Below the pieces are notes generated by a model. That model had not been told where the DNA came from. It did no database searches and worked only from the letters and a program-made list of their open reading frames with translations. From the NCBI GenBank assembly GCA_026004435.1, contig BPJD01000003.1, positions 1 to 64,000 of the forward strand: a stretch of DNA of 64,000 nucleotides, in the 5' to 3' direction. This document shows positions 1-64,000 of this stretch, piece by piece (the stretch's first letter is position 1; the number at the start of each line of letters is the position of its first letter). This DNA comes from Patescibacteria group bacterium (GTDB lineage: Bacteria > Patescibacteriota > Microgenomatia > UBA1406 > GWC2-37-13). The translations under genes were made by a program, and so were the position numbers.

Positions 1-1
1 A

Positions 2-535
2 AACATAGTATTAACATTTAGAATAAAATTCCAGGGTATTACCAATCCTGTTGTTACAACATTACCTGTAAATGTAACTGTAAAAAAAGCTTTCGAAACA
101 GGAGTTTCCAAGACAGTAACATTTACTTATAATCAACAGGAAAATGTGTGGATTGGGCAGTCCAGCTTTAATCTAGTGCCTTCAGATGGCTACTTTATTT
201 ATATTAAAGGACCAAAGCATTTAAGAAAGAAAATCTGCGATGAGACACCAACTGAATCAGCAGGAGCTGAAGGAACCTATGTTTGCTCTGGATCAGGGTT
301 GACTATAACTAATGACAAGGTTTATGACTTTAGTAGAATAACTTTGTTGGCTGGAGATTTAGATCCGCAAAATGGAGTAGTCAACTCATACGACTGGTCA
401 TTGGTAAGAAATAGTATAGGAACAACAGATCAAACTACAATTCAACTTGCAGATATAAATTATGATGGTAAAGTTAATGTTCAGGATTATACTTTGATTA
501 TGTACTCTTTATCAATTAAATTAGATGAGTTTTAG
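2..535 (+). CDS. Dockerin-bearing surface protein, C-terminal part (cut by left edge)
   Basis: The reading frame is open from base 2, so the start lies outside the window; the GTG at 146 is only an internal codon. About 178 residues are visible. The last 60 carry two dockerin-like calcium-binding loops: GDLDPQNGVVNSYD and, about 25 residues on, ADINYDGKVNVQD. Each has the D-x-D/N-x-x/D-G-x-V-N-x-x-D spacing and is followed by a hydrophobic helix (SLVRNSIG, TLIMYSL). The upstream part is beta-rich and not recognisable to me. Dockerins normally bind cohesins, and the next two genes on the same strand encode cohesin-like domains, with gaps of only 15 and 5 nt, so the three probably form one surface complex and one operon. 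The dockerin call is firm; the identity of the rest is unknown. Confidence 0.8.
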   Translation, partial: NIVLTFRIKFQGITNPVVTTLPVNVTVKKAFETGVSKTVTFTYNQQENVWIGQSSFNLVPSDGYFIYIKGPKHLRKKICDETPTESAGAEGTYVCSGSGLTITNDKVYDFSRITLLAGDLDPQNGVVNSYDWSLVRNSIGTTDQTTIQLADINYDGKVNVQDYTLIMYSLSIKLDEF

Positions 536-550
536 TTATAATAAATTTAT

Positions 551-1213
551 ATGGAAGAGTTTAACTCTCAGGAAACACAATCGCAGAACTCAGTTTTAAG
601 CAGAGTTCTTTTAAACACTCATCTACTTTTAGTGACAATTATTGTTACTCTATTGATCATAGGTTCTTATATTTATATAAGATGGACAAAGAATCAAGAT
701 CAAAAATATACTGAATCTGACGCTGTTTTTTTGGATGCAGGTTCTAGCTCCATAGAAACAAGATTCAGTCAGGAGGCTGAAAACTATGAGATGCTAGGTA
801 GTATTTATGTTTACACTAAAACTCCCTCAGTTAATATAAATGATACAGTTGAGGCAATGGTTGTATTAAACTCTCATAATATAGATATTACTGGGTTTGA
901 TGTTGTTGTAACTTATGATCCTAAAGTTCTTAAGTTTCTAGACATTGGCAGTTTTTTTACAAAAAGGATTGATTTAGTTTACCAAGATAATAATGGTGTT
1001 ATAACTATTTCTGCTGTTAAGAAGTTATCAGATAAAGATCAATTAATCTTTAATGATGACGATGTTTTAGTATTAAGGTTTCAGGCTCTTGAGCCTGCTG
1101 AAACAACTGTAAGTGTAGCAAAGTCTTCTGAGTTTGGTTTGACTCAGTTTGTAGATAGCCAGAATAAGGTTTTCTCCCCGAATGTTTCTGGTTTTAGTCT
1201 GAAAGTTGAATAG
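551..1213 (+). CDS. Membrane-anchored cohesin-like protein
   Basis: The protein has 220 residues. An N-terminal cytoplasmic stretch rich in Q/S/N precedes one membrane segment at about residues 23-43, so the rest should face outwards. From about residue 75 to the end there is a cohesin-like beta-sandwich signature: DTVEAMVVLNSHNIDITG, then FDVVVTYDPKVLKFLDIG, then a C-terminal strand pattern with VLVLRFQAL. It resembles the cohesin domain of the next gene (ELYITFDPSLVSIESI). The ATG at 551 has no clear Shine-Dalgarno and sits 15 nt after the dockerin gene. I infer a receptor or scaffold for the neighbouring dockerin protein; binding itself cannot be seen in sequence. Confidence 0.7.
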   Translation: MEEFNSQETQSQNSVLSRVLLNTHLLLVTIIVTLLIIGSYIYIRWTKNQDQKYTESDAVFLDAGSSSIETRFSQEAENYEMLGSIYVYTKTPSVNINDTVEAMVVLNSHNIDITGFDVVVTYDPKVLKFLDIGSFFTKRIDLVYQDNNGVITISAVKKLSDKDQLIFNDDDVLVLRFQALEPAETTVSVAKSSEFGLTQFVDSQNKVFSPNVSGFSLKVE

Positions 1214-1218
1214 GTTTA

Positions 1219-1971
1219 ATGAAAAAATTACTAATTATTCTTATTTATACAGCAATATTTTTTTTTATTTATCGAGAAGCAGTTAATGCTGCATATTTTT
1301 CACTTGAACCTTCAAGTTCAACCGTAAATAAAAATAATACAGTGACTTTGCAGTTAAATCTTAATACAGAAAGTGAAAATGTCAGAGGCGCTGAACTTTA
1401 TATTACTTTTGATCCTAGTCTTGTTTCAATTGAGTCTATAACTGCTGGGAGTTACTTTGATACAGTTGAGCATATAATTGATTCAAATGAAGCCTATATT
1501 ACTGCATTTATGGAGAATGTAGATTATGTGACCGGTACAGGAACAATAGCCAGCATAACTTTTAAAGGTGTATCAGCTGGTACTGCAACAATTAACTTTG
1601 ACTGTAATAGATCTGGAATTTATAGGGATGATGTTAATTCTACAAATATATTAGTGTGTTCTTCCAATCAAACTGCACAACTTCAGATTCAGGAATCTTC
1701 AGGCTCATCTGGAAGCAGCGGATCTAGTGGTTCTTCAGGAGGCTCCTCGTCTGGTGGTTCTTCAGGGAGCTCGTCTGGTAGTTCTTCGGAAAGTTCAAAT
1801 CAAAGTTCATCTTCAGATTCATCCTCATCTTCTTCAACAGACAATTCATCCAGTAAAGAATTAACTGAACTGCCAAAATCAGGTATTTTTGACAACACCT
1901 TAGGTTATATTTATTCAGCTATTGTTGTAACTGGATTAGGAGTTGTTCTGCGATTAGTTTTATTTAAATAA
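1219..1971 (+). CDS. Cohesin-domain surface protein with Ser/Gly stalk and LPKSG-type C-terminal anchor
   Basis: The protein has 250 residues. A signal peptide is likely at 1-24 (hydrophobic core, cleavage after VNA). A cohesin-like domain spans about 26-155: PSSSTVNKNNTVTLQLNL, ELYITFDPSLVSIESI, GTIASITFKGVSAGTATINFD. A low-complexity Ser/Gly stalk runs from about 159 to 212. The C-terminus has LPKSG at 218-222, a hydrophobic segment at about 229-248 and a final Lys. That order (LPxSG, membrane span, basic end) is the layout of a sortase sorting signal, though the pentapeptide is non-canonical and no sortase lies in the window. The gene starts 5 nt after the previous one and ends 3 nt before the convergent uvrA stop. 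Confidence 0.75.
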   Translation: MKKLLIILIYTAIFFFIYREAVNAAYFSLEPSSSTVNKNNTVTLQLNLNTESENVRGAELYITFDPSLVSIESITAGSYFDTVEHIIDSNEAYITAFMENVDYVTGTGTIASITFKGVSAGTATINFDCNRSGIYRDDVNSTNILVCSSNQTAQLQIQESSGSSGSSGSSGSSGGSSSGGSSGSSSGSSSESSNQSSSSDSSSSSSTDNSSSKELTELPKSGIFDNTLGYIYSAIVVTGLGVVLRLVLFK

Positions 1972-1974
1972 TAG

Positions 1975-4836
1975 TTAGAACAAATATTTTGCTGTAGGTG
2001 AGTTCTTAACTGATCTAAGTCCTCTTAACTCTCCTTGATAGATTAAGTGACCCCCATTTTCTCCACCTTCTGGTCCAAGCTCTATGATGTACTGAGCATT
2101 TTTTATTACATCAGGGTTGTGTTCAATCAAGATTACAGTATTTCCCTCTTTAACCAATTTATAAAGTGAATCTAGAAGTTTTTGGATATCTGCAAAGTGT
2201 AGACCTGTTGTTGGTTCGTCTAAAATATAAACTGTATGTTGATTGTTTTTCTTAGATAACTCAGCTGCAATTTTGAGTCTTTGAGATTCCCCACCTGAAA
2301 ATGTTGGTGCAGACTGGCCTAATCTAATATAAGATAAGCCTACATCTTCCAATGTTTTTAGCTGTTCATAGATTTTCTTATGCGATTTGAAAAACTCAAG
2401 AGCTGTTTCTACGGTCATATTTAAAACTTCGTAGATATTTAAGCCTTTATAGGTTACAGTTAGGGTTTCTGAGTTGTATCTCATACCTTTGCAGACAGGG
2501 CACTTAACATAAACATCAGCCAAAAACTGCATCTCAATCTTAATCTCGCCTGCTCCCTCGCATCTTTCGCAGCGGCCTCCTTTAAGATTAAAAGAAAATC
2601 TACTCTTTGAAAAACCTTTCAGTTTAGCAGTCTGAGTATTGGCAAAAAGATCTCTTATTTCATTGAAAAAACCGATATAAGTAGCTGTGTTTGATCTTGG
2701 AGTTCTGCCAATAGATGATTGATCTACCAAATAAACTTTTTTTACTTGTTCGTAACCTTCTAAGATAGAAAATTCACCGATCTGATTAGAAAAATAACCA
2801 TCAATATAGTATCTTAAGGCAGGATAAAGCGTATCGGTTATTAGGCTTGATTTTCCTGAACCTGAGACTCCTGTAACTACTATAAAGTTGCCCAAGGGTA
2901 GATCAATATCAATATTTTTAAGATTATTGTGTTTTACGCCTTTAAGTCTGAGGTAGCCTTTTTTTAGGCTTAATTTTTCTTTAGGAATAGTTATGCTTTT
3001 GTTTTTAAATAAGTACTGAGTAGTTGTGGTTTTAGCTTTTTTGTATTCATCAAGATATCCGCTAAAGACAACCTTCCCGCCATGCTCGCCTGATCCTGGC
3101 CCCATCTCTACTATATAATCTGCCTTGAGCATAGTTTCTCTGTCATGTTCTACAACTATTAGAGTATTGCCGAGGTCTCTTAGGTATTTTAATGACTTAA
3201 TCAAGGCTGAGACATCTGATGGATGCAGTCCAATTGAGGGTTCATCTAAAACATACAATACTCCTGTTAAGCCTGTGCCCAGCTGTGAGGCTAACCTGAT
3301 TCTTTGTGATTCTCCACCAGATAAGGTATTAGCTCTTCGATCTAATGTCAAGTAGTTTAAGCCAACATCATTTAAAAACTGCAGTCTGCTTTCAATTTCT
3401 TTGATTATAAGTTTTGAGATCTCTGACTCAAACTGGTCTAAAGTTTTTATTAAAGTTCTTTTAAAGTAAGTTAACAGCTCTTTGATTGTCATTTGGGTTA
3501 TCTCAGCTATGTTTTTATTATTTATTTTAATGCTTAGAGCTGTTTTATTAAGTCTTTTGCCTTGGCACTCACTGCAGATGTCCTCATAAAAATACCTTGA
3601 AAGATAATGGCTCTCAATATCTCCTTCACCTTCAAAAAATTTTTTTTCTAAATCTGGAATTATGCCATTGAATTTTTCATTTATAAAGGTTGTCTTGCCA
3701 AATCTGTTTTTGCCAAATACAGTGTATACTTTTTTTGTTCCGTACAATAATTTTTCAAGTTTAGACTCGGGAATGCTTTTTATAGGTATATCAAGATCAA
3801 TCCCTTCTTCTTTAGCAACTGTTTTAATTAGTCTAGCATACCAAGTATCTTGTTCATAAAGGTTTGGCATTACCAGCAGGCCTCCTTCATTGATAGAAAG
3901 CTTGGGATTTATTATTGTTTCCGCATTAATCTTGTAGATTGTGCCTATACCTTTACATAATTTACAAGCACCAAGCGGTGAGTTAAACGAAAAAATTCTA
4001 GGTTCTATTTCAGGTACAGACCAACCGCAGATTTGACAGGTAAATTTTTCAGAAAAACTATAAGTTTCATTATTAAGCATTACTTCTACTCTGCCATCAG
4101 ATAACTCAAGCGCTGTTTCCAAATCTGAGTTTAGTCGGGATTTTAAGTTAGCAAAAGCAACTTCATTGTTCAGATCATTTTTTAAAACTGGGACAAAGTC
4201 TATAACTGCCTTGATTGAATGTCGTAAATTCTTGTTAAGTTGAGGCAGATTATCTACAGTAATTTCAAATGAGTTGTTATCTATAATTAAGTTGTTAAAC
4301 CCTTTTGTTAACAAGTTTTCAAACAGGTTTTTAAACTCGCCTTTTTTTTGATTTATAATTGGAGATAAAATTTTAATTTTGATGCTTTGTTCATTGTTTT
4401 CTTTAATTTTGTTCAGAATAATATCCAAAATCTCCTGAGTACTTAACTTTGATACGAGTTTATTGCAATTTGGACAGTAAACATCTCCAATTTTAGCATA
4501 CAAAAGCCTGAGATAATCATAGATTTCAGTTACAGTGCCAACTGTTGATCTGGGGTTGTGTCCTGATTTCTTTTGATCAATTGAGATTGCAGGAGATAAA
4601 CCTTCAATAAAATCTACATCAGGTTTGCTTGAGATGCCTAAAAACTGTCTGGCATAAGCAGATAATGACTGAATATACCTTCTTTGACCCTCAGCATAAA
4701 TAGTATCAAAAGCCAAAGATGATTTGCCTGATCCAGAAACACCAGTAATTACAGTAAGCGTGTTTTTAGGGATCTCAAGATCAACATTTTTTAAATTGTG
4801 TTCTCTGGCGCCTGTTATTTTTATTTTATCAATCAT
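1975..4836 (-). CDS. uvrA: Excinuclease ABC subunit A
   Basis: UvrA is the damage-scanning ATPase of nucleotide excision repair and forms a complex with UvrB. The protein has 953 residues, a normal length, with two ABC ATPase modules. The first Walker A is GVSGSGKSS near residue 33; the first signature is LSGGESQRIRLASQLG, followed by LYVLDEPSIGLHP. The second module has GVSGSGKSSLITDTLYP, SGGESQRLKIAAELSK and VYILDEPTTGLH. Zinc-binding Cys pairs are present (CPNC near the N-terminus, CQIC with CKLC, CERC with CPVC). I chose the ATG at 4836, giving MIDKIKITGAREHNL, over a TTG four codons upstream. A TATAAT lies about 28 nt upstream of the ATG on this strand (4865-4870), so it may have its own promoter. 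uvrB lies on the same strand at 19467-21539, across the accessory island. Confidence 0.97.
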   Translation of the reverse strand: MIDKIKITGAREHNLKNVDLEIPKNTLTVITGVSGSGKSSLAFDTIYAEGQRRYIQSLSAYARQFLGISSKPDVDFIEGLSPAISIDQKKSGHNPRSTVGTVTEIYDYLRLLYAKIGDVYCPNCNKLVSKLSTQEILDIILNKIKENNEQSIKIKILSPIINQKKGEFKNLFENLLTKGFNNLIIDNNSFEITVDNLPQLNKNLRHSIKAVIDFVPVLKNDLNNEVAFANLKSRLNSDLETALELSDGRVEVMLNNETYSFSEKFTCQICGWSVPEIEPRIFSFNSPLGACKLCKGIGTIYKINAETIINPKLSINEGGLLVMPNLYEQDTWYARLIKTVAKEEGIDLDIPIKSIPESKLEKLLYGTKKVYTVFGKNRFGKTTFINEKFNGIIPDLEKKFFEGEGDIESHYLSRYFYEDICSECQGKRLNKTALSIKINNKNIAEITQMTIKELLTYFKRTLIKTLDQFESEISKLIIKEIESRLQFLNDVGLNYLTLDRRANTLSGGESQRIRLASQLGTGLTGVLYVLDEPSIGLHPSDVSALIKSLKYLRDLGNTLIVVEHDRETMLKADYIVEMGPGSGEHGGKVVFSGYLDEYKKAKTTTTQYLFKNKSITIPKEKLSLKKGYLRLKGVKHNNLKNIDIDLPLGNFIVVTGVSGSGKSSLITDTLYPALRYYIDGYFSNQIGEFSILEGYEQVKKVYLVDQSSIGRTPRSNTATYIGFFNEIRDLFANTQTAKLKGFSKSRFSFNLKGGRCERCEGAGEIKIEMQFLADVYVKCPVCKGMRYNSETLTVTYKGLNIYEVLNMTVETALEFFKSHKKIYEQLKTLEDVGLSYIRLGQSAPTFSGGESQRLKIAAELSKKNNQHTVYILDEPTTGLHFADIQKLLDSLYKLVKEGNTVILIEHNPDVIKNAQYIIELGPEGGENGGHLIYQGELRGLRSVKNSPTAKYLF

Positions 4837-4915
4837 TTTAAGATACAAAAATAGTGAACTTCAAATTATATAAAAATTCTTTTAATTTTTCTATTCATAT
4901 GGTAAAGTAACATTT

Positions 4916-5195
4916 ATGGAATCTTCAATCCTAGCTACGGAAATTCCCAAACAAATCTGGGTAAAACTCTATCATCCTAGAGAAAAGGTTGTAATTGTCC
5001 CATTAGCGGACAGTCTGTAAGATTTACTATTGAACTGACTTCTCCAACAGGCTCCAAAATCAGATCAATTATCAAACAAGAGCTAATGGTGTTTTCAAAG
5101 GAGATGTTTGCAAGTATTGTAGAGCTTTTGCTCTGTATTCTACATTATTGAAAAATAACAACTTAATATGGTTTAATATATTAATAAAATATTAA
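4916..5195 (+). pseudogene. Possible decayed small zinc-ribbon gene (two frameshifts)
   Basis: The frame from ATG 4916 stops at TAA 5018-5020 after 34 codons. The overlapping frame from about 4987 reads CNCPISGQSVRFT and runs on, and the frame from about 5082 reads ANGVFKGDVCKYCRAF up to a TAA at 5193. Joined across two shifts they give a small protein with a CxC pair and a CxxC pair, the look of a zinc ribbon. Nothing else explains this part of the uvrA-island gap. The Cys pairs are visible; the joining and the pseudogene status are inference, and I do not recognise the family. A second Cys-pair remnant lies at 7083-7299. Confidence 0.33.
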
Positions 5196-5200
5196 GCTGA

Positions 5201-5225
5201 AAATTAAGATTTTTTATCTTAATTT
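5201..5225. terminator. AT-rich hairpin, possible weak terminator
   Basis: A perfect 10-bp inverted repeat, AAATTAAGAT and ATCTTAATTT, encloses a T5 loop. It lies about 100 nt downstream of the stop of the minus-strand gene at 5325. Neither side carries a good U-tract, so the terminator role is tentative. In DNA this AT-rich such a stem can also arise by chance. Confidence 0.35.
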
Positions 5226-5281
5226 ACTAAGAGAAGTGTTATATTATAAGTTATGACCTAAATTGTTATGCATATTACTTT

Positions 5282-5307
5282 AATAATTTGAATTCTATCA
5301 AATTATT
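5282..5307. terminator. AT-rich hairpin directly after the gene at 5325
   Basis: A perfect 9-bp inverted repeat, AATAATTTG and CAAATTATT, with an 8-nt loop, lies 17 nt downstream of the 5325 stop. On the minus strand a T7 run precedes the stem rather than following it; on the plus strand the stem is followed by A7. This does not match a standard intrinsic terminator on either strand, but it is the nearest structured element after the two-gene unit. Confidence 0.3.
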
Positions 5308-5324
5308 AAAAAAACATTTATTTT

Positions 5325-5897
5325 TTATTTAAACTCTTCTAAAAGAGATTGACGATCGTAATACACACCCAAAAGAGTGCTTAATATTTCGGCCTTGTCT
5401 ATATTTCTCGGATCTCTTGTCAATTCTTGTAACAAACCCGCATAGTTTGCAAAAGTATCAGGTATAGAATTGGAACGATAAGGATAATATTCTGCCAGCA
5501 TAAATTCCGTCGGAGTTCTAGAGGCAGATAAAAATATAGCTATTAACCTTTTTAACCATAAATCAGCTTCTGGTGGTAGTTCATTATTTGATATTATTTC
5601 TGCTATGATTTTTAAAGCAATTTCTAGATTTGATATTAAGGATTCTGTGTCATACATATAAATTTCAAATCCTGCCGGCAATGTTCCTTCATAGGATATA
5701 TCATTTCTATTATAACCATATAGTTTTTGTTTTATGTTAGAAGGATTTTCTTTAAGTATAATTGCCATTGATACTACATTTAACATTTTTATTATAGAAA
5801 TATAGTGTGATTTAACAGCTTGCTCAATTAGGCAATTAATAACAAAATCAAAAGTTTCTGATCTTCTGTTTTTTAATTGTCTAATTTTATTAGACAA
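5325..5897 (-). CDS. Hypothetical protein of the accessory island
   Basis: I do not recognise this 190-residue protein. It looks soluble and mostly helical, with no signal peptide or clear membrane span. Noticeable segments are a basic N-terminus (MSNKIRQLKNRRSE), a long helical stretch around ESLISNLEIALKIIAEI, and an aromatic C-terminal part with EYYPYRSNSIPDTFANYAGL. Its start overlaps the end of the gene at 5890-6264 by 8 nt, so the two are translationally coupled and probably act together. Located between the defence operon and uvrA, it could be a defence or toxin-antitoxin type pair, but no motif supports a specific role. Confidence 0.65.
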   Translation of the reverse strand: MSNKIRQLKNRRSETFDFVINCLIEQAVKSHYISIIKMLNVVSMAIILKENPSNIKQKLYGYNRNDISYEGTLPAGFEIYMYDTESLISNLEIALKIIAEIISNNELPPEADLWLKRLIAIFLSASRTPTEFMLAEYYPYRSNSIPDTFANYAGLLQELTRDPRNIDKAEILSTLLGVYYDRQSLLEEFK

Positions 5898-6264
5898 TTT
5901 TTTTTGGTCTGTCCTGATTTGTTGGATATGGTTGTCCTGTAAGTTGAGTAATTTCGGCTGTCAAATAATTAGGATCTGAAAATTTTTCTAAATCACCAGG
6001 TGTTATGGATCGATTATCTAAAGTGTGTTCTAACAATTCCAAAACACAGCGTAAAGGTGGCTCTAACGATGTTAATTCAACTCCTGTTGAGATTAAAGCA
6101 ACTGCTTCTGAAATTGATTGAGCTATCCAAAAACCCAAGATCCTTTTTTTAATATTGTTTTCTTCTTTATCTTTTTTATCTTTTTTATCTTTTTTATCTT
6201 TATCCTGATCTATAGAACTATTATTTAACAATTTGTTGATGTGTTCAGAAAATATTTTTTTCAT
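5890..6264 (-). CDS. Hypothetical protein with Lys/Asp-repeat linker
   Basis: This 124-residue protein is not recognised. Residues about 20-36 are a highly charged run of KKD units encoded by an exact 9-bp tandem repeat (6171-6197). The following segment FWIAQSISEAVALISTG is moderately hydrophobic and probably a helix. The C-terminal third is Pro/Thr-rich. It is the first gene of a two-gene unit with the 5325 protein (8-nt overlap). A promoter with TTGCAA, 16-nt spacer and TATAAT lies just upstream. Length and coupling suggest a real gene; the function is unknown. Confidence 0.65.
   Translation of the reverse strand: MKKIFSEHINKLLNNSSIDQDKDKKDKKDKKDKEENNIKKRILGFWIAQSISEAVALISTGVELTSLEPPLRCVLELLEHTLDNRSITPGDLEKFSDPNYLTAEITQLTGQPYPTNQDRPKKIV
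6171..6197. repeat. 9-bp in-frame tandem repeat (3 exact copies)
   Basis: The unit CTTTTTTAT occurs three times head to tail, flanked on both sides by a shortened CTTTAT copy. On the coding strand it specifies the KKD units of the 124-residue protein. Because the unit is a multiple of three, copy-number change would alter linker length without breaking the frame. Confidence 0.85.
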
Positions 6265-6281
6265 ACTTTCTATTTTAGAAA

Positions 6282-6309
6282 ATTATAGCAACAACTTATA
6301 GTTTTGCAA
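6282..6309 (-). promoter_or_regulatory. Candidate sigma70 promoter for the 5890-6264 / 5325-5897 unit
   Basis: On the minus strand TTGCAA (6304-6309) is followed by a 16-nt spacer and a perfect TATAAT (6282-6287), placed 17 nt upstream of the ATG at 6264. Confidence 0.45.
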
Positions 6310-7082
6310 TAATTTGTATGTTTGGTAATATAGGCAACAAACTCGTCAACATATTGTGATTTAATTTTGTTTTGTAAAAGTGTATTGCTATCTCTCTATT
6401 AATTCTTCTTGTTCTCTTCTATTTTAGATATAGTCTTTTAAATAAATTCAGGATAAATTAGCTTAATTGTTATGGTAGTTCAGTAGAGTCAAATAGACTA
6501 ATTAAAACTAAGATTTAAATAAATTAAAAATAAGAAACTCTAAATGTTTTTATCAATCAATTTTTTTTACTTTCCTATTTACTTATTGATTAAAATATTT
6601 ATTTTTATTTTTCTACTAGTTGTCATAACTACAGATTAAATTTGTTTTATCAATAAGTGCTATTTATTCATTAAAAAAAGCGAACTGTTTTAAAAGCTTT
6701 TTTAAACTTTATAAACAAGATAATTATTTGCTGTTGCTATGATGTTTTAAGGTTTGTTTTGTAAAAAAGTCCTCACAACATAACAGGTGAAATAGGTTTA
6801 TATTTAAAAAGTTTATAAAGTTGTAAAGTTAACGGATTAGCGAGTTGTTGAACACACCAGGCGTGTTTAATATTCTGCTTTATAAAAGCATAAAATTACT
6901 TTTTCTTTAATTTGAATATATTAGACTCTAAAATCACTAATTCTTTACGCTATCTTTATTTATCTAAACAATGTAGTTATTTAATTAATGTTCTTTGTGT
7001 GCAAATATTAACTTAAAAACAAATTAAAAAAGGATACTTGTAACTTTAAAAATTTATGTTTATCTTTACTTAAATGCCTTTT
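6310..7082. other. AT-rich gap with no supportable gene
   Basis: About 770 bases have no convincing reading frame on either strand. A 12-nt inverted repeat (6705-6716 and 6811-6822, AACTTTATAAAC and its complement) and a short hairpin around AACACACCAGGCGTGTT near 6851 are visible, but both could be chance. I see no tRNA, terminal inverted repeats or target-site duplication. It may be decayed island DNA. Confidence 0.5.
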
Positions 7083-7299
7083 TTATCCTTGTTCAGGATT
7101 ACTTTTAGGTCTTAAATCTTCTCTTCCAGGATTACGAATCTCTCCTTCAGCACCTATACAATATCTACAATAATTACAATGAATTACAATGCACTTCCAA
7201 AACTTCAAATACACCATGGTTATCTTGAAATCCTACTTATACTAACTTTCTCTGCTCACAATTTGGGCATAATTGGTTTAGTTGTTTAATTTTTTGCAT
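7083..7299 (-). pseudogene. Decayed small double-CxxC (zinc ribbon) gene
   Basis: From ATG 7299 the minus strand reads MQKIKQLNQLCPNCEQRKLV, then a TAA (7237-7239), then continues in the same frame as VGFQDNHGVFEVLEVHCN before hitting a stop. An exact 10-bp tandem duplication (unit AATTACAATG on the plus strand, around 7158-7178) lies exactly there. Removing one copy restores HCNYCRYCIGAEGEIRNPGRE and a frame to the TAA at 7083. The intact ancestor would therefore have about 70 residues with CPNC and CNYC pairs. Lesions: one in-frame stop and one duplication frameshift. The family is not recognised; it may be related to the remnant at 4916-5195. Confidence 0.5.
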
Positions 7300-7407
7300 C
7301 TTTATAATAAGTATAAAAGATATAAACAGCTTTTGTCAAATGTATATAGAGCAAATGGTTTGACTTTGATGTGGATTTGCATATTAACTTGCCAAAATAT
7401 AGATATT

Positions 7408-7665
7408 TTACAAAATCAACTCCTCTAAAAACCAAAATGGCTCGCCTAAGTTTTCTATGAGATCAGAAATAATTTTTTTTGCCTCTGTTTTTAAAGTTTT
7501 GTCTTTAATTGCTTTTTCAAAAATCATTTTAATCTTTTCTCTATAATCTCTATACTCGACCAACCAACTTCTTTGCCTTTTTTCTTCTTCATCATACCTA
7601 ACAATAAAAAAGTTTCTGATAATATGTAAAGTTTTTCTTAAATCAACTTTTGAAAAATCTAACAA
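7408..7665 (-). CDS. Small charged helical protein, probably the detached C-terminal tail of the GajB-like helicase
   Basis: The listed frame gives 85 residues from a TTG, with no ATG available. The frame is open further upstream (AWENEHSLVDK precedes it) and runs back into the 3' end of the GajB-like gene. Deleting one A from the A8 run at 7708-7715 would join the two into one protein of about 756 residues. The sequence is charged and helical (RNFFIVRYDEEEKRQRS, KAIKDKTLKTEAKKII) with no known motif. Either it is translated separately after gajB, or it belongs to GajB by slippage, or a recent indel (or sequencing error) split the gene. I favour one of the last two because of the missing start codon. 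Confidence 0.5.
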   Translation of the reverse strand: MLDFSKVDLRKTLHIIRNFFIVRYDEEEKRQRSWLVEYRDYREKIKMIFEKAIKDKTLKTEAKKIISDLIENLGEPFWFLEELIL

Positions 7666-7684
7666 TTTATCAACTAAAGAATGC

Positions 7685-9679
7685 TCATTCTCCCAAGCTC
7701 CTTTTGATTTTTTTTACTAAATTTATGACTTTAAATTTATCTTTATTATTGCTGATATTACTGGGATCTTGTTGTTTTCTATGAATTGCTATACACAAGA
7801 GATGTGTTGGTCTTGAAAAAGCTACATGGGCGATTTTAAGAGCTTGCTTTCGTATTTTACCATTATTGCTATTATTTTTCCCTAATAACAACTCATAAAT
7901 AAAATAAGATATACTATTATGGTAATACTTGGTCTCCAAATACAATGTAGCTGTATGTGTTTCTCCTTTTATCCCATGCACAGTATCTATTGGAATTTTT
8001 ATTTCATTATTGTTAATTGTTGTAGCAAAAATATTTTCAAAAGAATTATTTGTATTTGTGTGTACATTCTTCAAACATTGTTCAGTTAAATAGTTTATTG
8101 AACTATTATTTAATTTTGTATTAAAAAGTCTCTCAAGTATTTTCTTGACTTCTTTTGAAAAGTCTTTAAAATTATCTTCGTAAGAATATTTACAAATCCT
8201 TTCCATTAATTGATTAAATAAGTTTGGGTCTTTTTCTTTAATGAATTCTAAAAATTTTGTTTTTGAAAATTTTTTACCACTATCCGAATTTATATTCGAA
8301 AGATATAATGCTTCTAAAATACATGAGATAGTACGATTCTTAAATTCCTTAGTAATTAATTTTTTTGATAATTGATACATTGTATAAAGATTAGGGAAAT
8401 GTTGTCTTCTGATATTAGTTACTTGCTTGTCAAAATCAGGGAAATAGGATTTGATAGATAATCCTTTATCCTTTTCTTTACCAACCCATCCAACTGCTTT
8501 TATGGGGTTTCCTGTAATTTGGGAAATTTCAAATAATGATTTATTCTCACCATTATAACAACAGGTTGTATTAACTATTATTTCTGCAAACTTGTTAAGA
8601 ACTTGGGTTTTAGAACTATCATCAAAAACAATAAATATTGGTTTTAAATTAACATTTTGATTACCGTTTAATTCCTTATATGGATGTAGAGCTATACCTT
8701 TGATAAGATTTGCAATGGGTTGAGAAATTCTGTGTGAATTTTTAAACTCCATCTTAATATATCTATCATTTGCTTCAGGGCTCCAGGCAGATTTGCTAAA
8801 ATTATCATTCATTATTCCCTGATTAACATCACCAATCCATTGGATTATCACATTTTCATTAAAGCATTTTTCTATAATCTCCTTTTGTATACTGGAAGTA
8901 TCCTGAGCTTCATCTATAAAAACGAATTTGAAACGAGATGAAAAAATATTTTTTAATTCAGAGAATTTCTCTAAGTAATAATTTGCAAAATCGTATGCAT
9001 CGTCGAAAGACAGAATTCCATCATATAAAACCTTTTCCTTAAGTTTTATTGCTGCATGTAATATTTGTTGTTTTTCTTCATCTGACCAATCATTTTTAGC
9101 TCTTGGTCTTTTAATTTCAATTTTTTCTTTTATATTCGAACGAACTATTAGTAAATTTTCATTTTCTCTAACTATCGTATAGTTACCAAATATATCATTT
9201 GAGTAATTAAAACTTTTCAAATTTTTTAAAGTCTGTTGATTTATACCTTTTAAAAAATATGTTTTTTGCATTCTCTCTTTTTGATATGCTGTATCAATAA
9301 AATTCGGTCTATATCCAAAATACTTTATGTAAGCCGGGATAGCCAGATATTTGTCAACAAAGGATTGTATTGTTCCGAAAAAGTTGGGATAACTAAGCAA
9401 TCTATTTGCTTTTTCGCCTAATTTATCTTTAACAATATCAATAGCAACATTAGTATGAGTTAATACACAGATCCCACGATTATTTTCAAAGGGCATTTTT
9501 TCAGAGAGGATAAATAATTTTGCAAGCAATGTGGTAGTTTTTCCACTACCCGGACAAGCTTGCAGGTGTAAAGACTTATCAATATACTTTATGAAGTTTT
9601 TTCTTTCCTCATCAAATGTTTGACCTTCTCTTAAAAAAATTTTCTCAGCTTTTGCTATGTCTTTGTTTGTTATTTCCAT
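7685..9679 (-). CDS. gajB: UvrD/Rep-family superfamily 1 helicase, GajB-like (Gabija)
   Basis: The protein has 664 residues; GajB proteins are usually near 500. Superfamily 1 motifs are in order: Walker A ACPGSGKTTT at about 41-50, motif Ia with LTHTNVAI, Walker B FVFIDEAQDTSS at about 252-263, motif III with QWIGDVNQGI, motif V TVHGIKGETHT at about 566-576, motif VI HVAFSRPTHLLCI at about 618. Its ATG lies 35 nt inside the end of the GajA-like gene, so translation is coupled. Pairing of a class 2 OLD nuclease with a UvrD helicase defines Gabija, in which GajA cuts phage DNA and GajB contributes to the complex; this is known of the family. The call as Gabija is inference from motifs and pairing. 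The 3' end is odd: see the A8 run and the 7408-7665 frame. Confidence 0.85.
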   Translation of the reverse strand: MEITNKDIAKAEKIFLREGQTFDEERKNFIKYIDKSLHLQACPGSGKTTTLLAKLFILSEKMPFENNRGICVLTHTNVAIDIVKDKLGEKANRLLSYPNFFGTIQSFVDKYLAIPAYIKYFGYRPNFIDTAYQKERMQKTYFLKGINQQTLKNLKSFNYSNDIFGNYTIVRENENLLIVRSNIKEKIEIKRPRAKNDWSDEEKQQILHAAIKLKEKVLYDGILSFDDAYDFANYYLEKFSELKNIFSSRFKFVFIDEAQDTSSIQKEIIEKCFNENVIIQWIGDVNQGIMNDNFSKSAWSPEANDRYIKMEFKNSHRISQPIANLIKGIALHPYKELNGNQNVNLKPIFIVFDDSSKTQVLNKFAEIIVNTTCCYNGENKSLFEISQITGNPIKAVGWVGKEKDKGLSIKSYFPDFDKQVTNIRRQHFPNLYTMYQLSKKLITKEFKNRTISCILEALYLSNINSDSGKKFSKTKFLEFIKEKDPNLFNQLMERICKYSYEDNFKDFSKEVKKILERLFNTKLNNSSINYLTEQCLKNVHTNTNNSFENIFATTINNNEIKIPIDTVHGIKGETHTATLYLETKYYHNSISYFIYELLLGKNNSNNGKIRKQALKIAHVAFSRPTHLLCIAIHRKQQDPSNISNNKDKFKVINLVKKIKRSLGE

Positions 9680-11561
9680 ACTTTACCATTGGTTCAGTTA
9701 CATGCTCAATTGCTTCAACCAGGTATTTAATCCCATTATTAGAATCATAATCATTTTTTATCATTTTTCTTATTAAAGCCTTATCCTGTTCTTTTAGCAA
9801 TTTAACAAGCCATTGCGCAGTAACGGTTTTTGATGCCTGTCCATTTTCTAGAGGCTCATAAACCTTTTTCGCTCTTAATTTTTTGTCTTCTGGGAAAGAA
9901 TTTTGAATATTTAATTTTTGAATTTCTTCCTCGCTTATCCAATCGTTTTTTGATTTTATCTTCTTTGCAATTACTATTGCTTTATGCATAAATTTATAGA
10001 GATTGCCCATTGCAATGTCAAACTCAAGGGTTTTTAATGGTGATATAAAGGTTTTTATTTTGTTGTCATTTGAATTATATTTATTAGCTAATTTTTCTCT
10101 TTTTTGAGACAAATCTTCTTGATTTTCTATTGGATTTCCTTTATCATCAACTGGTTCATCAAGGTCGGTTACCACAGCAACTTTAATTGGTAAAGAGCTC
10201 CCATCTCTTCTTTTAAATATATTTACATATCTTAAAAGGGCTTTACTGCCAACATTTACAATAGAAACTCCATATTTATGTAAAGGTCTATTTAAAATTT
10301 CTGCCAATGCCGGGATAATTATATTTTCCGCATCCCCCTCAACAATAATTACACCCTTTGCGAAAAACAAATTAGCTTTTGTGGCATCAAGAAACCTTTC
10401 AAGAAACTGATAATCACTTTCGTTTAATGCGGTACTATCAGGAGACAAAGAATACACTTCACTATTTTCACTATTTATACAAAGCTTAATATGTTTTAAC
10501 GGAATACTTGAACCTAATAATGTGCTATGACTTGTAAATATATACTGTATTTTACTGTTATTTTCTGAAAGAAGCGATTTTAGGACGCGTAATTGAGCTT
10601 GTGGGTGAAGATGGGCTTCCATTTCTTCAATTAAAGCCAAGCGTAATCCCAAATAATTTTCTCTCCTTAAATGTATAAGTTCAGCGGCAATATACAATAA
10701 ATTCAAAGTACCAAGACCAGATTTGTTTTCTTCTAGAGTAAGTTCGAGTTTACGAAGAATGGCATTTAATTCTGTAGGTGTTATTTTAATTTCAGGCTTT
10801 CTATCATCGTTTTTCTCCAAAAATTCACTGGTTTGGTCCTGAAATTTATTTTTGATTTCATATCCCCCAAGCTCATTGCCTTCTATCTGTAAACTTTCAT
10901 TTTGAGATAGAGTATCCTTTTCAAAAAAATCTAAAACAAGCTTGCTTGCTTGTTCAAAATATTTCTCCAGTGGATGTTTTTCATTCACATCTTTTTTTTC
11001 AAATATGGGATGACTCTTTAAAATTTGATACAATCGGGAACGATACCCTGGAGATAGTTCATTTTCTGCATCTCTTAAGGGTTTTAGATAAATTACTCTT
11101 AGAAGAGCTCTTACTTCTCCATCTATGTATTGCCCTTCGTTATCAATGCCTGCTCTTAGGTTAGTAATAATCCTGTTGTTTTTGTTTATGGCTGTGAACC
11201 AAACTTTTAATTCTTTTATTATATTGTTATTATTATCGTCTCTTTTTATATCGATCCATTCTAAAAATTGGCCACCTTCAGCATCAGACAAGCCAGTAAG
11301 AACACATTCTATTTTCAATTCCTGAGCTCTTTCTTTTGTTTGTGGGTTCTGATAAAAGTCCTCAACCTCAATTCTGATTGGATCATATGTTTGGGTGCCA
11401 AGACAATATCGTATGGCATCTATAATAGCTGTTTTACCTGAATCATTTGCTCCAATTATAAGATTCAGGTTCGGATCAAATTCAATTTCGAGTCCCGGCT
11501 CATTATTTTCTTTTGACCCAATTGATCTGAAATTCCAAATTTTTAGTTTTTTTAAGTACAT
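9645..11561 (-). CDS. gajA: OLD-family ATPase-TOPRIM endonuclease, GajA-like (Gabija)
   Basis: The protein has 638 residues (the family is usually 550-650). The N-terminal ATPase has Walker A IIGANDSGKTAI at about 36-46, an SGLGTLNLLYIA signature region at about 281 and Walker B LALIEEMEAHLHP at about 308-320, followed by IFTSHSTLL. The C-terminal TOPRIM domain has the acidic motif VIIVEGDAEN at about 404-413 and VAVVTDLDEP at about 461-470, the metal-binding residues of OLD nucleases. In Gabija, GajA is a sequence-specific nicking endonuclease controlled by nucleotides. It starts 2 nt after the methyltransferase stop and its end overlaps gajB by 35 nt, making one continuous operon with the two upstream genes. 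Confidence 0.88.
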   Translation of the reverse strand: MYLKKLKIWNFRSIGSKENNEPGLEIEFDPNLNLIIGANDSGKTAIIDAIRYCLGTQTYDPIRIEVEDFYQNPQTKERAQELKIECVLTGLSDAEGGQFLEWIDIKRDDNNNNIIKELKVWFTAINKNNRIITNLRAGIDNEGQYIDGEVRALLRVIYLKPLRDAENELSPGYRSRLYQILKSHPIFEKKDVNEKHPLEKYFEQASKLVLDFFEKDTLSQNESLQIEGNELGGYEIKNKFQDQTSEFLEKNDDRKPEIKITPTELNAILRKLELTLEENKSGLGTLNLLYIAAELIHLRRENYLGLRLALIEEMEAHLHPQAQLRVLKSLLSENNSKIQYIFTSHSTLLGSSIPLKHIKLCINSENSEVYSLSPDSTALNESDYQFLERFLDATKANLFFAKGVIIVEGDAENIIIPALAEILNRPLHKYGVSIVNVGSKALLRYVNIFKRRDGSSLPIKVAVVTDLDEPVDDKGNPIENQEDLSQKREKLANKYNSNDNKIKTFISPLKTLEFDIAMGNLYKFMHKAIVIAKKIKSKNDWISEEEIQKLNIQNSFPEDKKLRAKKVYEPLENGQASKTVTAQWLVKLLKEQDKALIRKMIKNDYDSNNGIKYLVEAIEHVTEPMVKYGNNKQRHSKS

Positions 11562-11563
11562 AA

Positions 11564-14500
11564 TTATTCCTTAGTTATAATTTTAATCTCATCTTCTGTT
11601 AAATCATAAAGTTTATACACCAACCTATCTATCTCCCGCTCCCATGGGCTCGTATCGGCGTTTTTATTTTGTCTCTTTGCCGCAAGGATTTTATCCACTA
11701 GCACCTCGATTTGTCGAACAACAGGTTCGTTGGTGGGGGTGATGGGGGGAAAAGGAATTTCTCTTACAGATTCTTTAGTTAATGACATTCCTTTTTCACC
11801 CAAATTTGAGCATTTAATCCTGATATACCATTGAGAAAGATTTGAATTAAGGAAACCATTAATAATTTTTGGATTATCTGTAATAATCATAAAGCAAGTT
11901 TTCTGCAAATACATTCCTTTAGGTGCAATAACAGTATTTAATGCTTGGTCGGTTTCCGCCCACACCACCTTATCCTTCTCAAATTCGAGGTAGTAGGCAA
12001 TTTGGTCTTGTGTTTCAAACCATTTATTGCCAGTTTTTTTGCGAGCATTGAAACCTAGTTCAGGGTATCTTTTTCCGGATTGTTCTAATTGTCGTATATC
12101 AAAGTGGTCAAGAAAATATTTTTTCAATGCAGGATAATCATCAATGTTCAAGTGTAAAGCGGGAAAAATTCCAATCACCCACAACCCAGCCCACTCGTAG
12201 TAATATCTCTTTATATCTTTACCACGCAATATAGGTTTGATTATGGCTTCGGTGCGTTTTCTTTCATCCTCATCTTTGCAGTTTGCCAGTATCTCATTGC
12301 GCTTTTCTGTTGTAATGATAAAAGCCTCGTTGAGTCCGGTTTTAATTCCGTAATAGATATTTACATTCCACTCTTTAAGTGGTTTTCCTATGCGCTCAAT
12401 TTTTTCTTTTAGCTGTTGCTCCGCTTTGCTGCCTATAAACCAGGCATCTTTGGTGAGTTTGGTGAGTGTTACGGCATTTTGTTTCAAATATTCTGCAATA
12501 TTGATGTTGTCTTTTTGGTTTTCGCTGATGGTGGTGGCTAAAAGTTTGTTTTGGTTGGTAGCTTTTTGTATGAGTAAAATGTTTGTATCAACTGTTGCGC
12601 TTTCAAACACATTTGGGCCTAAATTTACCAGCACAAGCGGGTTTTGCTTGCTAAAAAATTCACGCAGCTTTTCTCCATAACCAGCTCGCATCCATTTGTT
12701 AGATGAGATATAACAAAGTATTCCATTTTCTTTTAACAGCTTTATTCCTTTTTCATAAAAAAGGCAGTATACATCACCTTTTCGGTTATAAGTTTTATAT
12801 TCTTTATCTTTATAAAGATTTGCTAACTCTCCCCTATTTTTTTGAAGTTGAACATAAGGCGGGTTGCCAATTACAATGTCGAAACCATCACTTACTCCAA
12901 ACATCCACTCAGGATCAAACCAATCTGCAGTAGCTGTTTGGTCAAAAACATCGAATTCTACTAACTTCTCTGCTTCTTTTGTTTTCCATTCTTTTCTAAT
13001 AAGAAGTTTCTTTAACTCTTCTTTTATTTTTTGAGCTTTCCTTTTTAATCTAAGTTTTTCTTGGCGATTTTTAATACTAAAATGGCTTTTATAAAGCAAC
13101 TTTAATTCGTTTTTAAGTTTTGTTATTTCTTCATTTTCAAAAATACTTTTTCCATCAAGCTCAAGTATTGAAGCATTGGGTTTATCTATACTTAATTTAT
13201 CTATACTTATAAGAGTGTTTGCTGAAACAAATTTTGTTTCAAGATGAGGTAGTGGCCTTATGCCAAAGTTTTCTCGCTTTTCATCGACTTTTTGATCAAT
13301 AAGTAGGGAGAGAAAAAAACGCAGTTTGCAAATCTGAATAGCTATGGGTTGAATGTCAACTCCATAAATTGAGTTTTCAATAAGATAAAGCTTTCTGGCA
13401 TAATCAGGGTAATTGATGCTATCATCAAAATTATTGTTTACTTCTTTTAACTGTCTTTCTCTTTCTTCCTTATCCTTTATTTTTAAAATATCTTCTATTT
13501 CTTTTAGTGCTCTTTTGTATTGTCTTTCCCTCCAAAGCTGATTTGTAGGGTCTATTTTGCCTAAAATATAAACAAGTTTTTGCAAAATTCCCATTGGAAA
13601 AGCTCCGGAACCTACTGCTGGGTCAATTACTTTTAACTCATCTATTGCTTTTACAATTGAATTTATTTCTTCTTCATCAAAATCTAATACTTCATCGTTA
13701 TAAGATAATAAACGCTTTAACTTATCATCTTCAATGCTTGTTTTTGTTTTAAAGTAGTAAAACAAGGATTCGTCAACCATAAACTCAACTATTTCTTTAG
13801 GCGTGTAGTAAGAACCCGTTGCTTTGCGAGCAGTAGTTTGCGTCTCTGGGTTATACGCGGCTAAAAGATTTTCAAATATATTACCTAATAGCTCTGGGTC
13901 AAGCGAAACCTCAACATCAATAGGACTACTTTCATCAGCTGTAAAACTGTAATTTTTTAAAATATTTATTAGTCCTCTAACCTTTTTTTGTTTTTTTTTG
14001 CCGTAAAAATGGGATAAATCTTCCTCTCTTTCTTGTGAAAAAAACAAATAATCAGGCAGTTTTGCTCTTCGTTTATTTTCTCTACTAAAACCATCTATGT
14101 ATTTAGAATCATCATCTAAACACTCAAATAACCCTCCATTTATAAAAGGAGTGTTTTTAAAGATATCTATAAAATCTTTTCTTGAAATTAGAAGTTTATC
14201 TTGATAGCGATAAAGCGTTTTTACGCCAAATTCTTTTCTATGTTTTAAATATTTATCTTTTGATTTACTTAACTCTGCAAATTTTCTGTCCTTAAACTCT
14301 CTATTTAAGGTTGCAAAAAATAAGTTCTGGAGAATACTATTGTAATAGTAATCTTTTTTTTCAAAATCTTTTACTACACTTTTCAAAAATTCTTTTTCAA
14401 AAATTTCTTTTGGTATTAAGCCTTTTTCTTTTAAAAACCACACGAAAATCAAGCGAGTTATAAGTCTTATCAAGTTTTCCTCAATTCTCCCACCGGGAAA

Positions 14501-15070
14501 CCAGCTTTCTTTCAGAGCCCAAGCATACCAATCCTGAATTTTTGTATAAAATTCTTTTGTTAATGGCTCAATAGAAAAAGCTTTTATTATAGAGTCTAAG
14601 TCGTGAAATTCAGCTTCTACTAAGGCTTTTAAAAATGTTCTGTAGGGTTTATCTTTTGCAACATAATAGGTATGTCTTTTAAACATACTCCATTTTCTTC
14701 TCTTTCCTTTTGGTATTTGGTAAACAAGAGAAAATCTAAAATTGCCCTCTTTATCATAGAAAATAAATATTCCTGCATGAAATCTTTCTAAGTCTATAGT
14801 TTTAAGAACCTTTTTTGCAAAATCATATTGTACCTTTTTGCTTGAACGCTCGGTTATATTACCTTTTGTTTTTATGCCTAAAAATACTAGTTCAAGTTTG
14901 TCTGTGGTTATCTCACCAATTTTTTTTGCTTCTTCAAAGCGGGTAGAGTCATCAATGAAATAACTGACATCTTCAAAATACGGTTTAAAATCATAGTTTT
15001 TATTAGAAAAAAAGTTTTGAAATTTTTCTAAAGAAAAATCTTTGATTATTTCTTCTAATAATTCTTTCAT
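11564..15070 (-). CDS. Eco57I-like N6-adenine DNA methyltransferase (type IIG / BREX-DISARM-like)
   Basis: The protein has 1168 residues. The methyltransferase core has GSYYTPKEIVEFM (motif X region) at about 419-431, the SAM-binding motif I VIDPAVGSGAFPMGI at about 481-495 and catalytic motif IV DIVIGNPPYVQLQ at about 731-743, typical of gamma-class N6-adenine enzymes. The C-terminal third contains IYYGIKTGLNEAFIIT and resembles the target-recognition part of type IIG enzymes. The first 400 residues have no PD-(D/E)xK nuclease that I can identify. It overlaps the upstream helicase gene by 4 nt (ATGA), so the pair is translationally coupled. It probably marks host DNA so that the PLD-helicase, Gabija or both spare it; this is inference. 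Confidence 0.88.
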   Translation of the reverse strand: MKELLEEIIKDFSLEKFQNFFSNKNYDFKPYFEDVSYFIDDSTRFEEAKKIGEITTDKLELVFLGIKTKGNITERSSKKVQYDFAKKVLKTIDLERFHAGIFIFYDKEGNFRFSLVYQIPKGKRRKWSMFKRHTYYVAKDKPYRTFLKALVEAEFHDLDSIIKAFSIEPLTKEFYTKIQDWYAWALKESWFPGGRIEENLIRLITRLIFVWFLKEKGLIPKEIFEKEFLKSVVKDFEKKDYYYNSILQNLFFATLNREFKDRKFAELSKSKDKYLKHRKEFGVKTLYRYQDKLLISRKDFIDIFKNTPFINGGLFECLDDDSKYIDGFSRENKRRAKLPDYLFFSQEREEDLSHFYGKKKQKKVRGLINILKNYSFTADESSPIDVEVSLDPELLGNIFENLLAAYNPETQTTARKATGSYYTPKEIVEFMVDESLFYYFKTKTSIEDDKLKRLLSYNDEVLDFDEEEINSIVKAIDELKVIDPAVGSGAFPMGILQKLVYILGKIDPTNQLWRERQYKRALKEIEDILKIKDKEERERQLKEVNNNFDDSINYPDYARKLYLIENSIYGVDIQPIAIQICKLRFFLSLLIDQKVDEKRENFGIRPLPHLETKFVSANTLISIDKLSIDKPNASILELDGKSIFENEEITKLKNELKLLYKSHFSIKNRQEKLRLKRKAQKIKEELKKLLIRKEWKTKEAEKLVEFDVFDQTATADWFDPEWMFGVSDGFDIVIGNPPYVQLQKNRGELANLYKDKEYKTYNRKGDVYCLFYEKGIKLLKENGILCYISSNKWMRAGYGEKLREFFSKQNPLVLVNLGPNVFESATVDTNILLIQKATNQNKLLATTISENQKDNINIAEYLKQNAVTLTKLTKDAWFIGSKAEQQLKEKIERIGKPLKEWNVNIYYGIKTGLNEAFIITTEKRNEILANCKDEDERKRTEAIIKPILRGKDIKRYYYEWAGLWVIGIFPALHLNIDDYPALKKYFLDHFDIRQLEQSGKRYPELGFNARKKTGNKWFETQDQIAYYLEFEKDKVVWAETDQALNTVIAPKGMYLQKTCFMIITDNPKIINGFLNSNLSQWYIRIKCSNLGEKGMSLTKESVREIPFPPITPTNEPVVRQIEVLVDKILAAKRQNKNADTSPWEREIDRLVYKLYDLTEDEIKIITKE

Positions 15071-18000
15071 TGCTTTTTGCTTTCAATTGCCACTATTACC
15101 TCTTTTTTGAGTTTTTTTATCTGTTTTTTTTCTTTATCTAAATAATTTATTCCTCCTAATCTTTCTGCCATCTCATAAAGATCTTTTTTTAATTTTAGAG
15201 GCTTATTTTCTGGAAGGTTAGCAATTGTTCTTAATGTTTTTTTTGGTAAAGCTCCGTACGAGACTATATCTTCTCTCAGCGTTCTTATAAACTTAAACAA
15301 ATCAATATCATTTATTAAACTGTTTCTTAAAATGGTATCAATTTTAGTAATAGCCTGTCTTTCAATGCTTAATTCAGAAGGAGCAATTTCATAGATTCTT
15401 TTGCTTTTAAGAGCCTTTTCGTAAGCTTGCCAAAAAATATCTGTATCCCATTTTAAAGATTTTTCATTAGGCTGGCATTTTATTTTTTCTAAAACTTCTT
15501 CTAATGTTGTATCTTCAACTTCAACATTATTTTCATAATCAACTCTTCTAACATAGACTTGACGATTTTTACTAATAAAAACAAGAAGTTCGTTTTTATC
15601 TCCTTTTTTAGCAACTTTAACTCTTGGGGGGATATTTTCCAAATCGTTTACTAAATTTGGATATTTTTGTCTTATGCTTTTATAAATATTTAAAACTTTT
15701 GTATAAAAAGTCTCCTCTTCTAACTTTTCAGGATTTTGCATCAACCTTGAGTATAGCTTTGCAGGTCTTGGTTCTTCATCTGGTTCAAAAATTTTTGAAT
15801 CCTCTCCTAAAGTATTGTGAATTAAAAACATTTTTTGTGAAGCAATTTCCCTAGATTTTATTATATTTGCGCCTTTTTCTGTTGGAAAGAAATTAACAAT
15901 AAATAGCTCTTCAAATAGTTTTTTGTTAATTCTGTTAATTCTTCCTAATCGCTGAATTACTCTAACAGGATTCCACGGAATATCATAATTTATTATCATT
16001 CCAGCTCTGTTTAGATTAAACCCTTCTGATAATTTGTCGGATGTTAGCAAAATGTCATAATTATCTTTTTGTTCTTTATAAGAAGCATCAAAATTTTCTA
16101 AAATTTTACTAAGTAATTTTTTGTTTAAATCTTCCTCTACTACTAAAACTCTCTTAAAATGATTTTTTAGCTGATTTTTTAAGTATTTTACAGTATCCAA
16201 ATATTCAGAAAATATTACTACTTTTCGTTTGGATTCATTAATTTTTGGCTCTTTGCTTAAAACTTTATTAAGTTTTTTACAAAGTTCTTCTGTTTTTGGA
16301 TCGTTTTCAACAAGCTTTAATTCTTCTAATTGTTTTAGTATTTGTGAAAATAAATTTAAATCATCTTGTATATGTTTTAAAAATAAATCTTTCTGTTTAA
16401 AATCTTTAATTTTGTAAACTTTATCGTGTTTTGGTCTTTTTTTCTCTAATAATTTTTCTTTATATTTCTCAATTTCTTCTTCTACTTCTTCTGCATCCAT
16501 TTCAGTTAATCTTGACACAAGCTTTCTATCTAAAATAAATATCTGGTTTTTGCTTATAAACTCCAAGGCTGCTTTGGTAACATTTTGAAAGTTAATAATG
16601 CTTTGTTTGAAAGCACCGAATGAGCTTTCAAATCTTTTTACTAAAAGTCGTCGCATAAAATCATATAAGTTTTTTTGCTGGAGAAAAGCCCTGTTTTCTT
16701 TTTCTTTTAATTGGCCTTCTTCTATTTCTTTACCATATAATCCAGCCTCATAAACAAATGGTCTGTAAATAGCTCCTTTAAATAATCCTCCATCTTCAGG
16801 ATCAATAAAATATTTTCCTATAACTTGATCATAAAATTCAGATTGCTTTTTTGTTAAAGTAAAAAACCACTCTTCCGGATCTTTTACCCTAGAAATGCTT
16901 TTAATTTCATCCTTATATTTAGGGTTTTTTAAAAGATCTAAACGGTTCCTCCTAATTGTTATTGGTTCTACAACAGAACGAATCTGACTAGAAATATATC
17001 TTCCTCTGCTTTTGATTTTTTTAATAAAATCATTATTAAACTTTGATATTTTCTCTCCAGTAAGTTTTTCATAATAAAATAAGGCTTTTTTATATTTATT
17101 GGACTCTGGTTTATTTTTATAATGTTTTAAAATAAAATTGATTCTGTTAAACTGTCCTTGAAAGTAGGAAAATCTATTTGCCAGGTTTTCATCTAAAGTA
17201 ATATAAGATTTTTTTGGTGATGAAAACAATTTTATAAGAGACAAAATATCTGAGGGTTTATTATTAAAAGGAGTTGCGGTAAGAAGAATCACTTTTTTAC
17301 CTCGACAAATATTTTTTAAATATTCATATCCTTGAGTGTCTTCATTTCTAAATCGATGTGCCTCGTCTATTATGACAACTTCTACTTCTGGTCTTCTTTT
17401 TATTTCTTTTTCTAGTTTATCTAGTTCTCCCGAAGACCAAACATCCCAATCATACAATTTAAATTGTCTTTTATACATATTCCAACCACCTTTATCAGTA
17501 TCTTTACTATCGCCTTTTAGGCCGGGCGGACAGATAATTATACCTAGCTTGCCTAACTCTTTTGCAATAGAGCAAGCCATAATAGTTTTTCCAAGCCCAA
17601 CAACATCTGCTAAAATAACACCGTTATTGTTCTCGATTATTGAAAGAGCTTGTTTAATAGCATCTATTTGATAAGCATAATCTTTATATCCGTTTTCCTG
17701 CAAAATTTTATAAAGATTATTACTAATATTTTTTTGTTTATAAGAATTTAAATAACTCTTTAACAGCAAAACATAGGCTTGAAATGGTGTAATTTTTTTT
17801 ATAAAACTCTCCTCTTCAATTATTGTCAGGAGTTGTTTTTTTATTTCATCATTTTCTGTAATCTGAATGGAATCTTGCCATAAATTATCAAAATAATCTT
17901 CTATTTTCTCAACATATATATCTGGCAATTCAACATTTAACTCTTGTTGTCCTAAAAGACCTGCTTTAGTTAAATTACTACTACCCATAATAGCAACACT

Positions 18001-18441
18001 TTTAAAAGGCTGGTTGTTTTTTATTTTAAAAATATAAGCTTTTGCATGATTTATGTCTTTTGTTTTTCTAATAATTAGTTTATTTTTTTTAATTAAGTCA
18101 ACAAAAAAGTTAACTTGCCGATATATTTCCTTTTTGTCTAATTCTTGTGAGTTTAAACTAAATTTAATAGAAGTTAAATATTCTTGTATTTTTTCATTTA
18201 TTGATTTACCTAAATCTTCTGAAACTATTTCAATTAAACCTCTGTTGGTTTTATCTATATTTAAACCTACCAATATCTTTATATCTATCTCTTTATTTTT
18301 TTTTAAAGCTTCATATACAGGTTGTAAACCAGAAAAATAAAAAAATGCAGTTAAAACTTTAAGCTCTTTGCTTATTTTAATGAGTTCAGAAAGTCGTTCG
18401 TTTAAAGTTTTAGTAGGCTCATTTGTGATAAATGTTGACAT
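15067..18441 (-). CDS. PLD-nuclease / SNF2-type helicase fusion, first gene of defence operon
   Basis: The protein has 1124 residues. The N-terminal domain is phospholipase D-like with a single HKD-type site: NHAKAYIFK at about 131-139 and GSSNLTKAG at about 153-161. One site per chain implies an active site made by dimerisation, as in the BfiI-type nuclease. The helicase follows: Walker A VVGLGKTIMAC at about 280-290, VVIIDEAHRFRN at about 355-366, LLTATPFNN, and a C-terminal RecA lobe with SEGFNLNRAGMII and RVIQRLGRINR. Known relatives pair with Eco57I-type methyltransferases in restriction-like systems and resemble the SNF2 and PLD parts of DISARM. Here the partner methyltransferase overlaps by 4 nt. 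Translocation-coupled cleavage is the likely role, by inference. Confidence 0.88.
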   Translation of the reverse strand: MSTFITNEPTKTLNERLSELIKISKELKVLTAFFYFSGLQPVYEALKKNKEIDIKILVGLNIDKTNRGLIEIVSEDLGKSINEKIQEYLTSIKFSLNSQELDKKEIYRQVNFFVDLIKKNKLIIRKTKDINHAKAYIFKIKNNQPFKSVAIMGSSNLTKAGLLGQQELNVELPDIYVEKIEDYFDNLWQDSIQITENDEIKKQLLTIIEEESFIKKITPFQAYVLLLKSYLNSYKQKNISNNLYKILQENGYKDYAYQIDAIKQALSIIENNNGVILADVVGLGKTIMACSIAKELGKLGIIICPPGLKGDSKDTDKGGWNMYKRQFKLYDWDVWSSGELDKLEKEIKRRPEVEVVIIDEAHRFRNEDTQGYEYLKNICRGKKVILLTATPFNNKPSDILSLIKLFSSPKKSYITLDENLANRFSYFQGQFNRINFILKHYKNKPESNKYKKALFYYEKLTGEKISKFNNDFIKKIKSRGRYISSQIRSVVEPITIRRNRLDLLKNPKYKDEIKSISRVKDPEEWFFTLTKKQSEFYDQVIGKYFIDPEDGGLFKGAIYRPFVYEAGLYGKEIEEGQLKEKENRAFLQQKNLYDFMRRLLVKRFESSFGAFKQSIINFQNVTKAALEFISKNQIFILDRKLVSRLTEMDAEEVEEEIEKYKEKLLEKKRPKHDKVYKIKDFKQKDLFLKHIQDDLNLFSQILKQLEELKLVENDPKTEELCKKLNKVLSKEPKINESKRKVVIFSEYLDTVKYLKNQLKNHFKRVLVVEEDLNKKLLSKILENFDASYKEQKDNYDILLTSDKLSEGFNLNRAGMIINYDIPWNPVRVIQRLGRINRINKKLFEELFIVNFFPTEKGANIIKSREIASQKMFLIHNTLGEDSKIFEPDEEPRPAKLYSRLMQNPEKLEEETFYTKVLNIYKSIRQKYPNLVNDLENIPPRVKVAKKGDKNELLVFISKNRQVYVRRVDYENNVEVEDTTLEEVLEKIKCQPNEKSLKWDTDIFWQAYEKALKSKRIYEIAPSELSIERQAITKIDTILRNSLINDIDLFKFIRTLREDIVSYGALPKKTLRTIANLPENKPLKLKKDLYEMAERLGGINYLDKEKKQIKKLKKEVIVAIESKKQ

Positions 18442-18450
18442 TTTTATTCT

Positions 18451-18456
18451 ATTTTA
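18451..18456 (-). promoter_or_regulatory. Candidate -10 box for the defence operon
   Basis: TAAAAT lies 9 nt upstream of the ATG at 18441 on the minus strand, in the same position as the TATAAT boxes of other apparently leaderless genes in this window. No good -35 is visible. Confidence 0.3.
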
Positions 18457-18701
18457 CCCAATCTTTCATTTTTTTCCACAATTTTTAGTTCCAAATCTTT
18501 ATTTTCAATCTTTTTGCATCTAAAGTTTCTGCAAAGTTGTTAAGAAAAGAAAGCAAGGGTTACATACTTTAGCTGTAGTTTCTATATCGTATAGTATAAT
18601 TTGGTGAAGTTGACTTTTGAAAATAAAAATTTTAAGTTTATCTATAAACTTATGAAGCAAAAAAAGACAAAATTTATCAAACAAAATATAAAAATGTAAA
18701 A

Positions 18702-19444
18702 AAAATTGATAACAAAACTAGAGAAAAATTAGTAGATAAAGCTTATAAGATTTATGGTGAGGCTTTAAGGAGATTGGCTTACCATTAAATATGAATGTTT
18801 ATAACAATGTCTACTATTTGATTTATAAAGATATTAAAAGTATTTGCTTTAAAATAGCTAAGAAGCATTATGAATACAACGAGCCTATTCCTTCTTTTGA
18901 GACAGTATTTTGAAATAGACCTGAGTAAATTCTAGAACTACTTAAGCAAAATGTTTTCGGAAAAGAGTGATATTCCACTATTTATAAAAAACTGCTTGCT
19001 ATTTTTTCTTTATAATCAAAGATCATCTTTTTTTAATAGAAATAAGAGAATTGCTCTAGTTACAACTTATGTGTTTTTAAGCATTAATAGAGTTAATTTT
19101 TATGTCTATGGAAAAGTATTTATAACTTTTCTATTAAATTAGCAGAAAAAACCCATAATGCTGGGAAGTTATTTAAAAAAGCAATAGAATTCATAAAGAG
19201 ATATTCAAGAAAGACTACTTAAGAAAGTAAAACCTCAGACTGCATTTTAAATCCTCAAAACTCCAGAATCTTTGATAAAGAATTTTACTTTACCACCATC
19301 GCCTTTTTACCCTACCTAAACTCAGACATGATTGTTGTTGGGATTTTGAGAGGTTTAAGTGTTAAGATAATGTTTCAATTAATGCTTTGTTTTGCCTTTT
19401 CTTCCGTCTTCTTAGTGTTTTATTTAAATTTAGTTTTATTTTAA
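18702..19444 (+). pseudogene. Degenerate coding remnants between the defence operon and uvrB
   Basis: This stretch fills most of a 1-kb gap. Fragments with protein-like composition appear in successive frames: KIDNKTREKLVDKAYKIYGE up to a stop at 18786; a 40-codon frame from ATG 18791 to TGA 18911 (IKSICFKIAKKHYEYNEPIP); then frames broken by several stops (ILELLKQNVFGKE, KLFKKAIEFIKRYSRKT); and a final frame to TAA 19442 with FYFTTIAFLPYLNSDMIVV. I cannot name the ancestor. The many stops on the plus strand argue for decay. A 63-codon frame inside it (18951-19142) shows no recognisable feature and I do not call it a gene. Confidence 0.35.
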
Positions 19445-19466
19445 ATTTATTTAAGTAAGTAGAGAT

Positions 19467-21539
19467 TTAATTTTTTTCCAGTTCTCTTATTTTATCCCTA
19501 TACATAATTGCCAGTTCAAAGTTCATATTCTCAGCATAGTCCTTCATTAATTTTCTCAGTTTTTTTATTATTTTTTTCTTGTCAATTCCTGTAAGGTTTT
19601 CAGGTTTAATTGAGTCAAGATATTCTTGGTCACTGTTGTAGTCTGATCTTGTTTCATTTAAGAATATTTTGTCCTCAGCTTTTATAATATCTTCTCTAAT
19701 AGGCTTAATTATATTTTTTGGGGTAATATTGTGTTTTAGGTTGTACTCAATCTGTGCTTTTCTTCTGCGGTCAATCTCTGCCTTTGCCTCTTTTATTGAT
19801 TTTGTAATCTCATCAGCGTAAAGAATTACTTTGCCTTTGATGTTTCGGGCGGCTCTGCCCATTGTTTGGATCAGTGAGGTTTTTGATCTTAAAAAGCCTT
19901 CTTTGTCAGCATCAAGTATTGCAACCAGAGTTACTTCTGGCAGGTCTAAACCTTCTCGCAGTAAGTTTATCCCAACTAATACATCAAACTTGCCTTTTCT
20001 AAGATTGGTTAAGATATCTGATCTTTCAAGCGTATGTATATCTGAGTGAAGATAATAAGACTTTAAGCCAAGTTCGTTTAAGTAATTGTGAAGATCCTCT
20101 GCCATTTTTTTGGTTAAGGTTGTGATAAGAATTTTCTCTTGTTTTTTTATTCTTTTTCTTATTTCAGCTACAACATCCTCAACCTCAGTTTCTGCTGGTC
20201 TGATCTCAATCTCTGGATCAATTATGCCTGTTGGTCTTATTAGTTGTTCAACAATTCCGTTATGTTTGATTTGTCTTAATTTGGCTTTGGTTTTTTTGTC
20301 ATTAAGATAAATTATTTCTGATCTGGCTTGGTTTATTTCCCATTCGTCTGGTGTGGCTGAGACATAGATGAAGTGAGGAACTTTTGGGTAGAACTCATCA
20401 AACTTAAGTGGTCTGTTGTCGTAGGCTGCTTTGAGTCTGAAACCAAACTCAATTAATGTTTTTTTTCTTGATTTATCTCCTGCGTACATTCCTCTTATTT
20501 GAGGTATAGTAATATGTGATTCATCTATTATTAAGATCCAGTTATTCTTGAATCTGTAGTTATAAAAATCCAATAAACTGTGTGGCGGATCTCCGGGGTT
20601 TCTTCCGTCAAAGTATCTTGAGTAGTTTTCTATGCCGTTTACATAACCAATTTCCTTTATCATCTCAAGATCATAGTTTACTCTTTGAATTAATCTTCTG
20701 GCTTCTAGTTCTTTGCCTTGTTTTTTAAGCTCCTGCGATTCCTTTTCAAGGTCTGATCTGATCTTGGCTTCTACCTCAGAAAAAGTTTTTGGGTCTGATA
20801 CATACTGCTTTGCCGGGTAAATTGTAACTGAGTCTTTGGTTCCTAAAACCTTGCCTGAGATTGGATCAAACATTGTTATGTTAGTAATTCTGTTGTTTAG
20901 ATCAAGCTCTATCTTTATGCCATAGTCATCGTAGGCAGGGTAGATATCTATTTTGTTGCCTCTAATTCTGAATGTGCCTCGTTTAAACTCAAACTCTGAC
21001 CTAACATAAAAAATCTTTACTAAATTTTCAGCTAAATTAAAGATGTCTGTTTGATCTCCTGTTTTGATATTGTAGATAAATTTGCTGTATTCTTGAGGAG
21101 ATCCAATATTGTAAATGCAGGAGACTGAGGCAACTGTGATTACATCATCTCTTGATAAAATGTTTGAGGTTGTCTGCAGTCTTAATTTGTCTATTAATTC
21201 GTTTATTTGGGTTTCTTTGGCTATATATAGATCTTTTTGAGGTATATAGGCTTCTGGTTGATAATAATCGTAATAGGAAACAAAGTAGGATACAGCGTTG
21301 TCTGGGAAAAAATCTCTCATTTCCTGATACAGTTGGGCTGATAAGGTTTTGTTATGTGAAATAATTAAAGCAGGCAGTTGGAGCTTGTTTATCACATTGG
21401 CTATTGTAAAGGTTTTGCCAGATCCAGTAACTCCCAGCAACACCTGATTCTTTAGACCTAAAGATATGCCTGTTGTTAGTTTTTCAATAGCTTGAGGCTG
21501 ATCGCCTGTAGGAGAGTAATCTGATCTCAGCTTAAACAT
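19467..21539 (-). CDS. uvrB: Excinuclease ABC subunit B
   Basis: UvrB verifies damage and recruits UvrC in nucleotide excision repair. The protein has 690 residues, normal for the family. The N-terminus is canonical (FKLRSDYSPTGDQPQAIEKL) with Walker A GVTGSGKTFT at about 36-45. The DNA-clamping beta-hairpin region has SYYDYYQPEAYIPQKD. Walker B is IIDESHITIPQIRGMY. Motifs V and VI are LREGLDLPEV and QTMGRAARN. A C-terminal UVR motif (MNFELAIMYRDKIRELE) binds UvrC. No Shine-Dalgarno is seen at ATG 21539. It is separated from uvrA by the 14.6-kb accessory island. Confidence 0.97.
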   Translation of the reverse strand: MFKLRSDYSPTGDQPQAIEKLTTGISLGLKNQVLLGVTGSGKTFTIANVINKLQLPALIISHNKTLSAQLYQEMRDFFPDNAVSYFVSYYDYYQPEAYIPQKDLYIAKETQINELIDKLRLQTTSNILSRDDVITVASVSCIYNIGSPQEYSKFIYNIKTGDQTDIFNLAENLVKIFYVRSEFEFKRGTFRIRGNKIDIYPAYDDYGIKIELDLNNRITNITMFDPISGKVLGTKDSVTIYPAKQYVSDPKTFSEVEAKIRSDLEKESQELKKQGKELEARRLIQRVNYDLEMIKEIGYVNGIENYSRYFDGRNPGDPPHSLLDFYNYRFKNNWILIIDESHITIPQIRGMYAGDKSRKKTLIEFGFRLKAAYDNRPLKFDEFYPKVPHFIYVSATPDEWEINQARSEIIYLNDKKTKAKLRQIKHNGIVEQLIRPTGIIDPEIEIRPAETEVEDVVAEIRKRIKKQEKILITTLTKKMAEDLHNYLNELGLKSYYLHSDIHTLERSDILTNLRKGKFDVLVGINLLREGLDLPEVTLVAILDADKEGFLRSKTSLIQTMGRAARNIKGKVILYADEITKSIKEAKAEIDRRRKAQIEYNLKHNITPKNIIKPIREDIIKAEDKIFLNETRSDYNSDQEYLDSIKPENLTGIDKKKIIKKLRKLMKDYAENMNFELAIMYRDKIRELEKN

Positions 21540-21599
21540 AAATATAACATTTTATCAAAATTTGCCCAAACTATCAGTGTGTTTTAGAAAGCTTTTCTG

Positions 21600-23219
21600 T
21601 TAATTTTGTTGAATGATGTCGTTTAGTCTGTGAGTAAATGCTCCCAGCACATTTAGGTTTTCTTTATTCAGTTCCTCATTAAGTCCTGCAGAGTCTAGAT
21701 TTCTTGAAATAACTCTGCCGTTTTTTATAAGTGTATATGATTGACTGTCGGTGTTTTTATAGTAAATTAGGTAGGTTGTTCTGGTTTCGTTTGTTTGATA
21801 AATAACTCCTGATGAATATACATTTTTTGCATACTCAGGGTTTATTTCATTTAGATTTAATGGGTATTTGTTGTTTTGTCTATAGTAATTATTGACAAGG
21901 CTAATTAGCTCATATGCTATTGTGTCCTTTGTTTTGTTGAAATTTGATTGGTTTTGTAAAACAGTTTGCGAGTTTGCTCCTCTTCTTTGGTATGATTCTA
22001 AAAACTCAAGTTGTATTTCTTGAATTAAAGTTTCAATAGAAACTGATTGCGGTTTTTGAATGTTTTTGTCTGAGTTGAAGTTGTCAAAGGTTGAAACAGT
22101 AGATATATCAATGCCTCCTGGTATGCTGAATAATTGGTTTAAGTCTGATGTAGTAGCCCAATTTTTGCCAAGCTTGGAAAAATTAAGATTAATAATTGTA
22201 GAGGCTTTTTTTACATAATAATTCTGATCAGCCTCAATGGTTATTGTGATTTTGTCTATTACTGACTCAATAAGCTTGACCTCTTTTAAATCTACTTGGG
22301 TTAATAACTGACCTTTCTCGTATAGACTTTGTTTTATTATGTCAAAAAAATCTTTTCCAGTTAAGACAATTTTAAATATATATAGATCATTGTTTTTAGA
22401 AAAATCAATTTTATATTTGTCATCAATTAATAGATCAACATTGTTCTTATATAAATAAGAAAAGGTTTCTTCTGTTTGTTGTTTTTGCAGTTCTCTGGCC
22501 GCTTCGCTGTTGAGACTCTCCGGAGTAATCTTAATCCAGCGGTCTTTTATTTTGTTGTATAAAGTTTGATACATCGTTAACTCTTCTGATTGTATTCTAA
22601 AGTCAAACATTTCAGCGGTTTTAAAGATTTTGTCAATAGGAAGGTAAGTTAGCTTTAAATATATATCTGATCCGATCAGAATATACTCGCCTTCTATTAC
22701 AAAGTTTGTTGCAATAGCCTTAAGATTAAACTTTGCTTTCCCTTGAGCAGATATAATATTATTTTTAAAACTAAAGTGGTTCTGGGTGTCTATCTCTGCT
22801 CCAAGACTCCCAACCTGACCCATATTTGATATATCTGAGTTGCTTGAAACATTAACATCAAAACTTTTTATTGATTTTGCTTTGTCAATTATTGCTAAGG
22901 CAATCATTTCTTCTGTTTTGGGTATTGCAGGCAGACTGGCTAAGTAGACTTTTATAGCTGATCTTTGTTTTTGATTAATTAAAGGAATGTTTATATCAGT
23001 ATAACCTGCTAAAACAATGCCTCCTGCAATTGCTGAAAAACCTAAAAATACAAGAATAACAACTATTAGAATGATTCGCTTAAAAATACTTGGTTTATCT
23101 TGGTTTTGAAAGTGAAATTGGTTTTCCTGAGTATTGGTTATGTTTTGGTTTGGCAAGTTTAAAGGTGTATAATTTTGATACATTTTTTTATTATAAAATT
23201 GCTTTTTTTTTAATTTCAA
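21600..23219 (-). CDS. Membrane-anchored extracytoplasmic protein with pseudopilin-like C-terminus
   Basis: The protein has 539 residues. A basic, Gln/Asn-rich cytoplasmic N-terminus is followed by one membrane span at about 47-71 (IILIVVILVFLGFSAIAGGI). The large outer domain has alternating strands like lipoprotein-type shell domains (FSFKNNIISAQGKAKFNL, EGEYILIGSDIYLKL). Near residue 435 it has ELISLVNNYYRQNNKYPLNL, followed by TYLIYYKNTDSQSYTLI; this YY-x-NN-x-YP pattern is typical of the exposed C-terminal part of type II/IV pseudopilins. The gene lies 3 nt downstream of the paralogous gene 23223-24464. I know no named family; a surface or pilus-related role is inference. Confidence 0.7.
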   Translation of the reverse strand: MKLKKKQFYNKKMYQNYTPLNLPNQNITNTQENQFHFQNQDKPSIFKRIILIVVILVFLGFSAIAGGIVLAGYTDINIPLINQKQRSAIKVYLASLPAIPKTEEMIALAIIDKAKSIKSFDVNVSSNSDISNMGQVGSLGAEIDTQNHFSFKNNIISAQGKAKFNLKAIATNFVIEGEYILIGSDIYLKLTYLPIDKIFKTAEMFDFRIQSEELTMYQTLYNKIKDRWIKITPESLNSEAARELQKQQTEETFSYLYKNNVDLLIDDKYKIDFSKNNDLYIFKIVLTGKDFFDIIKQSLYEKGQLLTQVDLKEVKLIESVIDKITITIEADQNYYVKKASTIINLNFSKLGKNWATTSDLNQLFSIPGGIDISTVSTFDNFNSDKNIQKPQSVSIETLIQEIQLEFLESYQRRGANSQTVLQNQSNFNKTKDTIAYELISLVNNYYRQNNKYPLNLNEINPEYAKNVYSSGVIYQTNETRTTYLIYYKNTDSQSYTLIKNGRVISRNLDSAGLNEELNKENLNVLGAFTHRLNDIIQQN

Positions 23220-23222
23220 CCC

Positions 23223-24464
23223 TTAATTAAATAAAGTCTTAACAATGTCGTAAATTATTTGATCGTTGTGGTTGAGTTTAAACTGATTAAGATAATTGAA
23301 AACTTCTTTGTTTGAAACGGTTTTGCGGTTAAGATCAGGATAATTAGACAAAAACAAAACTGAGTTATCTGATCTAATTCCGAGCAGGTATTGGTTAGTC
23401 TGTGTATTGGAAAAAATTGCGGTTGAGTTGTTCTCTGTTTCTGACAGCAGTTTTAACTCATACAAGTTTTCAGGGTATCTGGCATTGTCTTTAAAATAAG
23501 ACTCCAGCAGTTGAGAAATTTGATTTATTTCATTGATGCTTGGCAGTTTTTCAGTATTAGTGTTATTATCAGCCGCTGTCATATCTTGTTTTAGCAGGTT
23601 TTTCAGCTGTATGGGGTTAGTAATATTAGGTTTTTCAAGTTTTTTGGCATCTTGAAAAATTAGCTTTAAGATTAATTTATTGTCCTTATCAGATTTAAAA
23701 TAAACAGAGACAAATATTTGTTTTAGGTTTTTGTTCTGGTCTAAACTAAACTTAATCATAACTTTATCTAAATCACTTAAATTTAAGTTGTCAAAATAAG
23801 AGCTGAGCTTTTTTAGCTCATTGGGCCCAAGACTAATCACAAAACTATTTTCATTTGGAAGCATTGATACTTTAGTGTTTTCTATTGAGTTTAAGATCAG
23901 TGCTTTAAATAGTCCGTTATAATTTTGTGCATTAATTACAACTGAGGACTTCAGCCAGTTGTTGATTAAGTTTTTGTTAATACTGTCATTGGCTATTAGA
24001 TTATAAAATGAGGTTAGGTTTAGTTTATCAAGAGCTGTTTGAGAAATATTAACCTCGTTTATATTGACATAAAGATTGTTGTCTAGATAGGTTTCTAAAT
24101 TAAGCGAGTGAGTATAGTTAAACTGTATTAGCATTGTTTGGTTGTCAGCATAGAGGTAATCTTTAGTTATTAATACTTCTGACTGGGATTTGATAGTTGT
24201 TGGCTCTTTAAAAAATTTGGTAATCTCAGTATGAATTAACTCTGCCTCAAGTTTTAGGTTCAACTCATCTTTTGAAAGAATGTCTTTTTTCAGTATATCT
24301 GTTAGATTACTGCCAGTATTAAACTCTGTTCTTAGGTAACTATATGAAAAAATCAGGCTAATCCCAACTATTAGAATCAGCAAAAAAATTAACCACAGTG
24401 GTTTGGCTGTTTTTGCATGCCTAAGTTTATTTATATCTAAGGGAGTATATAAATTGTTAGTCAT
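23223..24464 (-). CDS. Membrane-anchored extracytoplasmic protein, paralogue of the adjacent gene
   Basis: The protein has 413 residues. One membrane span lies at about 24-45 (LWLIFLLILIVGISLIFSYS) after a short basic N-terminus. The outer domain again consists of hydrophobic/polar strands and ends with ISQLLESYFKDNARYPENLY, then NQYLLGIRSDNSVLFL, matching the pseudopilin-like tail of the 21600 protein in order and spacing. It is the first gene of a two-gene unit; a TATAAT sits 7 nt before its ATG. The pair seems to have arisen by duplication and diverged strongly. Function is unknown. Confidence 0.7.
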   Translation of the reverse strand: MTNNLYTPLDINKLRHAKTAKPLWLIFLLILIVGISLIFSYSYLRTEFNTGSNLTDILKKDILSKDELNLKLEAELIHTEITKFFKEPTTIKSQSEVLITKDYLYADNQTMLIQFNYTHSLNLETYLDNNLYVNINEVNISQTALDKLNLTSFYNLIANDSINKNLINNWLKSSVVINAQNYNGLFKALILNSIENTKVSMLPNENSFVISLGPNELKKLSSYFDNLNLSDLDKVMIKFSLDQNKNLKQIFVSVYFKSDKDNKLILKLIFQDAKKLEKPNITNPIQLKNLLKQDMTAADNNTNTEKLPSINEINQISQLLESYFKDNARYPENLYELKLLSETENNSTAIFSNTQTNQYLLGIRSDNSVLFLSNYPDLNRKTVSNKEVFNYLNQFKLNHNDQIIYDIVKTLFN

Positions 24465-24471
24465 AAACTTA

Positions 24472-24477
24472 ATTATA
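24472..24477 (-). promoter_or_regulatory. TATAAT box for leaderless expression of the 23223-24464 gene
   Basis: A perfect TATAAT lies 7 nt upstream of ATG 24464 on the minus strand, placing the expected transcription start at or next to the start codon. Confidence 0.5.
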
Positions 24478-24538
24478 ATAAAGATTTAAGATCAGATGTT
24501 TGCTTGAAAAACTTAGAGTTTAAGAGTAAATTAATGTT

Positions 24539-25057
24539 ATGTGGTTTTCTAATCTAATAAATCTTGATAATACTTTTTCAGCCGATATTCAAAATGTTTT
24601 TTCTGGCAGTAGTTTTTTTTACTATCTGTTTGTTGTCTTAACCAATCCTTATTTTATTGTTTTGTTGTTTTATGTAATTAGCCTGTTTTTGCTCAGTAGC
24701 AAACAAATAATTAAAAAGACTGTGTTTTTTTTTCTAATTGGCTTGACCTCTTTTCTGCTTTCAGATTATGTGATTAAAACAATCTTTAAGGTCTCCAGAC
24801 CAGAGTTAAATCAGTTTTGTCCTAGCAACTATAGTTTTCCTTCTTCGCATTCTGTTGTTGCTTTTGCTTATGCAGCCTTTTTAGGTTTAATAAACAAACA
24901 TTTTGTTCTACTGTTATTCTTTTTAGCTGGTTTAATTGGTGTTTCCCGAATTTATCATGGCTGTCATTACTTAAGCGATGTTTTGTTCGGAGCTTTTATT
25001 GGTATGTTTTTGGCGTGGATTTTTTACTGGCTGTATAAAATCATCTTTAAGGAATAG
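24539..25057 (+). CDS. PAP2-superfamily membrane phosphatase
   Basis: The protein has 172 residues and about five membrane spans. The three PAP2 motifs are present in order: KTIFKVSRPE (KxxxxxxRP), YSFPSSHSV (PSxH) and SRIYHGCHYLSD (SRxxxxxHxxxD). These residues form the acid-phosphatase active site at the outer membrane face. Substrates in the family include undecaprenyl diphosphate and phosphatidate; the carrier-lipid recycling role is likely for a bacterium but cannot be fixed from sequence. The gene is alone on the plus strand, between the 24464 gene and the convergent dnaB, whose stop is 2 nt away. Confidence 0.9.
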   Translation: MWFSNLINLDNTFSADIQNVFSGSSFFYYLFVVLTNPYFIVLLFYVISLFLLSSKQIIKKTVFFFLIGLTSFLLSDYVIKTIFKVSRPELNQFCPSNYSFPSSHSVVAFAYAAFLGLINKHFVLLLFFLAGLIGVSRIYHGCHYLSDVLFGAFIGMFLAWIFYWLYKIIFKE

Positions 25058-25059
25058 CC

Positions 25060-26412
25060 TTATAAAGGAACATCATCTGTTTGGACTGTGTCTGTTATGC
25101 CATAGAACTTGACTCTGTCTGCTTTAAACATTAGGTCAATCTCGCCTATAGGCCCGTTTCTGTGCTTGGCAATTGAAAGTTTTACTTTGCGTTTGTTGTG
25201 TTCAATCAGGTCATCTGAGTCTTCTTCGTTGTATAAAAACAATACTACATCAGCGTCTTGTTCTATTGAGCCGCTCTCCCTCAGATCAGACAGCTGAGGC
25301 TTTTTGTTGCCTCTTTGTTCAACTGCTCTTGATAATTGTGACAATGCCAGTACTGGAATTTGGAGCTCCCTGGCAAGGTTTTTTAACCCCTGTGAGATAA
25401 ACGATACCTCTTGAACTCTGCTGTCAAACCTTCTGCCTGCATCAGCCAATTGCAGGTAGTCAACTATAATTAGATCAAGTCCTTTTTCAAACATAAGTTT
25501 TCTGGCCTTTGTCCTCATCTCTATAATTGAAATTCCCGGTGTGTCGTCTATATAGATCTTAAGATCGCTGAGCTCTCCCATAGCTGTTACAATTTTTGTG
25601 TACTCTTCATCTGAACTCTTGCCTGTTTTTATTTTCCATGAATCAACATCTGCGTGGCTGGCAAGCAGTCTGTCTACCAGTTCTTCTTTGCTCATTTCCA
25701 AAGAGAAAAAACCAATTGATTTTTTCTCTTTTAAGGCGGCGTTTAAAGCAATATTTAAAGCAAAACTGGTTTTGCCCAAACCGGGTCTGGCGGCTAAGAT
25801 AATCAGATTAGCCTTTTGCATACCGCCTAGTTTTTTGTCCAGATCTTTAAACCCAGTCTGAACTCCTCTGTACTCTTCGCCTGATTTTAAAAATTTTTCT
25901 AATCTTTCAAAGTTCTCGGTTAGGATATCCTTAATAGGCAAAAAATCTCTATGGACATTTTGCTGTGCCAATGAAAAAATCTCTGTTTCTGCTGTGTCCA
26001 AAAGATTTTTTACATCATCTTCTTCCTCAAAGGCTTTTTGCACTAATCGAGATGAGATTGAGATAATCTTTCTTCTAATGTATTTTTCAATTACTATTTG
26101 GGCATAATGCTCTACATAGGCAGAGGTTGGAACTTCTTCAATCAATTGCGACAGGTACTGGGTTCCTCCAACAGAGGTTAATTCTTTATTTTTTTTTAAT
26201 TCATTCTTTAAGGTAATTATGTCAATTGGCTTTTGCTTTTCAAACAAGGTCAGCATTGAGTCATAGATTTTTTGGTGTTCAGGTTGATAAAAAAACTCTG
26301 GTCTTAAAACAGAAGAAACCAAATTTATTGCAGTAGGATCTATTAACACAGATCCTAAAACAGATCTTTCTGCCTGAATATCAATTGGCGGAGTTTTTAA
26401 CGGATCATTCAT
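25060..26412 (-). CDS. dnaB: Replicative DNA helicase
   Basis: The protein has 450 residues, normal for DnaB. The N-terminal helical domain begins IQAERSVLGSVLIDPTAI. The RecA-type ATPase has Walker A AARPGLGKTSF at about 208-218, Walker B LDLIIVDYLQLAD and the sensor/arginine region SQLSRAVEQRGNKKPQLSDLR with QDADVVLFLYNEE. It unwinds DNA ahead of the replisome. Its start overlaps the end of the upstream metallo-hydrolase gene by 8 nt. No intein is present. Confidence 0.97.
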   Translation of the reverse strand: MNDPLKTPPIDIQAERSVLGSVLIDPTAINLVSSVLRPEFFYQPEHQKIYDSMLTLFEKQKPIDIITLKNELKKNKELTSVGGTQYLSQLIEEVPTSAYVEHYAQIVIEKYIRRKIISISSRLVQKAFEEEDDVKNLLDTAETEIFSLAQQNVHRDFLPIKDILTENFERLEKFLKSGEEYRGVQTGFKDLDKKLGGMQKANLIILAARPGLGKTSFALNIALNAALKEKKSIGFFSLEMSKEELVDRLLASHADVDSWKIKTGKSSDEEYTKIVTAMGELSDLKIYIDDTPGISIIEMRTKARKLMFEKGLDLIIVDYLQLADAGRRFDSRVQEVSFISQGLKNLARELQIPVLALSQLSRAVEQRGNKKPQLSDLRESGSIEQDADVVLFLYNEEDSDDLIEHNKRKVKLSIAKHRNGPIGEIDLMFKADRVKFYGITDTVQTDDVPL

Positions 26413-27067
26413 ATACAGGATTTAACAGCACAACTTTTTTTTCATCATCATTAGTAATATCAGTATCAGTTAATTTATCCAGCTGCTCAACTGAGTCTTC
26501 ATTTATTCCATACTCAAACAGAAATTCATTAATTGTTTTAAGTTGCCCAAAGATCTTGCTGTTGTGTTTGTTTGTTCTAAAATGCATTGGCACAATTACT
26601 TTTGGCTCAACCTGATTAATCACCTTAATTGCCTCCTGTGGCCCAATAGTATAGACTCCTCCAACCGGTATAAGTAGTATGTCTATACTGCCGATCTCAT
26701 CAATTAGGTCATCGCTTAGGGTGTGTCCCAGATCTCCGCAGTGCAAAATTGATTTTTCATCTATAACAAACTTAAAGATTGTGTTTTTCCCCCGCTCCGA
26801 GCCATTTGAGTTGTCATGAAAACTTGGATAGCCTGTTATTGAGACTTTGTTTATCTCATACTCGCCGGGTAAAGAAAGTTTAAGTTCTGCTGAGTTTTCT
26901 TTTTCTGTAAAGTTATGATCATTGTGCTGGTGGGAGATAGTTACTACATCAGCTCCTTGTTTTTTATACTTCAGGCCAGTCATATCAGGATCAAATGGGT
27001 CAGTTACGATTTTTAGACTTCTGTTTTTGATTAAGAAAGCTGAGTGGCCTAAATACCTTATTTCCAT
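26405..27067 (-). CDS. Metallo-beta-lactamase-fold hydrolase (UPF0173/UlaG-like)
   Basis: The protein has 220 residues from ATG 27067 (MEIRYLGHSAFLI), which fits the family N-terminus better than an upstream start that would add 13 residues. The metal site is SHQHNDHNF (HxHxDH, residues 46-51), followed by GEYEINKVSITGYPSFHD, a CGDLGHT metal ligand and a late IVPMHF histidine. The family includes metal-dependent hydrolases of uncertain substrate. It overlaps dnaB by 8 nt and is probably co-transcribed with it. Confidence 0.85.
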   Translation of the reverse strand: MEIRYLGHSAFLIKNRSLKIVTDPFDPDMTGLKYKKQGADVVTISHQHNDHNFTEKENSAELKLSLPGEYEINKVSITGYPSFHDNSNGSERGKNTIFKFVIDEKSILHCGDLGHTLSDDLIDEIGSIDILLIPVGGVYTIGPQEAIKVINQVEPKVIVPMHFRTNKHNSKIFGQLKTINEFLFEYGINEDSVEQLDKLTDTDITNDDEKKVVLLNPVYE

Positions 27068-27109
27068 ATATTTAAGATTATCAAACTTTTTTAAAAATAC
27101 AAACAATTA

Positions 27110-27147
27110 GCATATATGCCCTGCAGGTTTTTGCAGGGCATATATGC
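27110..27147 (-). terminator. Strong hairpin after hsp20
   Basis: A perfect 15-bp inverted repeat, GCATATATGCCCTGC and its complement, with an 8-nt loop starts immediately after the hsp20 stop. On the minus strand it is followed by a broken U-rich tract (TAATTGTTTGTATTTTT). It probably ends hsp20 transcription and separates it from the metallo-hydrolase/dnaB unit. Confidence 0.75.
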
Positions 27148-27148
27148 T

Positions 27149-27565
27149 TTAGGCTTTTTTCACAGGAATCTTTCTTGATTTGGCTGTATCAGCCAGCTCT
27201 GCGCTTACTGTAACTACTCCGTCTTTAACCTCAGCATTTAATGAATCTGGGTTAACCGGTCTTGGGAGAGTTACAGTATAATCAAAAGATACAATACGAT
27301 CCATTCTGTAGTACTGTCTTTTGTTTTTGTCTTCTTCTTTCTTTTCTTCTTTAGCTCTTATGTGCAAAACACCGTCTTCAAATGTTATATCAACATTGTT
27401 GGGATCAACTCCCGGAACTGCTGCTTTAACAAAGATTTGGTTATCTTCCTCATACATATCAACACCTTCAGTCATAGTCAAATCTCTAAAGTCTTCATCA
27501 AAATCATCCCAACTTAATGTTGGTCTGAAAAACCATTTGGCTAGCTGTGAAGTTGTTCTTGCCAT
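27149..27565 (-). CDS. Small heat-shock protein, Hsp20 / alpha-crystallin family
   Basis: The chaperone holds unfolding proteins in an ATP-independent way. It has 138 residues from ATG 27565; a GTG three codons earlier lies inside the Shine-Dalgarno and is not the start. The alpha-crystallin domain spans about 35-128, with IFVKAAVPGVDPNNVDITFE, GVLHIRAKEE and the late VKDGVVTVSAEL. A C-terminal IPV (IxI-type) anchor for oligomerisation is present (RKIPVKKA). The leader carries a consensus promoter overlapped by a CIRCE-like inverted repeat, pointing to HrcA-type heat control. Confidence 0.95.
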   Translation of the reverse strand: MARTTSQLAKWFFRPTLSWDDFDEDFRDLTMTEGVDMYEEDNQIFVKAAVPGVDPNNVDITFEDGVLHIRAKEEKKEEDKNKRQYYRMDRIVSFDYTVTLPRPVNPDSLNAEVKDGVVTVSAELADTAKSRKIPVKKA

Positions 27566-27570
27566 ATTTT

Positions 27571-27580
27571 TCACCCCCTT
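27571..27580 (-). promoter_or_regulatory. Unusually strong Shine-Dalgarno of hsp20
   Basis: AAGGGGGTGA on the minus strand ends 5 nt before ATG 27565 and decides that start. The same block, GAAAGGGGGTGA, precedes only one other gene here (38343), while most genes have none. Confidence 0.8.
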
Positions 27581-27601
27581 TCTTTAATGCAACTTATAAT
27601 T

Positions 27602-27632
27602 AATTAGCAATATAACATAAAGTCTGCTAATT
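27602..27632. promoter_or_regulatory. CIRCE-like operator (HrcA site) upstream of hsp20
   Basis: The inverted repeat AATTAGCA, 15 nt, TGCTAATT matches the outer arms of CIRCE (TTAGCACTC-N9-GAGTGCTAA). The TTAGCA and TGCTAA halves are perfect and exactly 15 nt apart as in CIRCE; only the three inner bases of each arm differ. It lies across the spacer and the -10 end of the hsp20 promoter, the right place for a repressor. No hrcA is present in the window. Confidence 0.65.
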
Positions 27633-27637
27633 GTCAA
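27609..27637 (-). promoter_or_regulatory. Consensus sigma70 promoter of hsp20
   Basis: On the minus strand there is a perfect TTGACA (27632-27637), a 17-nt spacer and TATATT (27609-27614), about 44 nt upstream of the start codon. Confidence 0.8.
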
Positions 27638-27698
27638 GGCTTTAGTTTATTGCTGTTGCAACAATACTTTTTGCTTAATTTATTTTAGATTTATTAAG

Positions 27699-27727
27699 TT
27701 ACAATGAGTCTAAGTTTTTGGTAAAAT
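27699..27727 (+). promoter_or_regulatory. Candidate promoter of the tRNA cluster
   Basis: TTACAA (27699-27704), a 17-nt spacer and TAAAAT (27722-27727) lie 17 nt before the tRNA-Thr gene. Confidence 0.5.
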
Positions 27728-27744
27728 TAGGTTGTTTGGTATTT

Positions 27745-27816
27745 GCCGGCGTAGCTCAGAGGCAGAGCACCATCTTGGTAAGATGGGGGTCATGGGTTCA
27801 ATTCCCATCGCCGGCT
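27745..27816 (+). tRNA. tRNA-Thr (anticodon GGT)
   Basis: The full cloverleaf folds: acceptor GCCGGCG with CGCCGGC, D arm GCTC/GAGC, anticodon stem CCATC/GATGG with loop TTGGTAA, T arm ATGGG/CCCAT with loop TTCAATT. CCA is not encoded. The gene is first of a three-tRNA cluster and decodes ACC/ACU. Confidence 0.95.
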
Positions 27817-27843
27817 CAGATTCAATCAGAACTTTTATTCTAG

Positions 27844-27915
27844 GTCTCCGTAGTTTAAGGGATAAAACAGAGGTTTCCGGAACCTCAGATGAGAGTTCAA
27901 GTCTCTCCGGAGACG
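27844..27915 (+). tRNA. tRNA-Arg (anticodon CCG)
   Basis: Acceptor GTCTCCG pairs with CGGAGAC, with discriminator G. The anticodon stem is GAGGT/ACCTC with loop TTCCGGA, and the T arm is GAGAG/CTCTC. CCA is not encoded. It reads the rare CGG codon and lies 27 nt after tRNA-Thr. Confidence 0.93.
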
Positions 27916-27919
27916 CATA

Positions 27920-27990
27920 GGGCCGGTAGGTAAACGGTATACCGCTCCGTTCGCAATGGAGAATTCCGAGTTCGATTCTCGGCCGGTCCA
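27920..27990 (+). tRNA. tRNA-Ala (anticodon CGC)
   Basis: Acceptor GGGCCGG pairs with CCGGTCC and contains the G3-U70 wobble pair that identifies alanine tRNAs; discriminator A. The anticodon stem is CTCCG/TGGAG with loop TTCGCAA, and the T arm is CCGAG/CTCGG. CCA is not encoded. It starts 4 nt after tRNA-Arg. Confidence 0.95.
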
Positions 27991-27995
27991 CTACT

Positions 27996-28550
27996 CTACT
28001 TTAACAGAAATCTTTTTGCCTCATCTTTAAGGATCCAGTAGCCAATGACTGAAGCAGAGACTAAGACATTAAGTGATTTGTTAACTCCATACATTGGTAT
28101 CTCTGCAATATAGTCGCAAAGCTCAATTGCTTTGCTGTTTACTCCAGTAGTCTCATTGCCTAAAATTAAGGCTGTTGGAAGCTGATACTTAACCTCTCTA
28201 TAATCAACTGAGTTTGGTGTTTGTTCTACTGCAATAATTTGACAACTTTTTCTTTTAAGATCAGTTATTACTGATAAAATATCCTTTTTATACTCCCAGT
28301 CTACTAACTTGTCTGTGCCAACTGCAGCCCGCTTGATCTTAACATTTGGCGGAGTTTCCATATTGCCGGTAAGAAAGATCTTTTTTACTCCCATAGCCTC
28401 TGCCAGCCTAAAAAAACTGCCTGTATTGTAGGTATCATAGATTGAGTCAAGCACGAAGTATAACGGAAAAACAGTTCTTTGTTTTTTTATTTTTTCAGAC
28501 TCTGTTATGCTTAGTTTTCTTATTTGTTTTGAGTTAAGCCTTAAACTCAT
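27996..28550 (-). CDS. SpoU/TrmH-family RNA 2'-O-ribose methyltransferase
   Basis: The protein has 184 residues with the three SPOUT motifs: FVLDSIYDTYNTGSFFRLAE (motif 1), ALILGNETTGV (motif 2) and IPMYGVNKSLNVLVSASV (motif 3), which make the trefoil-knot SAM site. It is short, with only a small N-terminal extension, closest in layout to TrmH-like enzymes acting on tRNA or rRNA; the exact target cannot be told. Its stop lies 5 nt from the convergent tRNA-Ala gene. It overlaps the end of the upstream membrane-protein gene by 4 nt. Confidence 0.88.
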   Translation of the reverse strand: MSLRLNSKQIRKLSITESEKIKKQRTVFPLYFVLDSIYDTYNTGSFFRLAEAMGVKKIFLTGNMETPPNVKIKRAAVGTDKLVDWEYKKDILSVITDLKRKSCQIIAVEQTPNSVDYREVKYQLPTALILGNETTGVNSKAIELCDYIAEIPMYGVNKSLNVLVSASVIGYWILKDEAKRFLLK

Positions 28551-28789
28551 TTAAACTTCTTTTTAAGAAAATATGTAAATACAGCAGATACCAGCACTAG
28601 TATAAGGTTTAATGGTTTGGTTGAGCCTTTTATATTTGCTATAAAACCTTTAACTGTTGTAAATCTTTTTAGTTGTTCTGTTGTTTTTGTGTAGAGTTTA
28701 AACATTATAATCAGGAATAATGCTACAGCTATTATAATAATTGTAAAAAAGATAATGCCTGTAAGATAAAAAAGATCAGCTAGCCCCAT
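28547..28789 (-). CDS. Small membrane protein, unknown
   Basis: The protein has 80 residues. One strong N-terminal membrane span (FYLTGIIFFTIIIIAVALFL) is followed by a charged stretch and a second weaker hydrophobic segment near the end (NLILVLVSAVFTYFL) before a Lys-rich tail. It overlaps the upstream YtxH-like gene by 14 nt and the downstream methyltransferase by 4 nt. The pairing of a YtxH-like protein with a small membrane partner suggests an envelope role, but no function is known. Confidence 0.65.
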   Translation of the reverse strand: MGLADLFYLTGIIFFTIIIIAVALFLIIMFKLYTKTTEQLKRFTTVKGFIANIKGSTKPLNLILVLVSAVFTYFLKKKFK

Positions 28790-29192
28790 TTGACTTTTTT
28801 ACTTCTTCAACTTTTTTTTGAATTTCTTCTGAGAGTTTTTTGGATTGTTTTTGAGTTAAATTGTACTTTTCTTTAAGTTCTGAAACAAACTCTGCTACTC
28901 TGTTTTTTAATGCTTCCAAAGACAAATTAAGTTCAGATTGTTTAAGCTCCTTAATCAGCATTAGCGCATCTTTTTGAATCTGAAAATAAGTTTCCTTTGT
29001 TTTTTTGGTTACTGCACCGAATAATTCTTTAATTTTTTTATCTAGTTTTTTCTCTTTGATCTGTTTTTGCAGTTTGTCCAGCTCTTTATTTAATTTTTTT
29101 CTTGTTTCTTCTCCTTTTTCAGGAGCTGTAAGAAGACCAATCACATAACCAATGATACTGCCAAAAACTATTCCTTTTAAAAACTTTTTCAT
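28776..29192 (-). CDS. YtxH-like envelope protein
   Basis: The protein has 138 residues from ATG 29192 (MKKFLKGIVFGSIIGYVIGL); a TTG eight codons earlier is less likely. The N-terminus has the YtxH signature: a glycine-rich membrane segment followed by LTAPEKGEETRKKL. The rest is a long Lys/Glu-rich coiled coil. YtxH proteins are stress-associated in Firmicutes without a defined reaction. It is followed in the same unit by an 80-residue membrane protein and the SpoU methyltransferase. Confidence 0.78.
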   Translation of the reverse strand: MKKFLKGIVFGSIIGYVIGLLTAPEKGEETRKKLNKELDKLQKQIKEKKLDKKIKELFGAVTKKTKETYFQIQKDALMLIKELKQSELNLSLEALKNRVAEFVSELKEKYNLTQKQSKKLSEEIQKKVEEVKKSNGAS

Positions 29193-29226
29193 AAGAACTG
29201 TGTTAATTAATAACAACTATATTGTA

Positions 29227-30105
29227 TCAAAATTTTCTGCGAAGATAAAGCAGATAGGCTCTGGCAAATCTTAACGCTGAAAAAAATGCAAATAATACTC
29301 CTCTCCAACCGTCTAAAATACCTTTGTGCCTTATAAGCAAAGACAAAAAAGTCTGGATAGGTAAAAATAACAGATACTTAACTGCTGTAACTAAGTTAAT
29401 TGATGTGTTACTCTCATTCAGCTGATTTGCCAAAAAATGCACATACCTGTTGTTTCTGGCTATATATCTGCTAAAGGTTGGTGAGTCGTAATGCAGTATT
29501 GGGTTTATTAGCCAACCGATTTTGCCTTTGACTTCTATAACCTCATGAACATCTTTACAAGGAAAATATGCCTTGCCTTTGAGTATTAGTCTGATTGGCG
29601 CATCTGGGTACAAGCCTCCATACTTCATAAATTTGCCTAAAAAATTATTCAGTCTGGGAATAAAAAAACCTGCATAGGTTTCGTATTTTGAGGTTTTACC
29701 TTTCATCTGGGACAGTATTAATGTTTCATGCCTTTTAAATAATTTTTTTAGTTTGTCTGGAATGCTTTTTTGATACTGCTCTATTTGCTTGTTGTTCATT
29801 TTGGTTATTTTAAGAATCTCATTTTTTAATTCTTTGCTTACCTCTTCATCTGCGTCAAGCTGTAAGATCCAGCTGGAAGAACAGTTGTCAAGAGCCAGTT
29901 GTTTATTAATGTGAAAATTAGCAGGATTAGAACCTGCTTTAATTATTTTGACTTTTTTACCGTAACTTTCAGCTAATTTTACTGTGTTGTCTGTTGAGCC
30001 TCCATCTACTATAACAACTTCATCTGCCCAGTCTATAACAGAATTAAGACTATAATGAAGGTTTTTTTCTTCATTGTAAACAGCCAAAGCAACTGAGACT
30101 GACAT
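29227..30105 (-). CDS. Family 2 glycosyltransferase
   Basis: The protein has 292 residues from ATG 30105 (MSVSVALAVYNEEKNLHYSL). The open frame continues 71 codons upstream, but that part is antisense to def and not real. The GT-A fold is shown by VVIVDGGSTDNTV and the DxD-containing LQLDADEEVS. The C-terminal half has a hydrophobic, basic segment (YLLFLPIQTFLSLLIRHKG) that should sit at the membrane, as in WaaE/KdtX-type enzymes. The donor and acceptor are unknown. A TATAAT 7 nt before the ATG suggests leaderless expression. A relative is at 59712-60473. Confidence 0.88.
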   Translation of the reverse strand: MSVSVALAVYNEEKNLHYSLNSVIDWADEVVIVDGGSTDNTVKLAESYGKKVKIIKAGSNPANFHINKQLALDNCSSSWILQLDADEEVSKELKNEILKITKMNNKQIEQYQKSIPDKLKKLFKRHETLILSQMKGKTSKYETYAGFFIPRLNNFLGKFMKYGGLYPDAPIRLILKGKAYFPCKDVHEVIEVKGKIGWLINPILHYDSPTFSRYIARNNRYVHFLANQLNESNTSINLVTAVKYLLFLPIQTFLSLLIRHKGILDGWRGVLFAFFSALRFARAYLLYLRRKF

Positions 30106-30112
30106 AGTCTTT

Positions 30113-30118
30113 ATTATA
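30113..30118 (-). promoter_or_regulatory. TATAAT box for the glycosyltransferase (leaderless)
   Basis: A perfect TATAAT lies 7 nt upstream of ATG 30105 on the minus strand, within the 48-nt divergent gap shared with def. Confidence 0.55.
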
Positions 30119-30139
30119 CTTGGTTTTATTATTTTTTGG

Positions 30140-30145
30140 TATACT
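30140..30145 (+). promoter_or_regulatory. TATACT box for def (leaderless)
   Basis: TATACT lies 8 nt upstream of the def ATG at 30154, back to back with the glycosyltransferase box. Confidence 0.5.
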
Positions 30146-30153
30146 TTAGGATT

Positions 30154-30690
30154 ATGCCAAAGCCGTTTAAGATACTTAAAGCGCCTGATAAAAGATTGAC
30201 TACTCCTGTAAAGCCTGTAACTAAATTTGATGCTAAATTGAAAAAAATCGCGCAAAGAATGATTGCGACCTTGGATGTTCAAACAGATCCTCCGGGTGTT
30301 GGTCTGGCTGCAAATCAAGTTGGTTTGGATCTAGCAATGTTTGTTGTAAAAAAACATAAAAACGACACGCCTTTAGTGGTTATTAACCCTCAGATTTTGG
30401 CAAAAGGTCAGCTGATAGACAATCTTGAGGACTCTGCCAGTTGCAGTTTAGAGGGTTGTTTATCAATTCCTAAAATTTGGAGCCCTGTAGACAGGTATGA
30501 CTGGGTTAAGATAAAATTTCAGGATCTTGATGGCAGGACCATAATTAAGAAATTTAAAGCACTGGACTCAGTTATTGTTCAACATGAAATAGATCATTTA
30601 AACGGCATTTTATTTACGAAACGAGTTATTGAACAAAATAAAAATTTGTATAAAGAAGTTGGAAATAAATTTGTTAAGATAGATCTTTAA
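30154..30690 (+). CDS. def: Peptide deformylase
   Basis: It removes the N-terminal formyl group from new proteins. The protein has 178 residues from ATG 30154; an upstream TTG adds six unlikely residues and overlaps the promoter. All three active-site motifs are present: GVGLAANQVG at about 48-57, EGCLSIP with metal-binding Cys 102, and QHEIDHLNG with His 144, Glu 145 and His 148. It is divergent from the glycosyltransferase and its stop lies 2 nt from the convergent rpmB stop. Confidence 0.95.
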   Translation: MPKPFKILKAPDKRLTTPVKPVTKFDAKLKKIAQRMIATLDVQTDPPGVGLAANQVGLDLAMFVVKKHKNDTPLVVINPQILAKGQLIDNLEDSASCSLEGCLSIPKIWSPVDRYDWVKIKFQDLDGRTIIKKFKALDSVIVQHEIDHLNGILFTKRVIEQNKNLYKEVGNKFVKIDL

Positions 30691-30692
30691 CT

Positions 30693-30998
30693 TTAATTTT
30701 CTGCAGATGTCTTTGAGTCAGTTTTTTTAAGTAGATTCTGTTCAATTGAGACAATGTTAATAAAAGGCTTTTTTCCTTCTTTTAAATCTTTTTTTACTCT
30801 TTTAATGCATTTTGAACAGATCTTGACTCTTTTAATTTTATTGTCATCTAGTCTTATTTTAACTGCTTGCAGGTTTACCTTAAAAATCTTTCTTGTTGCT
30901 TGAGCTCTTTTTTTCCATCTGCCGCCTGCAACACCTTTTCTGTGGGTATATGACCTGCCAAACTGTGTTGTTTTACCGCAGTGATAGCAAATTACCAT
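30693..30998 (-). CDS. rpmB: Large-subunit ribosomal protein bL28
   Basis: The protein has 101 residues. The N-terminus ICYHCGKTTQFGRSYTHRKG carries a CxxC and the typical bL28 pattern; the second CSKCIKR pair completes a zinc site. RWKKRAQATRKIFKVNLQ is the core signature. The C-terminal 15 residues after ISIEQ-like sequence are an acidic/polar tail. It lies 13 nt downstream of the end of the 31012 surface-protein gene in the reverse direction, so it is the first gene of neither obvious operon. Confidence 0.93.
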   Translation of the reverse strand: MVICYHCGKTTQFGRSYTHRKGVAGGRWKKRAQATRKIFKVNLQAVKIRLDDNKIKRVKICSKCIKRVKKDLKEGKKPFINIVSIEQNLLKKTDSKTSAEN

Positions 30999-31011
30999 AA
31001 GTTATATCTTA

Positions 31012-32037
31012 TCAGCTTGATTTAAAAAAATCAACTAAGTTAAATTTAAAAATTTTTTCTAGATAAGTTTTAATTTTCTTTAAAATTACTCTAACTTTTT
31101 TGCTTTTAGGTTCGTCTGTTTTTGTTGTAGTTTTAATCTGTTCGTTTTGTGAATTTGTTTTATTTATATTTAAAGTTTGATCTGAGACTTTTGTTTCTAT
31201 ACTGTTTGTTGCTGTTAAGGCATTGGTTATTTTTTGACTTGATTGATTTAAATTCACTATGGATTTATTTGTTGTCTGTTCTATAGCTGTATTGTCTGTT
31301 GACTCAGGCATATTGTTGTTTTGTGTTTGGCTGGCCTTTTGTGACTGGCTTAAGCTGTTTGTTGTCTTAGCTTCTAATGAGATTTTCGGATTACTTACTA
31401 CAGTAGCTGCAGATTTGCTTGATTCATTATTTGTCTTGGTATTGACCTGTTCAATTATTGCATAAGTTGGAGTTGGTGTTAAAGTTGGTGTTGGTGTGAG
31501 GCTAATTAGTTGGGCAGCTGTTGGTGTTGGAGTAGGCGTGTAGGTTGGAGTTGGTGTTAAGGTTGGTGTTGCGGTTGGATTAACGACGCTAAGATTAATA
31601 GATATAGATACTCCGCCGTAATAATAACAATCTGGCACTTGTGTGTTAAAATTACAGGTTTTGGCATCGATTAAGATTGATGAATAATAATTGTTCTCAG
31701 TATAATTGCTTGGAAATGAGACTTTATACTCAATTGTGATTGGCTCGGACGGAGCTAAAACATCACTTAGTTTATAGATCTCTGAAACCCAAGGCCCTGA
31801 GTTTACTCTAAACTCAGTTGTTTTATAATAGTTATTGGCTATAACAGTTGTTTCATAAAGATCTTTTTCAGCAGAGTTGGTTAGCACCAAACTGCCTTCT
31901 GCTTTACAACTTGATTTATTTGAGCAGGTTGCTATAATCTGGTTTTCTTTAGGCGTAACTAACCTATAGGATTGAGCAATTACAGAGTTTGTATTTAACA
32001 ATATTAGGGCAAATAAGATAATTAAGTATTTTTTCAT
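31012..32037 (-). CDS. Secreted protein with TPTPT stalk
   Basis: The protein has 341 residues. A signal peptide lies at 1-21 (LIILFALILLNTNSVIA). A beta-rich domain of about 130 residues follows, with four cysteines (ATCSNKSSCKAEG, DAKTCNFNTQVPDC) that could form disulfides, and with PSEPITIEYKVSFPSNY as in bacterial Ig-like folds. Next is a Thr/Pro repeat stalk (TPTLTPTPTYTPTPTPT) at about 155-190, then a long Ser/Thr/Asn/Gln-rich stretch and a basic C-terminus (KSKKVRVILKKIKTYLEKI). There is no sorting signal. It is probably surface-exposed or released. I do not recognise the family. Confidence 0.7.
   Translation of the reverse strand: MKKYLIILFALILLNTNSVIAQSYRLVTPKENQIIATCSNKSSCKAEGSLVLTNSAEKDLYETTVIANNYYKTTEFRVNSGPWVSEIYKLSDVLAPSEPITIEYKVSFPSNYTENNYYSSILIDAKTCNFNTQVPDCYYYGGVSISINLSVVNPTATPTLTPTPTYTPTPTPTAAQLISLTPTPTLTPTPTYAIIEQVNTKTNNESSKSAATVVSNPKISLEAKTTNSLSQSQKASQTQNNNMPESTDNTAIEQTTNKSIVNLNQSSQKITNALTATNSIETKVSDQTLNINKTNSQNEQIKTTTKTDEPKSKKVRVILKKIKTYLEKIFKFNLVDFFKSS
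31465..31580. repeat. Degenerate 6-bp repeat encoding the TPTPT stalk
   Basis: Imperfect head-to-tail copies of GTTGGT/GTTGGA (plus strand) encode Thr-Pro dipeptides of the 31012-32037 protein, interrupted by AAQLIS. Confidence 0.7.
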
Positions 32038-32142
32038 AGTAAGTTAAACTTATTAAACAACGACCTATAATTATAACAAATAAAGTTTAGAAAGCAAAAA
32101 AGGTTTTTTATGAAACTGACAAATTTTATTATATATTTGTTA

Positions 32143-32148
32143 TATAAT
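32143..32148 (+). promoter_or_regulatory. TATAAT box for the M50 protease (leaderless)
   Basis: A perfect TATAAT lies 7 nt upstream of ATG 32156; no -35 at correct spacing is evident. Confidence 0.5.
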
Positions 32149-32155
32149 TGAGACT

Positions 32156-32791
32156 ATGACAGTTGAATTTGGTTTAACATTTTTAATTATACAGATTTTT
32201 GCAATTTTAGCTGCTATTACTGTTCATGAGTTTGCCCATGCTTATGCTGCAGATAAACTTGGTGATCCTACACCAAGATTAATGGGCAGAGTTACTCTAA
32301 ATCCTATTGCGCATCTTGATCCGATAGGTACTGTGTTAATCTTTCTCTTTGGTTTTGGCTGGGGCAAGCCTGTTTTATCTGATCCGTTTAATTTGGCAAA
32401 TCCAAGAAAAGACTCAGCAATAATATCATTTGCCGGGCCACTATCAAATCTTATTTTAGCTATTTTGCTTGCTGGTTGTTATCATTTATTTTCTTCCTTA
32501 AATTTTAATCTTATAACGACTTATCTTGAGTATCCTATTTATATCAATTTAGTTTTAGCTGTGTTTAATCTGATCCCTGTTTATCCATTGGACGGTTTTA
32601 AGGTTGTTGAAGGTGTTTTGCCAGAGGATCAGGCTAGAGAATGGGCTCAGTTAAGAAATTATGGAATAATTTTTTTATTATTATTGGTTGTGCCTTTGTT
32701 CTCAAATACCTCTATGGCTTCAAGAATTATTTTTCCTATTGTGAGTTTTTTACTTAATTTACTGCTTGGCAATGACTTTATCTTAAAATAA
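32156..32791 (+). CDS. Site-2 protease-like M50 zinc metalloprotease
   Basis: The protein has 211 residues and about five to six membrane spans. The zinc site is VHEFAHAYA (His 24, Glu 25, His 28) in the first span and the third ligand is PVYPLDGFKV (Asp 146). NPIAHLDPIGT and GPLSNLILA are typical of the compact M50 group without PDZ domain (YwhC/Rv-like). It should cleave within membranes; the substrate is unknown. Its 3' end overlaps the convergent 32778 gene by 14 nt. Confidence 0.9.
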   Translation: MTVEFGLTFLIIQIFAILAAITVHEFAHAYAADKLGDPTPRLMGRVTLNPIAHLDPIGTVLIFLFGFGWGKPVLSDPFNLANPRKDSAIISFAGPLSNLILAILLAGCYHLFSSLNFNLITTYLEYPIYINLVLAVFNLIPVYPLDGFKVVEGVLPEDQAREWAQLRNYGIIFLLLLVVPLFSNTSMASRIIFPIVSFLLNLLLGNDFILK

Positions 32792-33227
32792 AATCACTTT
32801 TTCTTACTTTAGGATAATTTGCGTCTAACCAGTTGTTAAACTGTGTTTCTGAATCTGTCTTTGGTTCTGTTAAAGTAACTATAAATTTGAGTCTTGAGTA
32901 ATCATACTCAATGCTAAAATACTCAGTATTAATTGGTACAGAGTTTCTTAGTGATCTGGTTTGCTCAATTCTTTCAATTTCATCATCTGGAAGTTCTTGG
33001 TTTGGGTTTGCTCCTGTAAAGGTTGGTTCAGGCAGGTCTTCTTGATTTACTGGATTTTGCTGGTTTTGAGGTTGACTATAACTCATAGTAGGAGTGGGAT
33101 TGACTGTGTTGATTGGTTCAGGATTTGTTTGTTTTAGGTTGTTGATATTTAAGTTTAGATAGATTAAAACAATGCCTAAGACTAAAGCTAATCCTGCTGT
33201 AGCAATAATAAATACTCTATTATTCAT
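32778..33227 (-). CDS. Membrane-anchored protein, unknown
   Basis: The protein has 149 residues. One N-terminal membrane span (FIIATAGLALVLGIVLIYL) at about 5-24 is followed by a Pro/Asn/Gln/Thr-rich linker (about 33-85) and a small C-terminal domain with TEYFSIEYDYSRLKFIV and NNWLDANYPKV-like sequence. It is not recognised. It lies 9 nt downstream of the C39-like protease gene, so the two may form one surface unit. Confidence 0.65.
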   Translation of the reverse strand: MNNRVFIIATAGLALVLGIVLIYLNLNINNLKQTNPEPINTVNPTPTMSYSQPQNQQNPVNQEDLPEPTFTGANPNQELPDDEIERIEQTRSLRNSVPINTEYFSIEYDYSRLKFIVTLTEPKTDSETQFNNWLDANYPKVRKSDFILR

Positions 33228-33236
33228 ACTTTTATT

Positions 33237-34124
33237 TTAAAGTTTCTTAAATGGAAATGCAAATCTGTATTTTGGATAAGGCGAAAACTTGTTCTCATTT
33301 AATGGTATGTAAACATTTTTACTGTAATAAGGATCATAAGCCCAGACATTATTATTCTCGTCAATATCAATGATCCAGAAAAAATGTCCTGAATTTGGAT
33401 TTTCTGAGTAGTTGGCCAAGGCAAAAATATAATAACCATTTTTAATTAAGGACTTCATATCATTAACAACATAATCGAGGTTATATCCGTTTTTGTTAGC
33501 AAAAATATAATCTCCAACATATAAAAATCTTGACAGAATGGTTTTAGCCATATCAACATAACTGCCATTGCAAGAAACAGCAGCATATCTATTACCATTT
33601 GCGTAACTTGATTTATAGAGTTCTAACACAGCTGGAGGTGTCCATTTTTTATCAATAAATGTAGACAATATCATTGCTACTGTGGTTGGCCCGCAGCCGG
33701 CTTTACACAGATTACAGCCTTGAGGCAATGGCGTACTGCCATACTCAGATGAGCATTGATAATAATAGACAAAATTATAGGTTTTGTTTTGGTTTGCGTA
33801 GTTGTTTGCTGTTGAATCATTGTTTGCTGTTGGGTTTTGCTGGTTGTTTACAGTACTTTGCTGATTGTCTTCAGTATTTAACTCATTTGTCTGATCGGTG
33901 GTTATTGTTTGTTCTTTGGTTGGTAGGGGTGTTGCTGTTGGAGTGGGTTTGGGAGTCAGAAAAGATTTTTGATTGTCATACTGAATAGTATCTGCTTTTA
34001 ATCTGGCAAAAAGCAGATATTCTTTGGAGGTTCTGTAAAGAAATACTGTTTCTATGATAATTATGACAGATAAAGTTAAGTAGATTAAAAGGGAGTTTTT
34101 AAGTTTTGATTTAATTCTTGCCAT
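33237..34124 (-). CDS. Membrane-anchored C39-like cysteine peptidase
   Basis: The protein has 295 residues from ATG 34124 (MARIKSKLKNSLLIY); the longer frame overlaps the divergent regulator gene and is unlikely. One membrane span lies at about 12-30, then a Pro/Thr/Asn/Gln linker (SFLTPKPTPTATPLPTKE) and the catalytic domain: AGCGPTTVAMILSTF with Cys 144, NSGHFFWIIDI with His 247 and AYDPYYSK with Asp 264, the Cys-His-Asp order of the C39-like family. Extra cysteines (CSSEYG, GCNLC) precede the active site. Such proteins process peptides or cell-wall material outside the cell; the substrate is unknown. Confidence 0.82.
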   Translation of the reverse strand: MARIKSKLKNSLLIYLTLSVIIIIETVFLYRTSKEYLLFARLKADTIQYDNQKSFLTPKPTPTATPLPTKEQTITTDQTNELNTEDNQQSTVNNQQNPTANNDSTANNYANQNKTYNFVYYYQCSSEYGSTPLPQGCNLCKAGCGPTTVAMILSTFIDKKWTPPAVLELYKSSYANGNRYAAVSCNGSYVDMAKTILSRFLYVGDYIFANKNGYNLDYVVNDMKSLIKNGYYIFALANYSENPNSGHFFWIIDIDENNNVWAYDPYYSKNVYIPLNENKFSPYPKYRFAFPFKKL

Positions 34125-34156
34125 ACAATTTATTTGAAATAATGTTAAATATATAT

Positions 34157-34162
34157 TATAAT
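34157..34162 (+). promoter_or_regulatory. TATAAT box for the MerR-like regulator (leaderless)
   Basis: A perfect TATAAT lies 8 nt upstream of ATG 34171. A TATAAT on the opposite strand also lies in this gap and could serve the C39-like gene. Confidence 0.5.
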
Positions 34163-34170
34163 AACAGAAT

Positions 34171-34404
34171 ATGTCAGATACTAAATCTACTAAAAATAAT
34201 GATACCATAAATCTTGATAATCTGCCAGATCTACTGACTGTCAGAGAAGTAGCTCAGCTGTTTAGGGTTTCTCCTTTAACAATCAAGCGCTGGGGAAAAA
34301 AGGGTAAATTAATACCTATTAGAATCAACTCAAGAGGAGATAGACGATACCGCAAAGAAGAGATCCTAAAATTCTTAGGTTTAGACCTAGAAGCCAATAG
34401 TTAA
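34171..34404 (+). CDS. Small MerR/BldC-type helix-turn-helix protein
   Basis: The protein has 77 residues. Almost all of it is one winged helix-turn-helix: LPDLLTVREVAQLFRVSPLT, then IKRWGKKGKLIPIRI and the wing GDRRYRKEEILKFL. This is the excisionase/BldC-like class that binds DNA but lacks a MerR effector domain. Its target is unknown. It starts the plus-strand unit that continues with pth 19 nt later. Confidence 0.88.
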   Translation: MSDTKSTKNNDTINLDNLPDLLTVREVAQLFRVSPLTIKRWGKKGKLIPIRINSRGDRRYRKEEILKFLGLDLEANS

Positions 34405-34423
34405 AGTTAATAAGTTATAATTA

Positions 34424-35221
34424 ATGCAGCTCCAAAAACTTTTTTTTGGTTTAGGCAACTTCAGTGATGAGTATAAGCATACGCGGCACAACGCTGGGCA
34501 TTTGTTTATTGATTATATTGCCGATCAGATTGGCCAACAGCTTAAGACTCAGCCAGAGCTTAAGACAGCTTATTTTAAATTAGATGGTTTAATCTTTGCA
34601 AAAAATGTAAGTTTTATGAATTTATCAGGCAGATCCTTATATTTATTTTGTCAGTACTACAAATTTAATGAGCCGCAGATTACAGTAATTTACGATGACT
34701 TAGATATTCCTTTGGGGAAATTTAAGTATCAGACTAGTACATACTCAAAGACTCATAATGGTCTTAAATCAATAGGAGAGTATTATAATTTAGATAAACT
34801 AAGTTTTATTAGAATTGGTATTGATAATAGGACTGAGCCAATATCAGGACAGAGATATGTGTTAAGCAAATTCAAAAAAGAAGAAATGACTGTGTTAAAC
34901 CAAGTATTTAGCAGAATTGCCAAGCTGATTTTAGGTTTAATATTGTACTTACAGTTAAATTCGTTAGTTTTTGCCCAGTCAATCAATATTATTCCTACAG
35001 AGGTAATTGCAAACTTTAATTTGGGCTTTGTTCCTTATTTATTTATTTCTTTTGTTTATCTGACATTAATGAGGTTTGGGTTAAGATTAAAAAAAGATGT
35101 TGAGATTTATGGAACTACAATCTTATTTGTAGTCTGCACAGCAATCGGCTGGTTTTTTAATAATTATGCTATAAGTTTAGTTATTATTATAATTTATACT
35201 TTAATGTATATTGGAGATTAA
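34424..35221 (+). CDS. pth: Peptidyl-tRNA hydrolase fused to a C-terminal membrane domain
   Basis: Residues 1 to about 160 are peptidyl-tRNA hydrolase, which recycles stalled peptidyl-tRNAs. The key residues are in place: FGLGNF (Asn 12), TRHNAG (His 22), FMNLSG (Asn 66), YDDLDIPLG (Asp 91) and THNGLKSIG (Asn 112). From about 164 on there is an unrelated hydrophobic tail: a segment resembling a signal peptide (LILGLILYLQLNSLVFAQ) and three further spans up to residue 264. Pth is normally about 190 residues and soluble; this one has 265. A fused small membrane protein, or an assembly error joining two genes, could explain it. The pth call itself is secure. Confidence 0.88.
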   Translation: MQLQKLFFGLGNFSDEYKHTRHNAGHLFIDYIADQIGQQLKTQPELKTAYFKLDGLIFAKNVSFMNLSGRSLYLFCQYYKFNEPQITVIYDDLDIPLGKFKYQTSTYSKTHNGLKSIGEYYNLDKLSFIRIGIDNRTEPISGQRYVLSKFKKEEMTVLNQVFSRIAKLILGLILYLQLNSLVFAQSINIIPTEVIANFNLGFVPYLFISFVYLTLMRFGLRLKKDVEIYGTTILFVVCTAIGWFFNNYAISLVIIIIYTLMYIGD

Positions 35222-35222
35222 G

Positions 35223-36122
35223 CTACATCAGATTTTTTAAGTTCTTAATTCTTTCTTCAATTGGAGGATGAGTTGAGAATAAGTTTTGCAGATTGGCAAG
35301 AAAACCTTTTGTTTGCTTTAAGTTCATATGAAAAAATAAATGGGCAGTTTCAGGATTGGCTGGAAACTGTCTGGGATAACTTGAGATTTTTTCTAAGGCT
35401 GAGATTAATCCATTTGGATTTCTGGTCATTAACACAGCTGTTGAGTCTGCCAAAAACTCTCGTCTTCTTGATATGGCAAGTTGGATTAAACTGGCAGCAA
35501 TTGGCAGTAGGATAATTGCCAAAAAAGCAAAGATAATTAAGAAAACATTATTTTTATTATTTTTATCATCAGATTTGTTTAAAAACACAACTCTTAAGGC
35601 AAACTCTGAAGCATATGCTATGATGCTTGCCATGACTGCAGCTACAGTTGCTACTAGAATATCATAGTTTTTAATATGCGAAAGCTCATGGGCAATGACT
35701 CCTTCAAGATCTGATCTATCTAAGATGTTTAGCAGACCTGTTGTAACAGCAATAGCTGAGTTTTTAGGGTTTCTGCCGGTAGCAAAAGCATTAGGGCTGG
35801 GATCCTTAATTACATAGATCTTTGGCATAGGCAGTCCTTGGGCGATACAAAGATTTTCTGTTATAGTATAAAGATCAAAGTACTTGTTTTTGTCAGCTGG
35901 TTTTGCGCCATACATTGACAGAACTATCTTGTCGCTGTAGAAGTAGCTTGTAAACGAACCAATTAAACTTGATATAAAACCTATTGCTATAAAGGTTTCT
36001 GGCGTTTCAAACATTATGCCTAAAGCATAAAAAAAAACTACAAATATAAGAATAAATACAGCAAAAATTAAAAATGTTCTGCGCTTGTTGTTTTCTATAA
36101 GAGTATATGGTGTTGCAGCCAT
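35223..36122 (-). CDS. htpX: HtpX-type M48 membrane metalloprotease
   Basis: The protein has 299 residues. Two N-terminal membrane spans (about 17-37 and 43-62) are followed by the zinc site IAHELSHIKN (His 145, Glu 146, His 149), then two more spans and SRRREFLADSTAV with the third zinc ligand Glu. HtpX degrades misfolded membrane proteins. It lies 2 nt downstream of lemA, a pairing seen in many bacteria. Its stop is 1 nt from the convergent pth stop. Confidence 0.94.
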   Translation of the reverse strand: MAATPYTLIENNKRRTFLIFAVFILIFVVFFYALGIMFETPETFIAIGFISSLIGSFTSYFYSDKIVLSMYGAKPADKNKYFDLYTITENLCIAQGLPMPKIYVIKDPSPNAFATGRNPKNSAIAVTTGLLNILDRSDLEGVIAHELSHIKNYDILVATVAAVMASIIAYASEFALRVVFLNKSDDKNNKNNVFLIIFAFLAIILLPIAASLIQLAISRRREFLADSTAVLMTRNPNGLISALEKISSYPRQFPANPETAHLFFHMNLKQTKGFLANLQNLFSTHPPIEERIKNLKNLM

Positions 36123-36124
36123 AC

Positions 36125-36673
36125 TCAGAACTTAACTTCTATGTTTTTTTTATCCTCAGTTGAAAAAAACTGTCTTGGAGTAAAATTAAAAAGGTTAGCT
36201 ACTATATTTGATGGGAAGACCTGTATCTGATTGTTATACTCAAGCACTGATGTGTTGTAAAACTGTCTTGAGTAGGCTATTTTGTCTTCAGTGTCTTCAA
36301 GCTGTCTTTGAAGCTGTAAAAAATTTTCATTGGCTTTAAGCTCAGGATAATTTTCTGAGACAGCAAACAATGACTTTAGGGTGTCAGACAGCATATTGTT
36401 TGCTTCGGCTTTTTCCTGCATTGTTTGGGCGTTGAGCAAGCTTGATCTTGCTTTTGCTATATTCTCCAGCAGTTCTTTTTCATGTTTTGCATAGCCTTTT
36501 ACTGTTTCAACCAGATTAGGTATCAGATCAGCTCGTCTTTTAAGCTGAACATCAATGCCTGCTTCAGCCTCATTAATTCTGTTTCTTAATACAACTAATC
36601 TGTTGTACAAAAAAATAATGTACAAAACTAAAACTGCTGCTGCGATTAATATGTATAATGTCATCTGATCCAT
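36125..36673 (-). CDS. lemA: LemA family protein
   Basis: The protein has 182 residues. One N-terminal membrane span ([19 protein letters not shown]) is followed by the family signature [39 protein letters not shown] and [20 protein letters not shown]. The outer or inner part is a long helical bundle. No reaction is known; the gene is commonly followed by a protease gene, here htpX. Confidence 0.93.
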
Positions 36674-36759
36674 AACTGTATTTTAAACTTATGATTATCT
36701 AATATTGTACAGCTGTAAAAAAATTTTGCAACACAAGTTATATACTTGAATTTTTAAGT

Positions 36760-36765
36760 TATAAT
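36760..36765 (+). promoter_or_regulatory. TATAAT box for rmuC (leaderless)
   Basis: A perfect TATAAT lies 6 nt upstream of ATG 36772. Confidence 0.5.
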
Positions 36766-36771
36766 AAGGTT

Positions 36772-37836
36772 ATGGAAATAATTATTACAGCTGTTATTCT
36801 ATTTGTTGCCGTTTCTGTATTGATTTATCTAATGTTTAGGCAGTTTAGCAGAACCTTTGAGTCAAAAATTACTGATTTTTATAAGTCTGCTTATAATCAA
36901 ATTGCTGAGATATACGAGGACAGGTTCAAGCATGATAAAGAAGATATTCATAGAGATCTTGAGGATAAAAGAAAGATGTTTCAAGAACTTATTGAAAAAG
37001 TTGAAAGACAGATTCAACAGACAGACAAAGAAAGAGTTTCTTCATTCAGCAAACTTCAGGAAGCTATAAACAAGCAGATTCAACAGGTTGACAAATTAAC
37101 GATTACTGCAGAGAACTTAGGCAAGGTTTTGTCTAACAATCAAATGCGTGGCCAGTTTGGCGAGCAGGTTGCAGAGAATTTATTAAAAATGGCTGGTTTT
37201 GTTAAAGGAACTGATTATTATGTGAATACAGCTCAAAACTCAAGTTCTTCTCGGCCTGATTTTTCAATCTTTCTGCCTGATAAAACAAAAATTAATGTTG
37301 ATGTTAAGTTTCCTTATCAAAATTTAAAAAAAGCAGTTGAAACTAATGACAAAGAAGAAAGACGCAGGTTATTAAATTTATTTCAAAACGATGTTAAAAA
37401 AAAGATAAAGGATGTAGCTGGAAGAGAGTATATCAACCCGGATGATAAAACTGTAGATTTTGTTATTTTATTTATTCCAAATGAGTCTATTTTTTCATAT
37501 ATTTATGAGAAGATGTCTGATGTCTGGGAGGAGGCTATGAAGAATAAAGTTGTTTTGGCAGGCCCTTTTTCATTTACTGCTATTTTGCGGATGGTAAAGC
37601 AGGCATATGATAACTTTAGATTCCAACAAAACATTCAAGAGATTATTGTGTTGATTAAAAAATTTCAGAATGAATTTAATAAATTCAGTGCAGAGTTTGA
37701 GAAAATGGAAGTTTATATAAACAGACTGCAGAACCAATACAACACAATAAAAACAACCCGATCAAATGCTTTATCTCGAGTTGTTGATAAAATAATGTTG
37801 TCAGAACCAGATAAAAATCCTAAATTAATAGATTAA
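36772..37836 (+). CDS. rmuC: RmuC-family DNA recombination protein
   Basis: The protein has 354 residues. An N-terminal membrane span (IIITAVILFVAVSVLIYLM) is followed by a coiled coil (about 40-115) and the RmuC domain with RGQFGEQVAENLLKMAGF, SRPDFSIFLPDK and INVDVKFPYQNLKKAVE; the D...DVK pattern resembles a PD-(D/E)xK nuclease core. PNESIFSYIYE and the AGPFSFTAILRMV segment complete the family pattern. RmuC limits recombination at inverted repeats. It is a single-gene unit ended by a strong terminator. Confidence 0.93.
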   Translation: MEIIITAVILFVAVSVLIYLMFRQFSRTFESKITDFYKSAYNQIAEIYEDRFKHDKEDIHRDLEDKRKMFQELIEKVERQIQQTDKERVSSFSKLQEAINKQIQQVDKLTITAENLGKVLSNNQMRGQFGEQVAENLLKMAGFVKGTDYYVNTAQNSSSSRPDFSIFLPDKTKINVDVKFPYQNLKKAVETNDKEERRRLLNLFQNDVKKKIKDVAGREYINPDDKTVDFVILFIPNESIFSYIYEKMSDVWEEAMKNKVVLAGPFSFTAILRMVKQAYDNFRFQQNIQEIIVLIKKFQNEFNKFSAEFEKMEVYINRLQNQYNTIKTTRSNALSRVVDKIMLSEPDKNPKLID

Positions 37837-37856
37837 TAAAGTTAAAGTTAGAGCAG

Positions 37857-37889
37857 GGCCTCTGCAGTTAAGGCAGAGGCCGTATTTTT
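37857..37889 (+). terminator. Intrinsic terminator of rmuC
   Basis: A perfect 9-bp GC-rich stem, GGCCTCTGC and GCAGAGGCC, with a 7-nt loop is followed by GTATTTTT. It lies 20 nt after the rmuC stop and just before the convergent 37888 stop. Confidence 0.88.
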
Positions 37890-38343
37890 AGAAGGGCATT
37901 TTATAATGTTTGTAGAATCCTAATTTATGAGGAAAAACATCGAGGGGAATATTGTTTTCTTTCAGCCAGTTTTGGTAATCCTGCTTTATCTGGCTCATTC
38001 GCTCTTTTTTGGTTTGCCAGTCAAGGTTTTTGAGTTCTTGAATCTGCTGTTGCATCTCTTGATTTTTTTCTAGGATTTTTTGTTTTTGCTCTTCTGTTAT
38101 TTTTCCATCTGTTACTGCTTGGTCTAAATAGGTTTGAAAGTGTTTTTGCTTTTTAGCTAATTTTTCCTGTCTGTACTCATCAAAGACTTGCTGTACCTCC
38201 TGTCTGTTTAATTTAAATCTCTGGGCAAGTCTGTCTATGAGAGTATCTGTTGAGTCAGCTGTATTAGCTATAACAGTTGTTGTAGCAGTCAGCAAGCCTA
38301 GTAAGATTGCTAGTGCTGTAATCTTTACTGGGTTTTTTCTCAT
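37888..38343 (-). CDS. Small exported protein (DUF2680/Spy-like layout)
   Basis: The protein has 151 residues. A signal peptide lies at about 1-26 (ITALAILLGLLTATTTVIA). The mature part is helical and rich in Lys, Gln and Glu, with TLIDRLAQRFKLNRQEVQQV and ITEEQKQKILEKNQEMQQQI, as in DUF2680 and other small envelope proteins of the Spy type. The C-terminus has an HKLGFYKHYK aromatic/basic end. It has one of the two strongest Shine-Dalgarno sites of the window. Its position 82 nt behind a histidine kinase gene, with an 11-bp direct repeat in between, suggests control by that two-component system. Confidence 0.75.
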   Translation of the reverse strand: MRKNPVKITALAILLGLLTATTTVIANTADSTDTLIDRLAQRFKLNRQEVQQVFDEYRQEKLAKKQKHFQTYLDQAVTDGKITEEQKQKILEKNQEMQQQIQELKNLDWQTKKERMSQIKQDYQNWLKENNIPLDVFPHKLGFYKHYKMPF

Positions 38344-38349
38344 TTAGTC

Positions 38350-38359
38350 TCACCCCCTT
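38350..38359 (-). promoter_or_regulatory. Strong Shine-Dalgarno of the small exported protein
   Basis: AAGGGGGTGA ends 6 nt before ATG 38343, identical in its core to the site of hsp20. A TATAAA box (38371-38376) lies just upstream, so this mRNA has a real leader. Confidence 0.78.
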
Positions 38360-38401
38360 TCTAGCTTAAATTTATAACTAAATGAATCTTATCCTTTAAT
38401 T

Positions 38402-38418
38402 CTTAAATTAAACTTAAA
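38402..38418 (-). promoter_or_regulatory. Candidate OmpR/PhoB-type site: 11-bp spaced direct repeat
   Basis: On the minus strand TTTAAG occurs twice with an 11-bp period (38413-38418 and 38402-38407), directly upstream of a weak -35 (TTAAAG, 38394-38399) and a TATAAA -10 (38371-38376) with 17-nt spacing. Direct repeats with 11-bp period beside a poor -35 are typical of activation by OmpR-family regulators. Composition is AT-rich, so chance is possible. Confidence 0.35.
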
Positions 38419-38424
38419 GTTGAT

Positions 38425-39489
38425 TTAGCTTGGTTTGATAGGAAGTTTAACAATAAAAGTAGATCCTTGATTCGGCTGGCTGATTACTGAGATGCTACCT
38501 TTGTGCAAAGCAGTAATTTTTTTTGCAATGGCTAGGCCCAAACCAAACCCAGTTTCGTTTTGTTTTGTTCTTGAAGAGTCCAGCCTAAAGAATCGCTCAA
38601 ATATTTTTTCCTGATACTTTTTTGGTATGCCGATACCTGTATCTGAGACCTTGATTACTGCAAAGTTTTTGTCTTTTAGGCTTTCTACAGTAATCTGGCC
38701 TTTTGGTTGTGTATACTTGACTGCATTATCAAGCAATATCAACAACAATTCAACAATTGAGGATCTATCTGCTTTTAGTTTGATTTTAGTCAATTTTGTT
38801 TTTATTGTTATTTGCTTTTGCTTGGCCTGCTTGTTAATCTGTTTAATACTGTCATTTATAGTATCTTGCAGTTCAATTTCTTCAAAATCCAGAGAACTTC
38901 CGTTGTTATAATAGCGGTTGAGATTTAATAAGCTATTGCTTAATGCAATAATGTTATTTACTTCAGATAAATTATCAGTTAGCAGTTGAGTTATTTTTTT
39001 GTTTTTTTTAACTGATTTGTTTCTTAAAGCTACCTCAATTGTTGTTTTTAAAGCTGTCAATGGTGTTCTAAGTTCATGGCTGGCATCTGAGATAAACTGT
39101 TTTTGAGCTTTTAGACTTTGGTTTATTGGCTCTAAAGTATAGCCTGACAGCAAATAACTGGCTGTTGCTGAAAAAATCAAGATTAAAGTATTAAGCACAA
39201 TAAGTTCATAGGCAATCTTCTTTTTTGAATTAGAAATTTCATTGCTTAATAGAGTTTCAATTTCATTAATTCTTTTGGAAAGGTTTAATTTTTTATTGGT
39301 ATAATCAAAGGGTTGATCCATCATCATTGTTTTGATGTCTTTTAGCACCAGTTTTTGGCCCACTGATTTAATCTTATGCTCTATCTCTGAGGTTGTAATC
39401 TGGTAAATAATTAAACTAAAGAACAAACTGACAGTCATTATTATGATTGTGTAGTAGATAGTCAGTTTGGTTCTAGCAGATTGAAACAT
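38425..39489 (-). CDS. Membrane sensor histidine kinase
   Basis: The protein has 354 residues. Two membrane spans (about 9-31 and 94-116) enclose a short 60-residue outer sensor. The HisKA domain has ISDASHELRTPLTALK with the phosphorylated His 138. The ATPase domain has an N box (LILLDNAVKYTQ), G1 (VSDTGIGIPKK), F box (IFERFFRLDSSR) and G2 (GFGLGLAIAKKI). No HAMP is obvious. Its ATG shares one base with the response-regulator stop (TAATG), so the two are coupled. Its signal is unknown. Confidence 0.93.
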   Translation of the reverse strand: MFQSARTKLTIYYTIIIMTVSLFFSLIIYQITTSEIEHKIKSVGQKLVLKDIKTMMMDQPFDYTNKKLNLSKRINEIETLLSNEISNSKKKIAYELIVLNTLILIFSATASYLLSGYTLEPINQSLKAQKQFISDASHELRTPLTALKTTIEVALRNKSVKKNKKITQLLTDNLSEVNNIIALSNSLLNLNRYYNNGSSLDFEEIELQDTINDSIKQINKQAKQKQITIKTKLTKIKLKADRSSIVELLLILLDNAVKYTQPKGQITVESLKDKNFAVIKVSDTGIGIPKKYQEKIFERFFRLDSSRTKQNETGFGLGLAIAKKITALHKGSISVISQPNQGSTFIVKLPIKPS

Positions 39490-40169
39490 TAGTCCTTATC
39501 ATCAATTTTGTAACCATATCCCCTTACTGTCTTGATAAGTTTTTGGCTGTTTTTGAAAGGTTTATCAATTTTGTCTCTAAGATATTTGATGTAAACCTCA
39601 ACTGTATTTGGGAGTATATTATCTGAGAAATGCCAGAGGTTGTCTATGATCTTTTCTTTGCTGATTATTCTGCCTTTGTTTTTTGCCAGCAACTCCAGTA
39701 GTAGATACTCTTTTTTTGTTAAATCTATTTTTTTATTGGCTCTGGTTACTTGATAAGTTTCTGTATTTATTTTAAGGTCAGCTACTTTAATTATTTTATC
39801 TAAAGGTTTGGTTTTTCTTCTTAATAAGGCTTTTAATCTAACCAGAAGTTCTTCGAACTCAAATGGTTTTACCAAATAATCATCTGCTCCGCAGTTGAAT
39901 CCTTTGATTTTATCTTTAATATCAGACTTTGCTGTAAGTATTAGTATTGGAGTCTGAATGCCTTTTTCTCTAATTGTTCTGCAAAGCTTATATCCATCTA
40001 TTTTAGGCAGCATTAAGTCAATAATAATAACATCGTAGTTTATGTCTGTGGCAAGATCATAGCCCAGCTGACCGTCGTAAGCTGTTTCAACGATGTAGTT
40101 TTCCTGCTCCAGTCCAAGTTTGATTGCTTTTGCTATTTTTAAGTCATCTTCAACCAGAAGTACTTTCAT
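39489..40169 (-). CDS. OmpR-family response regulator
   Basis: The protein has 226 residues from ATG 40169 (MKVLLVEDDLKIAKAI); the 35-residue upstream extension runs into topA and is not real. The receiver has acidic residues Asp 8/Asp 9, phospho-acceptor Asp 51 in VIIIDLMLPKIDGY and Lys in ILTAKSD. The DNA-binding domain has a C-terminal winged helix (LTKKEYLLLELLAKNKGRII, VEVYIKYLRDKI, IKTVRGYGYKI). A TATAAT sits 6 nt before the ATG. It works with the kinase encoded next. Confidence 0.95.
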   Translation of the reverse strand: MKVLLVEDDLKIAKAIKLGLEQENYIVETAYDGQLGYDLATDINYDVIIIDLMLPKIDGYKLCRTIREKGIQTPILILTAKSDIKDKIKGFNCGADDYLVKPFEFEELLVRLKALLRRKTKPLDKIIKVADLKINTETYQVTRANKKIDLTKKEYLLLELLAKNKGRIISKEKIIDNLWHFSDNILPNTVEVYIKYLRDKIDKPFKNSQKLIKTVRGYGYKIDDKD

Positions 40170-40175
40170 ATCTTT

Positions 40176-40181
40176 ATTATA
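40176..40181 (-). promoter_or_regulatory. TATAAT box for the two-component operon (leaderless)
   Basis: A perfect TATAAT lies 6 nt upstream of ATG 40169 on the minus strand, in the 34-nt gap after topA. Confidence 0.5.
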
Positions 40182-40203
40182 AGGCTTTAATCTTAAAATC
40201 AGC

Positions 40204-42234
40204 TTAAGAGTTATCGTTGTTTTTAGGTAGTTTCCAACTGCTGAAGTCGCAGTTAGGGTAGTTTTCACAGCCATAAAACTTTCTGCCTTTTGCTGTCTTC
40301 CTTATGATAATTTTGCCATTGCACTTAGGACATGAAACATTTGCCACATACTCTTTGTAGGGTTCAATGTATTTACAGTCGGGAAAACCTGAACAACCAT
40401 AAAATTTTCCGTACTTAGAGAATCTCAACAAAAGTTTTTTGCCGCATTTTGGACATTTTTTATCAGTTTCTTTTTCAACATTAATATGTGTTTGATCATT
40501 TTGATTTTTTTCAAGATCTTTTTCTAAAGGTTTGTAAAACTTTTCTATTACTCCTATGATATCTTCTTCTCCATTGGCTATCTTATCTAAATCTTCCTCC
40601 ATTTTGGCAGTGAAGTCTAATTCAAAAATATCTTTAAAACCTGTTGATAAATAATCTGAGATAGCTGTTCCTAACATAGAAGGTTTAAGTACTCCGTCGG
40701 TTTTTTCAACATATCTTTTGTCTTGAATCAGCGAAACTATTGGCGCATAAGTTGACGGCCTGCCTATGCCTTTTTCTTCAAGAGCTTTAATTAAACTTGC
40801 TTCAGTGTATGCAGGAGGAGGAAGTGTTTGCTTTTCTTCTTTATTAAGATTAAGTAAATCTAGAATAGAGCCTTCCTGAAGATCTAAAAACTTATCTTTT
40901 TTTACCGGAGTATTGGGATACAGTTTTAAATAACCATCAAACACAAGTCTTTCTTGAGTTGTAACAAATAGATCTTTATCATTACTACCTATATAGATCT
41001 TTAAAATTTCAAACTCAGCTGGCTTAAACTGTGTTGCTAAAGCCCTAAGATAAATTAATTGATATACTTTTTTTTCAGCAGGATTTAGATCTGCTAAAGA
41101 AGCCGGATCATTGTTGAGGTTGGTTGGTCTTATAGCTTCATGAGCCTCTTGAGCCAGCCTGCTTTTGGTTTTGTAAACTTTTGTTTCTTCATTTAAGTAG
41201 GTCCTTCCATAGTTTTGATTGATAAAATTTTTAGCTTGTTTTATAAACTCATCTGATAGATTAAAGGAGTCTGTTCTATGATATGTAATTAGACCTTTTT
41301 CATACAGCTGTTGAGCCAGTCTCATTGTGTATTTGGTACTATAACCAAACAGTCTGTTGCAAAGCTGTTGAAGCAATGAGGTGTTTAGGGGTGAAGGCGG
41401 TTGTCTTTTTGATAATCTGATTTGAATTCTTTCTACTTTATACTGATTGGCTTTAAGCCTGTTTAACTCAGAGTCTATATTTTCTTCTGTTAGTTTTGTT
41501 TTTTTATAGGTGTACTCTCCTGCAAAAAGATTAAGAACTTTTTTTACTTCTATGTCAGTGTCTTTTATTTTTGTCAGTTGAGCAGAGAACTTTGTTTTGC
41601 TTGATTTAAAATCAGCATAAACATTGAAGTATGTCTCTGACTCAAAGTTGTCAATCTCTTTTTGCCGTTCAACAACCAAACGCAATGCAACTGTCTGTAC
41701 TCTTCCAGCAGATAGCCAGCGCTTGCCGATTTTTTTCCAAAGCAGAGGAGAGATTTTATAACCAACGAGTCTGTCCAAAATTCTTCTACAGCTTTGAGCT
41801 TTTACTAAATGAGTTCTTAAACTGCCTGCCTGCTGTAAGGCTTTTTTCAACTCAGCTTCTGTAATCTCGTAAAAAACCATTCTTTTCAGTTTTTTATTTT
41901 CATCTTGCACCTTAAACTCTGGCCAATCTTCTTTAATAAACCCTAAGTAGTAAGCTGTATGGTATGAGATAGACTCACCTTCTCTGTCTGGATCTGTTGC
42001 CAAAATTATTTCATCAGCTTGTTTGCCTAATTGCTTAAGTTCTTTAATAACTGCTTTTTTCTCTTTAATATCTTCATACTCAGGTTTAAAGTTGTTTTCT
42101 ATATCAATTGCCAGTTTTTTTCTGGGAAGATCTCTAATATGACCTTTGGTTGCAAATACAGTAATGTCTTTGTCCTTAAAAATTTTATTAAAACTTTTTA
42201 CTTTGGTTGGAGATTCTACTATGATTAGTTTCAT
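40204..42234 (-). CDS. topA: DNA topoisomerase I (type IA)
   Basis: It relaxes negative supercoils. The protein has 676 residues. The TOPRIM domain has IIVESPTKVKSF and ATDPDREGESIS (about 79-90). The catalytic tyrosine is Tyr 318 in LITYHRTDSFNLS. SAGRVQTVALRLVVERQ is the family signature. Two C-terminal four-cysteine zinc fingers follow (CPKCGKKLLLRFS with CSGFPDC, and CPKCNGKIIIRK with CENYPNC). It is shorter than the E. coli enzyme, mainly in the C-terminus. It may be transcribed with the downstream two-component genes only by read-through. Confidence 0.96.
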   Translation of the reverse strand: MKLIIVESPTKVKSFNKIFKDKDITVFATKGHIRDLPRKKLAIDIENNFKPEYEDIKEKKAVIKELKQLGKQADEIILATDPDREGESISYHTAYYLGFIKEDWPEFKVQDENKKLKRMVFYEITEAELKKALQQAGSLRTHLVKAQSCRRILDRLVGYKISPLLWKKIGKRWLSAGRVQTVALRLVVERQKEIDNFESETYFNVYADFKSSKTKFSAQLTKIKDTDIEVKKVLNLFAGEYTYKKTKLTEENIDSELNRLKANQYKVERIQIRLSKRQPPSPLNTSLLQQLCNRLFGYSTKYTMRLAQQLYEKGLITYHRTDSFNLSDEFIKQAKNFINQNYGRTYLNEETKVYKTKSRLAQEAHEAIRPTNLNNDPASLADLNPAEKKVYQLIYLRALATQFKPAEFEILKIYIGSNDKDLFVTTQERLVFDGYLKLYPNTPVKKDKFLDLQEGSILDLLNLNKEEKQTLPPPAYTEASLIKALEEKGIGRPSTYAPIVSLIQDKRYVEKTDGVLKPSMLGTAISDYLSTGFKDIFELDFTAKMEEDLDKIANGEEDIIGVIEKFYKPLEKDLEKNQNDQTHINVEKETDKKCPKCGKKLLLRFSKYGKFYGCSGFPDCKYIEPYKEYVANVSCPKCNGKIIIRKTAKGRKFYGCENYPNCDFSSWKLPKNNDNS

Positions 42235-42252
42235 TCTTTTTATAATAACAAA

Positions 42253-44069
<1,817 letters not shown>

Positions 44070-44924
44070 TTAATTTGTAACCTCAACTGATTCTTTTGCT
44101 GTTATCATATCCAGAAGTTCATAAGTAATCTTTTCTTGCCTTAATTTGTTTCTTAATAAGGTTAAATGATAAATAAGTTCTCCTGCGTTATCTGTTGCGT
44201 TTTTCATAGCCATCATTCTGGCTGAGTACTCTCCAGCCTCAGACTCAATTATTGCTGTTCTGATTCTGTCTTCAAGATAAGAGTGAAGCAATGAGTCTAA
44301 AAAGGATTTTGCTGAAGGTTCAATTATGTACGGTTTTTTTATTTGTTTATACTCCTGATCCTGCAGTTGAGTAATAGGTAAAAGCTGTTCTACTGTTGGC
44401 TCAGATTTAAAGGCAGAGACAAACCTGTTGTAGACTAAAAAAACTGAGCTGATTTCTTTATTTAAAAATTTAGTTAAGATGCTGTTGTAAACAGCTGACA
44501 CAGAAGCAATAAAACTAGAATCTGAAAAATCAAGAATAATTTCTCCGTTTAGATTAGTAACAAACTCTTTGGCTTTTCTGCCAAAGGTTATAAACTTGTC
44601 ATCTGTTTTTGTTGTAGTAGTTTTTAAAAAATATTTAAATAAATTTAAGTTAAATGAGCCGCAAAGGCCTTTGTTTGTGGCAATAAATATATAAATATTT
44701 GCCTTTGTTTCCTTGTTGGTCTGAAACAATTTTGAACTGGTTTTGTCAACAGAGGCTGATATTTCTGAGATCATCTGTTTAAGATACTGCTTATAAAGCA
44801 TGCCTTGCATTGCCTTTTCTTGTGCTTTTTTCATCTTTACTGCAGCTACCATCTGCATAGCTTTAGTTATTTTTCTGACATTGCCTATTGATTTTATTTT
44901 TAGTCTAACCTGTCTTAGATTCAT
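44070..44924 (-). CDS. atpG: ATP synthase gamma subunit
   Basis: The protein has 284 residues. The central rotor shaft: N-terminal helix VRLKIKSIGNVRKITKAMQM VAAVKM-type and C-terminal helix ARMMAMKNATDNAGELI with LTLLRNKLRQEKITYELLDM bracket a Rossmann-like middle (IATNKGLCGSFN). It overlaps atpA by 4 nt. Confidence 0.96.
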   Translation of the reverse strand: MNLRQVRLKIKSIGNVRKITKAMQMVAAVKMKKAQEKAMQGMLYKQYLKQMISEISASVDKTSSKLFQTNKETKANIYIFIATNKGLCGSFNLNLFKYFLKTTTTKTDDKFITFGRKAKEFVTNLNGEIILDFSDSSFIASVSAVYNSILTKFLNKEISSVFLVYNRFVSAFKSEPTVEQLLPITQLQDQEYKQIKKPYIIEPSAKSFLDSLLHSYLEDRIRTAIIESEAGEYSARMMAMKNATDNAGELIYHLTLLRNKLRQEKITYELLDMITAKESVEVTN

Positions 44925-46435
44925 TGATTATTGTCTGATTGATAATTTTCAACAATAGTTGTTACTATTTTTTCAAATATCTTTTCATCATCGTCTGTAA
45001 AATCTTTTTCTTGATTGATTTTATCTGCCAGTTTTTTGTATGATAAGTTTAATGTCTGCAGAATTTTTTCTTTAACCTGTGAGATCTCTGATAAAGGAAC
45101 ATTGTCAAGATAGCCTTTAATGCCAGCCCAGATTACTATTACTTGTTCTGCTAAATCGTAGGGTTCGCCTTTTTTTTGAATCAAAACATTGGTAATCTTG
45201 GCACCCCTGTTTAAAAAGTTTCTTGTTGCTTCATCTAACTCAGACTCAAACTGAGAAAAAGCAGCCATTTCTCTGTACTGTGCCAGATCAAGCTTTAACC
45301 TGCCGGCTACTTTTTTAATTGCTTTTGTTTGAGCTGCAGATCCAACCCTTGAGACTGATGTGCCTACATTAATTGCAGGTCTGATGCCGTTGTTGAATAA
45401 ATCTTTTTCCAGATATATCTGACCATCTGTAATAGATATTACATTTGTTGGAATATAAGCAGAGACATCTCCTTCAAGCGTTTCAATTATAGGAAGAGCA
45501 GTAATTGATCCTCCGCCGTATTTATCATCAATTCTGCAGGCCCTTTCAAGCAGTCTCGAGTGAAGATAAAAAACATCTCCCGGATAAGCCTCTCTTCCTG
45601 CAGGCCGTCTTAAGATAAGTGATATTTCTCTGTAAGCCCAAGCATGTTTTGATAAATCGTCATAGACAACTAAGACATCTTTTCCTTTATCCATAAAGTA
45701 CTCAGCAATTGCAGTGGCAGAATAAGGAGCTATATACTGCAATGTTGCAGGATCAGAGCTGTCAGCAGTGACTACAATAGTGTAATCCATTGCACCTTTT
45801 TCTCTTAAAGTCTCAATAGTTATTGCTGTTTTTGATCTTCTTTGGCCTATTGAACAGTAGATGCAGACAATATCTTTGCCTTTTTGATTAATAATTGTAT
45901 CTATAGCAATAGTTGTTTTTCCAGTGTTGCGGTCGCCGATTATTAATTCTCTTTGGCCTCTGCCTATTGGAATCAGCGCATCAATTGCATTTATGCCGGT
46001 TTGCAAAGGCTCTGATACTGGTTTTCTGTAAATAACACCTGGAGCAATCTTTTCAACTGGATAGTTTGCTTCTGCTTTATACTGTCTGTCAGAGTCAAGC
46101 GTTTTGCCCAAAGGGTTAACCACTCTGCCGATAATCTCATCGCTTACAGGAACTGAAAGCTGGTAGCCTAATGCTTTAACTGAATCTCCTGCCTGAATAT
46201 TCTCGTACTCATCTAAAACAACAATACCAACTGTATCCTCGGTTAAGTCAATAATATAACCTTTTTCTCCGTTTTCAAATTCAACAACCTCGCCATATGT
46301 TGCTTTTTTCAAACCAGCAGCAGCAACAACACCGTCTTTTATCTCAACAACTTCTCCTATCTCTGCTTTCTGATTTGGTTTTACTTCTTGTAGTTCCCTG
46401 ATAATCTCTTTGACTACTGTATCAATTTTTGTCAT
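44921..46435 (-). CDS. atpA: ATP synthase alpha subunit
   Basis: The protein has 504 residues, normal length. It has Walker A IIGDRNTGKTTIAI, DDLSKHAWAYREISLILRRP and the PAINVGTSVSRVGSAAQ signature. It carries the non-catalytic nucleotide sites. Its N-terminal helix (VKEIIRELQEV) normally docks on the delta N-terminal domain, which is missing here. It overlaps atpH by 4 nt. Confidence 0.98.
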   Translation of the reverse strand: MTKIDTVVKEIIRELQEVKPNQKAEIGEVVEIKDGVVAAAGLKKATYGEVVEFENGEKGYIIDLTEDTVGIVVLDEYENIQAGDSVKALGYQLSVPVSDEIIGRVVNPLGKTLDSDRQYKAEANYPVEKIAPGVIYRKPVSEPLQTGINAIDALIPIGRGQRELIIGDRNTGKTTIAIDTIINQKGKDIVCIYCSIGQRRSKTAITIETLREKGAMDYTIVVTADSSDPATLQYIAPYSATAIAEYFMDKGKDVLVVYDDLSKHAWAYREISLILRRPAGREAYPGDVFYLHSRLLERACRIDDKYGGGSITALPIIETLEGDVSAYIPTNVISITDGQIYLEKDLFNNGIRPAINVGTSVSRVGSAAQTKAIKKVAGRLKLDLAQYREMAAFSQFESELDEATRNFLNRGAKITNVLIQKKGEPYDLAEQVIVIWAGIKGYLDNVPLSEISQVKEKILQTLNLSYKKLADKINQEKDFTDDDEKIFEKIVTTIVENYQSDNNQ

Positions 46436-46707
46436 ATATTTATTCGTTTTAAACTTGATAATTTAAAATTAAGCGTATAGTCGTAAACAGTAGTGCCAAT
46501 TACTACCTTAAATCCGCTTATAATTGATTCATCTATTATTTGTTTAATTTCTTTTCCTGACAACTCTGGAATTGCTTTTACGATTTTATCAATCTCTGAC
46601 TCTGTTAATTTTGAGGCTGTGTATATCACAGCTTTGTTCTGCTCTTGGTTTAGTTTCTTAAGAACAATCTCTTTTATCTCTGATCTTAATCCGGCTGGTA
46701 TCTTCAT
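46432..46707 (-). CDS. atpH: ATP synthase delta subunit, C-terminal domain only
   Basis: The protein has 91 residues, against about 175 in most bacteria. What is present matches the delta C-terminal part: KLTESEIDKIVKAIPELSGK, then IDESIISGFKVVIGTTVYDY and LNFKLSSLKRI. The N-terminal six-helix domain that binds alpha is absent. It cannot be hidden upstream, because the ATG shares a base with the atpF stop (TAATG). The position between atpF and atpA fixes the identity. Confidence 0.85.
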   Translation of the reverse strand: MKIPAGLRSEIKEIVLKKLNQEQNKAVIYTASKLTESEIDKIVKAIPELSGKEIKQIIDESIISGFKVVIGTTVYDYTLNFKLSSLKRINI

Positions 46708-47201
46708 TAGTTAATTTTTTGCAAATTGTTAATTAGCAGTTTTTGGTATTCTTTTTTTCTTTCTTCAGTCATAAACTCCTTTAGGGTTTGTTCAGTTAAC
46801 TTAAGAGCAATATCTAAAACTTTTTGTTTAAGCTCTTTTTCGAATAATGCCTTTTCATTCTCAAGCTCAGCTAGTTGCTTTTTTCTCTCTCGGTCTACCT
46901 CTTGTTTAACCTCTGCCATTAGTCTTTTCTTAAGCTCTTCGGCTGATCTTTCCGCTGCTTTAATAATAGTTTCAGCTTCCTGCTGAGCCTGCTTTTTTGC
47001 TGATTGAAGAATCCTTTCTTTCTCTTGCTGTAGATCAGCCAGTTTTTGCTCATACTCTTCTTGAAGTTTTTCTTTATACTTTTGCTGTTTAATGAAACTA
47101 CTGAATGGTTTGGCTAAAAATTTTTTATATAAATAAAACAGTAGTAAAAAATTAATCAGTTGAGCTAATAATAGTTTGTAATCTATGCCAAGCTGTTCCA
47201 T
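46707..47201 (-). CDS. atpF: ATP synthase b subunit
   Basis: The protein has 164 residues. A short N-terminal membrane span (LLAQLINFLLLFYLYKKFLA) is followed by a long charged coiled coil with few breaks (about 30-160, Glu/Lys/Gln-rich), forming the peripheral stalk. It lies 4 nt after atpE and is coupled to atpH by a one-base overlap. Confidence 0.95.
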   Translation of the reverse strand: MEQLGIDYKLLLAQLINFLLLFYLYKKFLAKPFSSFIKQQKYKEKLQEEYEQKLADLQQEKERILQSAKKQAQQEAETIIKAAERSAEELKKRLMAEVKQEVDRERKKQLAELENEKALFEKELKQKVLDIALKLTEQTLKEFMTEERKKEYQKLLINNLQKIN

Positions 47202-47205
47202 AAAA

Positions 47206-47445
<240 letters not shown>

Positions 47446-47454
47446 TTATAACTT

Positions 47455-48204
47455 TTAATGATGTTTTTGTATAGCTGAATTTATAAATACTGCTGTCAGC
47501 ATTGAGAAAACCAATGCCTGAATTAATCCTACAAAAACTTCCAGAACCAAAAACGGAAAAGACAATAGTACAGGCATTAATCCAGCAATTATAGCAATCA
47601 TAACCTCTCCTGCAAAAATATTGCCAAAAAGTCTAAAGGCAAAGGATATAATTTTAGAAAATTCTGAGATAATTTCAAGCACTCCTGTAAAAAAGGCTAT
47701 TGGGTTGGCAAGGTTTATAAATTTTTTCAGATACTCTTTAAAACCTAATATCTTAATTCCATAGTACTGAATTAAAAAAACTGAGAAAATAGCTAAAGCC
47801 AAAGTAAGGTTTAAATCAGCTGTAGCTCCTCTGAGCAAATGATATTTATGAGGTTCTCCTTCTTCAATAACTTTTATAGATATACTGCCTACTCCTGGAA
47901 GCAGACCAAACCAGTTCTGGATAAGAATGAACACAAAAAAACTGGCAATAACTGGGAAAAAGATCTCAGCTTTTTGCTGACCAAATAGAGATACCGTAAA
48001 GTCGTAAATTGCTTTGTTGATGAAATGAATAAAATAAAAAACAGCACTGCGCTGGTCTGATTTTAAACTTAATTGTTTTCTGTACCAAAAAATTGCAAAA
48101 ACCAAAATTAAAGTTACTATTAAAGATGTTAGGTATGAATTAGTTATCTGAAAATCTCCTAAATTAAGTATAGGTTCTGGTTTAATGCTTATTTTTCCTT
48201 CCAT
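47455..48204 (-). CDS. atpB: ATP synthase a subunit
   Basis: The protein has 249 residues and five to six membrane spans. The essential arginine is in ISFAFRLFGNIFAGEVMI, and the last span has FVGLIQALVFSMLTAVFI. It forms the ion half-channels beside the c ring. It overlaps the AtpZ-like gene by 23 nt. Confidence 0.96.
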   Translation of the reverse strand: MEGKISIKPEPILNLGDFQITNSYLTSLIVTLILVFAIFWYRKQLSLKSDQRSAVFYFIHFINKAIYDFTVSLFGQQKAEIFFPVIASFFVFILIQNWFGLLPGVGSISIKVIEEGEPHKYHLLRGATADLNLTLALAIFSVFLIQYYGIKILGFKEYLKKFINLANPIAFFTGVLEIISEFSKIISFAFRLFGNIFAGEVMIAIIAGLMPVLLSFPFLVLEVFVGLIQALVFSMLTAVFINSAIQKHH

Positions 48205-48451
48205 TGTTTGTTGTTCTTTTAATAAATAGAACTAAATTATAAATCATACTTACTATTCCAGCAAGCACAAAAACAGGTATTAGCTTTTTGCTTATAACTC
48301 CTGCCCCAGTTAATAACTTGCCGACTGCAATAAATAATAAGACAGGAATTACAATATACCAGCCAAAGCTTAAATATTCAAGATTAAACTCAGGCTTTAA
48401 TCTTTTCTTGACTTTATGTTTTTGTTTAAGTTTTACAGCATAATTTATCAT
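48182..48451 (-). CDS. AtpZ/AtpI-like membrane protein
   Basis: The protein has 89 residues. A basic N-terminus is followed by two membrane spans (FGWYIVIPVLLFIAVGKLL and LIPVFVLAGIVSMIYNLVLF), the layout of AtpZ/AtpI, which helps assemble the c ring or carries Mg. Its place as the first gene of the ATP synthase operon supports this. It follows dnaE by 9 nt. Confidence 0.78.
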   Translation of the reverse strand: MINYAVKLKQKHKVKKRLKPEFNLEYLSFGWYIVIPVLLFIAVGKLLTGAGVISKKLIPVFVLAGIVSMIYNLVLFIKRTTNNGRKNKH

Positions 48452-48460
48452 ACTTAATGA

Positions 48461-51400
48461 TTATTTAAGTCGTTTTAGATTTTTAATATAAAGAGATATT
48501 TTGTCAGACTCTGCATTGACATTAGCCTTAAAGATTAAAACCGAGTTTTTGATTATAGATGATTTGAACCTTGCGTAAGTATCTGGAAAGACAACGGCTT
48601 CAATACTGCCGCTTGGATCAATTAACTGTAGGATTGCCATATCTTTTTGGTCTTTTTTTGTTTTAAGCAGTCTAATATCTGAGATATAACCAACAAAGAT
48701 AAAATCTTTTTTATGAAGGTCATTGTTTATTTTAGAAAAAAACATAGTCACTCTTGATTTGATTAGGTCTTTTAGATCATCAAATGGATTTACGCTAACA
48801 CTAAAACCTAATGCCTGTTTTTCAAGTTCAATCAACTCTGAACTGCCAAACTCCGGCAGTTGATCAAAATCATCTGTAAGATGTGTTCTGTCTGTTGAGC
48901 CAAATAAATTAAACTGTCCGTTCTGTTGATTTGACTTTAATTGCTGTATCTTTTTTAAAACTTCAGGATAATTCTCAAGCAGGGTAGCTCTACTGCCAAA
49001 ACTGTCAAATGCACCTGCTTTTATCAGGTTTTCAACTGTTTTTTTATTGACCTTTCTAAGATCTACTCTGTTTAAAAAATCAGAGAAACTTTTGAACTCG
49101 CCTTTGGCTCTCGCTTTAAGAATTGAGTCTATTGCTGATTGACCTACATTTTTAACAGCCGATAAGCCAAATCTGATCTGGTTTTTGTCTTCAATAGTAA
49201 ACTCATATCGTGATTTGTTAATGTCTGGCTGTAAAAGTTTGATGCCAAAATCTTTACAGTCATTGACAATTCTTAATATTTTTTCTTCTCTTTGCGGGCC
49301 GGATAAGCCTGAGATCTCTGAGGTCAACAATGACACAAAAAACTCTGTTGTATAATTAGCTTTAAGATAAGCAGTCCAGTATGAGATAAGTCCGTAAGAG
49401 GCAGAGTGGGGTTTATTAAAACCATAGGATGCAAACTTTTCCATAAAGCTATAGATTCTTTCAGCAGTTTTTTTTGAGTAGCCGTTTTTAACACAACCGT
49501 TAATAAACTTAACCTTTTCAATGGCCATTAACTCTTTTTTCTTTTTGCCCATAGCCATTCTTAATGCATCAGCTTCTGCCATTGTGTAGCCAGCCATTTT
49601 ATTGGCAATCTGCATTACCTGTTCTTGATAAACTAAAATTCCGTATGTTTCTTTCAATATTGATTCAAGATCATTGTGCAGGTACTTAATATTGTCTGGA
49701 TTCTGCTTATTTTTTAAAAATTCAGGAATAAGTTCTAAAGGCCCCGGCCTGTATAAGGCTATCATAGCTATAATATCTGTTATTCTTGCAGGCTTCATCT
49801 GTTTTGCCAATCTTTGCATACCTTGAGACTCTAGTTGAAAAACACCTGTTGTTTTGCCTTGAGAAATAATTTTATATGTTTTTTTATCATCTAATGGAAT
49901 ATTATGCAGATCTATGGTTTTATTCTTGTATTGTTTGACTAATTTAAGTGTATTTTCAATGCTTGAAAGATTGCGAAGACCTAAAAAATCAACCTTAAGC
50001 AGACCTACAGCTTTATTTTCTGAGACTGCATTTAAATCCAAGCAGTACATATCAAACTGAGTTACCACACCCTCGCCATTTGGATTCTTTTGCACAGGCA
50101 CATACTCTGTAAGGTCTTTATCAGCGATAATGACTCCGGCAGCGTGCACAGACAGATGTCTGGGTACACCCTCAAGTCTCATTGCAATATCAATGACTTT
50201 TTTTGTATTCTCATCGGTTTCATAGCTTTGTCTTAGAATATCAGACTCCTCCAGAGCTGTCTTTAAACTGATATGAAAACCTTGTTTGCCGACTGGAATC
50301 ATCTTGGCTATTCTGTCTCCGACTGAGTAGGAGTATCCTAATGCTCTGGCTGTATCTCTGACTGCCATCTTTGCTTCAATAGATCCAAATGTTGCTATGT
50401 TGGCAACTTTTTCTTTGCCATACTTTTTTTTAACATAATCTAAAACCTCTGATCTTCGCGTATCAGCAAAATCAATATCAATATCAGGCGGAGTTGGCCT
50501 TTGAGGGTTTAAAAACCTTTCAAATGGCAGATCATACTCAAGAGGATTAATATCTGTAATTTTAGTTAAGAAGGCTATTAGTGATCCGGCTACTGAACCT
50601 CTGCCCGGGCCGACAGCAATGCCATTGTTTTTTGCCCAGTTAACAAAATCTTGAACAATCAAAAAATAAGTTGAGTAGCCTTTTGAGTCAATGATTTTTA
50701 ACTCATAATCTATGCGTTTTAACAATGTCTCTCTATCAAAGTTTTTGGCTCGATCTAGGTTGGCAAGGGCAAGTTCCTTTAGCACTTGGCCGGGAGTTTT
50801 GTTTTGGGGAATATCATACTTTGGGAGCACCCATTGGCCGTAGGGAATTTTCAAATCAACCTCTTCAGCTATCTTGACAGTATTATCTATAGCCTCAGGC
50901 AGATCAGCAAACTCTATTTTCATCTCCTCTGGTGATTTAAGATAAAAATCAGGCACATCAATCATTGAGATCTTTCTGTTTTTATCATAGATATTTGTCT
51001 GAGTCTGAATGCATAAAAGAATTTCCTGAGCATAAGCATCGTCTTTGTCAATGTAATGGACATCATTGGTAGCTACAAGAGGAATATTAAACCTTCTTGA
51101 CAACTCAATAAGCCTTTTGTTTATTGCTTCAAGTTCTTTAATTTGTTTATGTCTCTGAATCTCAAGATAATAGTTTTCACCAAACTCAGTTTTATACTCA
51201 GAGACTAATTTTTCCGCAGCTGTAAGATTTGGGTTTTTTAGGTAATACGATAACTCACTTGATAAACAACCAGATAAAATTATTAGACCTTCCTTATACT
51301 GTTTAAGCAGGTTAAAATCAATTCTTGGCTTATAATAAAAACCTTCAAGATGAGCTAAACTTGACAACTTAATCAAGTTTTTATAACCTGTGTAATTTTT

Positions 51401-51673
51401 GGCCAAAATAGTTAGGTGAAAATATCTTTTTTTAATATTTTGATCCTGAGCTGAAAGATCAGGCACATAATAAAATTCCTGACCAATTATAGGCTTGATC
51501 CCTGCTTCTATTGACTTAATATAGAATTTAAATGCTCCATACAAGCCTCCATGATCTGTAATTGCAATAGCAGGCATTTCATACTCTTTGGTTTTGTTGA
51601 TTAAGTCATCAATTTTGCAGAGGCCGTCCAACAAAGAATAAGCTGAGTGTGTGTGCAAATGAACAAAACTCAT
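48461..51673 (-). CDS. dnaE: DNA polymerase III alpha subunit
   Basis: The replicative polymerase has 1070 residues. The N-terminal PHP domain begins [15 protein letters not shown] with intact HxH. The palm has [11 protein letters not shown] (about 355-365) and the catalytic aspartates in [14 protein letters not shown] (about 394-407). [18 protein letters not shown] lies in the fingers. HhH-type ([17 protein letters not shown]) and C-terminal OB-fold ([13 protein letters not shown]) regions follow. It overlaps gatB by 4 nt, so it is expressed with polX and gatCAB. Confidence 0.97.
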
Positions 51674-53022
51674 TTAGCTTGATTCAGTTCTTTGATTAAT
51701 AACTCTTTTATTTTATTGGCTGGCGCTTGACCTTTAAGTATTCTCATACACTGACCTACTAAATACATTATAGCTGATTCTTTGCCTCTTTTGTAATCTG
51801 TTGCTGCCTGAGCATTATTAGCAATTACTTGTTTTACTGCTGTTGCTAATTTTGTTTTATCGTAGGATGCTGGTTTTATTGACTCAGTATAAAGTTTGAT
51901 AATCTCATCTGGGTCGTTTAGTTTAACTCTGCTGTTAATTAGGATGTTTGCTATTTTTTCTGCAGTTTTTTGCTTAACTGCAGGAGAACTTTTTAATCTT
52001 TTTAGGACTGTTTCAAACAGTTTGGCTAAGTTTGATTTTTTAGCTAAAATTACAGCTTTTTCTTTTGATAATGAGTAGGTCTTTATCAGTCTTTTAGCCA
52101 GATCTATTGGAAGTTCTGGAATCTGTGCTTTTATTTTAGCCAGGTCCTGTTTGTTAATTCTTATAACTGGAATATCTGGTTCTGGAAAGTACCTGTAATC
52201 TAATGCCTCTTCTTTTTTTCTTTGTGATACTGTTATGCCTTTGTCTTCATTATAACCTCTGGTCTCTTGATCAGGCAGTTTTCCTTGTTTAATTAACTCA
52301 ACCTGTCTTTTAATCTCATACTCAACTGCTTTTTTGGCAAATCTAAATGAATTAATATTTTTCAGCTCAACTTTATAATCAGGAAGATCTATGCTTGAGT
52401 CTGGTTTTACTTCAGCTAAAGACATATTAGGCTCAAGCCTCATACTGCCTTTTTCCATATTAGCAGTTGAGACTCTGATTTTCCTAAAAATTAATTGAAG
52501 ATTTTCAAGAAACTCTTTTGCATCTTCCAAATTATCAAAGTCAGGTTCTGTAACAATTTCTACTAAAGGCACACCTGCGCGATTGTAATCAACTAAAGTT
52601 TTTCCTTGTCTATGAATTAATTTACCTGTATCTTCTTCAAGATGAACTCTTGTAATTCTTATTTTTTTTCCAGACAACAGGTTAAGATAACCTGAGTAGC
52701 CTATTGGCCGATTCCATTGTGTAATTTGATAACCTTTGGGCAAGTCCGGATAAAAATAGTGCTTTCTGTCAAAATAAAACTCTGAGTTTATTTTGCAGTT
52801 TAAGGCTAAAGCTATTTTATAGGTAAACTCAATGGCTTTTTCATTGGGGTACGGCAGGCAGCCCGGAAAGCCCAAACAAATGGGGCAGACAAGAGTATTT
52901 GGTTTTTGGCCAAACCAATCTGCCGGACACCGACAAAACATTTTGCTTTTAGTAGCAAGCTCTAAATGTATCTCAAAGCCTAAGACCAATCTGTATGTTT
53001 TGTTGTTGATCTCTATTTCCAT
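51670..53022 (-). CDS. gatB: Asp/Glu-tRNA amidotransferase subunit B
   Basis: The protein has 450 residues, slightly short. GatB phosphorylates misacylated Glu-tRNA(Gln) or Asp-tRNA(Asn) for amidation. The N-terminus has [17 protein letters not shown] with zinc cysteines ([16 protein letters not shown]), and [13 protein letters not shown] and [11 protein letters not shown] are signature blocks. The C-terminal helical YqeY-like tail binds tRNA. It overlaps gatA by 10 nt. Confidence 0.96.
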
Positions 53023-54380
53023 TTTTTAAAACCTGACTTAATAACATTAAAAAACTTTGTCTCCTGCTCAAAAGCATATAGAGTCTGCAGCAGTTTCAGC
53101 TCCTGTAAATAATTGCCAATAAGCTGTAAACTTGTTGGTAAATTGTTTTTATCTAATCCTGTTGGAAATGAGACTGCAGGCAATCCTGCAATTGCCGCTG
53201 GTTCATTAAACTTATCTATTAGCTCGCCGAAAAACGGATACTTTTCAAACTCACCCAATTTTAAGGCTGTAGTTGGCACAACTGGAGCTAAAATTAAGTC
53301 AACATCATGAAATACTTTAACAAAATCAGCCTTAATTTTATCTCTTAATTTTTGCGCTTGTTGATAAAACGCAGAATAATAACCAGCAGATAAAACAAAG
53401 TTGCCTAACATTATTCTTTTTTTTGCTTCAAAACCAAAATAACTTTTGTTATTGCCAAATCTTATACCGTCAAATCTGGCTAAGTTTGAAGCAACCTCAG
53501 CCCGTTGTATTATAGTATAAACCGAGATTGCATACTCTGGAGAAATTAGCTTAATCTTTTTAAATTTATATCCGAGTTTTTTAAAAACCTGCTTTGTTTT
53601 TTCAAAGCCGTCTATTGTTTCTTTTTGTACCTCATTAAAGTATTCCTCTGGTATGCCAATGGTTAAAGGTTCTCTGTCGGATAGTTTAGACAAATAGTCT
53701 TCTGCTGGCTTATCAATTGTTGTTGCATCTTTGTTGTCTTTGCCTGCAAGAATGCTTAATAGATAAGCGCTGTCTTCAGTGTTGAGAGTAATAGGACCTG
53801 GACAATCAAATGATGATGCCATTGCAATCAAGCCAAATCTTGAGACTCTGCCGTAGGTTGGCTTAAATCCTATAACACCGCACCAGCCTGCTGGTTGCCT
53901 AATTGAACCAGCTGTCTCTGACCCTATTGCCGCAGGAGCAAGATAAGAGGAAACAACTGCTGCTGAACCTCCAGATGACCCTCCTGGTATATGGCTTAGA
54001 TTCCAAGGGTTTTTAGTTGCACCGTAATCAGAGGTTTCAGTTGATGACCCATGAGCCCAAGCGTCCATATTGGTTTTGCCAATAATTGAAAATCCATTGG
54101 TTAGTAATCTGTCAACAACTTCAGCGTTATAATTAGGCACAAAGTTGTCAAGCACCTTAGAAGATGCTGTTGTTCTTATTCCATTAGTGCAAAAATTATC
54201 CTTTACTGCTATGGGAAGTTTGCCATCATTATTGTTGCAGACAGTAACATAACCATTGATTTGTCTATCATATTTTTTAATTCTCTCAAGGAAATAGTTG
54301 AATACTTCTTTAGCTGATATTTTTTTAGCAGTTATTAATCTCTTTAACTGTAATACTCCAAACCCCAACAGTTCTGACAT
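53013..54380 (-). CDS. gatA: Asp/Glu-tRNA amidotransferase subunit A
   Basis: The amidase that makes ammonia from glutamine has 455 residues. The Ser-Ser-Lys triad is visible: Lys 60 in IAVKDNFCT, Ser 135 in PGGSSGGSAA and Ser 159 in SETAGSIRQPA. It lies 9 nt after gatC and overlaps gatB by 10 nt. Confidence 0.97.
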   Translation of the reverse strand: MSELLGFGVLQLKRLITAKKISAKEVFNYFLERIKKYDRQINGYVTVCNNNDGKLPIAVKDNFCTNGIRTTASSKVLDNFVPNYNAEVVDRLLTNGFSIIGKTNMDAWAHGSSTETSDYGATKNPWNLSHIPGGSSGGSAAVVSSYLAPAAIGSETAGSIRQPAGWCGVIGFKPTYGRVSRFGLIAMASSFDCPGPITLNTEDSAYLLSILAGKDNKDATTIDKPAEDYLSKLSDREPLTIGIPEEYFNEVQKETIDGFEKTKQVFKKLGYKFKKIKLISPEYAISVYTIIQRAEVASNLARFDGIRFGNNKSYFGFEAKKRIMLGNFVLSAGYYSAFYQQAQKLRDKIKADFVKVFHDVDLILAPVVPTTALKLGEFEKYPFFGELIDKFNEPAAIAGLPAVSFPTGLDKNNLPTSLQLIGNYLQELKLLQTLYAFEQETKFFNVIKSGFKKWK

Positions 54381-54389
54381 ATTATTAAA

Positions 54390-54695
54390 TCAAAGAATTC
54401 TGTCAACTTCAAAATAATTATTAATAAATGATCTGGCGTTTTTAAACAGTTTCTTTTTATCAAAGTTTAATGGATTAACCTGACCATCTTTAAACATACA
54501 GTTGCTGACTAGTTCTATATTGACTGAATCTAAATCCTTAAAATTAAAACTCTGAATATTGGCAACAAAGTCAAGCGTGCTTGTCAAGTGTTTTTCAAGT
54601 CTTTGTTTTTCTTTATCTGACAACTTAAGTTTTGATAACTGAGCCAAATAATCTACATCAATTTTTACTTTTTTTGACTTTGCTTTTGGATCCAT
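54390..54695 (-). CDS. gatC: Asp/Glu-tRNA amidotransferase subunit C
   Basis: The protein has 101 residues. The family N-terminus is VDYLAQLSKLKLSDKEKQRL, with LDFVANIQSFNFKDLD in the middle. It wraps around GatA and stabilises the GatAB complex. The ATG at 54695 lies 31 nt inside the end of polX, an unusually long overlap for this operon. Confidence 0.9.
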   Translation of the reverse strand: MDPKAKSKKVKIDVDYLAQLSKLKLSDKEKQRLEKHLTSTLDFVANIQSFNFKDLDSVNIELVSNCMFKDGQVNPLNFDKKKLFKNARSFINNYFEVDRIL

Positions 54696-56485
54696 AACTC
54701 TATTTTATCTAAAGAGTTTGTATTTACAACATCATCTTTTGTCAGCCAACCTTTTCTTGCTGTGTCAACACCGTATGCAATTAGATCTAAGCTGTCTGCA
54801 TTGTGAGAATCTGTGTTAATGATAAACTTAACTCCGAAAGTTTTATACATCTTGATTAACTCATACGGCAGATCTAGTCTTTCCGGACTTGAGTTAATCT
54901 CAACAGCTATATTTTTTTCTTTACAGAATTTAAAGATCTTTTGCCAGTCAGCACTAATAGCAGGTCGTTTGTTGATCAACCTTGCTGTAGGATGACCAAA
55001 GACACAAACCTTAGGGTAGTTTAACGCTCTAAGAATTCTTTGTGTCATTTTGGTTTTATCTAGATCAAATGATGAATGAATAGATACTATAATATAATCC
55101 AAATACTTAAGGCACTCATCAGTTATAGGTAAACTGCCGTCTGGTAAGATATCGCATTCTAGTCCTATAAAAACATTAAACTGTTCGAGTTTTTTTGAGT
55201 AAATTATTTGATCATAATATTTTTTTCTCTCTGCTAAAATTTTTTGAACACTTTGTTTTAGACTGTATTTAGGATTGTGATCAGCAATACCTATGTAGCT
55301 ATAACCTAATGCTTTGGCTTTTTCAATCAGCTCATTTAAATCTGAACTTCCTAGATCATAATGAGTTTGGGTATCAAAACTACTGTGAATATGAAGATCT
55401 CCTTTTATATCTGACAGCTTAATTAATTTAGGTAGTTTACCCTTTTTGGCTAACTCAACCTCATCATTGCCTTCTCTAAGTTCTGGAGGAATATATCTAA
55501 GTCCTAAAAACTCATAAAGCTCCTTTTCTGAACTGAAACTTATTTCCTGTTTATCTGATACTGATTTTAATCCGTATTCAGATAATGAGTAGCCTAAATT
55601 TAAAGCATACTCTCTTAAGGCTATATTATGCAGTTTACTGCCTGTAAAGTACTGCAGCATTGAACCATATCTGCTTTTATCTATAACCCTTAAATCAACT
55701 CTAATATTGTTTTTAACTATAATACTTGCTTTGTTGCTTCCTGCATTCTCAATTTTTATTTTATCCGGATACTCTAAAAATCTGTCAATAACTGCTTTGC
55801 TGTTGTCTGTTGCAACAGCAATATCTATATCACCTACCGTTTCACACCTTCTTCTAATTGAACCCAAAACATTTATTTTTAAGATGTCTTGATTTTGAGA
55901 TACCCAATCAATAATTGATTTAGCTATATTATCTGCCAGATAAAGCAAAATTCTGCTTTGCATTTTATAACTTAAGTAGTTTTCCAATGCTTTAATTAAA
56001 GACTCCTCTGATTTTTTTCCAAAACCTTCTAAATTCTGAATTTTACCTGCTTTAGCAACGTTTAATAAATCCTCATAAACAGTTTCAGGATTAAATAATT
56101 TAAAGGTTTCAACCAATTTATAGGCTTTTTTTGGCCCAACCGACCTTACCTGTGTTAAGTAAAAAACTGTTATAGGAATCTCAGACAAGATCTCAGCCAT
56201 TTCCTGACTATATCCATTTTTACAGTACTCAATAAGCTTTTGTTTGATTATTTTGCCAATATTTTCTATCTGAAAATCTTCGTTATTAACAATAAGATTA
56301 TAGATCTCAACCGGGTATGCTTCTAAAGCATCTGCCGCATTTTTATAAGCAATTATCCTAAAATAATCCTGTTTTTTAAGCTCCAGACTGTAGGCAATAT
56401 ATCTTAACAGATCAGCTAATTCTTTATTGGATTTGCCAAATAGATACTTTTGTTTGTAATACTCAACATCAAAGTTTTTATTCAT
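54665..56485 (-). CDS. polX: Family X DNA polymerase with PHP domain
   Basis: The protein has 606 residues. The N-terminal 8-kDa-like domain with HhH motifs (LTQVRSVGPKKAYKLVETF, NLEGFGKKSEESLI) precedes the nucleotidyltransferase palm with VLGSIRRRCETVGDIDIAVA (about 206-225). The C-terminal PHP nuclease has KGDLHIHSSFD (about 361-371) and INTDSHNAD. It fills short gaps in base-excision repair. A TATAAT lies 9 nt before the ATG; it is the first gene of the polX-gatCAB-dnaE unit. Confidence 0.94.
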   Translation of the reverse strand: MNKNFDVEYYKQKYLFGKSNKELADLLRYIAYSLELKKQDYFRIIAYKNAADALEAYPVEIYNLIVNNEDFQIENIGKIIKQKLIEYCKNGYSQEMAEILSEIPITVFYLTQVRSVGPKKAYKLVETFKLFNPETVYEDLLNVAKAGKIQNLEGFGKKSEESLIKALENYLSYKMQSRILLYLADNIAKSIIDWVSQNQDILKINVLGSIRRRCETVGDIDIAVATDNSKAVIDRFLEYPDKIKIENAGSNKASIIVKNNIRVDLRVIDKSRYGSMLQYFTGSKLHNIALREYALNLGYSLSEYGLKSVSDKQEISFSSEKELYEFLGLRYIPPELREGNDEVELAKKGKLPKLIKLSDIKGDLHIHSSFDTQTHYDLGSSDLNELIEKAKALGYSYIGIADHNPKYSLKQSVQKILAERKKYYDQIIYSKKLEQFNVFIGLECDILPDGSLPITDECLKYLDYIIVSIHSSFDLDKTKMTQRILRALNYPKVCVFGHPTARLINKRPAISADWQKIFKFCKEKNIAVEINSSPERLDLPYELIKMYKTFGVKFIINTDSHNADSLDLIAYGVDTARKGWLTKDDVVNTNSLDKIELWIQKQSQKK

Positions 56486-56494
56486 ATTAACTAA

Positions 56495-56500
56495 ATTATA
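56495..56500 (-). promoter_or_regulatory. TATAAT box for the polX-gatCAB-dnaE operon
   Basis: A perfect TATAAT lies 9 nt upstream of ATG 56485 on the minus strand; no -35 is obvious. Confidence 0.45.
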
Positions 56501-56524
56501 ATAGAAGAAACAACAGCTAAGAAG

Positions 56525-57127
56525 TTAATTCTGCGGAATTGTTAGTTTTTGGCCGGCAAATAATAGATCAGGATTTCTTAAATTATTTGCCTGAGCAATT
56601 TTTGACCACATAAAGCCGTCGCCATAAACCTCTTCTGCTATTTTCCATAGATAATCTCCTCTTTTTACTGTATACTCTTTGACTACCTCTTTTCTTTGAT
56701 TAGTCTCTTTAGTTGAGATCTTATCTGCGGTTGGTTCTCTATTTGGTACATTTTGAGGAATGCTTAATTTCTGACCAGCAAAGAGCAAATTAGGGTTGCT
56801 TAATTTATTTGCTTGAGCAAGATCTACAGCATTATATCCTGATCCATAAATCTTTTCGGCAATTTTCCAAAGATTGTCGCCTCTTTGTACAACATACTCA
56901 GTTACTGTGTTTTCTGCAGTCTCTTGTTGTTCTGCCTCTTGCTGAACAGACTCATTTACTGCATTTTCAGCTTCTTGACTTGAGTTTGCATTATTGTAGT
57001 AATTATATAGGACACCAACAGTTATAATTAAAATAAGCAGTCCAGTGATTATATATGTTAAGTTTTCTGATATGAATTTTTTAAGCTCATTTAGTTTTGA
57101 TTTTATATCAGATTGTTTATTGTCCAT
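56525..57127 (-). CDS. Membrane-anchored protein with two LysM domains
   Basis: The protein has 200 residues. One membrane span (LTYIITGLLILIITVGVLY) at about 19-37 is followed by a Glu/Gln/Asn-rich linker and two LysM domains, at about 80-125 (YVVQRGDNLWKIAEKIYGSG) and 151-199 (YTVKRGDYLWKIAEEVYGDG). They are nearly identical and both end FAGQKLSIPQ or FAGQKLTIPQ. LysM binds peptidoglycan, so the protein links membrane and wall. There is no catalytic domain. It has its own consensus promoter. Confidence 0.92.
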   Translation of the reverse strand: MDNKQSDIKSKLNELKKFISENLTYIITGLLILIITVGVLYNYYNNANSSQEAENAVNESVQQEAEQQETAENTVTEYVVQRGDNLWKIAEKIYGSGYNAVDLAQANKLSNPNLLFAGQKLSIPQNVPNREPTADKISTKETNQRKEVVKEYTVKRGDYLWKIAEEVYGDGFMWSKIAQANNLRNPDLLFAGQKLTIPQN

Positions 57128-57158
57128 ATATTTACATTAACTTAAATTATTATGAGTT

Positions 57159-57187
57159 AATATAACAAAGATTATAGTATATGTCAA
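57159..57187 (-). promoter_or_regulatory. Consensus sigma70 promoter of the LysM gene
   Basis: On the minus strand there is a perfect TTGACA (57182-57187), a 17-nt spacer and TATATT (57159-57164). The transcription start would be about 25 nt before ATG 57127. The hexamers are the same as for hsp20. Confidence 0.78.
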
Positions 57188-57590
57188 CAAGATATTTATT
57201 CTCAAAAACATAAATTTTTTAATGATACAAATTTATTTAATAGCTGAGAAAATTTTTTAAGACTGACAAGACAATAATTAAGCCTAAATTTTAATAATAC
57301 TAAAAGAAAATAGAGCAAATTAGGTTATTATTAATCCAATAAAAATATTAATCTTGTCTAGTTAACTAATAATTTCGCAAATCTTTACCATTTAATTAAA
57401 TCTTCTCTGTTCAGTTGATTATCCAACTGAACATCAAGCAGAACTGTATGTTTCAGCTTAGAGACTAATCTATGTTTATAAGATTTCTCATATTAAGCTA
57501 CTCTATAACTATGAAACTTTACTTTAGGCAGTTAAATGAATAAGCTTTACAATATTACTAAAGATTCTTTTCGTTTGATTTATTAATAAG
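57188..57590. other. AT-rich gap between the LysM promoter and tRNA-Thr; one hairpin
   Basis: No reading frame stands out. The only notable element is a perfect 9-bp inverted repeat GTTCAGTTG, 6-nt loop, CAACTGAAC at 57409-57432 without a U-tract. It could be a transcript end for the tRNA-Thr unit or an operator. I see no further RNA gene. Confidence 0.5.
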
Positions 57591-57662
57591 AGCCGATGAG
57601 AGGACTCGAACCTCCAACCTCTCCCTTACGAAGGGATTGCTCTACCGTTGAGCTACATCGGC
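57591..57662 (-). tRNA. tRNA-Thr (anticodon CGT)
   Basis: Acceptor GCCGATG pairs with CATCGGC, with discriminator U. The D arm is GCTC/GAGC, the anticodon loop TTCGTAA, and the T loop TTCGAGT lies between GGAGG-type and CCTCT strands. CCA is not encoded. It reads ACG. It begins 5 nt after the stop of the Ig-like gene, so it is probably cut from that transcript. Confidence 0.95.
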
Positions 57663-57667
57663 AAACT

Positions 57668-58384
57668 TTAGGGCTGTTCTTTTAATATAGAGACCTCGGC
57701 TGTTGCACTGTTTCCAGCTGAGTCAACTGCCCTGATTATAATTTTATTTTCACCTTCTGTTAAAAAATACCTATGTTCAAAGCTAAGATCAGGCAAAACA
57801 ACTATTGGCTGCGAGTTAATAAATAAATCTGATTTTTCAGACAGCTTGCCTTTGATTACGACGAAATCAAGCACAGTTGAGTTAGGAAGATCTTCAAGTT
57901 CAATCTCTGGCTGTTTGCTATCATAAACTATACTGTAAATTTTACTTTTCTTTTCCTCTTTACCTGATTTAAGAACAAAATACACTGAGTTTTCCCCTTC
58001 TGTTAATCCGGAAATTATAAACTCTGCTGTTGTTATATCAGACAACTTAAGCTCATCTACTTTTTCATCGTTCAAATAAACCTCAGCCGCGTCTGCATTT
58101 TCTGCTCTTAGAACTGCTTTTATTTTTGCTGAGTTTGTTGCAGAAGCCAGATCAACTGAGTTTATTAATATCTCTGGTTTTATCTCTGCCTGTGGACTTA
58201 TTGTTGTTTCTGTATCTGCAACAAAGTATTTGCTGGCTGAAGACAAAACAAATATAAAGAACTTTAATCCCAAGTAAAATGTTAAAATAATTAGTCCAAC
58301 TCCAATTGCTAATTTTAACCATAAATTCTTCTTATCTGATTTTTTTGACTTTCTAACGAAATTAGATTTATTTGCAATTCGCAT
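57668..58384 (-). CDS. Membrane-anchored Ig-like domain protein
   Basis: The protein has 238 residues. A basic N-terminus (KSKKSDKKNLWLK) and one membrane span (about 25-50) are followed by two Ig-like repeats with the same ending: GLTEGENSVYFVLKSGKEEK and FLTEGENKIIIRAVDSAGNS, the pattern of glucodextranase-B/Big-type domains. It should display adhesive or structural domains outside the cell. A TATAAT lies 6 nt before the ATG. It stands between two tRNA genes on the same strand. Confidence 0.8.
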   Translation of the reverse strand: MRIANKSNFVRKSKKSDKKNLWLKLAIGVGLIILTFYLGLKFFIFVLSSASKYFVADTETTISPQAEIKPEILINSVDLASATNSAKIKAVLRAENADAAEVYLNDEKVDELKLSDITTAEFIISGLTEGENSVYFVLKSGKEEKKSKIYSIVYDSKQPEIELEDLPNSTVLDFVVIKGKLSEKSDLFINSQPIVVLPDLSFEHRYFLTEGENKIIIRAVDSAGNSATAEVSILKEQP

Positions 58385-58390
58385 TAATAT

Positions 58391-58396
58391 ATTATA
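58391..58396 (-). promoter_or_regulatory. TATAAT box for the Ig-like gene (leaderless)
   Basis: A perfect TATAAT lies 6 nt upstream of ATG 58384 on the minus strand. Confidence 0.5.
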
Positions 58397-58463
58397 TCTA
58401 ATTCCTAAAGTTAAGGCTATTAAAGATTGTCCAGCAGTTGATTAACTAAGAGGCTATTGCTTG

Positions 58464-58537
58464 TGACGCGTACGGGATTCGAACCCGTGATCTCCACCTT
58501 GAAAGGGTGGCGTCTTAGGCCGCTAGACGAACGCGCC
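58464..58537 (-). tRNA. tRNA-Glu (anticodon TTC)
   Basis: Acceptor GGCGCGT pairs with ACGCGTC (one G-U pair). The anticodon loop CTTTCAA sits on a CCACC/GGTGG stem; the T arm ACGGG/CCCGT has loop TTCGAAT. CCA is not encoded. A TATAAT lies about 23 nt upstream on the minus strand. Confidence 0.95.
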
Positions 58538-58561
58538 AATCTTAATCTTTTTCATTATTAA

Positions 58562-59731
58562 TTATATCAAATTAGTTTTTAATTTAAGCAGATTTAAAAA
58601 TACAGCCAGATAAAACAAAACAAAAACATTAAACATTACATTATCAACAAAACTATAAAGATAAAGATAAGTTAGAATATCTGGTTTATTATAAAATCTA
58701 AACAGTTCAACCAACATTAATAAAAACAAAATTAAACCTATAATGCCAGAAGCTGCAGCTACTGTTAAGTAAACATTGTGGAAGTATGACTTGGCGTTAT
58801 AAACAGGTTTTAAATCAGCTACCTCTGGATAATAGCTTTCAGATTTATAATTTCCAATAAAATTAAAGCCAACACCAAAAATAGGATTGTTTTTAAATAA
58901 ACTAAAGGCTTGATAAGAATCAGTTAATCTTGAAGTAATTGTATCTGATCGCAATAGTTGGCCTGCGATTTGTTTGTTTAATGAAAAAAATATTAATGCA
59001 GTTGCTGCAACTGCAATTACAAGTAAAACTTTTAGTTTTGCAGAAATTATTTTGTTAAAAAGCAAACTTGCTGAGTAAAATACAATACCTGCTCTAGCAA
59101 ATGTTGCTACTGAACTAATTGAGAATATTAAAAATAACAACCTCCAATTAAGATACAGGCTAAAAAAAGCAAATAAAACAAAGATATTATTAGCCAGATA
59201 AGTATCTAAGTAAACACTAAACAATCTATAGAAATGCGGATCCCAACCTTGATGCTGGAGATTTCTTAAATTCGGGTACCAAATTAACTGTACTGCGGCA
59301 AAAATAATCTGCAGATAAAAAGCAAGCTTTATTGCAGAATACACTTGTTGTTTAACCAAATATTTTTGTTGAAAAAATATCAACAACAAAGGAAACAGTA
59401 AAAAAAACACAGTGATTCTAATCAGATACAAAAACGCAATTATGACTGAGCTTGTATCATACTTAACTGTTTGAAAAATAAAGTTAAACCAAAGATAAAG
59501 CAAAAATAGAAGTAAAAATTTGAACTTTAAAAGGTTTTTAATAACATTTTGCCTGAGACTTAAAAAAATAAGTAATACAAAACAATATAATACAAACTCA
59601 AATATTGTAAATCTTATTGAGTTGTTTAACACAACTCGAGAAACTAAACCTAAGTTGGCTAAAAACAAACTCAAATAAAAAGAAATTAAACTAAAATCAA
59701 AAAGTAGTTTTTTAAGTATTTTGTTTGGCAT
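58562..59731 (-). CDS. O-antigen ligase/polymerase-like membrane protein (Wzy_C)
   Basis: The protein has 389 residues with about ten membrane spans. The periplasmic loop and family region have SDTITSRLTDSYQAFSLFKN, NPIFGVGFNFIG and YFHNVYLTVAAASGIIGLI; the Wzy_C pattern includes a conserved G-x-G-x-x and a His in the HN motif. It would join or polymerise glycan units on a lipid carrier at the outer face. It overlaps the upstream glycosyltransferase by 20 nt, so they act in one surface-glycan step. Confidence 0.83.
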   Translation of the reverse strand: MPNKILKKLLFDFSLISFYLSLFLANLGLVSRVVLNNSIRFTIFEFVLYCFVLLIFLSLRQNVIKNLLKFKFLLLFLLYLWFNFIFQTVKYDTSSVIIAFLYLIRITVFFLLFPLLLIFFQQKYLVKQQVYSAIKLAFYLQIIFAAVQLIWYPNLRNLQHQGWDPHFYRLFSVYLDTYLANNIFVLFAFFSLYLNWRLLFLIFSISSVATFARAGIVFYSASLLFNKIISAKLKVLLVIAVAATALIFFSLNKQIAGQLLRSDTITSRLTDSYQAFSLFKNNPIFGVGFNFIGNYKSESYYPEVADLKPVYNAKSYFHNVYLTVAAASGIIGLILFLLMLVELFRFYNKPDILTYLYLYSFVDNVMFNVFVLFYLAVFLNLLKLKTNLI

Positions 59732-60473
59732 AAGCTTTTGATCTGGCTAAAAATGAGTGAAAAGACATCATAAATGAATAAATAAACCCTTCTGCTCTAT
59801 CTAAAAAACCCAATAAAATAAAAAAACTATAGATAAATTTCAAGACAGGCACAATAAAAACTTCAACAGCAGTTACTTTTCTTTTCAATAGTTCTTCTGA
59901 TCTTAAGTCAGAGTAATAATTAATTTTTTCAAGAAAGTCAGTTATGTCTGTATGCGAGTAGTGAAGAATTTTGCCAGGCAGTTTTGCTGTTTTGCCAGAG
60001 GTAATATAGATCTCATGGACCTTGCCAATCCATTTGCCTGATACTTTTTTATTGACCAAACGAAGTATGCCAATAAGTCTTTGTTTTAAAGTCTCTCCGT
60101 AATTTAATTTTTTCCCTAAGAATATATCTTGCCTGCTGATGCGGTAGCCAGCCAACGAGTTATCAAGTCTGTACTTTAGCAAAACTGATTTTAATTCATC
60201 ATCTAATTTCTCATCAGCGTCAAGGTACAAAACCCAGTTGTTTTTAGCAGAGCTTAAGCCTAAATTTCTCATTTTAGAAAAGTCATTTGTCTGCAAATAA
60301 AGCAGTTTTGCGTTTTTATATGCTGTAGTTTTGTTTTTAAGATTATAAACCAATTTTTTGTCAGTGATATTGGTTGCAATAATAATTTCATCAAAGTTTT
60401 TGTTTTCCTTGATAATATTATCAATTAGACTATAATGTTTTTTGCCTAGCAAAATGATTAATGAAATTTTCAT
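59712..60473 (-). CDS. Family 2 glycosyltransferase
   Basis: The protein has 253 residues. The GT-A fold is shown by EIIIATNITDKKLV, RNLGLSSAKNNWVLYLDADE with the acidic metal site, and the later GKVHEIYI. It lacks the usual NEE start seen in the 29227 paralogue; the N-terminus is LIILLGKKHYSLIDN. The C-terminus has a hydrophobic segment (VFIVPVLKFIYSFFILLGF). Its donor sugar is unknown. A TATAAT lies 8 nt before the ATG. Confidence 0.85.
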   Translation of the reverse strand: MKISLIILLGKKHYSLIDNIIKENKNFDEIIIATNITDKKLVYNLKNKTTAYKNAKLLYLQTNDFSKMRNLGLSSAKNNWVLYLDADEKLDDELKSVLLKYRLDNSLAGYRISRQDIFLGKKLNYGETLKQRLIGILRLVNKKVSGKWIGKVHEIYITSGKTAKLPGKILHYSHTDITDFLEKINYYSDLRSEELLKRKVTAVEVFIVPVLKFIYSFFILLGFLDRAEGFIYSFMMSFHSFLARSKAYAKQNT

Positions 60474-60481
60474 TTGGTTTA

Positions 60482-60487
60482 ATTATA
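60482..60487 (-). promoter_or_regulatory. TATAAT box for the glycosyltransferase / Wzy unit (leaderless)
   Basis: A perfect TATAAT lies 8 nt upstream of ATG 60473 on the minus strand, in the 45-nt divergent gap to lepB. Confidence 0.5.
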
Positions 60488-60518
60488 ATTAAAGTTATTA
60501 TTTAATCAAATAGCTGAT

Positions 60519-61136
60519 ATGTTCAAATACATTGTGTCGCAATTTTTTTTGTTTTTAATGGACATTTTAGAGACAGTTGCATTTGTCGGTTCTATCTATT
60601 TAATAATTCATTTTTATGTGTTTACTCCTCATAGAATTCAGGGTCAGTCTATGTATCCAACCTTTAATGATGGCGAAAATATAATTACTAGCAAAATACA
60701 TTACAAGGTCTTTAATATTAGACGAGGCGATGTTGTTGTTTTTACTAGAATGGACAAGCCAGAGCATGATATGTTAATTAAACGAGTTATTGGACTGCCC
60801 GGAGATGAGATTTTAATCGAAGATGGAGAGGTTTACTTAAACGGCAAAAAATTGATTGAACCTTATATTGACAGCTACACTAATATTGACGGTTCTGGCG
60901 CTGTAATAGAGGGTGTTCCATATAAAGTCCCTGCCAACAGTGTTTTTGTTATGGGCGATAACAGACTAAACTCTCAAGATTCAAGGGTTTTTGGAGCAAT
61001 AAATATTAATACAATTGAAGGAAAAGTCGTGTTCAGATACTTTCCTCTGGATAAAATAGGAGTTGTTAAAAATGATTTCCCACAGGATCTGCAGACTTAT
61101 ATCTACAGCAATCGTTTGCAATTGTTTACTTGTTAG
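60519..61136 (+). CDS. lepB: Signal peptidase I
   Basis: The protein has 205 residues and one N-terminal membrane span (about 16-34). The catalytic Ser 44 is in GQSMYPTFNDGE and the general-base Lys 88 in MLIKRVIGLPGDE; box E is VFVMGDNRLNSQDSR. It cleaves the signal peptides of the secreted proteins seen in this window. Its 3' end overlaps the convergent ParB-like gene by 11 nt. Confidence 0.95.
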   Translation: MFKYIVSQFFLFLMDILETVAFVGSIYLIIHFYVFTPHRIQGQSMYPTFNDGENIITSKIHYKVFNIRRGDVVVFTRMDKPEHDMLIKRVIGLPGDEILIEDGEVYLNGKKLIEPYIDSYTNIDGSGAVIEGVPYKVPANSVFVMGDNRLNSQDSRVFGAININTIEGKVVFRYFPLDKIGVVKNDFPQDLQTYIYSNRLQLFTC

Positions 61137-61704
61137 CTTCTGAGTCCTGATCTAAGTCTTTTAAGTCAAATATCTTTTCCAGCTGTTTAAGCATTAGGTT
61201 TGACTCAAGCAGATTAGCCTTAAGTTCAATAACTAACTTTGTCTTTACTCTTGATTGCACAATCTTAACCATAACATTGTGGTTGAGTTTTTCCTTTATT
61301 GCTTTTTTGAGTTTCTTAAGTTTATCTTCAGAGTAGTATCTGCTATAACCTTGTTCATATATGTTATGAAGTATATTTCTGACTCTTTCCTCTGTCTGAG
61401 CAGCTGTATAGTTGTTCTTAAGTATCTCCTCGTATAGCTTGATCATATCCTGCTCATTTTTTAGTCTTGACAAAATTAGTAAATGAGTAATTGGGATAAT
61501 CTGACTATAATATCCGTCTACTATTAAGTCAGGCAGTTTTAATAACCTAACATAATGAGCCAGATATGATGTTTGAATGCCTGTAAGTTTTGATAATTTA
61601 TTGTAAGTTAAGGAGAACTGTGTTAAGGCTTGTTTAATTAATCTTCCTTTTGAAAACGGATCTTCTGTTGTTTTAATAGCAGAGACAACCTCATCGAGAT
61701 TCAT
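61126..61704 (-). CDS. ParB-like HTH protein lacking the CTPase domain
   Basis: The protein has 192 residues. The central part matches the ParB/KorB helix-turn-helix domain: LTYNKLSKLTGIQTSYLAHY, VRLLKLPDLIVDG, ITHLLILSRL and NYTAAQTEERVR. A C-terminal part (RVKTKLVIELKANLLESNL) looks like the ParB dimerisation end. The N-terminal ParB nuclease-fold/CTPase domain with its GERR motif is missing. It may be a nucleoid-occlusion or segregation factor with a different clamp mechanism, or a transcription factor. It lies directly (1 nt) after rpmA. Confidence 0.78.
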   Translation of the reverse strand: MNLDEVVSAIKTTEDPFSKGRLIKQALTQFSLTYNKLSKLTGIQTSYLAHYVRLLKLPDLIVDGYYSQIIPITHLLILSRLKNEQDMIKLYEEILKNNYTAAQTEERVRNILHNIYEQGYSRYYSEDKLKKLKKAIKEKLNHNVMVKIVQSRVKTKLVIELKANLLESNLMLKQLEKIFDLKDLDQDSEANK

Positions 61705-61950
61705 TTACTCAACAGCAACATATAATTTGCTTTTTCTTATATAAAACTTGACTTTTCCATCTGTTTGGGCGTGGATTGTATAATCTTTTCCCATATATGT
61801 ATTGCTACCGGGTCTAACCTTTGTACCTCTCTGTCTGACAATAACATAACCGCTTTTAACTTCCTGACCACCAAAGTACTTTACGCCAAGTCTTTTAGCT
61901 ATTGAGTCTTTATTGCCTTTGGCGGCTTTTAATGCCTTTGTATGTGCCAT
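61705..61950 (-). CDS. rpmA: Large-subunit ribosomal protein bL27
   Basis: The protein has 81 residues. RLGVKYFGGQEVKSGYVIVRQRGT, KVRPGSNTYMGKDYTI and HAQTDGKVKFYIRKS are the bL27 blocks. The N-terminus MAHTKALKAAKGNKDS is of normal length but lacks the usual KKAGGS-NGRDS wording. Its N-terminus reaches the peptidyl-transferase centre. It lies 10 nt after rplU. Confidence 0.96.
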   Translation of the reverse strand: MAHTKALKAAKGNKDSIAKRLGVKYFGGQEVKSGYVIVRQRGTKVRPGSNTYMGKDYTIHAQTDGKVKFYIRKSKLYVAVE

Positions 61951-61960
61951 ATAAGTTAAA

Positions 61961-62263
61961 TTATATCTTTATAATTTTTAATTTAGTTAATGGCTGTCTA
62001 TGGCCCTTAACTTTTCTGTATCTAACCTTTGCCTTAAATCTTCTAATTCTTATTTTATCAGCTTTTAACTGATCAATAATCTCAGCTCTTACTTTAGTTT
62101 TTAACACAGGAGATCCAATCTCAGATTTTTTTTCATCAAAAACAGCTAATGTTTCCAGTTCAATCTGATTATTATCTGACTGAATTTTTTCAACATTAAT
62201 TATATCTCCTTCTTTTACTAAATACTGTTTACCTCCTGTTTTTACAACAGCTAATTTACTCAT
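61961..62263 (-). CDS. rplU: Large-subunit ribosomal protein bL21
   Basis: The protein has 100 residues: LAVVKTGGKQYLVKEGDII at the N-terminus, IGSPVLKTKVRAEIID in the middle and the signature RIRRFKAKVRYRKVKGHRQP at the end. It binds 23S rRNA next to bL20. It starts the rplU-rpmA pair, 15 nt after the RodA/FtsW gene. Confidence 0.97.
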   Translation of the reverse strand: MSKLAVVKTGGKQYLVKEGDIINVEKIQSDNNQIELETLAVFDEKKSEIGSPVLKTKVRAEIIDQLKADKIRIRRFKAKVRYRKVKGHRQPLTKLKIIKI

Positions 62264-62278
62264 AATTGCAGTTAAAAC

Positions 62279-63325
62279 TTACTCCTTTAATTCTAACAAA
62301 CCAAATGATAAAAGTAAAGCAATAAAAGCAGACCCGCCGTAAGAAAACAATGGGAGTGGAATTCCTGCTATTGGGAATAGATTAAGATTCATAGCAATAT
62401 TTATCACTACTCTGTAACTAAGGTAAATTGCAAGGCTTAGGTGAGTTAATCCAATATACTCTGATAATAGTCTTAAGTTTCTGGTTTTAAATATGCTGTA
62501 GATTAAATTAAAAATAAGCAGTAAATAAAGAATAATCACCAACAACCCGCCGGCTAAACCTGTTTGTTCTACAAAACTGGCAAAAGCAAAATCTGTATGA
62601 GCCTCAGGCAAAAAAAAAAGTTTTGACTGAGTAGACCTGCCTATGCCCTTGCCTAAAAACCTACCTGAACCTAAGGCAATCTCAGCCTGAGTTGAGTTAT
62701 AAGACGTTGCAGAGTTGTTTTCTTCAGTTTCTGTAAATGATGTAATAAAGTGCAAAACTCTGTTTTTTTGATAATCTTTTAAGGAACTCCAAAGTACAGG
62801 TAAAGCAATTGCCGCAAGTATAAACATTCCTGCAATTATTTTTTTAGGAATATTACTAAAGAATAAAACTGCTATAAATATTGGAATAAGATTTGTGGCT
62901 GTTGTAAAATCTGGCTGTAAAAATATAACAACAAAAGAAATAACAGTTAAGCCTAAGCCTTTTATAAAATAAACAATAGGTTTTAACTCAAGATCCTCTT
63001 TACTAAATAGCAAAGACAGATAAAACATATAAATAATAATTAAAAACTCAGATGGCTGTAAATTGAAAAAACCAAGCGTGATCCACCGTTTGGCGCCCTT
63101 AATCTCCTCACCGAAGAAAAGCAAAAACATATTTAAAAAAAAAGCCAGCCAGAATAATACAGGAAGTAGCTGCCTGATAAGCAAGTTGAATCTTTTAGCT
63201 GTAAAGTAAACTATAATACCCAACAATAAAAAAAAAGCCTGCCTGTAACCATAATACGGCTGTATGCCAAGCAGATTTATTATGCCAAGTATGCTTATAA
63301 ATAATGCAAGAATTATACTAGTCAT
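62279..63325 (-). CDS. RodA/FtsW-family peptidoglycan polymerase
   Basis: The protein has 348 residues and about ten membrane spans. Family blocks are present: GAKRWITLGFFNLQPSEF, VVIFLQPDFTTATNLIPI, KGIGRSTQSKLFFLPEAHTDF and the C-terminal GIPLPLFSYGGSAF. It links lipid II into glycan strands together with a class B PBP; RodA (elongation) or FtsW (division) cannot be told apart here. It shares one base with the ileS end (stop/start overlap). Confidence 0.94.
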   Translation of the reverse strand: MTSIILALFISILGIINLLGIQPYYGYRQAFFLLLGIIVYFTAKRFNLLIRQLLPVLFWLAFFLNMFLLFFGEEIKGAKRWITLGFFNLQPSEFLIIIYMFYLSLLFSKEDLELKPIVYFIKGLGLTVISFVVIFLQPDFTTATNLIPIFIAVLFFSNIPKKIIAGMFILAAIALPVLWSSLKDYQKNRVLHFITSFTETEENNSATSYNSTQAEIALGSGRFLGKGIGRSTQSKLFFLPEAHTDFAFASFVEQTGLAGGLLVIILYLLLIFNLIYSIFKTRNLRLLSEYIGLTHLSLAIYLSYRVVINIAMNLNLFPIAGIPLPLFSYGGSAFIALLLSFGLLELKE

Positions 63326-64000
63326 TAGTTAATTATAGTAAAAGACTCTCCTATTGTTATGCTTTCTGCATTAAGTTTTTGCTTGATATCTTTTTGGAAT
63401 TTTTCATACTCTTTTGGTATCTGAACCTTAATTTTATCTTCCGGAGATAATCCAAGTTTTTTTCGTTCAAGCTGCAGTTTTCTAATATCCTGCCTTAACC
63501 TGCCTTCTAGTTTTAACTCTTCTGTAAGATTAAAGTCATAGTTAATAGCTGTCTCTTTTGCATCTGTTAAGTTTAACTGTTTGAAGTTAAGCTCTGATTG
63601 AATAACTGAGGCAAAAGATTTAATTAAACTGTGATACTGTTTAGGAGCCAAAATTTCAGCTGAAGCTAATGGTTGTCTGATATTTAACCTGTGTTCTTTT
63701 CTAATTCGTCTGCCTGCTTCTATTATCTGTTTAATAAGCTCAAACTCAGATAGTATTTTTTCATCTTGTCCATACTCAGTAAATTCTGGCCAAAACTCAA
63801 GATGAACTGATTCATTGCCTGTTAAGGTTGTGTAGATCTCTTCTGTTATAAAGGGCAGAAATGGCGAAAGTATTATAGACAGCTTAATTAAAAGATAGTA
63901 AAAAGTTTGGTAAAAATAATCTTTATCAGCTGTATCAGTACTATTAGTCCAAACCCTGTCTCTGGAAAGTCTTATATACCAATTTGAGATATCATCCACT
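63325..64000 (-). CDS. ileS: Isoleucyl-tRNA synthetase, C-terminal part (cut by right edge)
   Basis: About 225 residues are visible and the frame runs past the window edge; the GTG at 63999 is an internal Val codon. DDISNWYIRLSRDRVW is the anticodon-binding-domain signature of the IleRS class rather than ValRS. LSPFLPFITEEIYTTL and SVHLEFWPEF follow, and the last 110 residues (RRIRKEHRLNIRQPLASAEI, LSPEDKIKVQIP) match the C-terminal domain of eukaryote-like (type 2) IleRS. There is no C-terminal zinc finger. Confidence 0.92.
   Translation of the reverse strand, partial: VDDISNWYIRLSRDRVWTNSTDTADKDYFYQTFYYLLIKLSIILSPFLPFITEEIYTTLTGNESVHLEFWPEFTEYGQDEKILSEFELIKQIIEAGRRIRKEHRLNIRQPLASAEILAPKQYHSLIKSFASVIQSELNFKQLNLTDAKETAINYDFNLTEELKLEGRLRQDIRKLQLERKKLGLSPEDKIKVQIPKEYEKFQKDIKQKLNAESITIGESFTIIN

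Follow-up and report, generated by a model that had tools for sequence, protein, structure and literature searches.

An X-dockerin and two anchored cohesins conserved in a patescibacterial family: a probable surface-display socket outside the cellulosome

Why would a very small bacterium place a dockerin gene directly in front of two cohesin-like genes? The three genes open the window analysed here, a stretch of 64,000 nucleotides that comprises bases 1-64000 of contig C3 in an assembly of 885 kb (7 contigs, 98% complete). An earlier note, made from the sequence, had read them as a cellulosome-like assembly in which the receptor-ligand logic might serve attachment rather than polysaccharide breakdown, in a probably host-dependent organism. 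Host dependence is probable from the kind of organism and its 0.89 Mb genome. The trio lies on the plus strand where the note had placed it (Table), with spacers of exactly 15 nt (dockerin stop at 535 to ATG at 551) and 5 nt (cohesin A stop at 1213 to ATG at 1219). All three genes exceed the curated Pfam cut-offs, Dockerin_1 with 33.5 bits (cut-off 22.9) and the two cohesins with 36.0 and 38.2 bits (cut-off 24.1), and at E values of 5e-8 to 2e-9 these are not chance matches. Cohesin A is 63% identical to that of the same-genus Patescibacteria group bacterium KatS3mg090. In all counts below, "family" means the GTDB family of the source organism, of which 60 genomes were surveyed.

Table. Coordinates of the X-dockerin (XDoc) gene, the two cohesin genes and their parts within the window.
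Feature	Position	Strand	Details
XDoc gene, 3' end (X module + dockerin)	2..535	+	177 aa visible; truncated by contig start
X module	2..352	+	all-beta in model; Cys79 at 236-238, Cys95 at 284-286
Dockerin (PF00404)	350..532	+	loop 1 at 356-394 (13 residues); loop 2 at 452-487 (canonical 12)
Cohesin A	551..1213	+	TM helix residues 25-43 (about 623-679); cohesin domain about 803-1210
Cohesin B	1219..1971	+	signal peptide 1219-1290; cohesin domain 1291-1692; Ser/Gly stalk about 1693-1857
LPKSG sortase-type motif of cohesin B	1870..1884	+	L, P and G invariant in 39 aligned homologues
C-terminal hydrophobic helix of cohesin B	1909..1965	+	basic tail LRLVLFK

Since the first base of the window is also the first base of contig C3, the dockerin reading frame is truncated and its 5' part is missing. 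The contig of a same-genus genome (G004) likewise begins within the XDoc gene, just past a stalk of the (PTSTPTRQ) type; it seems that repeats interrupted both assemblies at this gene. The region also differs from that of relatives, in which a peptide deformylase-like gene, a glycosyltransferase gene and a small gene lie near the trio; here they are found at 29227-30998, about 28 kb away, and the trio region has therefore been rearranged or has received an insertion. Elsewhere in the window, between uvrA and uvrB, a defence island on the minus strand combines two neighbouring genes for a GajB-like helicase and a GajA-like ATPase, probably a Gabija pair (7685-11561), with a type IIG restriction-methylation protein beside a PLD/SNF2 helicase similar to DrmD (11564-18441).

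The visible part of the first protein is an X-dockerin (XDoc) with a family-specific X module. The module occupies about 120 residues upstream of the dockerin, carries the signature KGPKHLQKKIC...P.E...Y.C (also given as KGPKHLRKKIC), is predicted to be all-beta and directly precedes the dockerin, forming an X-dockerin dyad. Its Cys79 and Cys95 are invariant in 45 of 45 homologues. A PDB profile search with the module gave no significant match, and hence no sequence homology to the solved X modules of known families. In a sample of 380 genomes from across the phylum, its profile detected only the two members of the family and, weakly, two genomes from another family of the class; distant X-module-like genes lie near a cohesin gene in another family of the class (L122:6523-8497 and L121:4275-7244). 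The dockerin itself belongs to type I, with two EF-hand-like calcium loops. Degenerate loops in homologues would, according to the earlier note, have refuted the proposed assembly, but their calcium ligands are near invariant across the 45 homologues. Here loop 1 is one residue longer than the canonical form, while in some homologues it contains larger inserts.

Both downstream genes encode cohesins (PF00963) by profile and by fold, as AlphaFold models and Foldseek comparisons confirmed. Cohesin A consists of a short N-terminal tail, a single transmembrane helix, a linker and a terminal cohesin domain, with no C-terminal anchor; in its single-chain model with XDoc (see below), its best match by TM-score is the Clostridium perfringens GH33 cohesin 2vo8 (0.85). 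Cohesin B, modelled from 39 sequences (pLDDT 81), best matches clostridial type I cohesins in the PDB, with a TM-score by target length of up to 0.82. The N-terminal anchor of cohesin A and the Ser/Gly stalk of cohesin B stand as the earlier note had described them, whereas the C-terminal helix of cohesin B is recast here as part of a predicted sortase signal. The stalk is followed by LPKSG, a hydrophobic helix and a basic tail; in 39 aligned homologues the L, P and G are invariant and LPx[S/T]G is conserved. Together with the signal peptide and two sortases encoded elsewhere in the genome, these are the sequence features of an LPxTG-type substrate, on which a sortase would presumably act. A protein-family survey found sortase to be near ubiquitous in Microgenomates (PMC6744442). 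The source genome encodes four cohesin proteins, each with a single cohesin. The two outside the trio lie on contig C5 (L065:6727-7410 and L065:14422-14991); one ends in LPKSG and a helix, the other in a PPVSG-type tail, and relatives of the latter persist in genomes that have neither the X module nor cohesin A.

Do XDoc and cohesin A pair? The stops that separate their genes are in frame, so that reading with NCBI table 6 yields a single chain. We used this as a modelling device only, with an alignment of in-frame read-through rows from other genomes that have the same in-frame stops; no claim is made that the stops are read through in the cell. The resulting model reached a pLDDT of 86.7 and a pTM of 0.77, with a disordered linker before the cohesin. 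By arithmetic on the pTM formula, freely placed domains should give about 0.45-0.6 and a fixed pair about 0.75; the score thus points, indirectly, to a confident complex of XDoc and cohesin A. AlphaFold3 has predicted known cohesin-dockerin pairs well (PMC12997984). XDoc probably binds cohesin A in vivo, and cohesin B may take XDoc as well. The receptor-ligand logic proposed for the locus holds up on several lines: the cohesin folds, the preserved calcium loops, a conserved operon, the co-occurrence described next and the confident chain model.

The search for the trio in related genomes, which the earlier note had proposed, showed that its gene order is conserved across the family. In local HMM maps, nearly every family locus examined has XDoc first, then cohesin A and then cohesin B, and cohesin A lies directly 3' of XDoc with a median gap of 16 nt (36 XDoc-containing loci examined). 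The X module and cohesin A each occur in 50 of the 60 family genomes and in 30 of 34 genera sampled, and the same ten genomes lack both, a concordance of 60/60 (p = 1.3e-11 if the genomes are independent; they are related). For six of the ten, the listed completeness is 90% or higher. Because the two genes are adjacent, the concordance can also reflect joint loss or jointly missing contigs; in one genome (G023) they lie on different contigs. Cohesins of any type are present in 58 of the 60 genomes, and other types remain in most of the ten, so it is cohesin A, not cohesins generally, that tracks XDoc. A few genomes (G011, G031 and G056) that have neither the X module nor cohesin A still keep cohesin B-like proteins, so cohesin B may have another ligand. 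Outside the family, the order dockerin, N-anchored cohesin, C-anchored cohesin recurs without the X module: further families of the class have it, as does a single genome from a different class. Cohesins were found in 88 of 362 genomes sampled across the phylum.

What the plug carries is less easily seen in the source organism. The earlier note had proposed to look in the upstream part of the dockerin gene for an enzymatic or adhesive domain; we see the X module there, and any such arm is cut off by the contig start. A reading frame of 866 aa lies at the end of contig C1. It combines an N-terminal helix and large repeats with a Pro/Thr stalk, and it carries the Cys motif C.NNRCVVRTGTPPAN.R.CS.DADC, which in G004 lies directly upstream of XDoc. 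This frame is likely the missing arm, and C1 probably joins C3. Synteny gave no confirmation of the join, and a DNA pattern search for the shared Cys motif gave no match. Pfam found no domain in the 866-aa protein, and the 14 searched genomes of other genera contained no homologue. The last 900 bases of C1, repeat-rich coding sequence (L104:3104-4000), contain several frame breaks, probably contig-end errors. In relatives the cargo is more legible. A Pfam scan of 35 XDoc proteins returned cohesins (11), M4 peptidase (2), beta-helix (2) and DUF1554 (2), and a scan of 26 other dockerin proteins returned LamG, CARDB, Hint and others (1 each); stalks are a further feature of these proteins. None of the 61 dockerin proteins in family loci matched a glycoside hydrolase or carbohydrate-binding family.

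On this cargo count we rejected the reading as a true cellulosome, in which the trio would anchor polysaccharide-degrading enzymes. The parts list does resemble one, as cellulosomes contain a cohesin, a dockerin, an X module adjoining the dockerin and a cell-surface anchoring cohesin (PMC5934362). The anchoring cohesin has its counterpart, judged by sequence, in cohesin B with its sortase-type signal and the two sortases. However, the source genome encodes a single dockerin even by sensitive profile search and has no primary scaffoldin with many tandem cohesins, and the family loci examined have at most two cohesins per protein. "Cellulosome-like" therefore overstates the case: the predicted surface anchoring is there, whereas the tandem-cohesin scaffoldin and the CAZyme cargo are absent. 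We consider a true cellulosome highly improbable here, and for the family the reading is already largely refuted.

There are two further explanations. XDoc might chiefly tether enzymes, proteases among them, that nourish the cell, with adhesion secondary, as two XDoc proteins with thermolysin-type (M4) peptidase domains would have it; one of these is encoded in G019 (L074:11211-13631, minus strand). Yet of the 35 XDoc proteins only these 2 have an M4 domain, the majority of arms consist of cohesins or have no annotation, and the proposed arm of the source organism has no recognised enzyme domain, which leaves general enzyme display an unlikely main function. Somewhat less likely still, the cohesins could be chiefly structural or ligand-binding beta-sandwiches, in an S-layer, a pilus or glycan binding, with the dockerin an incidental partner. 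The wide presence of cohesins in the family fits this, as does the retention of other cohesin proteins (the C5 locus; the "cohesin D" type) where the X module and cohesin A are missing. The tracking of the X module by cohesin A in all 60 genomes, and the confident one-chain model of cohesin A with XDoc, speak against an incidental partner.

We therefore favour, as the probable reading, a non-cellulosomal cohesin-dockerin socket for surface display whose arm most likely serves attachment. XDoc would be a secreted protein whose Pro/Thr-rich stalk bears an arm at the N-terminus and whose C-terminal X-dockerin forms the plug. The dedicated partner of this plug would be cohesin A, which its N-terminal helix anchors in the membrane; cohesin B, exported by its signal peptide and, to judge from its sorting signal, linked to the cell wall by sortase, may offer a second socket further out. 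By swapping the arm and keeping plug and sockets, the lineage could display different surface modules: a repeat adhesin here, and cohesin adaptors, thermolysin peptidases, LamG or beta-helix modules in relatives. For the arm of the source organism, the likeliest task would be attachment to a host cell or another surface. The cargo agrees with the proposal that the locus serves attachment and not polysaccharide breakdown, while the adhesion role is one that we infer.

The trio bears on how Patescibacteria, which are ultra-small and mostly uncultured, hold on to their hosts. We put forward tentatively, as a possibility that we would not yet bet on, that in a large group of ultra-small bacteria the trio serves as the chief means of attaching to the host. 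It would be a calcium-dependent plug and socket in which swappable adhesin arms sit on a fixed X-dockerin that would be captured by the membrane cohesin and then passed to the wall-linked one. A modular, conserved socket supplies named proteins, a predicted partner pair and a prediction of calcium dependence, for which recombinant proteins would be a sufficient test, and it extends the use of cohesin-dockerin modules to a whole bacterial family. A literature search turned up no description of cohesin-dockerin pairing in Patescibacteria; subscription papers lay mostly outside the search, which makes this weak evidence of absence.

Among known systems, the cohesin modules of C. perfringens GH33 and GH84 (2vo8, 2jh2) provide the best fold match of cohesin A, but they are parts of glycosidases, whereas cohesin A is membrane anchored and carries no enzyme. 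Non-cellulosomal cohesin and dockerin modules are known (Peer et al. 2009, cited in PMC9012536 and PMC10066038), including those of ANME archaea and of giant proteins in Omnitrophota, and have been proposed for cell-cell contact. They share with the trio a use outside cellulose degradation; the trio differs in its fixed three-gene operon, its family-specific X module and its sortase signal. In Southlakia epibionticum, an episymbiotic member of the Saccharibacteria and thus also of the Patescibacteria, the dockerin-domain protein SEML1_0315 is essential in Tn-seq (PMC10633639); a cohesin partner or a sortase is not mentioned in the main text of that paper.

The system that we judge closest is the CttA XDoc-ScaE (type III) pair of Ruminococcus flavefaciens, in which, as proposed here, an X-dockerin is plugged into a single cell-surface cohesin. 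ScaE is sortase-linked. The pair tethers a non-enzymatic binding protein, CttA, to the cell surface (PMC5934362). Unlike that pair, the trio has an X module with no sequence match in the PDB, and it has two neighbouring sockets, one in the membrane and one of sortase type, with no cellulosome around them.
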